Assembly: GCF_000375425.1 (NCBI RefSeq)
Contig: NZ_AQXG01000011.1
Coordinates: 53,727-93,903, forward strand
DNA from: Gracilimonas tropica DSM 19535
GTDB lineage: Bacteria; Bacteroidota; Rhodothermia; Balneolales; Balneolaceae
Direction of reading: 5' to 3'
DNA: 40,177 nt
The position numbers were made by a program, and so were the translations under genes. Shown in pieces: positions 1 to 40,177 of this stretch; position 1 is the stretch's first letter; every line of letters starts with the position of its first letter. The notes beneath the pieces were generated by a model. The model saw nothing but the letters and a program-made list of their open reading frames with translations. It was not told the DNA's origin and ran no database searches.

Positions 1-2
1 CC

Positions 3-1385
3 CCGCCAGTCCAACCTGAAGGCTGGGAAAAAGAAGCTATAAATGGATCTACACTCACCTTTCATTTTTCGTCAGAGTTTATACCTGTTTACTATAAGAA
101 AACCCGGGTCGGGTTTGTGCTCGGTTACATTTTAGATATCGATGAAATCCTGGAAGACAGAATCTTAATTTTAAGCTCTGATGAATTTTCAACTTTTGAA
201 AATGCCCTCTTTTCCCTTGCCGGGCGTTTTGTTGGATACATCAAACTCCAGAATCAGGAGCGGTTTTATCAAGACCCTTCCGGAGGCATGCCGGCCATTT
301 ATTCTAAACAACTTCAACTAATAGCCTCTGTTCCAACTTTATTGTTTGACGATGAAATAGGAAATATCCCACCCCCATTATTTAATGAATTAGACCTACT
401 GAGACGTTACCTATGGTTTCCGGGCCAACTCACCCCATTCAAAAATATACTAAGACTTCTTCCTAATCATTTTTTAGAATTGAATACCTGGGAAACACAA
501 AGGCATTGGCCAACTAATGAAAATTTAAACAAAAGCTCCTCCCCGAAAGAACTTGTTAAGGACATTGGAGTGAAAGTCGCACAGATAATACATTATGCAG
601 CAAAACAAAACGATTTATGGTTAAGCCTTACAGCTGGAAGAGATTCACGGATGTTATTAGCTTGCGCAAGAAATCACCTTGACTCTATTCGATTTTTTAC
701 TTTTTCAGGAAAACAAGAAACTATCGATGCTTATACTGCCCGTCAAATTTCAAAAGAGCTTAAGCTTGATTGGGAATTATTACTCACTGAAAGTGCAACG
801 GATGAACAGCTAAATAACTGGCTGAATAAAACAGGATATGCTCTCGCCGATTCTATCACTAAAATACACCCCACACTTAGAAAACTAAATCATTCAGGGA
901 TCATAGCACCAGGAATGGCGGGAGAGGTAGGACGTGCATTTTACTGGAAAAGGAATGACACGATGAAAACCCAATTAACTCCAAAATCTCTTTTAACACG
1001 ATTACAGTTGCCACATCATCCTGCTTTTATTAATTCTGTGGAACACTGGTTGTCTTCAGTAAAAGACTTTGATACATTCACAAAGCTTGATTTGGCTTAT
1101 ATCGAATTACGGCTTGGCTGCTGGGGCATGCCACAAACTTACGGACACCTGCATTTAGCCCAGCATTTGTATCCATTTTCACATCGGGATGTTTTTTTGA
1201 ATATGCTTAATCTTCCAAATGGTTTCAGAAAGAAACAGCTATTATTTAAGGAATTAATCAACCAACAATGGCCCAAATTACTGGATTATCCCATCAACTC
1301 TTATTCAGGATTAAGAAGAATTTGGGGATTTTATCAAAAAACAACTCGGATTCCTGCCTACCTTAAAAAAAAATATAAGCTCTGA
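3..1385 (+). CDS. Asparagine synthase-like protein, 5' end cut by window
   Basis: Probable PP-loop amidoligase of the asparagine synthase B family. The frame is open from the first bases of the window; the GTG at 117 lies inside it and is probably not the true start, so the N-terminus is missing. Counting from that GTG, residues 30-65 (LAGRFVGY ... DPSGGMPAIYS) resemble the late part of a class II glutamine amidotransferase domain, and the ATP-pyrophosphatase loop is SLTAGRDSR near 170-178. The usual loop is SGGxDS, so one glycine is replaced. Such proteins often sit in polysaccharide or peptide-modification clusters, and a glycosyltransferase lies next door in the opposite direction, which fits surface polysaccharide work. 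The substrate cannot be inferred. The family is fairly sure; the exact function is not. Confidence 0.7.
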   Translation, partial: PPVQPEGWEKEAINGSTLTFHFSSEFIPVYYKKTRVGFVLGYILDIDEILEDRILILSSDEFSTFENALFSLAGRFVGYIKLQNQERFYQDPSGGMPAIYSKQLQLIASVPTLLFDDEIGNIPPPLFNELDLLRRYLWFPGQLTPFKNILRLLPNHFLELNTWETQRHWPTNENLNKSSSPKELVKDIGVKVAQIIHYAAKQNDLWLSLTAGRDSRMLLACARNHLDSIRFFTFSGKQETIDAYTARQISKELKLDWELLLTESATDEQLNNWLNKTGYALADSITKIHPTLRKLNHSGIIAPGMAGEVGRAFYWKRNDTMKTQLTPKSLLTRLQLPHHPAFINSVEHWLSSVKDFDTFTKLDLAYIELRLGCWGMPQTYGHLHLAQHLYPFSHRDVFLNMLNLPNGFRKKQLLFKELINQQWPKLLDYPINSYSGLRRIWGFYQKTTRIPAYLKKKYKL

Positions 1386-1483
1386 TGACTTCTCTATTTT
1401 ACGTCATTTCCATAGCCTAAAATATCTATTAACTTTCTAAGCGTCAGGCTTATAACCAATCAGTTTTGAATTCCTTAATCTCT

Positions 1484-2590
1484 TTACCAACCTTTAATTC
1501 TAAATAATATCTTACGAAGTATCTGATATAGAAACCCACTAAAATGCCCCACTTGCATCACTAAAACACTAAAAAGAGTATTACACCAAAGTAATAGGAA
1601 TCCCGGACTTTTTTGGTTGCTCGTCCAATTCTCCTTTTGAAAAGATTTCCTGTTTTTTAATACTGTTCGAAAGCTTTCTAATACCACAACAGCTCCGAGG
1701 AAAATAGCTACATGGGTAAAGAATAGATTTTGGGGAATCAACAAATCTACTGTCAAATAGATCAACAAAGAACACATAAACAAAAACGGCGTCAACCCAC
1801 GAATAGGTGAACTCTTAGGGTGCAGCACCTTAGTCAAAAATCGGCCGCGACCGTACCTGAAGTATTGCTTGAACAGTTTTACATAAGAATCCCGCGGATA
1901 GTACCAGCTTTTGATCTTGGGGCTTACAAATACACTTTCACCAAAATTCTCTATCAATCGAAGGTTCAACTCCGAATCCTGATTGGTGATATTCTTGGTG
2001 TTGAAGCCCCCGATCTCTCGAAGATCTTTGGTCCAGAAACATCCTAAGAAAACAGTATCTGCATATCCTTCGTAGGTTTCATCCATGTACTTGGCGCCAC
2101 CGTTTCCGAGGAAGCTTTTAACTGCCAGTGCAGTTCCTGCCTGAACCGAGTTGGCTGCTACATAACGTTGGGCTCCTCCCACATTTTTGGCGCCGGTTTC
2201 CAGGAATACTTCCACATTCTTTTTCAGATAATCTTCCTGGTAGAGACAATGTCCGTCGGCTCGCAGAAAAATTTCTCCCTTTGCCTGATCAATCATTCGG
2301 TTCAACGCAAACGACTGAAATTTGTCGGGGTTATCAATCAGTTTGATCCTGTCGTCCTTTTCAGAAAGCGTATTTACGATTTCCCGGGTTCGGTCGGTAC
2401 TGCCCCCGTCAGCAACCAGGATCTCCACCAAATTTGGGTATTCAGTATTCAAAAAACCTGATATAACTCTCTCAATATGATCTTCTTCATTTAATGTGGG
2501 TATACCGACTGTTACCCCCGGGAAATGCTCAATATCTGGAGACTGGCTTGTAATAAGTGTAGGTGATTTTTCTTGTTTAACTGAAATCAA
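1484..2590 (-). CDS. Family 2 glycosyltransferase with C-terminal membrane helices
   Basis: Inverting-type GT2 enzyme that transfers a sugar from a nucleotide donor at the inner face of the membrane. The GT-A fold opens with VTVGIPTLNEEDHIE near residue 26, followed by the nucleotide-binding VADGGSTDRT (59-68) and a DXD-like RADGH (110-114). Three hydrophobic segments fill the C-terminal third (GLTPFLFMCSLLIYL, HVAIFLGAVVVL, LLWCNTLFSVLVMQVG). This is the layout of ExoA-like exopolysaccharide transferases. The only upstream start in frame is TTG at 2590; no ATG occurs before residue 99. It lies 43 bases after pyrB on the same strand and could be read through from pyrR-pyrB, though no functional link is obvious. 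It converges with the asparagine synthase-like gene. Confidence 0.85.
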   Translation of the reverse strand: MISVKQEKSPTLITSQSPDIEHFPGVTVGIPTLNEEDHIERVISGFLNTEYPNLVEILVADGGSTDRTREIVNTLSEKDDRIKLIDNPDKFQSFALNRMIDQAKGEIFLRADGHCLYQEDYLKKNVEVFLETGAKNVGGAQRYVAANSVQAGTALAVKSFLGNGGAKYMDETYEGYADTVFLGCFWTKDLREIGGFNTKNITNQDSELNLRLIENFGESVFVSPKIKSWYYPRDSYVKLFKQYFRYGRGRFLTKVLHPKSSPIRGLTPFLFMCSLLIYLTVDLLIPQNLFFTHVAIFLGAVVVLESFRTVLKNRKSFQKENWTSNQKSPGFLLLWCNTLFSVLVMQVGHFSGFLYQILRKILFRIKGW

Positions 2591-2637
2591 AACTACGGAT
2601 TTATCTGCTTAATATAATGTACCTGTCTAAAAAAATA

Positions 2638-3594
2638 CTATACACGATTTCCACCGCTTAGTAAATACAATATAGCCATTCTAACGGCTACCCCGTTTGT
2701 CACCTGATCTAAAATGACGGCCCGGTCGCTGTCTGCAACTTCGCTTTCCATTTCTACCCCCCGATTTATTGGGCCGGGATGCATGATCCTGAAATCCGGA
2801 TATTTGTCGAGGTGATGGAGTTTTATTCCAAATCGTTCGTGATATTCTCTGAGGGAAGGAAAAAACTCGGTGCCGGATTCTTGTCGCTCGAGCTGAATAC
2901 GCAAAGCCATAGCAATATCACACCAAGCCAGCGTTTCTTCCAAATTGTAAGAAACCTCAACACCCATTTCATGCACAAACACAGGCATCAGTGTTTTTGG
3001 ACCACATAAGATCACTTCAGCTCCCAGTTTTTTCAACCCAATGATATTCGAGCGAACCACACGGCTGTGGGCAATATCTCCAATGATGGCAATTTTTTTA
3101 CCGGTAAGATCCGCATGTAGCGTTTGCATGGTGAACATATCCAGCAGGGCTTGGGTGGGGTGTTCGTGCGCGCCATCGCCGGCATTAAGGATCGCCGCAT
3201 CCACACACTTGGTCAAAAAATGGGGTACTCCCGGACTTTCGTGCCGCACCACTACCATATCAATTTTCATGGAGCTGATATTGCGGATAGTATCCTTGAG
3301 TGATTCTCCTTTTTTGGTACTGGATGAACTGGTGGAGAAATTGACTACATCGGCTCCCATGCGTTTTTGAGCCAATTCAAAGGAAAGCCGTGTTCGGGTA
3401 CTGTTTTCGTAAAAAAGATTGACAATGGTCTTATCCCGAAGGGTAGGCACTTTGGGAACCGGCCGGTCTAAAATCTCCCGGAAATATTTAGCTTGTTCCA
3501 ACACATAAAGGATGTCTTCACGAGAGTAGTCGGCAAGCCCAAGCAGATGCTTTTGGCTGAAGGGATATTCACCGGATGATTGCTTGTTACTCAT
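2638..3594 (-). CDS. pyrB: Aspartate carbamoyltransferase catalytic chain
   Basis: Condenses carbamoyl phosphate with L-aspartate, the committed step of pyrimidine synthesis in the cytoplasm. The carbamoyl-phosphate site STRTRLSFE is at about residues 65-73, the mobile-loop lysines SSSTKKGES at 91-99, HEHPTQALLD at 143-152, and the aspartate-binding HPGPINRG lies in the last fifth. The length (about 318 residues) is normal for a catalytic chain, and no pyrI-like regulatory gene is nearby. Two adjacent ATGs (3597 and 3594) are possible. A GGAGGG Shine-Dalgarno inside the end of pyrR is better spaced from the second, so 3594 is chosen. It overlaps the 3' end of pyrR, pointing to translational coupling. 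Confidence 0.96.
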   Translation of the reverse strand: MSNKQSSGEYPFSQKHLLGLADYSREDILYVLEQAKYFREILDRPVPKVPTLRDKTIVNLFYENSTRTRLSFELAQKRMGADVVNFSTSSSSTKKGESLKDTIRNISSMKIDMVVVRHESPGVPHFLTKCVDAAILNAGDGAHEHPTQALLDMFTMQTLHADLTGKKIAIIGDIAHSRVVRSNIIGLKKLGAEVILCGPKTLMPVFVHEMGVEVSYNLEETLAWCDIAMALRIQLERQESGTEFFPSLREYHERFGIKLHHLDKYPDFRIMHPGPINRGVEMESEVADSDRAVILDQVTNGVAVRMAILYLLSGGNRV

Positions 3595-4138
3595 CATTGC
3601 CCTCCTCTATTTCAACAACATAAACGGCATCTTCACCATCTAGTTCTTTCACTTTCAAACGGACTTCCTCATTTTCGTAGGTTGGAATATATTGACCCAT
3701 ATAATCTGCTGATACCGGCAATTCCCGGTGCCCACGGTCTACCATACAGCAAAACCTGATGCTTCTTGGCCTTCCGTACGACATCAACGCTTCCATAGCA
3801 GAGCGTACCGTTCGGCCGGTGTACAATACGTCATCAACCAGCACGATGTCCCGGTCATATAAATCAAAGGGTATTTCGGTGACTTTAACTTCGGGCATTT
3901 TGAACTTGGAACGGTAATCATCACGATAAAAAGCGACATCTAGCACCCCGAAGTCAATTTCGGCATCAAAAGATTTTTTGATCTCTTTCAGGATCCGCTT
4001 TCCCATGTACACTCCGCGGGTTTGCATGCCAACAATGGCAAGTTGGGAAGTGTCATCATAACCCTCCAAAAACTGATGGGCAAATCGCAGATAAACGCGA
4101 TCCAGATCTTCGGATGTCATGATTTTGGCTTTCTTCAA
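3587..4138 (-). CDS. pyrR: Bifunctional pyr operon regulator / uracil phosphoribosyltransferase
   Basis: PyrR binds uridine nucleotides and pyr mRNA to control attenuation in Gram-positives, and has uracil phosphoribosyltransferase activity. The PRPP-binding motif DIVLVDDVLYTGRT is at residues 97-110, and the PyrR signature VDRGHRELP follows at 133-141. The length, 183 residues, is normal. The start is TTG at 4138, supported by AGAAGGGA seven bases upstream; an in-frame ATG six codons later is the alternative. It overlaps pyrB, so the two form an operon. In the 230-base gap towards the divergent sucC I did not see a convincing PyrR-binding stem-loop or a terminator, so RNA-based control cannot be claimed here. 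Confidence 0.95.
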   Translation of the reverse strand: MKKAKIMTSEDLDRVYLRFAHQFLEGYDDTSQLAIVGMQTRGVYMGKRILKEIKKSFDAEIDFGVLDVAFYRDDYRSKFKMPEVKVTEIPFDLYDRDIVLVDDVLYTGRTVRSAMEALMSYGRPRSIRFCCMVDRGHRELPVSADYMGQYIPTYENEEVRLKVKELDGEDAVYVVEIEEGNDE

Positions 4139-4372
4139 GCTATGGTCCCTTCTTTAATAATGCGCATCAAATTTAGCGTTTGTTCATTGTAATTGCCAAA
4201 GGGAATTAACAAGTTCATTAATTTCGGTAAAGCTAGTCCCTTGCCCTAAAAGAATCATTTATGTTCTGATTATTCTATAGTTGTAAAGAATCCTCATCAA
4301 CCTTTCTTTTAGCTCCTATTCTCGGTATTATTGGCACCCTGAAAAAATGCTTTAAATACTAAATAAGTATCC

Positions 4373-5578
4373 ATGAAAATACACGAGTATCAAGCCAAAG
4401 AAATTCTCCAAAAATACGGTGTAGCTGTTCCTGCCGGGATCGCTACTACTACGGTTGAAGAGACTGTGGAAGCCGCCAAAAAGCTGAAAGAAGAAGGGGC
4501 TTCCCTGTTTGTTGTGAAAGCCCAGATTCATGCCGGTGGACGTGGAAAAGGCCGTACCAAAAAGAACAATGCGAAAGGAGTGATCCTTTGCAAAACCATT
4601 GATGAAGTTAAAGAAGCAGCCGAATCTTTGCTTGGCGATGTACTCGTAACGGTTCAAACCGGAGAAGAAGGACAGCTCGTACAGCGCCTGTATGTGACCG
4701 ACGGCGTGGATATTGAACAAGAATTTTATCTCGGTATCCTGCTCGACCGTGCCGTTAGCAAGAATGTGATCATGGCCTCAACCGAAGGTGGAGTTGAGAT
4801 CGAGAAAGTGGCTGAAGAAACGCCCGAAAAAATTGTAAAAGAATGGGTGGAGCCGGGCATGGACCTTCAACCGAATCAAGCTCGCAGAATTGCGTTTGCT
4901 TTGGGGCTGGAAGGGGAAGCACTCAAAAATGGAATTAAGATCATTCATGCACTCTACAATGCCTATGAAGAAACGGATTCCAATATGTTTGAGATCAATC
5001 CGCTGATCACTACTCCGGATAATAAAGTATATGCCCTGGATGCCAAAGTGACGTTTGATGACAATGCCCTCTTCCGTCATAAAGATCTTGCGGAGCTAAA
5101 GGATGAATCGGAAGAAAACCCTGCGGAACTCGAAGCACAAAAATACGACCTGAACTACATCAAACTGGACGGAAATGTGGGTTGTATGGTAAACGGAGCC
5201 GGACTTGCAATGGCGACCATGGATATCATCAAGCTTTCCGGCGGTGAACCTGCCAACTTCCTGGATGTGGGCGGTGGAGCCAATGTCGAGACGGTTAAAA
5301 ACGGCTTCCGTATTATCCTGGAAGACAAAAATGTGAAAGCCATCCTGATCAATATTTTTGGCGGAATTGTTCGTTGCGATCGTGTTGCCAATGGCGTGAT
5401 CGAAGCCGTAAAAGATCCTGAAATCGCTGAAAAAGTGAAGGACGTGCCTATCATTGTTCGTCTTCAGGGAACCAATGCGAAAGAAGCCAAGGAGATCATC
5501 GACAACAGCGACCTGAATGTAATTTCAGCCGTTCTGTTGAAGGAAGCTGCTGAGGAAGTATCCAAGGTGCTTGCCTGA
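4373..5578 (+). CDS. sucC: Succinyl-CoA ligase (ADP/GDP-forming) beta subunit
   Basis: Beta subunit of succinyl-CoA synthetase, which makes ATP or GTP from succinyl-CoA in the TCA cycle as a complex with SucD. The N-terminal ATP-grasp domain begins MKIHEYQAKEILQKYGV and carries the nucleotide-binding HAGGRGKGRT near residues 53-62. The Mg-binding FEINPL lies near 206, and the C-terminal CoA-ligase domain has GGGANVETVK and NIFGGIVRCD. The length, 401 residues, is typical. No sucD follows: a strong terminator comes 32 bases after the stop, so the gene is transcribed alone here. The start ATG is followed at once by the conserved family N-terminus. Confidence 0.96.
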   Translation: MKIHEYQAKEILQKYGVAVPAGIATTTVEETVEAAKKLKEEGASLFVVKAQIHAGGRGKGRTKKNNAKGVILCKTIDEVKEAAESLLGDVLVTVQTGEEGQLVQRLYVTDGVDIEQEFYLGILLDRAVSKNVIMASTEGGVEIEKVAEETPEKIVKEWVEPGMDLQPNQARRIAFALGLEGEALKNGIKIIHALYNAYEETDSNMFEINPLITTPDNKVYALDAKVTFDDNALFRHKDLAELKDESEENPAELEAQKYDLNYIKLDGNVGCMVNGAGLAMATMDIIKLSGGEPANFLDVGGGANVETVKNGFRIILEDKNVKAILINIFGGIVRCDRVANGVIEAVKDPEIAEKVKDVPIIVRLQGTNAKEAKEIIDNSDLNVISAVLLKEAAEEVSKVLA

Positions 5579-5610
5579 TTGATCGCTGATTTCTAATTGA
5601 AAGGAAATTG

Positions 5611-5643
5611 AAAAGCCTGCTTTTAACCAAGCGGGCTTTTTTT
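5611..5643 (+). terminator. Rho-independent terminator of sucC
   Basis: A 12-base-pair stem (arms 5611-5622 and 5629-5640, one G-U wobble) with a six-base loop is followed by a run of seven T. It begins 32 bases after the sucC stop. Confidence 0.9.
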
Positions 5644-6184
5644 GTTTTTGTGAAAGCCTATCGTGAAAGGAACGCGGATGACACGGATCTTGTGGGTGAT
5701 CGCTGAATCATGGTGTTATGGATTAGGGTTTTAAAAACAACATTCAGCTCATTTCTCGCTTGTAAAATATATAGCCTAAGTTTCCGGGAAACGGAAAGAT
5801 GGATTCGTCAGAAGATGACCGGAAATCGTCCGACCACTGAGCAAAGCAATACTATTCGCTTAAGCACTGAACTTTTAATTGGAAATGCTCCCTGAACAAT
5901 TATGAAGTGGTCCGACGAATGGAAAAGTAACCAGATTGTGGGTGAGCACTAAAAACGTCCTTACCCATATCCAATCATCGGACGAACTTGGTGGCTTTAC
6001 AGTGAATCACATATAATAAAATCCCCATACCTGATGTATATCTGAGTTACTTCATTCGTTGGACGATGTACTGTTTTTCCATCTTTCAGCTCGGTTGAAC
6101 TGCTGATACTGAGAATACCGATACCTGAAATGGCCGCATCTTCAATTAAACAAACAGAATGACTCCCTTTCAGGGCTATTAAGT
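5644..6184. other. Gene-free stretch with inverted repeats and a possible gene remnant
   Basis: About 540 bases between the sucC terminator and the bshA stop. The only plus-strand frame of note (5710-5895, 61 codons) has no recognisable features and is probably chance. The stretch holds a paired 13-bp inverted repeat (5826-5918), another TCGGACGA at 5978-5985, a TTGGACGA at 6059-6066, and a minus-strand open frame that looks protein-like (5997-6190). It reads like a place where elements have inserted and decayed. Confidence 0.5.
5826..5918. repeat. Inverted-repeat element, copy 1 (TCGTCCGACCACT ends)
   Basis: Perfect 13-base arms TCGTCCGACCACT at 5826-5838 and its reverse complement at 5906-5918 enclose 67 bases, 93 in all. 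A second element with the same left arm and one mismatch in the right arm lies at 13616-13706 (91 bases). Both lie downstream of a gene's terminator. The interiors are AT-rich, carry no frame and match only weakly. This size and build fit a miniature inverted-repeat element or a large REP-like hairpin; I do not know the family. Confidence 0.6.
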
Positions 6185-6190
6185 TTATGA
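5997..6190 (-). other. Possible decayed gene fragment
   Basis: A minus-strand frame of about 60 codons, without a plausible start codon, runs out of the 3' end of bshA in another frame and ends at TAA (5999-5997). Its translation is protein-like (IEDAAISGIGILS ... NEVTQIYIRYGDFI). The ending loosely recalls the YxRYGD region of apolipoprotein N-acyltransferases, but I would not assign it. It may equally be chance, and there is no SD or start. Confidence 0.2.
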
Positions 6191-7345
6191 AACTGAAGCT
6201 TTTTCTGATTTTGCTTTTAGCCTTTTTCTCACTTCTTCATAGAATGCTTCGTACTGCTTAACGACCTTATCCTGATTAAAGCGCTCCGCTTGTTTTCTGG
6301 CATTGGCTGCCATCTTCTTATGTAGTTTGGGATCGCTCAGGATCTTCACCCCATAATCGGCCATGCAGTCAACGTCGTCGAGATTACATAAATACCCGGT
6401 TTCTCCGTGCACATTCACTTCCGGGAGTCCGCCAATGTTAGAACTGATCACAGGAACACTACAGCTCATGGCTTCCAGGGCAGCCAATCCAAAGGTTTCT
6501 GAACCGGAAGGGATCAAAAACAGATCCGCGATTGAAAGTACCTCTTCCACCTGGTCTAATTTTCCGAGGAACCGGACATGATCACAAATACCGAGATCCC
6601 GACATTGCTGTTCGGCTTTTTGGCGATCCGGGCCATCTCCAACCAACAATAATTTTGAAGCAATTCCGGCCTCAAGGATCTTAGAAAAAACGGTCACAAC
6701 TTCCGGCACCCGCTTTACTTTTCGGAAGTTTGAAACATGGACCACTACTTTCTCATCATTGGGACAAATCGCTTTTTTAAAATGGCTTTTGTTAGACTTT
6801 TTGAAACGATCCAGGTCAATAAAATTGGGAATCACCCGGATATCCTGCTCAATATCAAAATGCTCGTAAGTCTCTTTCTTCAAATATTCCGAAACTGCGG
6901 TAACACCATCACTTTTGTCGATCGAAAATTCTACCACATGCTTATAACTGGGATCGCGGCCAACAAGCGTGATATCCGTTCCGTGCAGTGTAGTTACCAC
7001 AGGTACCTGAATTCCCCGTTCAGACATGATCTGCTTAGCCAGATACGCACTCGTTGCATGAGGGAGTGCATAATGGACATGCAACAGATCCAGGTTTTCG
7101 TATTCGATCAGGTTTACCATTTGGGAAGCCAAAGCCAAAGCATAGGGAGGGTAATCGAATAGTGGATAGGAATTGATCGCAACTTCGTGATAGGTAATTC
7201 CGGTTTCAAGGGTGTCAAGCCTCGCCGGACGTGCATAACTCAGCATGTGGATGTTATGCCCTTTTTTAGCTAATGTTTTGGCTAGTTCGGTGGCAACGAC
7301 ACCGCTTCCTCCAAAGGTAGGGTAACAAACAATTCCTATATTCAT
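6185..7345 (-). CDS. bshA: N-acetyl-alpha-D-glucosaminyl L-malate synthase (bacillithiol, first step)
   Basis: GT4 glycosyltransferase joining GlcNAc from UDP-GlcNAc to L-malate, the first step of bacillithiol synthesis, a low-molecular-weight thiol used instead of glutathione. The family N-terminus is clear: IGIVCYPTFGGSGVVATELA at residues 3-22, then NSYPLFDYPPYALALASQM. HVHYALPHA lies near 94-102, and the donor-binding E-x7-E element is in SGSETFGLAALEAMS near 287-301. The length, 386 residues, matches BshA. The adjacent bshB or bshC genes are not here, as is usual in Bacteroidota. It is divergent from yebC, and the 230-base gap should hold both promoters. The C-terminus is lysine-rich. 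Confidence 0.93.
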   Translation of the reverse strand: MNIGIVCYPTFGGSGVVATELAKTLAKKGHNIHMLSYARPARLDTLETGITYHEVAINSYPLFDYPPYALALASQMVNLIEYENLDLLHVHYALPHATSAYLAKQIMSERGIQVPVVTTLHGTDITLVGRDPSYKHVVEFSIDKSDGVTAVSEYLKKETYEHFDIEQDIRVIPNFIDLDRFKKSNKSHFKKAICPNDEKVVVHVSNFRKVKRVPEVVTVFSKILEAGIASKLLLVGDGPDRQKAEQQCRDLGICDHVRFLGKLDQVEEVLSIADLFLIPSGSETFGLAALEAMSCSVPVISSNIGGLPEVNVHGETGYLCNLDDVDCMADYGVKILSDPKLHKKMAANARKQAERFNQDKVVKQYEAFYEEVRKRLKAKSEKASVS

Positions 7346-7575
7346 TCTATCTATTTTCAGGCTTAAATAATGTGGTCTATCTGAACTTTAAAAATACACA
7401 TTCTATTTTGGTTATCAGCACTTAAACACAGCTTTTAACAGATTGGTTTCCAACTTATAACGGTCCATCAATTTGTTTGCCCAAAGGCGTAAAAAACCAT
7501 TTCATCAGTTCTAATTGCAGTATTCTATTTTGTATATTAGAAAGCTGTAAATTCATAAAATTTATATCTACATCT

Positions 7576-8334
7576 ATGGCCGGACATTCGAAATGGGCGA
7601 ACATTCGCCACAAGAAAGCTAAAGAAGACAAAAAACGCTCCAAGATTTTTACCAAACATATCAAGGAGATCACGGTAGCTGCCCGTGAAGGCGGCGGTGA
7701 TCCGGATGGCAACCCACGCTTATCATTGGCTATTGATAATGCCAAGTCTGACAATGTCCCAAAAGATAATATCGAAAGAGCCATCAAGAGAGGAACCGGA
7801 GAAGACACGGATGGCGCCAGTTATGAAGAGGCTACTTTTGAAGGATATGGTCCCGGTGGAATCGCTTATTTTATTGAAGTGACCACCGACAATAACAACC
7901 GCACGGTGAGTGAGATTCGCCATATTTTTTCTAAACACGGAGGTAATATGGGCACCAATGGCTCCGTTGGTTACATGTTTGAGCAAAAGGGTATGATCCA
8001 GGTTCCTTCCGAAGGACTGGATCAGGAAGAGTTTATGCTTGAAGCCATTGATGCCGGAGCAATTGATGTTGACACCGATGAGGAAATGTTTGTGGTATAT
8101 ACAGCCCGCGAAGAACTTTTTGATGTCCGCAGTCGCCTGGAAGAAAACGGCCGTGAGATCGAGTCTGCAACCCTGATATGGGAAGCAGCCACCGAAACAA
8201 AAGTGGACGAAGAAACGGCCATCAAGAACCTGAAAATGATGGAGAAATTCGAAGAAAACGACGACGTCAACAACGTATTTACGAACATGCTAATGGATGA
8301 TGAAACCATCGCACTGGCAGAAAACCTCGATTGA
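7576..8334 (+). CDS. yebC: YebC/PmpR family protein (TACO1-type translation/transcription factor)
   Basis: YebC-family proteins act in translation of difficult sequences such as proline stretches and have also been described as transcription regulators. The sequence starts with the invariant MAGHSKWANIRHKKAKEDKKR, which fixes the start at the ATG at 7576; the open frame runs 33 codons further upstream, but that part is not family-like. Conserved blocks follow: DNAKSDNVPKDNIERAIKRGTG, YEGYGPGG-type FEGYGPGGIA, and NNRTVSEIRHIFSKHGGNMG. The length is 252 residues (family about 240-250). Its end overlaps the first Bat-type gene, so it may lead a yebC-bat transcription unit. Confidence 0.95.
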   Translation: MAGHSKWANIRHKKAKEDKKRSKIFTKHIKEITVAAREGGGDPDGNPRLSLAIDNAKSDNVPKDNIERAIKRGTGEDTDGASYEEATFEGYGPGGIAYFIEVTTDNNNRTVSEIRHIFSKHGGNMGTNGSVGYMFEQKGMIQVPSEGLDQEEFMLEAIDAGAIDVDTDEEMFVVYTAREELFDVRSRLEENGREIESATLIWEAATETKVDEETAIKNLKMMEKFEENDDVNNVFTNMLMDDETIALAENLD

Positions 8335-8989
8335 TAGGCCCTTGCTACGATTAAGCACATATATCGTTCTTTTCCTTCTGCTCACGGCTTCTGCAGCCAA
8401 TGATGGCCGAAAAGCAAATGAGGCCTATGAAAACGGCAATTATGAAAAGGCGGAAGAACTTTTTCTTGCAGCTATTGAACAGGAACCTGAAAACGCCCGG
8501 CTTTACTTCAATCTTGGAAATGCACAAGCCAAGCAGGGAAAAGTTGAAGAAGCCATTCAATCATTCATGGAATTTCGTGCTATGGTTGAATCTCCCGAAG
8601 AAAAGGCCATGGCGGAATATAATATCGGTACTCTTTTGGCGGAAGGTAAAAAGTGGAAACCGGCTGCCTCTCATTTCAAGAATGCCCTTAAACTCAATCC
8701 TTCAGAATCGGATGCCAAACATAATTACGAGCGTGCATTGGCAGAAATTGACAAAAATGAGGAGAATCAGGAAGGGCAGGATCAAAATCAACAGGATCAA
8801 CCACCACCGGAGCCCAGTGAATATGCCATCGCGATGAAGAAACGGGCCGAAAAATTAGTGGAACAACGCAAGTACACCGAGGCTTATAACCTGATGCAAC
8901 AAGCCTTAAAAGCAGATGAAACGGTTCGCGCTTTCAATGACTTCATAGAACGGACTAAAAATGTAGCAGAAATTGACACCAACAGTTAA
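8297..8989 (+). CDS. TPR protein of the Bat operon (BatC-like)
   Basis: Probable periplasm-facing TPR protein of the Bat (aerotolerance-associated) system. A hydrophobic N-terminal segment (LSTYIVLFLLLTASAA) looks like a signal or anchor and is followed by three TPR units: NEAYENGNYEKAEELFLAAIE, LYFNLGNAQAKQGKVEEAIQ and AEYNIGTLLAEGKKWKPAASHF. A Gln/Glu/Asn-rich linker follows, and a final helical pair (AEKLVEQRKYTEAYNLMQQAL) closes the protein. The ATG at 8297 lies inside yebC; a TTG at 8342 would leave a cleaner signal peptide and only non-overlapping sequence, so the start is uncertain. The stop is four bases before the next start. BatA/BatB-type VWA genes and moxR are absent from the window. 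Confidence 0.75.
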   Translation: MMKPSHWQKTSIDRPLLRLSTYIVLFLLLTASAANDGRKANEAYENGNYEKAEELFLAAIEQEPENARLYFNLGNAQAKQGKVEEAIQSFMEFRAMVESPEEKAMAEYNIGTLLAEGKKWKPAASHFKNALKLNPSESDAKHNYERALAEIDKNEENQEGQDQNQQDQPPPEPSEYAIAMKKRAEKLVEQRKYTEAYNLMQQALKADETVRAFNDFIERTKNVAEIDTNS

Positions 8990-8993
8990 CATC

Positions 8994-9527
8994 ATGAAGA
9001 ACTTCTTTTTTATACTGATTTTTTGCGGAATCAGTCTTGCTGCAAATGGTCAGTCGGCGGATACGTATTTCCATAGTGGGGCTCAGGCATTCATCAATGC
9101 CGATCTGCAGCAAGCGATTCAGCAGGTGCAAGCGGGCCTGCAGCAATTTCCCAACAATCCCAAGCTGAATGCACTCATGGAAAAGCTGAAAGAAGAGCAA
9201 CAGCGTCAGCAACAACAGCAACAGAATCAGCAGCAGCAAGATCAGCAAAACCAACAGCAGCAGGATCAACAAGAGCAGCAACAGCAAGACCAACAGGATA
9301 AGCAAGAAGAGCCGGATCAACAAGAAAAAGATCAACAGCAGGGAAAACAAGATCAGGATGAGAAAAATGCTGAAGAAATGAATCCTGAGAACATGGACAT
9401 GCAGCAAATGAGCAAGGAAGAAGCTGAAAAAATATTACAGGCTCTTGCCCAAAAAGAGAAAGAACTCTTAAAAGAATTCAAAAAGAAAAAGACAGACGGA
9501 AGCGCCAAACATGAAAAAGATTGGTAA
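8994..9527 (+). CDS. Secreted glutamine-rich protein of the Bat operon (BatC-like)
   Basis: An N-terminal signal peptide (MKNFFFILIFCGISLAANGQ) precedes one TPR-like helical pair (YFHSGAQAFINADLQQAIQQ ... FPNNPKLNALMEKL). A low-complexity tract then runs from about residue 62 to 120, made mostly of Q with D, E, N and K, and a charged C-terminal helix ends the protein (MSKEEAEKILQALAQKEKELLKEFKKKK). This is the layout of BatC-type proteins. ATG 8994 is chosen because the signal peptide starts there; an in-frame TTG at 8973 would only add residues from inside the upstream gene. It overlaps batD by 17 bases, so translation is probably coupled. The tandem CAG/CAA codons make length variation likely. 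The molecular role is unknown. Confidence 0.75.
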   Translation: MKNFFFILIFCGISLAANGQSADTYFHSGAQAFINADLQQAIQQVQAGLQQFPNNPKLNALMEKLKEEQQRQQQQQQNQQQQDQQNQQQQDQQEQQQQDQQDKQEEPDQQEKDQQQGKQDQDEKNAEEMNPENMDMQQMSKEEAEKILQALAQKEKELLKEFKKKKTDGSAKHEKDW

Positions 9528-11256
9528 TCAGTCCCAATTTCTTCTACTGATATTTATTTTTCTGATGTTGCCTTTTACGGGTTTTACACAAAGCCTGCAG
9601 GTAGACCTATCTATGTCCGAAACCAATGTGTATTCAGGTGAACAGGTTTCCGTAAAGCTCGCAATCAGCGGAACTTCTATCGGTTCCATAAACCAACCCC
9701 AGCCTCCCGAAATTGACGGCCTTCGCTGGCTCAGGGGCAGTACTTCCAGGGGCACCAATTATGTATTGAAAAACAATACTCCAACCATAACCTACACTTT
9801 TGGGTATCTATTTATTGCGCAAGACCCCGGCTCTTATACCATCCCCCCTTTTGAGGTTGAGATAGACGGTGAAAAATATCAGTCCAATACCTTAAACTTT
9901 ACCGTATTGGATCCTGCCACCATAGATGAAGAGGAAGCACAACGCGCTCCCGACATTTATGTGCGGCTCGAACCTGCTACCGAGTCTCCCGTTGTCGGCG
10001 AACAGGTGATCGTAGATGTTGTACTTTACTTTAAGAATGGTATTGAGATCTCATCCTATCAACCTACACCCGGCTGGAAAGCTGAAGGGTTCTGGAAAGA
10101 GGAGCTTCAATATCCGCAACGTGCCCAGGCCACCTCTACCCTGGTGAATGGCATTCGCTATCAAAAAGCACGGCTGATACAATATGCTTTATTCCCAACC
10201 AAATCAGGTGAACTGACCTTAAGCCCGTTTGAATTGACGTTATCGGTACGTCAACAGCGGCGCTCAGACCCTTTTGGATTTGGCTTCGGACAGGAACGCC
10301 AAAAGGTACAATCCATTCCTGTCACCATAAATGCCCAACCTCTGCCTGCTTTAAAAAATGCTGCATTTATTGGCGCCGTAGGTGACTTTAAAATTACCAG
10401 AGAAGTCTCTCCCAAAAAGGCCATGGTGGGTGAAAGCATCGAAATTACTACCAAAATCTCCGGAACCGGGAATATTCCCCTCATCAATAAACCCGAATAC
10501 GAATTTCCTGAAGCGCTTGAAAAGTATAATCCCCAGCAAAATTCTACCATCAACCGGCAAAACCGGGAGGTTTCGGGCACCAAAGTTTTTACTGATGTAC
10601 TTATTGCAAGAAACGAAGGAACCTTTACCATCCCCGCTGCAAAGCTTGCCTATTTTGACCCATCGACCGATTCTTATGTCATAGAAGAGGTACCGGCTAT
10701 AAAAATTACGGCAGAGCGAGACCCCAACTCGTCCGTCGCAGAAGTCCGTGATCTCAAACTGGAAATTGAACCGATTTCAGGTTTAGCGCAATGGTCGAAT
10801 ACAACCTCCAGACCCTTGTATCAAAAAGGGTGGGTGTGGCTTATGTTGATGCTGCCGTTATTCATTACAGCCGGAGCATATGGATACAAAAAATATAGCG
10901 ACCGCATGCGTACCGACACAGCTTTTGCGCGGTCCAGGACTGCATCCAAAAAAGCTGAAAAAACCTTATCAGAGCTTAATAAGTCAGCTGATATAAAACA
11001 AGGATATCATTTGATCGAGAAAGCACTCATTCAGTTTATAACCGATAAGTTAAACTTACCGCCGGCAGGACTTTCTCATTCGGACATCATTGAGCAGGTG
11101 GAAACCCTTGGAAATGCTGAAACCACTGCTTCATTAAAGCAGCTACTCACCAAATGTGAGACCATTGCGTACGCTCCGAATGTAAATCAGGAATCGCTTC
11201 AAACCGACCTTGAAAAAACCAAACAATTGATCAAAGAATTAGAAAAACAGGTATGA
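9511..11256 (+). CDS. batD: BatD family protein (aerotolerance operon)
   Basis: Large envelope protein of the Bat operon, which in Bacteroides was linked to oxygen tolerance and in other groups to envelope stress. It has a signal peptide (QFLLLIFIFLMLPFTGFTQ), then repeated Ig-like beta domains beginning LQVDLSMSETNVYSGEQVSVKLAISG with a conserved YTFGYLFIAQDPGSYTIPPFEVEIDG block, a second YxxxPTKSGELTLSPFEL domain and a third VSPKKAMVGESIEITTKISGTGNIPL. One transmembrane helix follows (GWVWLMLMLPLFITAGAYGY, about 443-462), with a cytoplasmic helical tail of about 120 residues. The length, 581 residues, is normal for BatD. It overlaps its neighbours at both ends (17 and 4 bases), showing one operon. 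Confidence 0.9.
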   Translation: MKKIGNQSQFLLLIFIFLMLPFTGFTQSLQVDLSMSETNVYSGEQVSVKLAISGTSIGSINQPQPPEIDGLRWLRGSTSRGTNYVLKNNTPTITYTFGYLFIAQDPGSYTIPPFEVEIDGEKYQSNTLNFTVLDPATIDEEEAQRAPDIYVRLEPATESPVVGEQVIVDVVLYFKNGIEISSYQPTPGWKAEGFWKEELQYPQRAQATSTLVNGIRYQKARLIQYALFPTKSGELTLSPFELTLSVRQQRRSDPFGFGFGQERQKVQSIPVTINAQPLPALKNAAFIGAVGDFKITREVSPKKAMVGESIEITTKISGTGNIPLINKPEYEFPEALEKYNPQQNSTINRQNREVSGTKVFTDVLIARNEGTFTIPAAKLAYFDPSTDSYVIEEVPAIKITAERDPNSSVAEVRDLKLEIEPISGLAQWSNTTSRPLYQKGWVWLMLMLPLFITAGAYGYKKYSDRMRTDTAFARSRTASKKAEKTLSELNKSADIKQGYHLIEKALIQFITDKLNLPPAGLSHSDIIEQVETLGNAETTASLKQLLTKCETIAYAPNVNQESLQTDLEKTKQLIKELEKQV

Positions 11257-12020
11257 ACCGGACACTGCTTCTGTTTTTTTTGATGACATTCACCCTAGGA
11301 ACTGTGGAGGCGAGGCAATCTCCGCAGGCTTTATTTGATGAAGCCAACACCTTGATGGAAAATGGACAATTGAATGAGGCCATGAATCTTTACCGAGATA
11401 TCTATGAATCCGGAAACGTATCCGGCGGACTATTCCTGAATATGGGCATCACCGCGGTTCAGCTTGATTCTATGGGCCTGGCCAAGTTTTATTTTCTGAA
11501 AGCGCGGGATTTTGAAACCACAACCTCGCAAGCCGAACAAGCTCTTGAATATGTAAACAGTCAATTTAGCCGTCAATCCGCAATGCTGCCGAAATTACCC
11601 TGGGATAAAGCCATTGACTGGATCAACCATGTTCCCGGAGCATCAGGCTTACTTATTTTAGGATTTTTGATCACCCTGTGTGGATTGGTTTTGTTGTATG
11701 CATGCTGGTTTGGGTCTTTTACGTTCAGCACATTTTCCACGTACATTATCTCGCTAATTGTTGCAGGCAGCCTGCTGGCCGGCTTGGCATTTTATGCAGA
11801 TTACGTTGATCAGCGTTACGATGAAGCCGTTTTGATCGAAAATTCACGCCGGGTTTATGAAACCGCAGACCTGAATTCTCCGTTAGTAAGCATCGCCTAC
11901 GAAGGCTACGACCTAACCGTTGATAACTGGAAAAGCAGCGAATCACAAGATTGGCTGTATGTGCGGCTTGGAAACGGACAATTTGGGTGGATCCTTCAGG
12001 ATGGAATAAAAACCTTATAG
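11253..12020 (+). CDS. batE: BatE family TPR/SH3 membrane protein
   Basis: Last gene of the Bat set. A signal peptide (LLLFFLMTFTLGTVEA) is followed by TPR-like repeats (ALFDEANTLMENGQLNEAMNLYRDIY; GLFLNMGITAVQLDSMGLAKFYFLKA), two transmembrane helices (ASGLLILGFLITLCGLVLLY and TYIISLIVAGSLLAGLAFYA), and a C-terminal SH3-like domain (RVYETADLNSP ... DWLYVRLGNGQFGWI). This order is diagnostic of BatE. ATG overlaps the batD stop as ATGA. No terminator is seen in the 87 bases before the peptidase gene, so read-through is possible. Confidence 0.88.
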   Translation: MNRTLLLFFLMTFTLGTVEARQSPQALFDEANTLMENGQLNEAMNLYRDIYESGNVSGGLFLNMGITAVQLDSMGLAKFYFLKARDFETTTSQAEQALEYVNSQFSRQSAMLPKLPWDKAIDWINHVPGASGLLILGFLITLCGLVLLYACWFGSFTFSTFSTYIISLIVAGSLLAGLAFYADYVDQRYDEAVLIENSRRVYETADLNSPLVSIAYEGYDLTVDNWKSSESQDWLYVRLGNGQFGWILQDGIKTL

Positions 12021-12107
12021 TTACGATTCAACTCAGAAGTTTTGAAACAGACTGTTTATTTTCCATCAAAGGTTATGGAATCAGAAAATTAAATATTCAA
12101 TGAAATT

Positions 12108-13481
12108 ATGAGCACCTCTCAGGAATACATCGACCGGAATAAAGACAAATTTTTAAACGAACTGTTTGAACTGCTCCGGATACCCAGCATCAGCACCGAT
12201 TCTTCAAAGAAAGATGAGATTAAAAAAGCATCTCAATTTTTAGCTAATCAGTTAAAAGAGCTGGAACTGGAAAACGTTGAAGTTTTTGAAACTCCGGGAA
12301 ATCCCATTGTGTACGCTGAACACTGTCCACATGATGATAAGCCGACGGTGCTCATTTATGGCCACTATGATGTACAGCCTTCCGATCCTGATGATCTCTG
12401 GGAAACGCCCCCTTTTGAACCTACGGTAAAAGATGGGTTGATCTATGCCCGGGGCGCCAGCGATGACAAGGGGCAGGCATTTACCCATATAAAAGCCGTT
12501 GAATCCTACAAGAAAACCGGTCAGGAAATCCCTGTAAATGTGAAATTCATTCTGGAAGGTGAAGAAGAAATCGGCTCTCCAAATCTGGTTCCGTTTCTGG
12601 AAGGACATAAAGATCTGCTGGAATGCGATATGGTACTCATTTCAGATACGGCTATGTTTGGGGAAGATCAGCCCTCCATCACCTATGGACTTCGCGGATT
12701 GGCGTATATGGAAATTGAAGTAGTTGGCCCGAACCGTGACCTGCATTCCGGCGTGTATGGCGGAGCGGTTGAAAATCCCGTAAATGTTTTGTGTGAAATT
12801 ATCGCCAAGCTGAAAGATGAAGACGGTGTGATCCAGATTCCCGGCTTTTATGACAGCGTGGTTGAACTCACCGAAGCCGACCGCGAAGCTTTTGCCCAAC
12901 TCCCTTTTGATGAAGACGAATACAAGAAATCACTCGACATCAAAGCATTACACGGTGAAAAAGGATATACCACATTGGAGCGCGCATCCGCTCGCCCAAC
13001 CTTAGATGTCAACGGAATTTGGGGCGGCTACCAGGGCGAAGGAGCTAAGACGGTGCTTCCATCCAAAGCCAATGCCAAAGTGAGCATGCGCCTGGTGCCG
13101 GACCAGGATCCCAAAGAAATTGCACAGCTTTTCAAAAAGCACGTAGAATCGCTTGCTCCTGATACAGTGAAGATCAAGGTCACCGAACATCATGGTGGTC
13201 ACCCGGCCGTAACCGATCTGGATTTCTACGGACTAAAAGCCGGAGCCAAAGCTTTTGAAGAGATTTATAACAAGGAAGTGTTGTTTTCACGCGAAGGCGG
13301 CTCCATCCCAATCGTGGCCGATTTTAAACGTGTGTTGGGCGTTGAATCCATTCTTATGGGTTTTGGCCTGACCAGCAACGCCATTCACTCACCCAACGAG
13401 AATTTTTCGGTGAAGGATTTTCATCGCGGGATTAAAACTTCGGCCAAGTTTTTGGAATTGTTACCGGATTTTGCTGAGTGA
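12108..13481 (+). CDS. M20 family dipeptidase (CNDP/PepV-like metallopeptidase)
   Basis: Di-zinc exopeptidase that most likely hydrolyses dipeptides in the cytoplasm; there is no signal peptide. Metal ligands lie in IYGHYDVQP (H86, D88), ARGASDDKGQ (D119) and the catalytic glutamates of LEGEEEIGS (151-154). A later ligand histidine is expected in LTSNAIHSPNENF near the C-terminus. The lid/dimerisation insertion starts with NRDLHSGVYGGAVENP. The length, 457 residues, fits the carnosinase-like branch rather than ArgE. The second M20 gene of this window (argE, 354 residues) is only distantly similar. A strong terminator closes the gene. Confidence 0.9.
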   Translation: MSTSQEYIDRNKDKFLNELFELLRIPSISTDSSKKDEIKKASQFLANQLKELELENVEVFETPGNPIVYAEHCPHDDKPTVLIYGHYDVQPSDPDDLWETPPFEPTVKDGLIYARGASDDKGQAFTHIKAVESYKKTGQEIPVNVKFILEGEEEIGSPNLVPFLEGHKDLLECDMVLISDTAMFGEDQPSITYGLRGLAYMEIEVVGPNRDLHSGVYGGAVENPVNVLCEIIAKLKDEDGVIQIPGFYDSVVELTEADREAFAQLPFDEDEYKKSLDIKALHGEKGYTTLERASARPTLDVNGIWGGYQGEGAKTVLPSKANAKVSMRLVPDQDPKEIAQLFKKHVESLAPDTVKIKVTEHHGGHPAVTDLDFYGLKAGAKAFEEIYNKEVLFSREGGSIPIVADFKRVLGVESILMGFGLTSNAIHSPNENFSVKDFHRGIKTSAKFLELLPDFAE

Positions 13482-13507
13482 TTGATTCCTTTTTATTTGA
13501 CAATATT

Positions 13508-13540
13508 AAAAGCGCGACTCTTTTGGGGTTGCGCTTTTTT
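13508..13540 (+). terminator. Rho-independent terminator of the M20 dipeptidase gene
   Basis: A 10-base-pair stem (AAAGCGCGAC at 13509-13518 with GTTGCGCTTT at 13528-13537, one G-U wobble) is followed by a T run, 27 bases after the stop codon. Confidence 0.88.
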
Positions 13541-13833
13541 ATTGGTCCGAAAAATTGGAAAACCTCAAGAACCAAAGCTCCAGTTTTTTACTTCAGGCTG
13601 ACATCAGGCAAGAATTCGTCCGACCACTGAAAAGAATAATTGGTTGAGCATAATTTGAAATCTTAAAGGACAAAGAAAATAAATCCCGAAAGAAGAGGTC
13701 CGACGATTATGTTGGAGCAAGTAGTTATTCTTTGACATGAGTGAAGCCTCCCTTTGTCTTCAGAAAAGATTCAATAGGGCATTTCGCTGCATACGAGAAA
13801 AAAAGCTCCAAGAACTTATGCCCAACAAAAATT
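13541..13833. other. Gene-free stretch carrying the second inverted-repeat element
   Basis: Nearly 300 bases between the dipeptidase terminator and the propeller-gene stop. The only clear structure is the 91-base inverted-repeat element. A further GGTCCGA at 13545-13551 matches seven bases of its arm. No coding frame or RNA gene is apparent, and no terminator for the minus-strand island was found. Confidence 0.5.
13616..13706. repeat. Inverted-repeat element, copy 2 (TCGTCCGACCACT ends)
   Basis: The left arm TCGTCCGACCACT (13616-13628) is identical to copy 1 at 5826. The right arm AGAGGTCCGACGA (13694-13706) is its reverse complement with one mismatch. The element spans 91 bases, against 93 in copy 1, and its 65-base interior is AT-rich and non-coding. 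Confidence 0.6.
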
Positions 13834-15039
13834 TTATCGTGCTGTGAATTCAATGCTATACCTAACAATATTCCATTGGCCTGTATCTTCATTTTTCTCC
13901 CGCTGATAAAAATAACCGCCTTTTACTACTACATGATTCTCCAAACTCGCCGGATCGCTGTATTTATCTCCTGGCCATCTAAAAGTGGCTATTAGCTCGC
14001 CTGATTCTTCCAAAACCCACCATTTGAAAAATTCATTATCTCCAGTAAAAGTAGAGATCCAAAACCTGTTTTCATCATCCAGCAAAATGCTATTAATGGC
14101 CGGCCATTTTTCAGGCAGATCTACATTTTGAGCGATGTTTTCTACCATTTCATTTGCAGAGTGTAAAGCATCTTTCCGACGAACTTCTTGTAATTCGTAT
14201 GGATAAAAGAATGCACTCAGGTAGTCCCCATCATAATCTAATTTCTTAACCAGAAAATCCCGGCTGTCCACTATATAAAAGTGATCTTCCTTAGAAGGAA
14301 CAAAGAAATGCCGTTCGAAAAAAGGGAAGTACTTCATAAACCGAACCTGCATATTCCCAACTTTATCTTCAGAATTAGAATGGACAAATTTTTTAGCTTT
14401 GAGTTCAGCCAATTGGTCAGAAACAATTTCTAATTCTGAATTCAACCTGTAATACTTTTTCATTCTTCTTCCAGAATTATTTATTTGGGGTGATTCCTGG
14501 AAAGCAGCGATGATCTCATTAGGTGAACTCAAGTAAAATTCATGGGGACGCTTATCGGATAGCTCCAAAATATCTTTCCATTTTTGAGAATCTGTCAGCA
14601 CTGTTTTTTCCTGCTTTAAAGTAGCTGTTGAATACAACATGATGCGTTGCAACTGACTGTCATAAAATAAAAGCTGCCCTGCATGAACTTGTAAATTACT
14701 TAGACTTAAGAACTCAGCAGGGCCTTTTCCTTCTCCAGCTATCTTTTTAAGATACGATCCATCAGGATTGTAGACATGAAGAGAACGGGAACCCCATCCG
14801 GCATCAGCAATATATACCCGGCCGGAATCATCTACGGCAAACTCGCCCATAGAAGAGAAAAATAGCTGTTCTGTATCCCCAAATTTTCCGTTGGGCTTCA
14901 AAAATAACGTATCCTCAGAGGTTTTTTTAGAATAAACTGTTACGTTATTCAAATCTTTGAATTCTTGAACCGATCTATTTTGATCCTGAACGGAACAACC
15001 GACTAAAACGAGTGTTAAGGCACTTAGAAAAATCTTCAT
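13834..15039 (-). CDS. 6-bladed beta-propeller lipoprotein (unit B)
   Basis: Predicted outer-surface or periplasmic lipoprotein. The signal ends in the lipobox LVLVGC (Cys15). The body carries NHL/6-bladed propeller repeats: FAVDDSGRVYIADAG, HVYNPDGSYLKKIAGEGKGPAEF, LLFYDSQLQRIMLY and SILLDDENRFWISTFTGDNEFFKWWVL. The ending GGYFYQREKNEDTGQWNIVRYSIEF is shared with the paralogue at 15301-16500, and the motif G-E-G-x-G-P-x-E-F is typical of the family. In Bacteroides such proteins are often neighbours of small Cys-containing secreted peptides (NVEALA type). Here the neighbour upstream is a collapsed C39/peptide remnant. The function is unknown; partner of the secreted peptide is a guess from position. 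Confidence 0.85.
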   Translation of the reverse strand: MKIFLSALTLVLVGCSVQDQNRSVQEFKDLNNVTVYSKKTSEDTLFLKPNGKFGDTEQLFFSSMGEFAVDDSGRVYIADAGWGSRSLHVYNPDGSYLKKIAGEGKGPAEFLSLSNLQVHAGQLLFYDSQLQRIMLYSTATLKQEKTVLTDSQKWKDILELSDKRPHEFYLSSPNEIIAAFQESPQINNSGRRMKKYYRLNSELEIVSDQLAELKAKKFVHSNSEDKVGNMQVRFMKYFPFFERHFFVPSKEDHFYIVDSRDFLVKKLDYDGDYLSAFFYPYELQEVRRKDALHSANEMVENIAQNVDLPEKWPAINSILLDDENRFWISTFTGDNEFFKWWVLEESGELIATFRWPGDKYSDPASLENHVVVKGGYFYQREKNEDTGQWNIVRYSIEFTAR

Positions 15040-15119
15040 GATTTAAGTATAAAAGTACATGATGAGATTAAATGTTAACTCAACATGCACTCAAGTTTTT
15101 TGGTCACATTAGTATTTGA

Positions 15120-15167
15120 TCAGGACCCACAAGTAGCCCAATAGCCACTTACCCCTCCTTCATAGGA
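15120..15167 (-). pseudogene. Tail of a second Cys-rich peptide gene, 5' part lost
   Basis: A minus-strand frame reads SYEGGVSGYWATCGS and then a TGA stop. It aligns with the C-terminal part of the intact peptide at 16560-16805 (SYENDEGQYVSGYCCSSCG): S-Y-E, G, V-S-G-Y and C-G match in order, and the DNA around TATGAA and GGCTATTG is alike. It lies directly behind, and in another frame from, the truncated C39 gene, so a deletion appears to have removed the rest of the C39 gene and the leader of this peptide. The alignment is short, so this is a reasoned call rather than a certain one. Confidence 0.5.
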
Positions 15168-15300
15168 TGGAAGTTTCCCCTGAACTTTTCCTCAGCTTTT
15201 CTAAAGAATATTTTCTACCGTGGTGTTTGGCTACCATACGTAAGCAAGTAGGGCCGCAATCCATTTGATCATGCTGTCGGTAGAGCTTGAAGGGCTTCAT
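15160..15300 (-). pseudogene. Truncated C39 peptidase/ABC exporter gene (unit B)
   Basis: A 46-codon frame encodes only the start of a peptidase-containing ABC transporter: LYRQHDQMDCGPTCLRMVA at 6-24, then KHHGRKYSLEKLRKSSG. The catalytic Cys (C15 in MDCGPTC) is intact. Intact proteins of this type have about 700 residues, so nearly everything is missing, including the catalytic His and Asp, the membrane domain and the ATPase. The DNA is very similar to the other C39 remnant at 17076-17445 up to the point where it breaks off. Its ATG follows the propeller stop directly (TAAATG), the arrangement expected of an operon peptide-propeller-exporter. Confidence 0.8.
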
Positions 15301-16500
15301 TTAGCGCTTAACAAATTCAATCTTGTATTTTACAATCCGGTCTATCCCTTTATCCATATTAAATTCATGACTATAAAAATAGCCTCCCCTTATAATTCTG
15401 TTTGGTTTTGAAATCACTGAATATGATTTTTGACTTCCCTTTTCCTTGAATTCAGCTATCAGCTCATTATCCTTATTTAAGACTGCCCATTTAAACGTAC
15501 TATCATTATTTGTAATCATTGAGACCCACAGTTGACCTTTATCATCAAATTCAATGGTATGGAACTTTTGCCAGGTTTCGGGTAACTCATATTTGCTTAA
15601 GGTTCGTTCTTCATTAGGATATAGTTCAAAATCATCCATATCCACAGGAACATCTTTTAACTCAAAATGAATAGTTGATTCATAATCACTATCTCTATTG
15701 AGTATCTTTATTTCAGGTTTACCCGTCCAAGTGGTAAAGTACCGTCCATCTGTACATAAGGCTAATAGTGAACTCCTTGTGAAAGGCATCGTGAATGGTA
15801 AATTCAATGGCCCGTCCGGATAGTAATAGGAAAAGCTTTTTAGCTGTAAAACTGGGTCAGGTTGAATCACTCCATCATTAGAAAGGCGAAAGTAAGTCTC
15901 TTTAGGTTCATGTTTCAGTCCTTCGCCGGGCAAAGATCTGTAACCAATTAGCAAATCTCCGTTCCTTTTAGCCAATACTCTATTGGCTTTACTATTAACA
16001 GGAATTTGATTGCTTTCCTGTAGTAAACTGTGGTCAATAGAAATATCTTTTACGTGTGAAAAATCATCCAATGAAAAAACTCCAATTTTCTGTAGCCTTG
16101 GATCAAAAAGAATTAGGTTATTACCCCATATGTCCATTGATGAAATACCCTCATACTCTCCCGGACCTCTTCCCTCATTAGCAATTCGGGTTATAAATTT
16201 ACCCTCTGAATCAAAAACATAGACACCTACCGTTCCTGGAATTGATGCTGAAATAAAAATCCTCTCTTCATCATCTACAATAAAAGTATTTATATAGCCC
16301 TTTATAAATACCTCATCATTGCTCTCAAATGTTCTTTCCCGAAACAAGTATACCGAATCAACATGATTCCTATTTAACTTTATAGTTGTTAGGTTTTCAA
16401 TATCCCTATGCTCGATGTTTTTATTATTAGTTTTTTCCAAAACTTCTTTATCACAAGAGCATATTATGCATATTATTAGCAATAAGTAATTAAAATTCAT
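15301..16500 (-). CDS. 6-bladed beta-propeller lipoprotein (unit A)
   Basis: Paralogue of the protein at 13834-15039. The lipobox is IICSC after a short hydrophobic signal (NYLLLIICIICS). Propeller repeats include FIVDDEERIFISASI, YVFDSEGKFITRIANEGRGPGEY, LILFDPRLQKIGVF and IEFDDKGQLWVSMITNNDSTFKWAVL, with the closing strand GGYFYSHEFNMDKGIDRIVKYKIEF. The two proteins share the G-x-GPGEF and GGYFY landmarks and near-equal length (399 and 401). ATG at 16500 is taken as start; the upstream TTG at 16509 adds only three codons. It lies 59 bases behind the Cys-rich peptide gene on the same strand, so co-transcription is likely. Confidence 0.85.
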   Translation of the reverse strand: MNFNYLLLIICIICSCDKEVLEKTNNKNIEHRDIENLTTIKLNRNHVDSVYLFRERTFESNDEVFIKGYINTFIVDDEERIFISASIPGTVGVYVFDSEGKFITRIANEGRGPGEYEGISSMDIWGNNLILFDPRLQKIGVFSLDDFSHVKDISIDHSLLQESNQIPVNSKANRVLAKRNGDLLIGYRSLPGEGLKHEPKETYFRLSNDGVIQPDPVLQLKSFSYYYPDGPLNLPFTMPFTRSSLLALCTDGRYFTTWTGKPEIKILNRDSDYESTIHFELKDVPVDMDDFELYPNEERTLSKYELPETWQKFHTIEFDDKGQLWVSMITNNDSTFKWAVLNKDNELIAEFKEKGSQKSYSVISKPNRIIRGGYFYSHEFNMDKGIDRIVKYKIEFVKR

Positions 16501-16559
16501 TTTGAACAATTTAAATCTTGCTGCTTATTTATAGCAGCAAGATTTTTGGTTATTACTTG

Positions 16560-16805
16560 TCAGCATGCAGTTGTATTAGAAAACTGACCTGTTCCACAAC
16601 TTGAACAACAATAGCCTGAAACATATTGGCCTTCATCATTTTCATATGAACTGAAATAGGCTGATTGAATACTATCAACAGATTGAGTACTACAAGCTGA
16701 ATAACCAGCAAATGATCCATCTGCATTTCTCCATGCCACTCGGCAACCATCACCTGCCTTTATGTTTTTCATTTCACTTCTACTAAGTAATTGTAATGCT
16801 TCCAT
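16560..16805 (-). CDS. Cys-rich peptide with double-glycine-type leader
   Basis: An 81-residue protein with the build of an exported peptide precursor. The N-terminus LLSRSEMKNIKAG fits the leader pattern LSxxEMxxIxGG (here AG at the cleavage site), the substrate signal of C39 peptidases. Cleavage after residue 18 would free a 63-residue core, starting DGCRVAWRN, with six cysteines (C21, C38, C66, C67, C70, C81) and the dense knot GYCCSSCG. The core is rich in Ser, Gly, Tyr and Asn and has no hydrophobic helix. C39-type exporter remnants lie on both sides, and a propeller lipoprotein gene follows. No modification enzyme is present, so disulfide bonding is the most likely processing. No strong SD. 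I do not recognise the family. Confidence 0.72.
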   Translation of the reverse strand: MEALQLLSRSEMKNIKAGDGCRVAWRNADGSFAGYSACSTQSVDSIQSAYFSSYENDEGQYVSGYCCSSCGTGQFSNTTAC

Positions 16806-16839
16806 ATTATTTTCTCATTTATTTGAAATTAAACCCGTT

Positions 16840-17079
16840 TCATCCAGCTTTTACCAAATCGGGTACAGGTTTTTGACCCCGGTTTTTCAATACCGCTCTT
16901 TGTTGAACAAGCTCCCTCAATAAAACCAATTTATTTTTCCTACGCTGGAAATTTCCCCTGAAGTTTTCCCTGAATTTTCTTGTGAATTTTTCCCTGAAAT
17001 TATCCCTGAAATTATCCCTGAATAATTTTCGGCTATGTAGTTTGGTCACAGTATTCAAACAAGTATGGATACAGGCCAA
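16840..17079 (-). CDS. Doubtful basic repeat-containing frame
   Basis: A 79-codon ATG frame starting in the decayed tail of the C39 remnant. Its middle (FRDNFRDNFREKF ... FRENFRGNF) is simply a 12-bp DNA tandem repeat read as a four-residue repeat. The ending is RRKNKLVLLRELVQQRAVLKN. No signal peptide, no family resemblance and no SD are seen. It is most likely non-coding DNA between the C39 remnant and the peptide gene, listed because the frame is open across the repeat. Confidence 0.2.
   Translation of the reverse strand: MACIHTCLNTVTKLHSRKLFRDNFRDNFREKFTRKFRENFRGNFQRRKNKLVLLRELVQQRAVLKNRGQKPVPDLVKAG
16951..17022 (-). repeat. 12-bp tandem repeat, six copies
   Basis: Read on the minus strand, six 12-base units of the form TTCAGGGATAAT lie head to tail. 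Two are identical, three have one to four changes, and one (TTCACAAGAAAA) is more diverged. The last unit continues as TTCAGGGGAAATTTCC; nearly the same 16 bases (one difference) occur at the break of the truncated C39 gene near 15170-15186. Confidence 0.75.
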
Positions 17080-17445
17080 ACTCTATCGCTTTTAGTTTTA
17101 TATACCACCACAAAATGAACCTGTCCCAAAAGACAATACAGGAAGTGAAGCTTGCTCCTTTAATTGCTCCCAGCTCAGTTTTGCCCCTACCGTACGGAAG
17201 CCAATATTTTCTGCCGCTTCACTAATTCCTAATAGCGAAACGCCCTCTCGGTTAATTCCCGAACTTTTCCTCAGCTTTTCTAAGGAATATTTTTTACCGT
17301 GGTGCTTGGCCACCATACGCAGGCAAGTGGGGCCGTAATCTTTTTCTATTATGTATAAATAATTCTCTTTTATTCTCATTACAAACCACTGGTTTGTAAT
17401 GTATAAAGAAACTTCGGATTCCGGGAAGTTGAAAATAGCTGACAA
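17076..17445 (-). pseudogene. Decayed C39 peptidase domain of a peptide exporter (unit A)
   Basis: A 115-codon frame resembles the N-terminal C39 domain of bacteriocin-type ABC exporters: DYGPTCLRMVAKHHG, YSLEKLRKSSGINREGVSLLGISEAAE and GAKLSWEQLKEQ. The catalytic Cys is Tyr (TAC at 17337-17335 where the other copy has TGC). After KEQASLP the frame breaks. CIVFWD appears one frame away, and HFVVVYKTKSDRVW, which contains the family's catalytic His region, in a third frame (17117-17076), so two single-base losses are implied. Nothing of the membrane or ATPase domains follows. Residues before about 33 do not match the family, so the 5' end was also replaced. Confidence 0.85.
17377..17401. repeat. 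25-bp palindrome
   Basis: CATTACAAACCA, one central C, then TGGTTTGTAATG: perfect 12-base arms. It sits at the 5' edge of the C39 remnant, exactly where homology to the exporter family begins. It could be an operator for the island or a simple hairpin; nothing in the sequence decides. Confidence 0.6.
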
Positions 17446-17631
17446 AACTTATTTTGAGGCTGAGCCTGACTTTGTCGGCAGGCAGGCCTCAATTGGGCAT
17501 TCCGCAGCGGAGCTACTGAGCGAGTCTTAAGATATCTGTAACCAAGCACAGAGCACAAATCCCATACTTCCCACTATGCAGCAAAGAAAAATTTCACTAT
17601 GTTAAGCGCGAATTAGCACTCAACATCAGCC

Positions 17632-18393
17632 GTGGAAGTTTTAGGAATCGACATTGGGAGTTATGGCATCAAAGGGGCCATCGTAGATACGGAAAAGGGG
17701 GAGATCGTCTCCAAAAAACGCACTACCGATAAAATTGAGGATACCCGCCCCCATAAGCTGATCTCCAAATTGCATAAAGTCGTGAAGAAGTTTGATTGGG
17801 ACGGGCCGATCGGATGCGCTTTTCCAGCGGCCACCAGCAAGGGCGTGGTGCTCTCTACTACGCGCATGGATCAGGGCTGGGTGGATGCCGATGCCGATCA
17901 TCTTTTTTCTGAGATCACCGGTTGTAAAGTAAGCGTGATCAATGACACGGATGCCACCGGACTTGCTGAAATGACCTTTGGCGCCGGAAAGGAACAACGG
18001 GGGACGGTCATAGTGCTTACCGTTGGAACCGGGATTGGGTCTTCTCTTTTTATTGATGGCATTCTGGTTCCCAACACCGAACTCGGACAAATTGAGATCA
18101 AAGGAATTTCAGTAGAGCAGCGAGCATCGAACCGGGCCAGAAAGGAAGAGGGCATCCGCAAAAAAACCTGGGGCAAACGACTGCAATTGGTCCTGGAACA
18201 TTATGAGAAATTATTCCATCCCGATCTTTTTATTCTTGGCGGACAACTTTCCAAAAAGGCCGACAAGACCTTCCCATACATCAAGATCAAAACAAAATTT
18301 AAGGCAGCCAGTTTACTGAATAACGCCAGCATTGTAGGCGCAGCTTATTATGCGGCTTCGGTTCAGCTTAAAAATAAAGAGTTTTACCGGTAG
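17632..18393 (+). CDS. ROK-type sugar kinase, polyphosphate glucokinase-like
   Basis: Phosphorylates glucose, probably with polyphosphate and/or ATP, in the cytoplasm. The ASKHA phosphate-1 motif is LGIDIGSYGIKGAIVD (4-19). The catalytic region is NDTDATGLAEMTFGAG, followed by TVGTGIGSSLF and NTELGQIE, the place of the glucose-binding E-x-G in PpgK relatives, and ILGGQLSKKADK. The length, 253 residues, matches PpgK rather than the longer NagC/Mlc or XylR proteins, and there is no DNA-binding domain. The start is GTG at 17632, because an in-frame TAG lies 16 bases upstream and no ATG is available. It stands alone, with no terminator recognised downstream. Confidence 0.8.
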   Translation: MEVLGIDIGSYGIKGAIVDTEKGEIVSKKRTTDKIEDTRPHKLISKLHKVVKKFDWDGPIGCAFPAATSKGVVLSTTRMDQGWVDADADHLFSEITGCKVSVINDTDATGLAEMTFGAGKEQRGTVIVLTVGTGIGSSLFIDGILVPNTELGQIEIKGISVEQRASNRARKEEGIRKKTWGKRLQLVLEHYEKLFHPDLFILGGQLSKKADKTFPYIKIKTKFKAASLLNNASIVGAAYYAASVQLKNKEFYR

Positions 18394-18579
18394 TATTTTC
18401 AACATTAAACTAACCTGGCACTCTTAAGTCACCGCTCGTAAAACAAATAAATTTTCACATCGAGTTTTAAGCCTAGCTTATGACTCAAGAGATCTCGGGT
18501 TTTATCGATAGGACTACTGAAACTTCTTTTTAAATCCCTTCAGGATTATGGGGCTTTTTGGGGCTAATTCAACTTCAGT

Positions 18580-18957
18580 TCACTCAAAGGAATGCAGTGC
18601 AATACGGTTTCCTTCAGTGTCAGTGATGACGGCCATGTAGCCATTGTCTTCACTGATCAATCTTTTGGCAATGGAGACGGTACCGCCGGCATCTTCCACG
18701 CGATCTAATATGATCTGTAAATCAGGATTGGCATTTAAATAGATAAGAGGCCCGTGGGTTTGGCTGGGTTTATACCATTCATCATTTTTGATGATGGTTC
18801 CGCCAACTCCATCCTGGTCTGCCGGAAACATCGCCATTTGGAGCCCGTCTCCAATATCCAAAGGCTGCATTTTTAAGTCGAAGATCTGCTCGTAGAACTT
18901 TTGAGCTCGTTTTATATCCGTTGCGGGAATTTCAAACCAGTTGATCGCATTTTTCAT
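18580..18957 (-). CDS. VOC (glyoxalase/dioxygenase-fold) family protein
   Basis: Small vicinal-oxygen-chelate protein of 125 residues. It has the typical start AINWFEIPATDIKRAQKFYEQIF and a second half-module beginning GPLIYLNANPDLQIILDRVEDAGG, ending with DTEGNRIALHS. These proteins bind a metal between paired beta-alpha-beta-beta-beta units and serve in glyoxalase, antibiotic-binding or unknown roles; this subgroup (YybH/CatE-like small proteins) is usually uncharacterised. It is divergent from nothing and 74 bases downstream of the MarR gene on the same strand, so the regulator and VOC protein may form one unit. Confidence 0.82.
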   Translation of the reverse strand: MKNAINWFEIPATDIKRAQKFYEQIFDLKMQPLDIGDGLQMAMFPADQDGVGGTIIKNDEWYKPSQTHGPLIYLNANPDLQIILDRVEDAGGTVSIAKRLISEDNGYMAVITDTEGNRIALHSFE

Positions 18958-19031
18958 ATACCCTCCGATAATTATTATGAAAACGGATGTTAGGTGTACG
19001 GCGATCTATAGTCAAGCATATAATTTACCCG

Positions 19032-19478
19032 TCAAGCACGTACTTTTTCGAGTAGTTCATTTAACTGAGACGCTTCTTCTTCGTTTAATATTGCAAAACG
19101 CCCATCCAGTTTATGCAGGTGATCATCGACCTGAGCCAGCAGGCGAAGTCCTTCATATTTTATAAAAACCTGGACGAGCCGACCGTCTTTGGGATCCTGT
19201 CGCTTACGAACCAGTTCTTTCTCAATCAACCGGTCCACCAACCGGGAAGTGTCGGATCTTTTGTCCATCATTTGAGCTTGAATCTGCTTGGTGGACATCG
19301 GTTCGTTATTGGCTGCTTTCAGAATTCGAAGAATGGCCAATTGTTTTTGGGTGATGCCGAATTCATCCAAAAATGCTTTAATTTGGGTTCGCATCCATAC
19401 TTCAGTTTCAAAGATATTGTTACGCAATTCCTGCCAAACCGAAACATCGGTTTGAGTAGTGGTGGTAGATGTGCTCAT
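19032..19478 (-). CDS. MarR family transcriptional regulator
   Basis: Winged-helix dimeric regulator of 148 residues. The DNA-binding core is ITQKQLAILRILKAANNEPMSTKQIQAQM followed by the recognition helix SDTSRLVDRLIEKELVRKRQ and the wing DPKDGRLVQVFI. Flanking helices form the dimer interface. Likely targets are its own promoter, the VOC gene behind it or the divergent S9 peptidase gene. I could not pick a convincing palindromic operator in the 239-base gap upstream. The Thr-rich N-terminus (MSTSTTTTQ) is probably disordered. Confidence 0.88.
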   Translation of the reverse strand: MSTSTTTTQTDVSVWQELRNNIFETEVWMRTQIKAFLDEFGITQKQLAILRILKAANNEPMSTKQIQAQMMDKRSDTSRLVDRLIEKELVRKRQDPKDGRLVQVFIKYEGLRLLAQVDDHLHKLDGRFAILNEEEASQLNELLEKVRA

Positions 19479-19717
19479 GTTCCCTAAATGTAGATGATTG
19501 AATTGCCCCTAAATATAATGTGCAAACATCAACGTTACAACGGTAAAATAAAGAAGGTTTATCAAAGCTTGTAATAGCCCTTCTAAGGTTAAACATTGCA
19601 CCAATATCACTGCATCTTCATCGTTTATTCACGCGAATTACTCATCATGATATTTTAGGTTCTATTGGCCTAATGGCTATATTCCAAAAAACTTCAATCA
19701 ACTAAACCGGAGAAAAT

Positions 19718-21760
19718 ATGATACGTTCTATAGGACAAAAGTCAGCCTTTTATCTGGTGCTTGTTCTTGGTTTGGGACTACTTTTCGGGCCGTCAGCTTT
19801 GGCCCAGAATGGTCTCACTCTTGAGCAAGTAGCCAAAATTCAAAGTGTAACGAATGTATATCTGTCACCGGATGGAAATACCGCACTGTACACCCTTTCC
19901 GTCCCTGCCGACCCCTTTGAAAAGAATGAACCGGCAAGTACACACCTGTATGCCCTTGATATAGAATCGGGAGAATCCAAAGCCCTGGTTACCGATATGA
20001 GTGTAAGCGGGATCAGCTTTCGCCCATCCTATAATTCCATAACATATCTTGCAAAGAAAGAAGGAGATGAAACCCGTTCTTTATATGAGACGGATCCTGA
20101 AAGCGGAGAGTCCTCCAAATTGTTTGCTTTTGAAACCAACATATCCGGCTACGACTGGGCCAGTGATGGCAATCATATTGCATTCAGAGCATCCGAACCC
20201 AAGAAAGAGAAAGAATCGCCATTACCTTACAGTCCCGAGATCTACGAAGAGAACCTTACTGATACCTGGGGATACATCCAAAACGTAGCGATGGAAGGAC
20301 ATATGCCGCATCGCATTCCGGTAGAAGGAACGGTATATGATATCAGGTGGAGTCCGGATCAAACCAAACTGGCAGTGGCAGTTGCACCTACCCCTCTGGT
20401 TGATGATTTTTATATGAGCCAGAAAGTGCTCATCGTGGATCACGAAAGCCGTGAGATTGTCGCAGAAGTCGATCATGAAGGAAAACTCGGACAAATTACA
20501 TGGAGCCCTGACAACAAGAAACTTGCCCTGATCGCGGCTGCCACCATCAACGACCCCATCGCAGGCCGGGTTAAAATTGCGGATGCAGAAACCGGAAACA
20601 CCACTTTGCTCAACGAAGACTTTAAAGGGAGCTTTGACCAGATTGAGTGGGCGGGACCAAACACTCTGCATTACCTGGCCAGTAAAGGAACCTGGTCAGA
20701 GTTTGGAAGCCTAAATGCCGAAACCGGAGCTATGGAAATTTTCATACCAACCGGAGGAACTATTTTAAACAGTTTTGCCCACGGAGCCAATGGCATTCAT
20801 GTTTTTGAAGGGAATTCCCCAAATCATCCCAGCGAATTATTTGTATCACAGGGAGATTTCGAACTTGAGCGAATGACCAACAGTAATCCCTGGCTTGAAG
20901 AGGTAGAAATGGGCCGGCAGCAAGTGATTACATACGAAGCCAGAGATGGAATGGAAGTGGAAGGAATCCTGATCTACCCACTGAACTACGAAGAAGGCAC
21001 CCGGTATCCGGTGATCACAATCGTGCACGGCGGACCGGAATCACACTATAATAACGGCTGGCTCACGGGTTACTCTGATGCCGGACAAGTGGGGGCAGCC
21101 CAGGGTTACGCTGTTTTCTACCCCAACTATCGTGGAAGTACGGGGCGTGGATTGGAATTTGCCATGAGCAGTCAGGGTGACCTGGCGGGAGCCGAATTTG
21201 ATGACATCGTAGATGGCGTAGATCACCTCATTGAAAACGGAATAGCTGATGCAGATAAAATCGGTGTAACCGGCGGTTCATATGGAGGCTATGCCACTGC
21301 CTGGATGAGCACCAAATACAGTGATCGTTTTGCTGCCGGTGTGATGTTTGTAGGAATCAGCAACAACCTATCCAAGTGGGGAACCAGTGATATTCCCGAG
21401 GAACTGTATTACGTACATGCCCGAAAACGCATCTGGGAAGATTACCAGGGATATTTAGAACGAAGCCCTATTTATCATGTGGATAATGCCAAAACACCAC
21501 TGCTCATTATGCATGGGAAAGAGGATACCCGCGTAGATCCCGGTCAGTCTTATGAGCTATATCGTCATATCAAAACCCGGACGGATACGCCTGTCAGACT
21601 GGTGCTTTATCCTGGAGAAGGGCATGGAAACCGAAGTTCCACCGCGCGCTACGATTACAGCCTGCGTTCAATGCGATGGTTCAATCAGTATCTGAAAGGT
21701 GAAAACCAAGAACGCCCCGATACCGAACTTGAAATACCGGAGATGAGTATCGAAAATTAA
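19718..21760 (+). CDS. Secreted S9 family peptidase (prolyl oligopeptidase / acylaminoacyl-peptidase type)
   Basis: Exported serine peptidase that trims oligopeptides. A signal peptide (AFYLVLVLGLGLLFGPSALAQ) is followed by an N-terminal beta-propeller of WD40/DPP-like blades (VYLSPDGNTALYTLS, YDIRWSPDQTKLAVAV, GQITWSPDNKKLALIA). The C-terminal alpha/beta hydrolase has oxyanion region VHGGPESHY, nucleophile Ser521 in GGSYGGY, Asp603 in KEDTRVDP and His636 in GEGHG. The length, 680 residues, is normal. GGAG precedes the ATG by seven bases. It is monocistronic, with its own terminator 21 bases after the stop, and divergent from the MarR gene, which may regulate it. Confidence 0.93.
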   Translation: MIRSIGQKSAFYLVLVLGLGLLFGPSALAQNGLTLEQVAKIQSVTNVYLSPDGNTALYTLSVPADPFEKNEPASTHLYALDIESGESKALVTDMSVSGISFRPSYNSITYLAKKEGDETRSLYETDPESGESSKLFAFETNISGYDWASDGNHIAFRASEPKKEKESPLPYSPEIYEENLTDTWGYIQNVAMEGHMPHRIPVEGTVYDIRWSPDQTKLAVAVAPTPLVDDFYMSQKVLIVDHESREIVAEVDHEGKLGQITWSPDNKKLALIAAATINDPIAGRVKIADAETGNTTLLNEDFKGSFDQIEWAGPNTLHYLASKGTWSEFGSLNAETGAMEIFIPTGGTILNSFAHGANGIHVFEGNSPNHPSELFVSQGDFELERMTNSNPWLEEVEMGRQQVITYEARDGMEVEGILIYPLNYEEGTRYPVITIVHGGPESHYNNGWLTGYSDAGQVGAAQGYAVFYPNYRGSTGRGLEFAMSSQGDLAGAEFDDIVDGVDHLIENGIADADKIGVTGGSYGGYATAWMSTKYSDRFAAGVMFVGISNNLSKWGTSDIPEELYYVHARKRIWEDYQGYLERSPIYHVDNAKTPLLIMHGKEDTRVDPGQSYELYRHIKTRTDTPVRLVLYPGEGHGNRSSTARYDYSLRSMRWFNQYLKGENQERPDTELEIPEMSIEN

Positions 21761-21781
21761 CAATCCCTTTTCATCAAGAAG

Positions 21782-21814
21782 ACCTGACTGTAATTTTTGC
21801 AGTCAGGTTTTTTT
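21782..21814 (+). terminator. Rho-independent terminator of the S9 peptidase gene
   Basis: A perfect 9-base-pair stem (ACCTGACTG at 21782-21790, CAGTCAGGT at 21800-21808) is followed by a run of T, 21 bases after the stop. Confidence 0.92.
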
Positions 21815-21958
21815 ATGGATTTAAAAATCTCATAAACTCAATATTCCGTTTTCTCACAAGACAGGATAGGGCTCAACATCACAACAAAAAGTAGCGAGAT
21901 GAAATTGAACTGAATGATTGGATCTTCAACTCATTTAAAAAACGACTAACAAAGTTTA

Positions 21959-23290
21959 TTATCTCGAGGAAAGCCAATTTTCGGGATTCAGATTCTCATT
22001 TCCTCTTCGCACTAAAAAGAATACCACTTCCCCAAGTTCAGACTGACTGGTTCCCGACAACCCAAGCTGTTCTCCTTCCTCCAGAACGGACCCCACTTCA
22101 ACATCAATCCGGCTTAGGTTTCCATATGCTGTGTAGTACGAACCATGCTTCATAAACACGACATCACCGTAACCCGGAAGAGGTTGTATCCGGAATACAT
22201 ATCCGGGTGAGACAGCTTTCACCGGCGATTGTGGTTCAGCTACAATATCGATACCGGGGTGCTCGGTAACCGTACCATATAAGGGGTTACGAACCCGTCC
22301 GAATTGTTTTGCGATGGTAGTACTGTTCACCGGCCAGATCAAATCCCCTTTAGCCTGCCCAAAAAGTTGCTCATGAGCCATCAGAACCTCATCACTTACA
22401 AAACTTGCCCGCGTGATGGGTTTGGAATATTTGGCCACTTCCTCACTTCTTCGCTGGGCATCGGCTATGTTTCGGGCTTCAGCTAACCTTTGTTTACGGA
22501 TCTTATCTGCCTCCAATACGGACTCTTCCTCTTCGATCCACCGATCAAGTACGTTCTCTAAATTCTCCTTTTCTTCCCGTGTTTTACGAAGTTCTGCGAG
22601 CCATGTACTTCTTTCTTGTTTAATCTGTTCTACCGTACGTTCCTGCTGCTGCCGCTGTTGTCCCAGTTCTTCTTTTTCATCTCTGATCTCACCAATTACC
22701 TGCCGGTTCTTCTCATAACTATCCTGAAGGTTGACTTTTACCTGATCCAGCTCTCTTCGGTTCTCCCGGATAGTTTCTGCCTGTTTTGCCCGCTGTTCTT
22801 CAAATCGTTTCAAATAATTGGCACGCACCAGCATTTGATTTATGGAATTGGAAGTAAGCAGTAGTTCCAGGTTTCCCGTTCGGCTATTCTTGTAGGCGTA
22901 AAGCATGATCTCCTTATAATTCTCGATCAGGTGCTCCAGCTCGTCCTCGCGCAGTTCGATCTCTTTTTCGGTGAGCTGGATCTCAGCCTCGATCTGCTTT
23001 TGCTCCTGTTGCAAGTTTTGGATCTTATCATCCTGAAGGGCAATCAGGTTATTCAGCGACTGAAATTGCTCGAATGATTTGTCATATCGTTCTTCAGCCT
23101 GACTAATGCGTTGCTGGTAATTCTTAATGCGGGCTTCCAGCACATTTATCTCAGCCCGGGTATTTTCCTGCCTTTTCAACAGTTGCTCTCTTTTCTCTTC
23201 GTAGGTAAGGTTTTGAGCCCATACATTGGAGCTTAAAATCAGAGCTGTTATAATTATAAAACCTGTTTTTAGAAAAAAGCTGTTCTTCAT
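21959..23290 (-). CDS. EnvC-like coiled-coil protein with degenerate M23 domain
   Basis: Probable periplasmic activator of cell-wall amidases rather than a hydrolase. A signal peptide (FIIITALILSSNVWA) precedes a long coiled coil at about residues 30-290, rich in E, Q, K and R, and an M23/LytM domain in the last 100 residues. Of the zinc ligands, HPGID keeps His344 and Asp348, but the usual YAHL reads YGNL and the usual HLHFEIR reads VVFFLVR, so both late histidines are gone. E. coli EnvC is degenerate in the same places and activates AmiA/AmiB. The start overlaps the DUF4292 gene by four bases. TPR - DUF4292 - M23 is a recurring order in Bacteroidota. Confidence 0.88.
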   Translation of the reverse strand: MKNSFFLKTGFIIITALILSSNVWAQNLTYEEKREQLLKRQENTRAEINVLEARIKNYQQRISQAEERYDKSFEQFQSLNNLIALQDDKIQNLQQEQKQIEAEIQLTEKEIELREDELEHLIENYKEIMLYAYKNSRTGNLELLLTSNSINQMLVRANYLKRFEEQRAKQAETIRENRRELDQVKVNLQDSYEKNRQVIGEIRDEKEELGQQRQQQERTVEQIKQERSTWLAELRKTREEKENLENVLDRWIEEEESVLEADKIRKQRLAEARNIADAQRRSEEVAKYSKPITRASFVSDEVLMAHEQLFGQAKGDLIWPVNSTTIAKQFGRVRNPLYGTVTEHPGIDIVAEPQSPVKAVSPGYVFRIQPLPGYGDVVFMKHGSYYTAYGNLSRIDVEVGSVLEEGEQLGLSGTSQSELGEVVFFLVRRGNENLNPENWLSSR

Positions 23291-24048
23291 ATCCGCTGAA
23301 TTTTGATGTTATCAGGCAAGTCGATCTCCAGATTTAGCTTAGAGGGATTTACCTCAAGGCTGCGAATCAAAAACACGACCCTGGAATCTCCATCTGAGCT
23401 GAATATCGTAATTTTGCGGGGTAAAGTGAATCCTTCCAACACCCCATATCCTTCGTAGATGATCCTGGAATAGGGCGCTCTGCCCTTTATGGGTTGTTCT
23501 ACACGCTGAACCGTCCTGTTTTCAGGATCCACATACACTTGCGCGCCATTTTTTAAACGGAGCTGAATGGAATTATTGCTTTCCAGGATCGCGCCGACCT
23601 GTTCTGCTTCCACTTTAAAATTCAACAGATCCAGAATGTTGATGGAAGCAAGCTCATTCAGGCTGGTGATACGTCCGTCGTAGATCGAAACTTTTTGTGC
23701 TGTTTTATCCAACCGATCATAGATCAAAATAGAGTCAGCTTCAACTAACATTTGACCTCCCTCTATCCCAATTCGGTTTTGTATGGTCAGCAGACTTAGT
23801 GTTCGATCGGCTTCAAAATCGATGGTAACACGGTCGCTGTTGCCCGGCTCACTTACCAGGGCACGGCCTTTACCGGATACCCCCCTCAAGGTATTCTCAT
23901 AGTTTGGGATCGAAGCAGCTACCTCTGCTTTGGACAAGTCACTTTTACGAAAATCTCCTTCCACCACAGACTTTGATGTGCTGCACGCGGAGAGAATGGC
24001 AACCGAAAGAAAGAGCATCAATAAAGAAAAGCGAGAGATAGAATTCAC
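23287..24048 (-). CDS. DUF4292 lipoprotein (LolA/LolB-like fold)
   Basis: Lipoprotein with lipobox ILSAC (Cys22). The mature part has the DUF4292 pattern: ENTLRGVSGKGRALVSEPGNSDRVTIDFEADRTLSL as long antiparallel strands, GGQMLVEADSILIYDRLDKTA, a helix LASINILDLLNF, and the closing strands IIYEGYGVLEGFTLPRKITI ... LNLEIDLPDNI. Proteins of this family resemble LolA/LolB lipid carriers and are thought to act in envelope assembly, but no biochemical role is established to my knowledge. The gene starts four bases from the TPR gene stop and overlaps the EnvC-like gene, so all three are co-transcribed. Confidence 0.87.
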   Translation of the reverse strand: MNSISRFSLLMLFLSVAILSACSTSKSVVEGDFRKSDLSKAEVAASIPNYENTLRGVSGKGRALVSEPGNSDRVTIDFEADRTLSLLTIQNRIGIEGGQMLVEADSILIYDRLDKTAQKVSIYDGRITSLNELASINILDLLNFKVEAEQVGAILESNNSIQLRLKNGAQVYVDPENRTVQRVEQPIKGRAPYSRIIYEGYGVLEGFTLPRKITIFSSDGDSRVVFLIRSLEVNPSKLNLEIDLPDNIKIQRI

Positions 24049-24052
24049 AATA

Positions 24053-25750
24053 TTAATTAAGTTTTTCCTGAAGATGTGTACGAGCCGGATCTTTATCCAA
24101 AGCCTGCTTCCACCAAGACCGGGCTTCGTCTATATTTCCTAATTTCTCCTGCACATCTCCCATGTGTTCCAGTACTTCAGCGCTTGCCTCCCCGGTTTCG
24201 ATGGACGCTTTGATAAAGCGCTGTGCCTTTTCATACTCTCCTTTCTTAAAATAGATCCATCCCATGGTATCCAGGTAAGCGGCATTTTCGGGAGCCAGTT
24301 CCATTGCTTTAATGGCCAGTTCCTCTGCACGATCCAGGTTCACCTCACGGACCGAAAGATTATAGGCATAATTGTTCATCGCATTATCATTTTCGGGATC
24401 ATAACGAAGTGCCAGTTCATAGGATTCATCGGAAGCTTCATGCTTTTCGAGATTAGCCCGCACATCTCCAAGCGTACCATATATGATAGATTTGAATGGA
24501 CGACGGGCCGGCGCTCTTGAAGCATTTTCGAGCCATTCTTCCGCTTGCGAATTTTCGTCCTTAAGCAGAAAAGCACTTCCCACAAAAAATTGGATATATG
24601 CATCATCGGGTACTTGCTGATGCGCTTCTTTACCGACTTCTACAGCGCGATCATAATCCTGCAATTGCAAGAGTATTTGAAGCCTCTGCCGCCAGGCAAT
24701 TTCATCCTGGGGGAGTAACCGGTTGGCTTGCTCTAACTTTTCCAATGCTTTTTTGGGTTGAGCCGATTGTGCATAGAATTCTCCGGCTAAAGTAAATGCC
24801 GGACCATAGCCCGCTTCGGTTTCAGTAAGAACATCCATCACGCGTTGGGTTTGCTTTAGAAGATCTTCATTTCCTGCCAGATCTCTCGACTTCCCATACA
24901 TGAACCGGGCGATATTCATCTTGGCTTCTGAACCGATCAAAGGATCTTCAATGAAATTCGTCAGCATGGTTCCGGCACTGTCCCATTCCTGTTGGTCAAG
25001 GTAGATACCGGCCAACTTGATCAAGGCTTCCGGCTCCCTGGGGTTTCTATCCAATGCTTCTTTGAGCACTTTTTTTGCCTGCCCAAGCTGATTTCCTCTC
25101 GCATAATAAGTTCCAAGCAGGTTCAGCATTTCCAGATTTCCGGGGTCCACATCTCGTATTCTCTCAAGCTGGGCAATGGCAGAATCCTGTAGCATCATGG
25201 ATTCATAATTTCTGAATTTCATCATCAGTGTTTGAGGTTCTACCCCCCGCTGCCTGAGAATGTCATCCAACACCTGGTTTGATTTCACAAATTCTCCATA
25301 ATCACGGTATGTATCGGCCAGCATCACTTTGATGTCGAGATCGTTGGGAAAAAGATCCTGCAAGATATTCAATTCTTCGATAGTAGCTGTATTACGGCCC
25401 GCACTCCTGTAGATCTCAGCCAGCTTTAGCCGGTACCATTTATTATCCGGTTCAGCATCCACTGCCTGTTTCCCATAAAGAGCCGCATTGGGAAGGTCAT
25501 TCATCATAAAATAGGTATCGGCAAGGGCATAATTAATCCCCGATGCATCAGGAAGATCTCTACGAGCCTGAAGAAAAAGTTCGCGCGCCCGTTCGTATTC
25601 CTCATTTTCAAAGGCTTCCAATCCCTGGATGTACGCTGATTTTGCAGAGATCTCTTCCTCCGATTGAACCTGGGCCACGGCTGTCATGCCAGACAAAAGT
25701 GCCACCAAAAGAGCCGGTATGATCGAATAATATTTCATGGTTTTCATCAC
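24053..25750 (-). CDS. Secreted TPR protein, first gene of the TPR-DUF4292-EnvC set
   Basis: A signal peptide (YSIIPALLVALLSGMTAVAQ) is followed by a solenoid of about twelve to fourteen TPRs filling the 565 residues. Examples are YIQGLEAFENEEYERARELF near 40, AALYGKQAVDAEPDNKWYRLK, AMNNYAYNLSVREVNLDRAEEL and AYLDTMGWIYFKKGEYEKAQRF near 494. The family consensus W/L-G-Y-A-F-A-P appears repeatedly. No catalytic domain is present, so it is likely a periplasmic or outer-membrane-associated scaffold. Its place ahead of the DUF4292 lipoprotein and the amidase-activator-like gene suggests envelope work. Confidence 0.87.
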   Translation of the reverse strand: MMKTMKYYSIIPALLVALLSGMTAVAQVQSEEEISAKSAYIQGLEAFENEEYERARELFLQARRDLPDASGINYALADTYFMMNDLPNAALYGKQAVDAEPDNKWYRLKLAEIYRSAGRNTATIEELNILQDLFPNDLDIKVMLADTYRDYGEFVKSNQVLDDILRQRGVEPQTLMMKFRNYESMMLQDSAIAQLERIRDVDPGNLEMLNLLGTYYARGNQLGQAKKVLKEALDRNPREPEALIKLAGIYLDQQEWDSAGTMLTNFIEDPLIGSEAKMNIARFMYGKSRDLAGNEDLLKQTQRVMDVLTETEAGYGPAFTLAGEFYAQSAQPKKALEKLEQANRLLPQDEIAWRQRLQILLQLQDYDRAVEVGKEAHQQVPDDAYIQFFVGSAFLLKDENSQAEEWLENASRAPARRPFKSIIYGTLGDVRANLEKHEASDESYELALRYDPENDNAMNNYAYNLSVREVNLDRAEELAIKAMELAPENAAYLDTMGWIYFKKGEYEKAQRFIKASIETGEASAEVLEHMGDVQEKLGNIDEARSWWKQALDKDPARTHLQEKLN

Positions 25751-25810
25751 AACGCTAAGTATAACAGTAAAGTACGTTTATTGCTCAACCCGTTTACATT
25801 TTTACCATAT

Positions 25811-25846
25811 ATAAAAAAAGTCCGCCGGCTTTACACCGGCGGACTT
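25811..25846 (-). terminator. Rho-independent terminator of the DUF4397 gene
   Basis: A perfect 11-base-pair stem AAGTCCGCCGG/CCGGCGGACTT (25818-25828 and 25836-25846) has A-run 25813-25819 on the plus strand, that is a U-run at the end of minus-strand transcripts. It lies about 60 bases behind the stop of the 1038-residue protein gene. Confidence 0.92.
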
Positions 25847-25905
25847 GCGTATGTTGATTTCAAGAATGCGATAACTACACTGCGTCGCACCAAACGCTAC
25901 TTACC

Positions 25906-28900
25906 TTATTTAATCAACATCATTCTGCGGGTTTGAGAGAAATCTCCCGCTTTAATTCGGTACAAATACATTCCGCTTGATAAACTATTAGCATCAAAAG
26001 ATACCGTATAGTTCCCGGCAGCTTGTCGTTGGTTGTTTACCAAAGTCGCCACCTTCATTCCGACTACATTATAGACTTCAATGCTCACTGCTTCTGTTTG
26101 TGGAATTGAGTATGAGATCTGAGTAGTAGGGTTGAATGGATTTGGATAGTTTTGTGACAGCTCGAAGGCTTTAGGCATACCGGTTACATTTTCGTTGCTG
26201 GTAGCAGCCACAGGTAACATCAGGCTGGTTCCATCCGCTAAAACCACCAGTAAACCGAAAGCTTCACCGTCATTATTGTTGGCCGGTGTTAAGAATCCAC
26301 TTGCCAGGATCATTGCTGTGCTTCCGCCCAATCCACTGACATCTGCCGTAAATGAGGCTACGGGAGTATCATTGCCGGCGGGATTGATATCCAACTTATA
26401 AGAGCCTGTTGGCACACTTAGATAATCCGGGGTATAATCTGTGTAAGACACATTTGGAACCAAGGTGTTACCACCGGTATTAACATCTACAGCCGGGGCA
26501 TCAGTTGCTCCGTGGTACACGAGGAAAGAAAAGTCATCTTCACTTTCGCCCATGGCCATGGCTCCGGGAATCACATCCAGCATGAATGCAGTGGAAACTT
26601 CATCAGGGTTAGCTGCAAACGATGCAGGGTCTCCAACACCGGTAGCCACTACATAGTAAGAACTGTCTGCTTCCAGCGTGAGCGTAGTATTGTAAACAGA
26701 TTGCTCAATACCGGCATCAAATGGTGCGATATCGAGTTCGTACTCTACACCGGCTTGCAATTCCAGGAATGGGGTAGCACTTCGGAAGGCTACGCTGTCG
26801 AGCAGGATTTCTCCATTCGCAAAAATATCCACTACTTCAAACGCAGGATCTGCTGCATTATGGATGATCTGAACGGTTGCAGTTTGAGGCTCTTCATATA
26901 CGGGAAGAGATACTACATCACCATTTGGTAACACGGCGATCAAACCAAAAGCAGGTCCGTCTTGATTTGCGGATGGAGTTAAAAATCCACTGGCAAGAAC
27001 CAAGGTAGAAGATCCACCCAATCCGGATAACGGAGCAGTAAATGATGCTACCGTTGTTTCCGTTCCGGCTGCATTGATGTCCAGGACATAATCGTCAGCT
27101 GGGAGATTTAAGTAACCATCACTGTCATCCGTATAAGAAAGATCGCCCACTAAAGTGCTTCCGCCACTATTCACATCTACGGCAGGAGCATCGGTGGCTC
27201 CATGATATACGGCTACATTTACGGTGCCATCACCGGCAGTTGTAGTGGCACCCGGGATAATATCCAGCATAAAAGCTGTGGAAACTTCATCCGGATTTGC
27301 AGCAAAAGAGGACGGGTCTGCTACGCCTGTTGCAACAACATAGTAACTTTCCCCTGCATCCAAAGTAACATCCACATCATATACTGCCTCACTTACAGCA
27401 GCATCCGGTGCTGTAAGAGCAATATTCAGGTTTACCCCTGCCTGTAATTCAAGGAAGCCGGTAGCCGTTCGAAATGCTACATCTTCAAGGGTTAAGGCTT
27501 CATTGATATAAACATCCACTGTTTCTAATGCAGGGTCTGCGGCATTATGAATGATTTGTGCGGTAGCAGTCTCATAAGCAGGAAGTTCGATAACTGTTCC
27601 ATTTGGCAACACCGCTATCAACCCAAAAGCAGGTCCGTCTTGATTAGCGGATGGAGTCAAAAATCCGCTAGCTAAAATTACCACTGTGCTGCCACCTAAT
27701 CCAGAGACATCAGCGGTAAAAGAAGCTACCGTTGTTTCCGTTCCGGCTGCATTGACATCCAAAATATAAGAAGCTGCTGGAACGCTTATATAATCCGGTG
27801 TATAGTCAGTGTAGGAAAGATTTTCAACCAAAGCATCGCCTGCACTGTTTATGTCAACAGCGGGTGCATCAGTCACACCGTGATATACACCTACATCTAC
27901 CATACCATCGGCTGCTGTTGTATTCGCACCGATAACTACATCTAACATAAAATCCGTTGAAATTTCATCCGGATTCACTGCAAAGTTGTCCGGGTTACTC
28001 ACTCCTGTAGCTACCACATAGTATGAACTGTCTGCCTGTAAATTCAGCGTAGTATTAAAGACAGACGCACCTATACCTTGGTTATAAGGGGCAACATCAA
28101 TGTCGATGTCTACTCCCGCCTGGAGCTCCAGAAATCCGGTTGCTGAACGGAAAGCAACGCTATCAAGTAATATCTCTCCATTGGCATAAATATCAACCAC
28201 TTCAAACGCAGGATCAGCTGCATTATGGATGATCTGTGCAGTGGCAGTCTCATAAGCGGGAAGTGAAACCACATCTCCACTTTGCAATACGGCGATCAGC
28301 CCAAAAGCTGCACCTTCCATATTAGCTGAAGGATCAAGGAAGCCACTGGCTAATACGATGGCAGTGGAACCGTCAAGATCGGAAAGATCAGCTTGAAAGG
28401 AAGCAACCGTTGTGGTTGTACCTGCCGCATTGATATCCAAAATATACTCAGCTGCCGGAACACTGATATAGTCTGCAGTTTCGTCGCTATATTCCAAACC
28501 GGAAGCAAGAGCAGTACCCGCATTAACTACATCTACTGCCGGAGCATCTGTAGCCCCGTGATGTATGAGGAAGTCTACATTACCTGCATTTCCAGCCGTT
28601 GTTGATCCATTGGCAACGATATCCAGTGTGAAAGCAGTAGACACTCCATTGGGGTTAGCTGCAAAATCACCGGGCGTTCCTACACCTGATGCTATTACAT
28701 AATACACTTCATCAGCAGTAAGGTTTACCGTTGTGTTAAAAACTGATTCCGAGATATCTCCTTGATAAGGAACAATGTCTATTTCAAGATCTGCTCCGGC
28801 GGGGAGGTCCAAGAAGGCAGTTGCATTTCTAAAAGCAAGGCTGTCAACAGCTTCACTTCCATTCACATACACATCTACCACTTCGAAAGCGGGATCTGCA

Positions 28901-29022
28901 GAATTGTGAATGATCTGTATTTGGGCGGTTTGCGCTTGTACGGTGTTCAATCCTATAAGACCAAAGAAGGCAAATAAGAAGGCACTCAAGTACGAAGCGA
29001 ACTTCGTAACAATCGTTTTCAT
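25906..29022 (-). CDS. Secreted DUF4397 multi-domain protein with type IX sorting tail
   Basis: Large surface or secreted protein of 1038 residues. The open frame extends to 29157, but the signal peptide [20 protein letters not shown] ... TVQAQ starts at ATG 29022, preceded by AGGA, so that is the start. Four units of about 230 residues follow. Each has a first half ([19 protein letters not shown] ... FLELQAGV) and a second half ([13 protein letters not shown] ... ILASGF), giving eight DUF4397-like modules. The C-terminus [18 protein letters not shown] ... [18 protein letters not shown] is a typical type IX secretion sorting domain. The units are alike in DNA as well, so gene conversion or slippage is likely. 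Ligand and role are unknown; adhesion or polymer binding is only a guess. Confidence 0.9.
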
Positions 29023-29383
29023 TTGTCCTGTATTTAATTGTGATTTTTTACAGGAGAATTGCAGCGTCTCTTTTGATGAATAGTAGTTATACAGCAAATC
29101 TCCTTCCCTTAGAATCAGATGGAAGCCCTTTTTCGTTCCCAAAAAAATAAAAGTCAAATTAAATTTGTTTTAATCTGTATTCTATATTTAACTTAGACGC
29201 ATGCAAATCAAAAGCAGAAATAGAATCACTGTTACTCCTCTCCGGCGGATTCCGCGACGGCGGTAGTCCATATTTTATGCTGAATAGTATCAGCACTCAT
29301 CTTTTTACCGCAAGATTCTAATTTCACTCAACTTCCTTACAGAAGTTTATTCACTCAACTCACTCTATCATCACTTTTTTATT
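29023..29383. other. Divergent control region between DUF4397 gene and arginine cluster
   Basis: About 360 bases that should hold the promoters of both flanking transcription units. The segment near 29155-29195 is very AT-rich (TTTGTTTTAATCTGTATTC). An exact 11-base direct repeat TTCACTCAACT lies at 29323-29333 and 29350-29360, just ahead of the first arginine gene. I saw no ArgR-like palindrome I could defend, no riboswitch and no coding frame of note apart from the unlikely upstream extension of the DUF4397 frame. Confidence 0.4.
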
Positions 29384-30034
29384 ATGTCTGCCCAAGTATT
29401 TATCGCAACCGTTCAGCATACCCTTTATGCACAAGATATTTGTGATCTGATCGAGGATGCCGCTCACAAGCGCGGCACCGGGATCGCCAAACGTGATCCG
29501 GAATACATCAAAACAAAGATGAAGAACGGAAACGCCGTTATTGCTTTGGATGGTGATCAGCTTGCCGGTTTTTGTTACATAGAAATTTGGGAAAACAAAA
29601 AATATGTAGCCAACTCAGGACTAATCGTACATCCTGATTTCCGCGGACAAGGATTGGCGAAAAAGATCAAAGCCAAAGCGTTCGAGCTTTCCCGGAAGAA
29701 GTATCCAGAGTCCAAGCTTTTTGGTATCACCACCAGCTTACCGGTCATGAAGATCAATTCAGACCTGGGCTACAAGCCGGTTACTTTCTCTGAACTCACA
29801 CAGGATGAAACCTTTTGGAGAGGCTGTCAAAGCTGTCCCAATTACGACATCCTTCAGCGCAATAACCGAAGTAACTGTCTTTGTACCGGAATGATGTATG
29901 ACCCGAATCACCCTAACAACAAGCCCAAAGCGGAGCGTGAAAAAAACGTCAACAAATACTATCGGTGGGTGAAATTAAAGACCGTGAAGTACCTCAAAAA
30001 ATTTAATCCAATAAACATCTTTCTATCCCTGTAA
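29384..30034 (+). CDS. GNAT acyltransferase, likely first enzyme of arginine synthesis
   Basis: GNAT protein of 216 residues at the head of the arginine cluster, probably the glutamate N-acyltransferase (acetyl or succinyl). Acyl-CoA binding is shown by VHPDFRGQGLAKKIK (82-96), with R87-G-Q-G-L-A in the pyrophosphate loop. The region before it, IEDAAHKRGTGIAKRDPEYIKTKM (23-46), is typical of the Bacteroidota arginine-cluster type. After the GNAT core comes a Cys cluster, C148-x2-C151 ... C165-x-C167, that could hold a metal. It is unlike ArgA (no kinase-like domain). No argJ is present, so a dedicated synthase is needed. It ends two bases before argG. Confidence 0.78.
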   Translation: MSAQVFIATVQHTLYAQDICDLIEDAAHKRGTGIAKRDPEYIKTKMKNGNAVIALDGDQLAGFCYIEIWENKKYVANSGLIVHPDFRGQGLAKKIKAKAFELSRKKYPESKLFGITTSLPVMKINSDLGYKPVTFSELTQDETFWRGCQSCPNYDILQRNNRSNCLCTGMMYDPNHPNNKPKAEREKNVNKYYRWVKLKTVKYLKKFNPINIFLSL

Positions 30035-30036
30035 TC

Positions 30037-31239
30037 ATGAGCAATCCTAAAAAAGTTTTACTCGCTTTCAGTGGCGGACTCGACACTTCTTACTGCGCCA
30101 TCTGGCTGGCCAAAGACCAAGGCTATTACGTTCATACGGCTGCCGTTAACACCGGCGGTTTTGATGAAACCGAAGAAAAAGCCCTGGCGGAAAAAGCCAA
30201 GAACCTGGGCATCAAAAATCATGTGATGCTGAATGTGGAAAAGGAATTCTACGAAAAAGGCATTAAATATTTGGTGTTTGGCAACGTGCTCAAAAATCAC
30301 ACCTATCCGCTTTCCGTAAGTGCTGAACGCGTGTTTCAGGCGGTAGCCATTGCAGAATATGCCAAAGAGATCGGAGCTGATGCCATCGCTCACGGAAGCA
30401 CGGGAGCCGGCAACGATCAGGTTCGCTTTGATCTTGTTTTTCAGGTGATGGCTCCGAATATAGAGATCATCACTCCCATCCGCGATCAGAAATTGAGTCG
30501 CGAGGAAGAAGTGGAATACCTTAAAGAAAACGGTATCGATCAGGAATGGGCCAAAGCCAAATATTCCATCAACAAGGGATTGTGGGGAACTTCGGTGGGG
30601 GGAGCCGAAACACTGACGTCTCATCAGGGACTCCCCGAAGATGCCTGGCCAACAAAGGTTACCGAAAAAGAACCCAAAACGGTCGAGCTTCATTTTGAAA
30701 ATGGGGAATTCGTTGGCATCGATGGAGAAACCTATGATCCGGTTCAAGCCATCAAAGAATTGGAGAAAATCGCAGCTCCGTATGGAGTCGGACGAGACAT
30801 TCACGTGGGTGATACCATTATCGGGATCAAAGGTCGTGTTGGATTTGAAGCGGCTGCACCGATGCTCATCATCAAAGCACATGAACTTTTGGAGAAGCAT
30901 ACGCTTGGCAAATGGCAGCTCCATTGGAAAGATCAGCTGGGTGACTGGTATGGCATGCTGATGCATGAAGGACAGTATCTGGATCCGGTGATGCGCAACA
31001 TCGAAACCTTTTTAGAAGACACTCAAAAAACCGTCTCCGGAAAAGTGATCGTGAAGCTGGAACCCAAACGATTTGAACTGCAGGGCATTGAATCAGACAA
31101 TGATCTGATGGGCTCTAAAGCAGGTCAATATGGAGAAATGAACAACGCCTGGAGCGGCGAAGATGTGAAAGGTTTCACCAAGATCCTGGCAAATTCCATG
31201 CTCATTCAACAAAAAGTACAAGGAAAAGAAAATGATTAA
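30037..31239 (+). CDS. argG: Argininosuccinate synthase
   Basis: Joins citrulline and aspartate with ATP to give argininosuccinate in the cytoplasm. The N-type ATP pyrophosphatase loop is VLLAFSGGLDTSYCAIWLA (7-25). The citrulline/aspartate region includes AHGSTGAGNDQVRFD (about 118-132) and the downstream PIRDQKLSREEEVEYLKENGI; KGRVGFEAAAPMLIIKAHELLE lies in the C-terminal multimerisation part. The length, 400 residues, is normal. The ATG is two bases after the GNAT stop, and the end overlaps argC by eight bases: a tight operon. Confidence 0.95.
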   Translation: MSNPKKVLLAFSGGLDTSYCAIWLAKDQGYYVHTAAVNTGGFDETEEKALAEKAKNLGIKNHVMLNVEKEFYEKGIKYLVFGNVLKNHTYPLSVSAERVFQAVAIAEYAKEIGADAIAHGSTGAGNDQVRFDLVFQVMAPNIEIITPIRDQKLSREEEVEYLKENGIDQEWAKAKYSINKGLWGTSVGGAETLTSHQGLPEDAWPTKVTEKEPKTVELHFENGEFVGIDGETYDPVQAIKELEKIAAPYGVGRDIHVGDTIIGIKGRVGFEAAAPMLIIKAHELLEKHTLGKWQLHWKDQLGDWYGMLMHEGQYLDPVMRNIETFLEDTQKTVSGKVIVKLEPKRFELQGIESDNDLMGSKAGQYGEMNNAWSGEDVKGFTKILANSMLIQQKVQGKEND

Positions 31240-32194
31240 AGCAGGCATCATCGGTGGCGCAGGTTATACCGCTGGAGAACTCATTCGCATTTTGCTGCAC
31301 CACCCTGAAGTGGACATTCATAGTGCGGTAAGTGGGAGTCATGGTGGGGAACCTTTGTACAAAGCCCATCCCGACCTGGAAGGAGAAACCGAACTTACAT
31401 TTGATACCGAATTGGCTCAGGATGTAGATGTAGTTTTCCTGTGCTCGGGACATGGAAAATCTAAAGGAGTGATGGAAAGCGGTGTGATTCCAGATAGCGC
31501 TAAGATCGTAGACCTAAGCTCGGATTACCGCATCAAAGGAGATCATGAATTTATCTATGGCTTGCCGGAAATAAATCGCACGGAAATTAAATCCGCGGAT
31601 TACATTGCTAATCCCGGCTGTTTTGCTACTTGCATTCAACTGAGTTTACTTCCGCTCGCCCAAGCCGGATTGTTGAAAGATTCGGTACACACAACCGCCA
31701 TCACAGGAAGTACAGGCGCAGGACAGAATCCCACTTCTACCACGCATTTCAGCTGGAGAAGTCACAATGCCTCGATTTATAAACCGCTGAAGCATCAACA
31801 TTTGGCAGAGATCAAACAAAGCCTTAAACAGCTTCAATCTGATTTTGATCAGGAAGTCTTTTTTATCCCGATGCGAGGCGCTTTCACCCGTGGCATTTTA
31901 TCTGCGAATTATGTGGAACTGGAGCAATCTGCCAAAGAGATTCAACAACTCTATCAAGAATTTTATCAGGATCATCCATTTGTGACGGTCTCGAATTCAT
32001 CCCCGGATATTAAACGTGTAGTTGGAACCAATAAGGTGCAGCTGCATGTGCAAAAAGAAAATGGACAGATCCTGATCACGGGAGTGATCGACAACTTACT
32101 GAAAGGCGCATCGGGACAAGCTGTTCAAAACATGAATTTAATGTTCGGACTGGATGAAACCGCCGGACTTAATCTAAAATCAACCGCATTTTAA
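31232..32194 (+). CDS. argC: N-acyl-gamma-glutamyl-phosphate reductase
   Basis: NADPH-dependent reduction of N-acylglutamyl-5-phosphate to the semialdehyde. The dinucleotide-binding start is AGIIGGAGYTAGELIRIL (4-21), and the catalytic Cys130 is in IANPGCFATCIQLSLLPL. The substrate-side motif GSTGAGQNPTSTTHFSWRSHN and HLAEIKQSL follow. The length, 320 residues, fits the shorter bacterial type. Overlap with argG and a two-base gap to proC show one transcript. Whether the acyl group is acetyl or succinyl is not visible here. Confidence 0.95.
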   Translation: MIKAGIIGGAGYTAGELIRILLHHPEVDIHSAVSGSHGGEPLYKAHPDLEGETELTFDTELAQDVDVVFLCSGHGKSKGVMESGVIPDSAKIVDLSSDYRIKGDHEFIYGLPEINRTEIKSADYIANPGCFATCIQLSLLPLAQAGLLKDSVHTTAITGSTGAGQNPTSTTHFSWRSHNASIYKPLKHQHLAEIKQSLKQLQSDFDQEVFFIPMRGAFTRGILSANYVELEQSAKEIQQLYQEFYQDHPFVTVSNSSPDIKRVVGTNKVQLHVQKENGQILITGVIDNLLKGASGQAVQNMNLMFGLDETAGLNLKSTAF

Positions 32195-32196
32195 CC

Positions 32197-33006
32197 ATGG
32201 CTAAGAAACACGATATCGCGATCATTGGAGCTGGAAATCTGGGCATTGCTATTGCCAAAGGGATCACCGGGGCTAAGCTGGCGAAGCCGAAGAATATGTA
32301 TCTGACGCGTCGCCACCTGGAAAAACTGGATGGCTTAAAAAAGCAGAAGTTCCAGATCACTTCCGATAATATCGAAGCCGTACAACATTCAGAATACATT
32401 TTTCTTTGTGTTCAACCTAAACAACTAGCAGCGGTTTTAGATGAGATCAATCCGGTACTCGACCCAGAAAAACATGTGCTCATTTCTACCATCACCGGGG
32501 TTGAGATCAGCACGATCGAAGAGCATCTGGAAGCCCAAATGCCGATCATCCGAGCGATGCCTAATACCGCCACGGCTATCCAGGAATCAATGACCTGTAT
32601 GTGCGGGAAGAATGTCAGTGAGGATCAATTGAAGGACGTGAAAACCTTATTTGAAGCCTTGGGCGAAGCGATGATCATCGATGAAAACCTCATGAAGGCT
32701 GCCACCGTATTAGCTGCCAGCGGGATTGCCTTCTTCCTCCGATACATTCGAGCAGCTACGCAAGGAGGTATCCAACTCGGATTTCATGCTGAAGAAGCCC
32801 AAAAAATTGCCATGCAAACGGCACGTGGAGCGGCTTCTTTATTGGTCGAAGGCGAACATCACCCCGAAACCGAAATTGATAAAGTAACCACGCCTCAAGG
32901 TTGTACCATTGCCGGGCTTAACGAAATGGAGCACCAGGGGCTTAGCTCGGCCGTCATCAAAGGCCTGATGGCTTCTTTCGAAAAAATTAACACGATCACC
33001 CAATGA
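32197..33006 (+). CDS. proC: Pyrroline-5-carboxylate reductase
   Basis: Reduces 1-pyrroline-5-carboxylate to proline with NAD(P)H. The Rossmann start is IAIIGAGNLGIAIAKGI (7-23), then CVQPKQLAAVLDEI and MPNTATAIQESMTCMCG. The C-terminal dimer domain has GIAFFLRYIRAATQGG and the signature VTTPQGCTIAGLNEMEHQG, the ProC consensus. The length, 269 residues, is normal. It lies between argC and argD with two-base spacing and a 4-base overlap, so proline and arginine synthesis are co-transcribed. This placement also occurs in other Bacteroidota clusters. Confidence 0.93.
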   Translation: MAKKHDIAIIGAGNLGIAIAKGITGAKLAKPKNMYLTRRHLEKLDGLKKQKFQITSDNIEAVQHSEYIFLCVQPKQLAAVLDEINPVLDPEKHVLISTITGVEISTIEEHLEAQMPIIRAMPNTATAIQESMTCMCGKNVSEDQLKDVKTLFEALGEAMIIDENLMKAATVLAASGIAFFLRYIRAATQGGIQLGFHAEEAQKIAMQTARGAASLLVEGEHHPETEIDKVTTPQGCTIAGLNEMEHQGLSSAVIKGLMASFEKINTITQ

Positions 33007-34136
33007 ATCTCTTCCAAGTCTACCCACTTTTTGATGTTGAACCGGTAAAAGCTAAAGGACATTATGTGTATGATGCTGATGGCACTAAATACCTCGATTT
33101 TTATGGTGGTCATGCGGTAATTTCCATCGGACATGCGCATCCCCATTACGTGAAGCGCGTGAATGCTCAGCTGAATGATATCGGCTTTTATTCGAACTCC
33201 GTTCCTATCGGAATTCAGCAGGAATTGGCGAGCAAACTCGGTGCACTTTCCGGCTATAGTGACTGGAATTTGTTTCTGTGCAATTCCGGGGCGGAAGCCA
33301 ATGAGAATGCGCTAAAACTGGCCTCGGCTCACAATAATCGCAAGAAGATCCTCGCTTTTGATGGAGCCTTTCATGGACGAACGTCGCTGGCTGTTGCGGT
33401 TACCGATAATCCCAACATCGTATTTCCGGTGAATGAAGGAGCGGAAGTCATCCGTTTTGCTTTTGATGATTTTGACGGCGTTGAAAAAGCCCTGAAGCAA
33501 GAGGATGTCAGCTCGGTGATTATTGAAGGCATTCAGGGCGTTGGAGGTATCGAATCTCCATCGAAGGAATTTTTCCAGCACTTGCGTACGCTTTGTGATG
33601 AAACCAATACCGTACTCATTTTGGATGAAGTACAGTCGGGCTTTGGCCGTACCGGGAAGTTCTTTGCGCACCAGTTATTTGATATCGAACCCGATATCAT
33701 CTCGATGGCTAAAGGCATGGGTAATGGATTTCCGGTGGCCGGAATTTTGATCCACCCGAAATTTGAGGCTTCGTTCGGAATGCTCGGAACTACATTTGGC
33801 GGAAATCACCTGGCGTGTGCCGCTTCACTGGCTGTACTGGAAGTGTTGGAGCAAGAGCAACTCATGGAGAATGCAACCAAGCTCGGAAATTATCTGATCA
33901 AAGAATTGAAGCAGCTTCCAAAAGTGAAGGAAGTCCGTGGATTTGGACTGATGATCGGCGCTGAATTTGACGAACCGGTAGCCGATTGGCGAAAAAAATT
34001 GCTGTATGAGCATCATATTTTCACCGGATCATCATCTAATAAGAATGTACTCCGGTTGCTGCCTCCGTTGGGTATCACTCAAGAAGAATGTGATGTGTTG
34101 TTGGAGGCATTGAAAGAAGTCATACCCAATAATTAG
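33003..34136 (+). CDS. argD: N-acyl-ornithine aminotransferase
   Basis: PLP enzyme converting the N-acyl-glutamate semialdehyde to N-acyl-ornithine with glutamate as donor. Class III aminotransferase landmarks are CNSGAEANENALKLA (93-107), the phosphate-region FDGAFHGRTSLA (119-130), LILDEVQSGFGRTGKF (205-220), and the PLP lysine K237 in ISMAKGMGNGFPVAG. The length is 377 residues. ATG overlaps the proC stop as ATGA. The 301-base gap that follows carries several hairpins that may lower expression of the genes after it. Confidence 0.93.
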   Translation: MNLFQVYPLFDVEPVKAKGHYVYDADGTKYLDFYGGHAVISIGHAHPHYVKRVNAQLNDIGFYSNSVPIGIQQELASKLGALSGYSDWNLFLCNSGAEANENALKLASAHNNRKKILAFDGAFHGRTSLAVAVTDNPNIVFPVNEGAEVIRFAFDDFDGVEKALKQEDVSSVIIEGIQGVGGIESPSKEFFQHLRTLCDETNTVLILDEVQSGFGRTGKFFAHQLFDIEPDIISMAKGMGNGFPVAGILIHPKFEASFGMLGTTFGGNHLACAASLAVLEVLEQEQLMENATKLGNYLIKELKQLPKVKEVRGFGLMIGAEFDEPVADWRKKLLYEHHIFTGSSSNKNVLRLLPPLGITQEECDVLLEALKEVIPNN

Positions 34137-34138
34137 TT

Positions 34139-34186
34139 GGAACCGGTGGTTCCGTCAGGCATTCCCAACGGGACGTTGGGAACGAG
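34139..34186. repeat. Paired-hairpin REP-like element, copy 1
   Basis: A short hairpin GGAACC-GGT-GGTTCC (34139-34153), an 8-base spacer, then TTCCCAACG-GGA-CGTTGGGAA followed by CGAG. The same plan, with different bases in the stems, recurs at 36340-36390, also between arginine genes. Confidence 0.7.
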
Positions 34187-34232
34187 ATAATTAATTTTAA
34201 ACAGACAAGTAATTCAAATTTAGCAAGAAAAA

Positions 34233-34380
34233 GTCCTCCCTTGAGGGAGGTGCCGGAGTGAGTGAATACGAACTCTGGCGGAGGGTGTAAGCCAAGGGCA
34301 TAAACGTTGAATTCCAACTGATTATCCCTTGGCGCCAACACCCCTCCCGGCTAAAGCCGTACTCCCCTCAAGGGGAGACT
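34233..34380. repeat. Imperfect inverted-repeat element of about 150 bp
   Basis: The left end AGTCCTCCCTTGAGGGAGG and the right end (minus strand) AGTCTCCCCTTGAGGGGAG are inverted copies. Each arm also contains a further GC-rich part ending GGAGGGTGT / GGAGGGGTGTT (about 34280-34288 and its counterpart near 34339-34350). It has no frame. Similar GC-rich intergenic palindromes are widespread in Bacteroidota. With the preceding hairpins it fills the whole argD-argF' gap (34137-34437). Confidence 0.7.
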
Positions 34381-34437
34381 ATTATGAATCGAATAATAAA
34401 CAACAACCCACAATCATCTGTGGTTTAAAATCAAAGA

Positions 34438-35388
34438 ATGAACTCATTTCTATCCATTAAAGATGTCAACAATCTCCCCGCGCTGGTGAACGATGCGCTG
34501 GAGATCAAGAAGAACCCGCATGCGTATTCGGATCTTGGGCGTAACAAATCGGTTTGCCTGATCTTTTTAAATCCAAGTTTACGGACACGGCTGAGTTCTC
34601 AAAAAGCGGCCTTCAATCTTGGGATGAATGCGGCGGTGCTGGATGTGGGAAGTCAGGGTTGGAAGCTGGAATTTGCCGATGGCGTAGTCATGGATTCGGA
34701 CAAAGCGGAGCACATTAAAGAAGCCGCTGCGGTTATCGGTTCTTATTTTGATGTGGTGGCTATTCGCGCTTTTGCTAAACTTGAGGATCGCGAGGAAGAT
34801 TATAGCGAGCAGATCATTCAATCCTTTAAAAAATACTGTCCCGCGCCGGTAGTTAATATGGAATCCGGAACCGGACATCCGTTGCAGGCACTGGCCGATC
34901 TTATGACCATTGAAGAGCATAAAACGGTAGAAAAACCAAAGGTGGTTTTGACCTGGGCCCCGCACCCGCGACCGCTCCCGCAAGCTGTAGCCAACTCTTT
35001 TTCTGAGTGGATGCAAGCAGCGGATTTTGACCTGACTATTACTCATCCTAATGGCTATGAACTGGCAGATGAATTTGTTGGAAATGCCAAAGTAGAATAC
35101 GATCAGAGAAAAGCATTCAAAGATGCCGAATTTGTGTACGCCAAAAACTGGAGCAGCTATTCAGATTATGGAAAGGTTCTATCCACCGACCGAAGCTGGA
35201 TGGTTACGGCTGAAAAAATGGCGCTCACCAATAATGGAAAATTTATGCATTGCCTCCCGGTTCGCCGAAATGTAATCGTGGAAGATGCTGTGATTGACAG
35301 CGAAAACAGCTTGGTGATTCCCGAAGCCACCAACCGCATTTTTTCTATGCAGGCCGTTTTAAAACAATTGCTGGAGCACCTGAAATGA
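34438..35388 (+). CDS. argF': N-acyl-L-ornithine carbamoyltransferase (probably succinyl type)
   Basis: Transfers the carbamoyl group to the delta-amine of an N-acylated ornithine, giving N-acyl-citrulline. The carbamoyl-phosphate loop is FLNPSLRTRLSS (43-54), not STRTR, as in the acyl-ornithine group. The HPxQ site is ESGTGHPLQALAD (142-154), the proline-rich loop TWAPHPRPLPQAVANS replaces the ornithine SMG loop, and HCLPVRRN is near 269. The discriminating residue before EH in MDSDKAEHIKEA is Ala90. In the Xanthomonas acetyl enzyme this is Glu92, in the Bacteroides fragilis succinyl enzyme Pro90. Lack of Glu points to N-succinyl-ornithine, by inference only. It overlaps argB by four bases. 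Confidence 0.9.
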   Translation: MNSFLSIKDVNNLPALVNDALEIKKNPHAYSDLGRNKSVCLIFLNPSLRTRLSSQKAAFNLGMNAAVLDVGSQGWKLEFADGVVMDSDKAEHIKEAAAVIGSYFDVVAIRAFAKLEDREEDYSEQIIQSFKKYCPAPVVNMESGTGHPLQALADLMTIEEHKTVEKPKVVLTWAPHPRPLPQAVANSFSEWMQAADFDLTITHPNGYELADEFVGNAKVEYDQRKAFKDAEFVYAKNWSSYSDYGKVLSTDRSWMVTAEKMALTNNGKFMHCLPVRRNVIVEDAVIDSENSLVIPEATNRIFSMQAVLKQLLEHLK

Positions 35389-36146
35389 AGTCCGTAAAAG
35401 TCATAAAAGTTGGTGGTAAAGTGATCGGCGATGACCAAAAACTGGATCGTTTTCTGAAATCTTTCGCTGCTATTAAAGAACCAAAAGTGTTGATCCATGG
35501 TGGCGGTTCTATTGCTTCTGACATTGGAAAGCGACTGGACATCAAACCACAAATGATCGATGGTCGACGTGTGACGGATGCCGAAACGCTGGAAGTCATT
35601 ACCATGGTGTATGGCGGATTGGTGAGTAAGAGTATCGTAGCAAAACTGCAGGCTCTTGGAGTAAATGCTGCAGGACTGTCCGGGGCCGACCTGAATATCA
35701 TCCCCGCAAAAAAACGCGATCCCGAACCGGTCGATTTTGGCTGGGTTGGCGATGTGGAAGACGTGAATACAAACTGGCTCACTCAATTTCTAAATGCAGA
35801 TGTGACCCCGGTTTTGGCTCCTCTTACCCACGATGGAGCGGGAAATATGCTGAACACGAATGCTGATACGATTGCCTCATCGGTCGCTTCGGCGTTGTCA
35901 GATGATTTCGATACCGAACTTATGTTCTGTTTTGAACAGCCCGGGGTGATGAACGACAAAAAGCTCATCACCGAAATGAATCTGTTGCTGTACCGACATC
36001 TGCGGGATAGCGGTATTGTCACCGATGGTATGATCCCGAAACTCGATCTCGGGTTTGAAGCTCTGAAGAATGGGGCAAAGGTCAGCATTCGCAGTTTTAA
36101 GGATGTGGCTGAGCCGGAATCAGGAACGACATTGGTCTCGAATTAA
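35385..36146 (+). CDS. argB: N-acylglutamate kinase
   Basis: Amino acid kinase phosphorylating the gamma-carboxyl of N-acylglutamate. It has VIKVGGKVIGDDQKLDRF (5-22), the HGGGSIASDIGKRL loop (38-51), the acyl-glutamate site region GLVSKSIVAKLQALGVNAAGLSGAD, NTNADTIASSVASAL and the C-terminal GMIPKLDLGFEALKNGA. The length, 253 residues, is the compact, arginine-insensitive type lacking the N-terminal kinked helix of feedback-inhibited forms, so control may lie elsewhere. ATGA overlap couples it to argF'. Confidence 0.93.
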   Translation: MKSVKVIKVGGKVIGDDQKLDRFLKSFAAIKEPKVLIHGGGSIASDIGKRLDIKPQMIDGRRVTDAETLEVITMVYGGLVSKSIVAKLQALGVNAAGLSGADLNIIPAKKRDPEPVDFGWVGDVEDVNTNWLTQFLNADVTPVLAPLTHDGAGNMLNTNADTIASSVASALSDDFDTELMFCFEQPGVMNDKKLITEMNLLLYRHLRDSGIVTDGMIPKLDLGFEALKNGAKVSIRSFKDVAEPESGTTLVSN

Positions 36147-36446
36147 ACAATAAAATAAAATACGAATGACACCGATTAGGCTGATTGTAAATTAGTCCCG
36201 TTAGGGACGAACGACATCATAGCCCCTGGTTTTAACCCGGGGCGCAAAAATGTAGAAAGAAAAACCTCCGCCCGGATGCATTTATTAGCAAACCGTTTAT
36301 CGGAGGTTGGGCAAACATATTACCAACATAAACCAAATTGGAAGCAGGAGCTTCCCAGAATGCGTTCCCAAGCCGGAGCTTGGGAACGAGTTAACGAGTA
36401 CTAAACACTAAAACCAGAATTCGTATTCACACACTCACTCTCACTC
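36147..36446. other. Gene-free stretch with four hairpins ahead of argE
   Basis: 300 bases within the arginine cluster. In order: GTCCC-gtta-GGGAC (36195-36208); a 22-base hairpin with GCCCC/GGGGC and GGTT/AACC stems (36222-36243); 8-base arms AACCTCCG/CGGAGGTT (36263-36270, 36301-36308); and the paired REP-like element (36340-36390). The last 30 bases before argE (CCAGAATTCGTATTCACACA at 36414-36433 and on) match the reverse complement of part of the element at 34233-34380. No frame is coding. Confidence 0.6.
36340..36390. repeat. Paired-hairpin REP-like element, copy 2
   Basis: GGAAGC-AGGA-GCTTCC (36340-36355), an 8-base spacer CAGAATGC overlapping the next stem, then CGTTCCCAAGC-CGGA-GCTTGGGAACG (36363-36388) and AG. 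It has the same plan and the same GGGAACGAG end as 34139-34186, while stem bases differ in a paired way. Confidence 0.75.
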
Positions 36447-37511
36447 ATGAATACCATCGAACAACTTAGCGAGCAAGCCATTGAGCTGCTGAAGACACTG
36501 ATCTCCACGCAGTCGTACAGTGGCGAAGAAGATGAAACCGCCCAAATCCTTTCGAATGTTTTGGAGGAATTTGGTTTTTCTCCGCAGCGCAAAGGAAATA
36601 ATATCTGGGCGATCAATCCGTCTTTCGATGAGAATAAACCCACGGTGATGCTGAATTCTCATCACGATACTGTGCAGGCTTCTTCCAAATGGACCAAAGA
36701 CCCCTTCACCCCAACGCTGGAAGACGGCAAACTTTATGGGCTCGGAAGTAATGATGCGGGCGGACCGCTGGTCAGTTTACTGGCTACGTTTGTATATCTA
36801 TCTGAAAAAGAACAGCCCTACAATTTGATCTTTTTGGCATCTGCTGAGGAGGAAACTTCAGGAAAAAAAGGAGTGCCTATCGTATTACCTGAACTGCCTG
36901 ATATTGATTTTGCTGTAGTTGGTGAACCGACCTCTATGGATCTCGCCATTGCCGAGCGTGGATTGATCGTGCTGGATTGTGTGAGTCATGGTGAAAGTGG
37001 TCATGCTGCGCGAAATGAAGGCGAGAACGCGTTGTATAAAGCTATCAAAGATATCGAGTGGTTTGCATCTTATGAGTTTGAAAAGACCTCGGAAGTACTG
37101 GGAAGCATTAATATGACGGTCACGCAGATCGAGGCGGGAAGTCAGCACAACGTGGTTCCGGATGAGTGCAGGTTTGTAGTAGACGTGCGACCCAATGAGT
37201 TTTATTCGAATGAAGAGGTGGTTGCTTTGATCCGTGAGAATGTAGAATGTGAGGTACATCCACGATCCACCAATTTGAATGCCTCCGGTATTGCTCTCGA
37301 TCATCCGTTTGTACAAAGGGCAGAGGAATTAGACATTCGAACATATGGCTCCAAAACGATGTCAGATCAGGTTCACATGCTCTTCAACAGCGTGAAGATC
37401 GGACCCGGTAACACCCACCGTTCTCACACTGCCGATGAATTCATCTATCTGGATGAAATCCGGGATGGCATCAAAACGTATATTGAATTAATTGATCAGT
37501 TGAGTATATAA
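36447..37511 (+). CDS. argE: M20 N-acyl-ornithine/citrulline deacylase
   Basis: Removes the acyl group late in the pathway. Since the carbamoyltransferase here works on acylated ornithine, the natural substrate should be N-acyl-citrulline, as in Xanthomonas and Bacteroides. Metal ligands: H72 and D74 in LNSHHDTVQ, D103 in LGSNDAGGP, the Glu pair in SAEEETSGKKG (about 127-129), and a later His in GNTHRSHTADEF. The short dimerisation domain begins near CVSHGESGHAARNEGENAL. The length, 354 residues, is shorter than the window's dipeptidase. An intergenic stretch rich in hairpins precedes it, so it may have its own promoter. Confidence 0.9.
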   Translation: MNTIEQLSEQAIELLKTLISTQSYSGEEDETAQILSNVLEEFGFSPQRKGNNIWAINPSFDENKPTVMLNSHHDTVQASSKWTKDPFTPTLEDGKLYGLGSNDAGGPLVSLLATFVYLSEKEQPYNLIFLASAEEETSGKKGVPIVLPELPDIDFAVVGEPTSMDLAIAERGLIVLDCVSHGESGHAARNEGENALYKAIKDIEWFASYEFEKTSEVLGSINMTVTQIEAGSQHNVVPDECRFVVDVRPNEFYSNEEVVALIRENVECEVHPRSTNLNASGIALDHPFVQRAEELDIRTYGSKTMSDQVHMLFNSVKIGPGNTHRSHTADEFIYLDEIRDGIKTYIELIDQLSI

Positions 37512-37523
37512 TTACACACTAAT

Positions 37524-37585
37524 GTGTTACGGTGTTAAAGTGTTATAGTGGCTTCACAAGCCTAAACACTTTAACACCGTAACAC
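37524..37585. repeat. Perfect 21-bp inverted repeat between argE and argH
   Basis: Arms at 37524-37544 and 37565-37585 are exact reverse complements. The left arm is itself built from 8-base steps starting GTGTTA (GTGTTACG, GTGTTAAA, GTGTTATA). The 20-base loop contains a smaller hairpin GGCTT-CAC-AAGCC. No T run follows, so this is not a standard terminator; in mRNA it would be a very stable stem just ahead of argH. Confidence 0.85.
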
Positions 37586-37609
37586 CGTCGCACCAAAACA
37601 CTTTGAAAA

Positions 37610-38899
37610 ATGAAGAAACTCTGGGAAAAAGGAATTCAAACCGACGCTTTCATCGAGAAATTTACGGTGGGAAAAGACCGTGAACTTGACCTTGATCTGG
37701 CAAAATATGATGTGCAGGGAACCATTGCTCATATCACCATGCTGGAATCGGTGGGTTTGTTGGAGAAAGATGAGCTTGAGATCCTCACCAAAGAACTGAA
37801 TCGCATTCTAAATGAAGTGATCGAACCCGGCAATTTCGAGATCGAAGACGGCGTAGAAGATGTCCATTCGCAGATCGAACTCATGCTTACTCGTAAGCTG
37901 GGAGATGTCGGGAAAAAAGTGCATTCCGGTCGTTCCCGAAACGATCAGGTGTTGGTGGATATTCGGCTGTACCTCCGTGATCAGATCAAGGAAATCGCCC
38001 AGCTTACCAGGAAACTATTTGATACGCTGATCAACCAAAGTGAAGCCACTAAAGAAGTGCTGCTGCCCGGATATACGCACACTCAAGCGGCGATGCCATC
38101 GAGTTTTGGAATGTGGTTTGGAGCGTATGCGGAAAGCCTTGTGGACGATCTTGTGTTGCTGGAGTCCACCTATCATATCGTCAACCGAAATCCGCTGGGA
38201 TCGGCGGCGGGATATGGTTCTTCTTTTCCGTTGAACCGAACGATGACCGCTGAATTGTTGGGTTTTGAAGGTTTGAATGAAAATGCGGTGTATGCCCAAA
38301 TGGGTCGTGGTAAAACTGAACAAACCCTTTCTTTTGCCATGGCCGGACTGGCCGGAACGCTGAATAAATTAGCAGCGGATGTCTGTCTTTATAACAGCCA
38401 AAACTTCCAATTTCTGAAACTTCCGGATGAACTGACAACGGGCTCCAGCATCATGCCACATAAGAAAAACCCGGATGTCTTTGAGCTCATCCGTGCTAAA
38501 ACCAATGCGTTGAAAACCCTCCCCAATCAGATCATGATGGCGACTACAAATCTGACTTCCGGCTACCATCGTGATTTCCAGATCCTGAAGGAGCAACTGT
38601 TTCCGGCTATTGAAGAACTCAAAAGCTGCTTGTTCATCACCGAATATGCGGCTGGGCAAATGGCTGTGAATGACGAGATCATCGACGACCCCAAATACAA
38701 GCTGATCTTTTCTGTGGAAGCCGTCAATGAGTTGGTAAAAGAAGGCGTTCCATTTCGTGATGCGTATCAACAAGTAGCCCAGCAGATCGAAGAAGGAAGT
38801 TTTGAACCGCCTACGGAACTGAATCACACCCACGAGGGAAGTATTGGGAATTTGAGAAATGAGGAAATCAAAGAAAGACTGAATAGACTTGAGATTTGA
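37610..38899 (+). CDS. argH: Argininosuccinate lyase
   Basis: Splits argininosuccinate into arginine and fumarate, the last step. Fumarase/ASL superfamily blocks: DVHSQIELMLTRKLGDVGKKVHSGRSRNDQV near 84-114, LPGYTHTQAAMPSSFGMWFG near 144-163, the signature loop GSSIMPHKKNPDVFELIRAK (about 281-300, with the catalytic Ser of the SS pair), and the helical end. The length, 429 residues, is slightly short (family about 440-470) but complete. The start MKKLWEKGIQTDAFIEKFT is conserved. The 98-base gap upstream holds the 21-bp inverted repeat. Confidence 0.95.
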   Translation: MKKLWEKGIQTDAFIEKFTVGKDRELDLDLAKYDVQGTIAHITMLESVGLLEKDELEILTKELNRILNEVIEPGNFEIEDGVEDVHSQIELMLTRKLGDVGKKVHSGRSRNDQVLVDIRLYLRDQIKEIAQLTRKLFDTLINQSEATKEVLLPGYTHTQAAMPSSFGMWFGAYAESLVDDLVLLESTYHIVNRNPLGSAAGYGSSFPLNRTMTAELLGFEGLNENAVYAQMGRGKTEQTLSFAMAGLAGTLNKLAADVCLYNSQNFQFLKLPDELTTGSSIMPHKKNPDVFELIRAKTNALKTLPNQIMMATTNLTSGYHRDFQILKEQLFPAIEELKSCLFITEYAAGQMAVNDEIIDDPKYKLIFSVEAVNELVKEGVPFRDAYQQVAQQIEEGSFEPPTELNHTHEGSIGNLRNEEIKERLNRLEI

Positions 38900-38938
38900 G
38901 ACATAAGATGTAAGATTGTCTTAAAGCAAAATCTATCT

Positions 38939-39484
38939 ATGAAACAGCTTTATTTTATAGCGCTTATTCCTGCTGAGCCATTGAAGGAGCAGATCCAGGA
39001 TATCAAGCTGGAGGTGAAGGAGAAATTCAACAGCTCTCACTCGCTGAATGCTCCGCCACATATCACCTTGCTGAGTCCTTTTCGGATGGAGGAGGAACAG
39101 GAAGATCAACTGGATTCACTCCTTGAGGTTTTTGCACAGGGATTTCAACCTTTCAATGTTCAACTCAAAAACTTTTCAACCTTTCCGCCCCGTGTGGTTT
39201 TTATTGATGTGGTCAAATCTCCGGAGTTGGTTGAGCTGCAGAAAAAACTGGAAGAAATAGCCCGTTCCAAGCCGGAGATGTTTGCGTATAATTATCAAGA
39301 ACGGGAGTATCATCCGCATGTAACGCTTGCCTTTAAAGACTTGTCCAAATCGAATTTTTATAAGGCGTGGGATACCTTCAAGGATCGCGATTTTGAAGAG
39401 AATTTTGTGAGCGATCATGTGTATTTGCTGAAGCATAATGGAGAGCGATGGGAAGTCATCAGGAGCTTTACATTGGAAATGTAA
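38939..39484 (+). CDS. 2'-5' RNA ligase / 2H phosphoesterase family protein
   Basis: Protein of the 2H superfamily, with two HxT motifs forming the active site: H41-I-T43-L in PPHITLLSPF and H127-V-T129-L in YHPHVTLAF. The length, 181 residues, matches the LigT/YjcG-like bacterial type. These enzymes act on 2',5' or 2',3'-cyclic phosphodiesters in RNA or nucleotides; the natural substrate is usually unknown. It lies 39 bases after argH on the same strand and may be read through, though no link to arginine is obvious. Confidence 0.87.
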   Translation: MKQLYFIALIPAEPLKEQIQDIKLEVKEKFNSSHSLNAPPHITLLSPFRMEEEQEDQLDSLLEVFAQGFQPFNVQLKNFSTFPPRVVFIDVVKSPELVELQKKLEEIARSKPEMFAYNYQEREYHPHVTLAFKDLSKSNFYKAWDTFKDRDFEENFVSDHVYLLKHNGERWEVIRSFTLEM

Positions 39485-39615
39485 TTACCACCCGTTCTAT
39501 GGAGCTTTCATTTTTTTGTTGTTCATATCTGTCATTTCAAAATAAACTGAACTCCTTCTAATTCACCTATGTTTGATAGATAGATTGAATATTCATCAAA
39601 AAACTATTTATCAAA

Positions 39616-40177
39616 ATGAGTGAACAAATGAACGCCGCCTATTTCGAAGAATTCGGCGATCTTTCAAACGTCAAAACAGGTAAGCTTGAAAAACCGCAAG
39701 CCGGAGAAGCGGAAGTATTGGTACGCATCAAATCGGCCGGAGTAAATCCTGTGGATGCTGCCGTAGCCCGTGGAATGCTTAAAGATGCTATCCCGACAGA
39801 ATTTCCTGCCATTCCGGGATGGGATGTCGCCGGTGTAGTTGAAGAAACAGGTTTTTCAGCCCGGCGTTTCAAGCCCGGAGACGAAGTATATGCATATGCC
39901 CGACGCCCTGTGGTACAACATGGCACCTTTGCCGAATACATTTCGATACCGGAATCTTATTTGGCTTTGCGTCCTCAAGAAATATCGATGGAAGCTTCCG
40001 GGGGAATTCCATTAGTCGGACTTACCGCATATCAATCTTTGTTTGATGCCGGCGATCTCCAAAGCGGGCAAACTCTTCTTATACTTGGAGCCTCCGGTGG
40101 AGTGGGCACGCTTGCTATTCAGCTGGCAAAAGCCAAAGGTGCTACCGTGATCGGCGTTGCGAGTGAAAGCAATCATA
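39616..40177 (+). CDS. Zinc-independent quinone oxidoreductase (MDR family), 3' end cut
   Basis: NADP-dependent medium-chain oxidoreductase, quinone-reductase branch, truncated by the window end after 187 codons. The GroES-like N-terminal domain shows MNAAYFEEFGDLSNVKTG and VRIKSAGVNPVDAAVARGM, then PGWDVAGVVEETG. The Rossmann part starts LILGASGGVGTLAIQLAKAKGATVIG. The structural-zinc cysteines of alcohol dehydrogenases are not seen, which fits QOR-type enzymes. Start: ATG at 39616, with a second in-frame ATG four codons later (MNAAYFEE) that could equally be used. No SD at either. Confidence 0.85.
   Translation, partial: MSEQMNAAYFEEFGDLSNVKTGKLEKPQAGEAEVLVRIKSAGVNPVDAAVARGMLKDAIPTEFPAIPGWDVAGVVEETGFSARRFKPGDEVYAYARRPVVQHGTFAEYISIPESYLALRPQEISMEASGGIPLVGLTAYQSLFDAGDLQSGQTLLILGASGGVGTLAIQLAKAKGATVIGVASESNH

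What the first reader, a model, noticed from the sequence alone, without database searches (positions are those of the whole stretch)
13834..17445. Tandem two-unit system: C39 exporter remnant, Cys-rich peptide, propeller lipoprotein
On the minus strand the order C39 gene - Cys-rich leader peptide - 6-bladed propeller lipoprotein is seen twice. Unit A has C39 remnant 17445-17076, peptide 16805-16560, propeller 16500-15301. Unit B has C39 remnant 15300-15160, peptide tail 15167-15120, propeller 15039-13834. The join TAAATG between propeller A and C39 B suggests an ancestral repeating operon. C39 peptidases cleave double-glycine leaders, and Bacteroides propellers of this type neighbour small secreted Cys-containing peptides. 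The combination suggests a peptide displayed on, or captured by, a propeller lipoprotein. I know of no described function.
Basis: partly seen in the sequence, partly recalled or inferred. Interest (0 to 1): 0.78.

Follow-up and report, generated by a model that had tools for sequence, protein, structure and literature searches.

The report
Secreted peptides paired with propeller lipoproteins
The window holds the decayed remains of a bacterial gene system in which small cysteine-rich secreted peptides are each paired with a matching propeller-shaped lipoprotein, probably a weapon with its antidote or a signal with its receptor.

Summary
On the minus strand lie two C39 exporter fragments, one open 81-aa leader peptide (six cysteines in its mature part), a relic tail of a second peptide, and two open propeller lipoprotein genes.

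In relatives (Balneolaceae) the intact locus has a disulphide-forming VKOR-thioredoxin gene, repeated [leader peptide - propeller] pairs, a C39 exporter and HlyD. The window's genome shows no C39 beyond these remnants and no VKOR homologue. The ~4 kb is absent from the same site in the nearest sampled congener.

Across relatives, mature peptide and downstream propeller match as families (r=0.39 between genomes; 0 of 2000 within-genome permutations reach it); the upstream propeller does not (r=-0.05). Leaders are more alike within genomes. Eight of 9 propellers like A (A included) follow a GYCCxSCG peptide; 0 of 73 others do.

That resembles a miniature polymorphic toxin-immunity system. Ligand-receptor pairing fits nearly as well; no activity is shown. 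One single-contig genome has three such peptides and the full export set but no DUF5128 match, so propellers are not needed for export. My literature searches showed no description of the pairing.

The parts
17125..17343 (-). C39 exporter relic A (residues 13-85 of a 729-aa exporter): 5' end lost, first Cys of DCGPTC changed to Tyr, frameshifted
   Evidence: that this Cys is the catalytic one is recalled
16948..17022 (.). 12-bp minisatellite, 6.2 copies, between relic A and the peptide
   Evidence: a 20-nt core occurs nowhere else in the genome at up to 2 mismatches
16560..16805 (-). Leader peptide A, 81 aa: leader MEALQLLSRSEMKNIKAG (16805-16752) and 63-aa mature part with 6 Cys
   Evidence: leader matrix score 48.5 bits (this leader was among the 45 that trained the matrix); homologue 65% identical over residues 1-73 in G004
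16513..16545 (-). Stem-loop between peptide and propeller, 13-bp perfect stem, 7-nt loop
   Evidence: -19.1 kcal/mol for the 68-nt stretch, z -5.9; perfect stems of 8 bp or more in 15 of 47 peptide-propeller gaps, shuffled mean 1.0, max 4
15301..16500 (-). Propeller lipoprotein A (DUF5128, 399 aa)
15160..15300 (-). C39 exporter relic B (residues 1-41), directly after the propeller A stop, as in intact operons
   Evidence: same direct junction in L033, L034, L071
15120..15167 (-). Tail of a second, truncated peptide (SYEGGVSGYWATCGS-stop)
   Evidence: likeness to peptide A by eye
13834..15039 (-). Propeller lipoprotein B (DUF5128, 401 aa), now without an open peptide gene before it
   Evidence: nearest relative among the propellers compared is L035:2678-3907 at 42%
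13541..17566 (.). Stretch absent from the orthologous site of congener G025, where M20 peptidase and ROK genes are 349 bp apart
   Evidence: lower GC inside than around

Best explanation
Shown by comparison: this is a decayed copy of a modular system. A C39 ABC exporter, an HlyD adaptor and a VKOR-thioredoxin protein are encoded with a set of leader peptides, and most peptide genes are followed by a propeller gene. The leader is more alike within a genome; the mature Cys-rich part varies and matches the downstream propeller as a family. Inferred: C39 cuts the leader after AG/GG during export, VKOR-Trx makes the disulphides, and the mature peptide acts on neighbouring cells as a microcin-like antibacterial. 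The cognate propeller, lipid-anchored in the envelope, binds the peptide and protects the producer. Propellers without a peptide would then be leftover or collected immunity genes. In this genome the exporter is dead and no VKOR was found, so peptide A is probably no longer exported by this route, and propellers A and B remain as orphan immunity or as passengers.
For: Recurrent anatomy in 27 stretches of Balneolaceae genomes, window included. 55 leader peptides, the 45 training leaders scoring at least 31 bits against a shuffled maximum of 0.8; 47 of 55 are followed by a propeller within 450 bp, plus one more pair added by hand. Mature-propeller correlation between genomes 0.393; within-genome permutations mean 0.063, max 0.327, 0 of 2000 reach it; leader-propeller -0.004 (45 pairs). 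Downstream 0.378, upstream -0.052 (the 29 peptides with both). GYCCxSCG upstream of 8 of 9 A-like propellers (window A included) and 0 of 73 others, one of which is counted twice. Leader and upstream DNA more alike within than between genomes (0.72 and 0.70 against 0.57 and 0.59), mature not (0.64 against 0.65). Even Cys number in 42 of 45 mature peptides, 24 of 25 cluster representatives. 36 of 82 propeller ORFs of 350 aa or more lack a detected peptide (35 of 81 without the double count; at least L031:2993 among them does have a leader-truncated one). Intercistronic hairpins. No invariant His across 18 aligned propellers, so no sign of a conserved enzyme site. Exporters of this type elsewhere often lie beside leader peptides (loose pattern); at least three arrays carry glycosyltransferase genes and two of these LanC-like genes, as bacteriocin clusters can (recalled).
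Against: No killing or protection is shown. G003, a one-contig genome, has exporter, VKOR, HlyD and three peptides but no DUF5128 match at E <= 0.001, and G010's exporter stretch has a peptide and no propeller (27 DUF5128 matches lie elsewhere in G010), so protection cannot always be by a neighbouring propeller. 40 of 40 exporter loci read outside the family have no propeller match, and 18 of 20 in Bacteroidales have none. Co-variation is between families only: within the four largest families r is -0.01, 0.49, -0.23 and 0.33, and between families 0.02. Tight linkage alone could keep pairs together. Peptide A stays open although its exporter is dead.
Confidence: 0.45

Rival explanations
1. Signal and receptor: the exported peptide is a strain- or group-specific pheromone, and the propeller lipoprotein is its surface or periplasmic receptor, used for kin recognition or density sensing.
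For: Family-level matching of peptide and downstream propeller is equally expected. Peptides without propellers (G003; loci) need no antidote if harmless. AraC-type regulators are encoded in L031 and L073.
Against: A lipoprotein needs a partner to pass a signal on. Of 27 other ORFs inside the arrays I scanned 9: three glycosyltransferases, two LanC-like proteins, two AraC-type regulators, one DUF6625 protein and one without a match; no sensor kinase, FecR or TonB receptor. The other 18 were not scanned. Many propellers have no detected peptide (36 of 82).
Confidence: 0.27
2. Propeller as partner in display, capture or folding of the peptide, for example holding the mature peptide on the cell surface or recapturing a metal- or cofactor-binding peptide.
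For: The nearest-fold list includes Bacteroides surface lipoproteins bound to vitamin B12 (8bmz, 8okv, 8bai). Pairing is family-specific.
Against: A complete export set exists without any DUF5128 match in G003 and without a neighbouring propeller in 40 of 40 loci outside the family, so propellers are not general folding or export parts. Hairpins after 15 of 47 peptide genes suggest unequal amounts (inference), which fits 1:1 display poorly.
Confidence: 0.13
3. Hitchhiking: peptide and propeller move as a block because they sit side by side, with no physical or functional pairing.
For: Gaps are short, and co-variation is only at family level.
Against: The leader, in the same gene as the mature part and so even closer, does not follow the propeller (r -0.004), and the upstream propeller (median gap 257 bp) does not follow the peptide (r -0.05).
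Confidence: 0.15

Closest known systems
Colicin V type (class II microcin) export: leader peptide, C39 ABC exporter, HlyD adaptor
   Same: Leader ending AG/GG, C39 exporter and HlyD in the intact relatives.
   Different: VKOR-Trx gene, several different Cys-rich peptides per locus, and a propeller gene behind most peptides; in the window the export parts are relics or missing.
Polymorphic toxin-immunity systems (PMC3482391, passages read)
   Same: Constant trafficking part, variable active part, specific partner gene next door, partners without toxin.
   Different: Very small peptides; [quoted passage not shown] toxicity untested here.
Glycocins such as sublancin (recalled)
   Same: Leader peptide, C39 exporter and thiol oxidoreductase; glycosyltransferases in at least 3 of the 27 stretches (L073, L080, L084).
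   Different: No glycosyltransferase seen in the window locus; even Cys number; propeller partner.
TIGR04149 peptides of Bacteroidota
   Same: A Bacteroidales locus (L113) has four leader peptides, each followed by a propeller, with exporter and HlyD. TIGR04149 gives 24.9, 16.1 and 13.6 bits for three of them (cut-off 25) and nothing for one. Two of its propellers were checked by Pfam and pass DUF5128.
   Different: The window peptide does not match the model, and I saw no radical SAM gene between its flanking genes (not searched by profile).
DUF5128 (PF17170) six-bladed propellers; PDB 4raa (BF0058), 3s9j (DUF4221)
   Different: No function known to me for either. The genome has 14 DUF5128 matches at E <= 0.001, 13 over the cut-off; near five others (L037, L038) my leader pattern flagged no ORF, and the remaining seven were not examined.

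Membership tests
Colicin V type peptide export system | Precursor with double-Gly-type leader | tested here: met
   Leader score 48.5 bits, shuffled maximum 0.8 (the leader was in the training set); ends AG, as 34 of the 45 training leaders do
Colicin V type peptide export system | Intact C39 ABC exporter in the genome | tested here: not met
   Own genome (98.8% complete): only the two remnants; in relatives 11 loci with a full-length exporter by my rule, one of them split between two frames
Colicin V type peptide export system | Antibacterial activity and immunity gene | not testable with these tools
   No assay
Polymorphic toxin-immunity system | Constant delivery part with variable active part | tested here: met
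   In relatives: leader and upstream DNA more alike within genomes, mature part not
Polymorphic toxin-immunity system | Partner gene specific to the variable part | tested here: met
   at family level only
Polymorphic toxin-immunity system | Toxicity and cognate protection | not testable with these tools
   No assay
DUF5128 six-bladed propeller | Pfam gathering score | tested here: met
   54.4 and 37.5 bits, cut-off 22.9
Glycocin | Glycosyltransferase in the cluster | tested here: inconclusive
   None recognised among the ORFs between the flanking M20 and ROK genes (by eye; the C39, peptide and propeller ORFs by Pfam); present in L073, L080, L084
TIGR04149 peptides | Match to the NCBIfam model | tested here: not met
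   Not among the matches of the window peptide at E up to 1

The most novel reading that the evidence does not exclude
Balneolaceae and some Bacteroidales carry an undescribed class of polymorphic peptide weapons: a constant leader is recombined onto ever-changing disulphide-rich warheads, each protected by a cognate beta-propeller lipoprotein. These would be the first beta-propeller immunity proteins, and the arrays of orphan propellers would be libraries of collected immunity.
Probability: 0.33. Interest if true: 0.8.

Novelty: new variant of a known kind. Interest (0 to 1): 0.6.

Why it matters
DUF5128 propellers have no function that I know of, and neither do the VKOR-linked Cys-rich leader peptides of this phylum. 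The pairing gives both a testable partner. If it is toxin and immunity, it adds a fold to the known immunity proteins and a route to narrow-spectrum peptides; if it is signal and receptor, it would be a peptide communication system in Balneolaceae and their Bacteroidales relatives. For the window alone the result is modest: the locus is decayed and was not found in the ten congeners sampled.

Tried and rejected
Fixed recombination point in the C39 gene: many C39 fragments end between residues 41 and 59, which suggested a site of cassette insertion. The DNA after the breaks shows different joints: to a VKOR end (L081), to propeller ends (L084, L087), to inner exporter parts (L073, L088). I treat them as relics of duplicated operons with independent deletions.

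Recent duplication of the two units: rejected, since only C39 aligns well at DNA level.

Propeller as a general export or maturation part: rejected by G003 and by 40 loci without propellers.

Peptide fold: the model is weak (pLDDT 68.1) and no solved structure matched at E <= 0.001. No PHROGs or PADLOC match at E <= 0.01 for the peptide or either propeller.

Fine co-divergence inside peptide families: not found. Lipobox: only 36 of 73 propellers with a complete N-terminus matched my pattern in the first 75 residues, so 'lipoprotein' rests on inspection for A and B and is open for about half of the rest. Surface or inner-leaflet location was not resolved.

Rows dropped or limits: pairs with mature part under 35 aa or propeller match under 60 columns were left out (45 pairs kept, one added by hand, L031:10229). 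All three odd-Cys peptides come from one genome (G071). Six of the 20 control stretches are short (five contigs under 6 kb) or one-sided (L257). 20 of 28 other-type exporters were taken as controls, 40 of 45 non-family genomes, and the best hits of the 20 top-scoring of 94 further Bacteroidales genomes. The hairpin control is 20 rounds of plain base shuffling. L032 and L074 overlap, so one propeller is counted twice.

Literature: searches listed no paper on the pairing; one search was swamped by unrelated matches and says nothing. Apart from passages of PMC10352776 and PMC3482391 I saw search listings only.
Full report
WHAT IS THERE. The minus strand of 13834-17445 carries, in order of transcription: a broken C39 fragment (homology 17343-17125), an 81-aa leader peptide (16805-16560), propeller A (16500-15301), a second C39 fragment (15300-15160), the tail of a second peptide (15167-15120) and propeller B (15039-13834). 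Both propellers pass the DUF5128 cut-off and both C39 fragments pass the Peptidase_C39 cut-off. A model of propeller A made from 18 sequences of the window and of loci from the named-genome scan has pLDDT 86.6 and is nearest to DUF4221, NHL and BF0058 propellers. The mature part of peptide A has six cysteines.

THE GENOME. The window lies in a 3.83 Mb assembly, 98.8% complete. The only C39 matches in it are these two fragments, and a VKOR-Trx query finds nothing (the tool notes that such an empty answer has no positive control). There are 14 DUF5128 matches, 13 over the cut-off. The congener with the most similar M20 gene, G025 (93%), has the two flanking genes 349 bp apart where the window has 4.15 kb; flank similarity ends near 13540 and begins again near 17567. 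In the fetched stretches of the other 9 congeners the ROK gene was not found. The stretch is lower in GC than its surroundings. Insertion here or loss there cannot be told apart with one such genome, but the peptide was matched in none of the 10 congeners searched (E <= 0.01).

THE INTACT SYSTEM. Searching 93 genomes of the family, own included, gave peptide matches in 10 (some weak) and C39 matches in 37. Named records show the family to be Balneolaceae (Balneola, Fodinibius, Rhodohalobacter). I read 27 stretches, window included, around the close exporters and peptides. Where complete, the locus holds a VKOR-thioredoxin protein, repeated [leader peptide - propeller] pairs, a C39 exporter of about 729 aa, often starting directly after or close behind a propeller, and HlyD. 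Of 11 loci with a full-length exporter by my rule, 9 have propellers, 10 VKOR and 10 HlyD (L034 and L075 are cut by contig ends, and L084's exporter is split between two frames). None of 20 (of 28) loci of the other exporter type in the same family has propellers or VKOR; Fisher p 3e-6 for 9 of 11 against 0 of 20, with six of those 20 stretches short or one-sided. Many relatives have broken exporters, as the window does. Most of the C39 fragments sit behind a propeller and join to varied downstream pieces, as expected for operon duplication followed by deletion.

PAIRING. A 17-residue leader matrix found 55 peptides (45 training leaders at least 31 bits; shuffled maximum 0.8), 47 of them followed by a propeller within 450 bp; one more pair was added by hand. 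In 45 pairs, similarity of mature peptides between genomes follows similarity of their propellers (r 0.393; within-genome permutations mean 0.063, sd 0.046, max 0.327, 0 of 2000). Leaders do not follow propellers (-0.004) or mature parts (-0.006). For the 29 peptides that also have a propeller upstream within 2.5 kb, the downstream one correlates (0.378) and the upstream one does not (-0.052). The signal is between families: r is 0.02 between clusters, and -0.01, 0.49, -0.23 and 0.33 inside the four largest. For the window's own type it is sharp: 8 of 9 propellers over 195 bits to propeller A (A itself included) have GYCCxSCG within 600 bp upstream; the ninth (L070) has a CCASCG piece in another frame; 0 of 73 other propeller ORFs of 350 aa or more do, one of them counted twice.

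MODULARITY. Same-genome peptides share upstream DNA (0.70) and leader DNA (0.72) more than different-genome ones (0.59, 0.57); the mature part does not (0.64 against 0.65) (68 and 1417 comparisons). In G004 two leaders are 98% identical while the mature parts are no more alike (0.64) than average. So the leader follows the genome, while the mature part and propeller change together. Mature parts have an even number of cysteines in 42 of 45 (24 of 25 cluster representatives, p 2e-6), fitting the VKOR-Trx gene. A perfect hairpin follows the peptide stop in the window (z -5.9) and in 15 of 47 pairs, the window's included (shuffled mean 1.0, max 4), which may keep propeller output below that of the peptide (inference). 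36 of 82 propeller ORFs of 350 aa or more have no detected peptide (35 of 81 without a double count); at least one of these, L031:2993, does follow a leader-truncated peptide.

BEYOND THE FAMILY. In a phylum sample of 296 genomes, 55 match the exporter's C39 profile at E <= 1e-25, 45 of them outside the family. In the best locus of 40 of these 45, 23 have VKOR, 37 HlyD, many have leader-like ORFs by a loose pattern, and none has a propeller match. In Bacteroidales 95 of 247 genomes match the L113 exporter at E <= 1e-20. Of the 20 best-scoring loci read, 2 have a peptide-propeller pair (L219, L220); L113, found through its propeller, has four pairs. So exporter, HlyD and VKOR are common, and the propeller pairing is an addition in Balneolaceae and some Bacteroidales.

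HOW IT PROBABLY WORKS. Export, leader cutting and disulphide formation follow from the named families. What peptide and propeller do is inferred. Matching families, leader exchange and propellers without peptides fit toxin and immunity. G003, a one-contig genome with exporter, VKOR, HlyD and three peptides but no DUF5128 match, speaks against propeller protection as a rule and leaves signalling open. I give toxin-immunity 0.45, signalling 0.27, linkage only 0.15, display or capture 0.13.

NOVELTY. [quoted passage not shown] Those of the Bacteroidales RiPP survey (PMC10352776) describe GG leaders and C39 exporters, and 'propeller' does not occur in its held text. The listings showed no paper on the pairing; one search was uninformative. 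Preprints and most subscription papers are not in that library.

Noticed in passing
window 17377-17401: Perfect inverted repeat (12-bp arms, 1 nt apart) just upstream of C39 relic A; possible terminator or junction.
   Followed up: no
window 16948-17022: 12-bp minisatellite with TTCAGGG core; a similar 33-nt piece lies at C39 relic B; core unique in the genome at up to 2 mismatches.
   Followed up: partly
L121: A contig filed as a Pleurocapsales cyanobacterium carries a peptide nearly identical to one in G044 and several propellers; it looks like Balneolaceae contamination.
   Followed up: no
L246, L250, L253: Three loci of the other C39 exporter type carry leader-like peptides with few or no Cys, Gly/Ala-rich, resembling class II bacteriocins.
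   Followed up: no
L073:11575-13531, L084:3025-5866, L080:13537-14577: Glycosyltransferase genes (all three) and LanC-like genes (L073, L084) inside peptide-propeller arrays, suggesting that some peptides are modified.
   Followed up: partly
L077, L086, G044 C1:216785-254502 and C12:29114-70177: Long arrays of propellers; no leader peptide found in L077 and L086, and dense DUF5128 matches on two G044 contigs.
   Followed up: no
window 9196-9325: Overlapping 12- to 39-bp tandem repeats rich in CAG/CAA.
   Followed up: no
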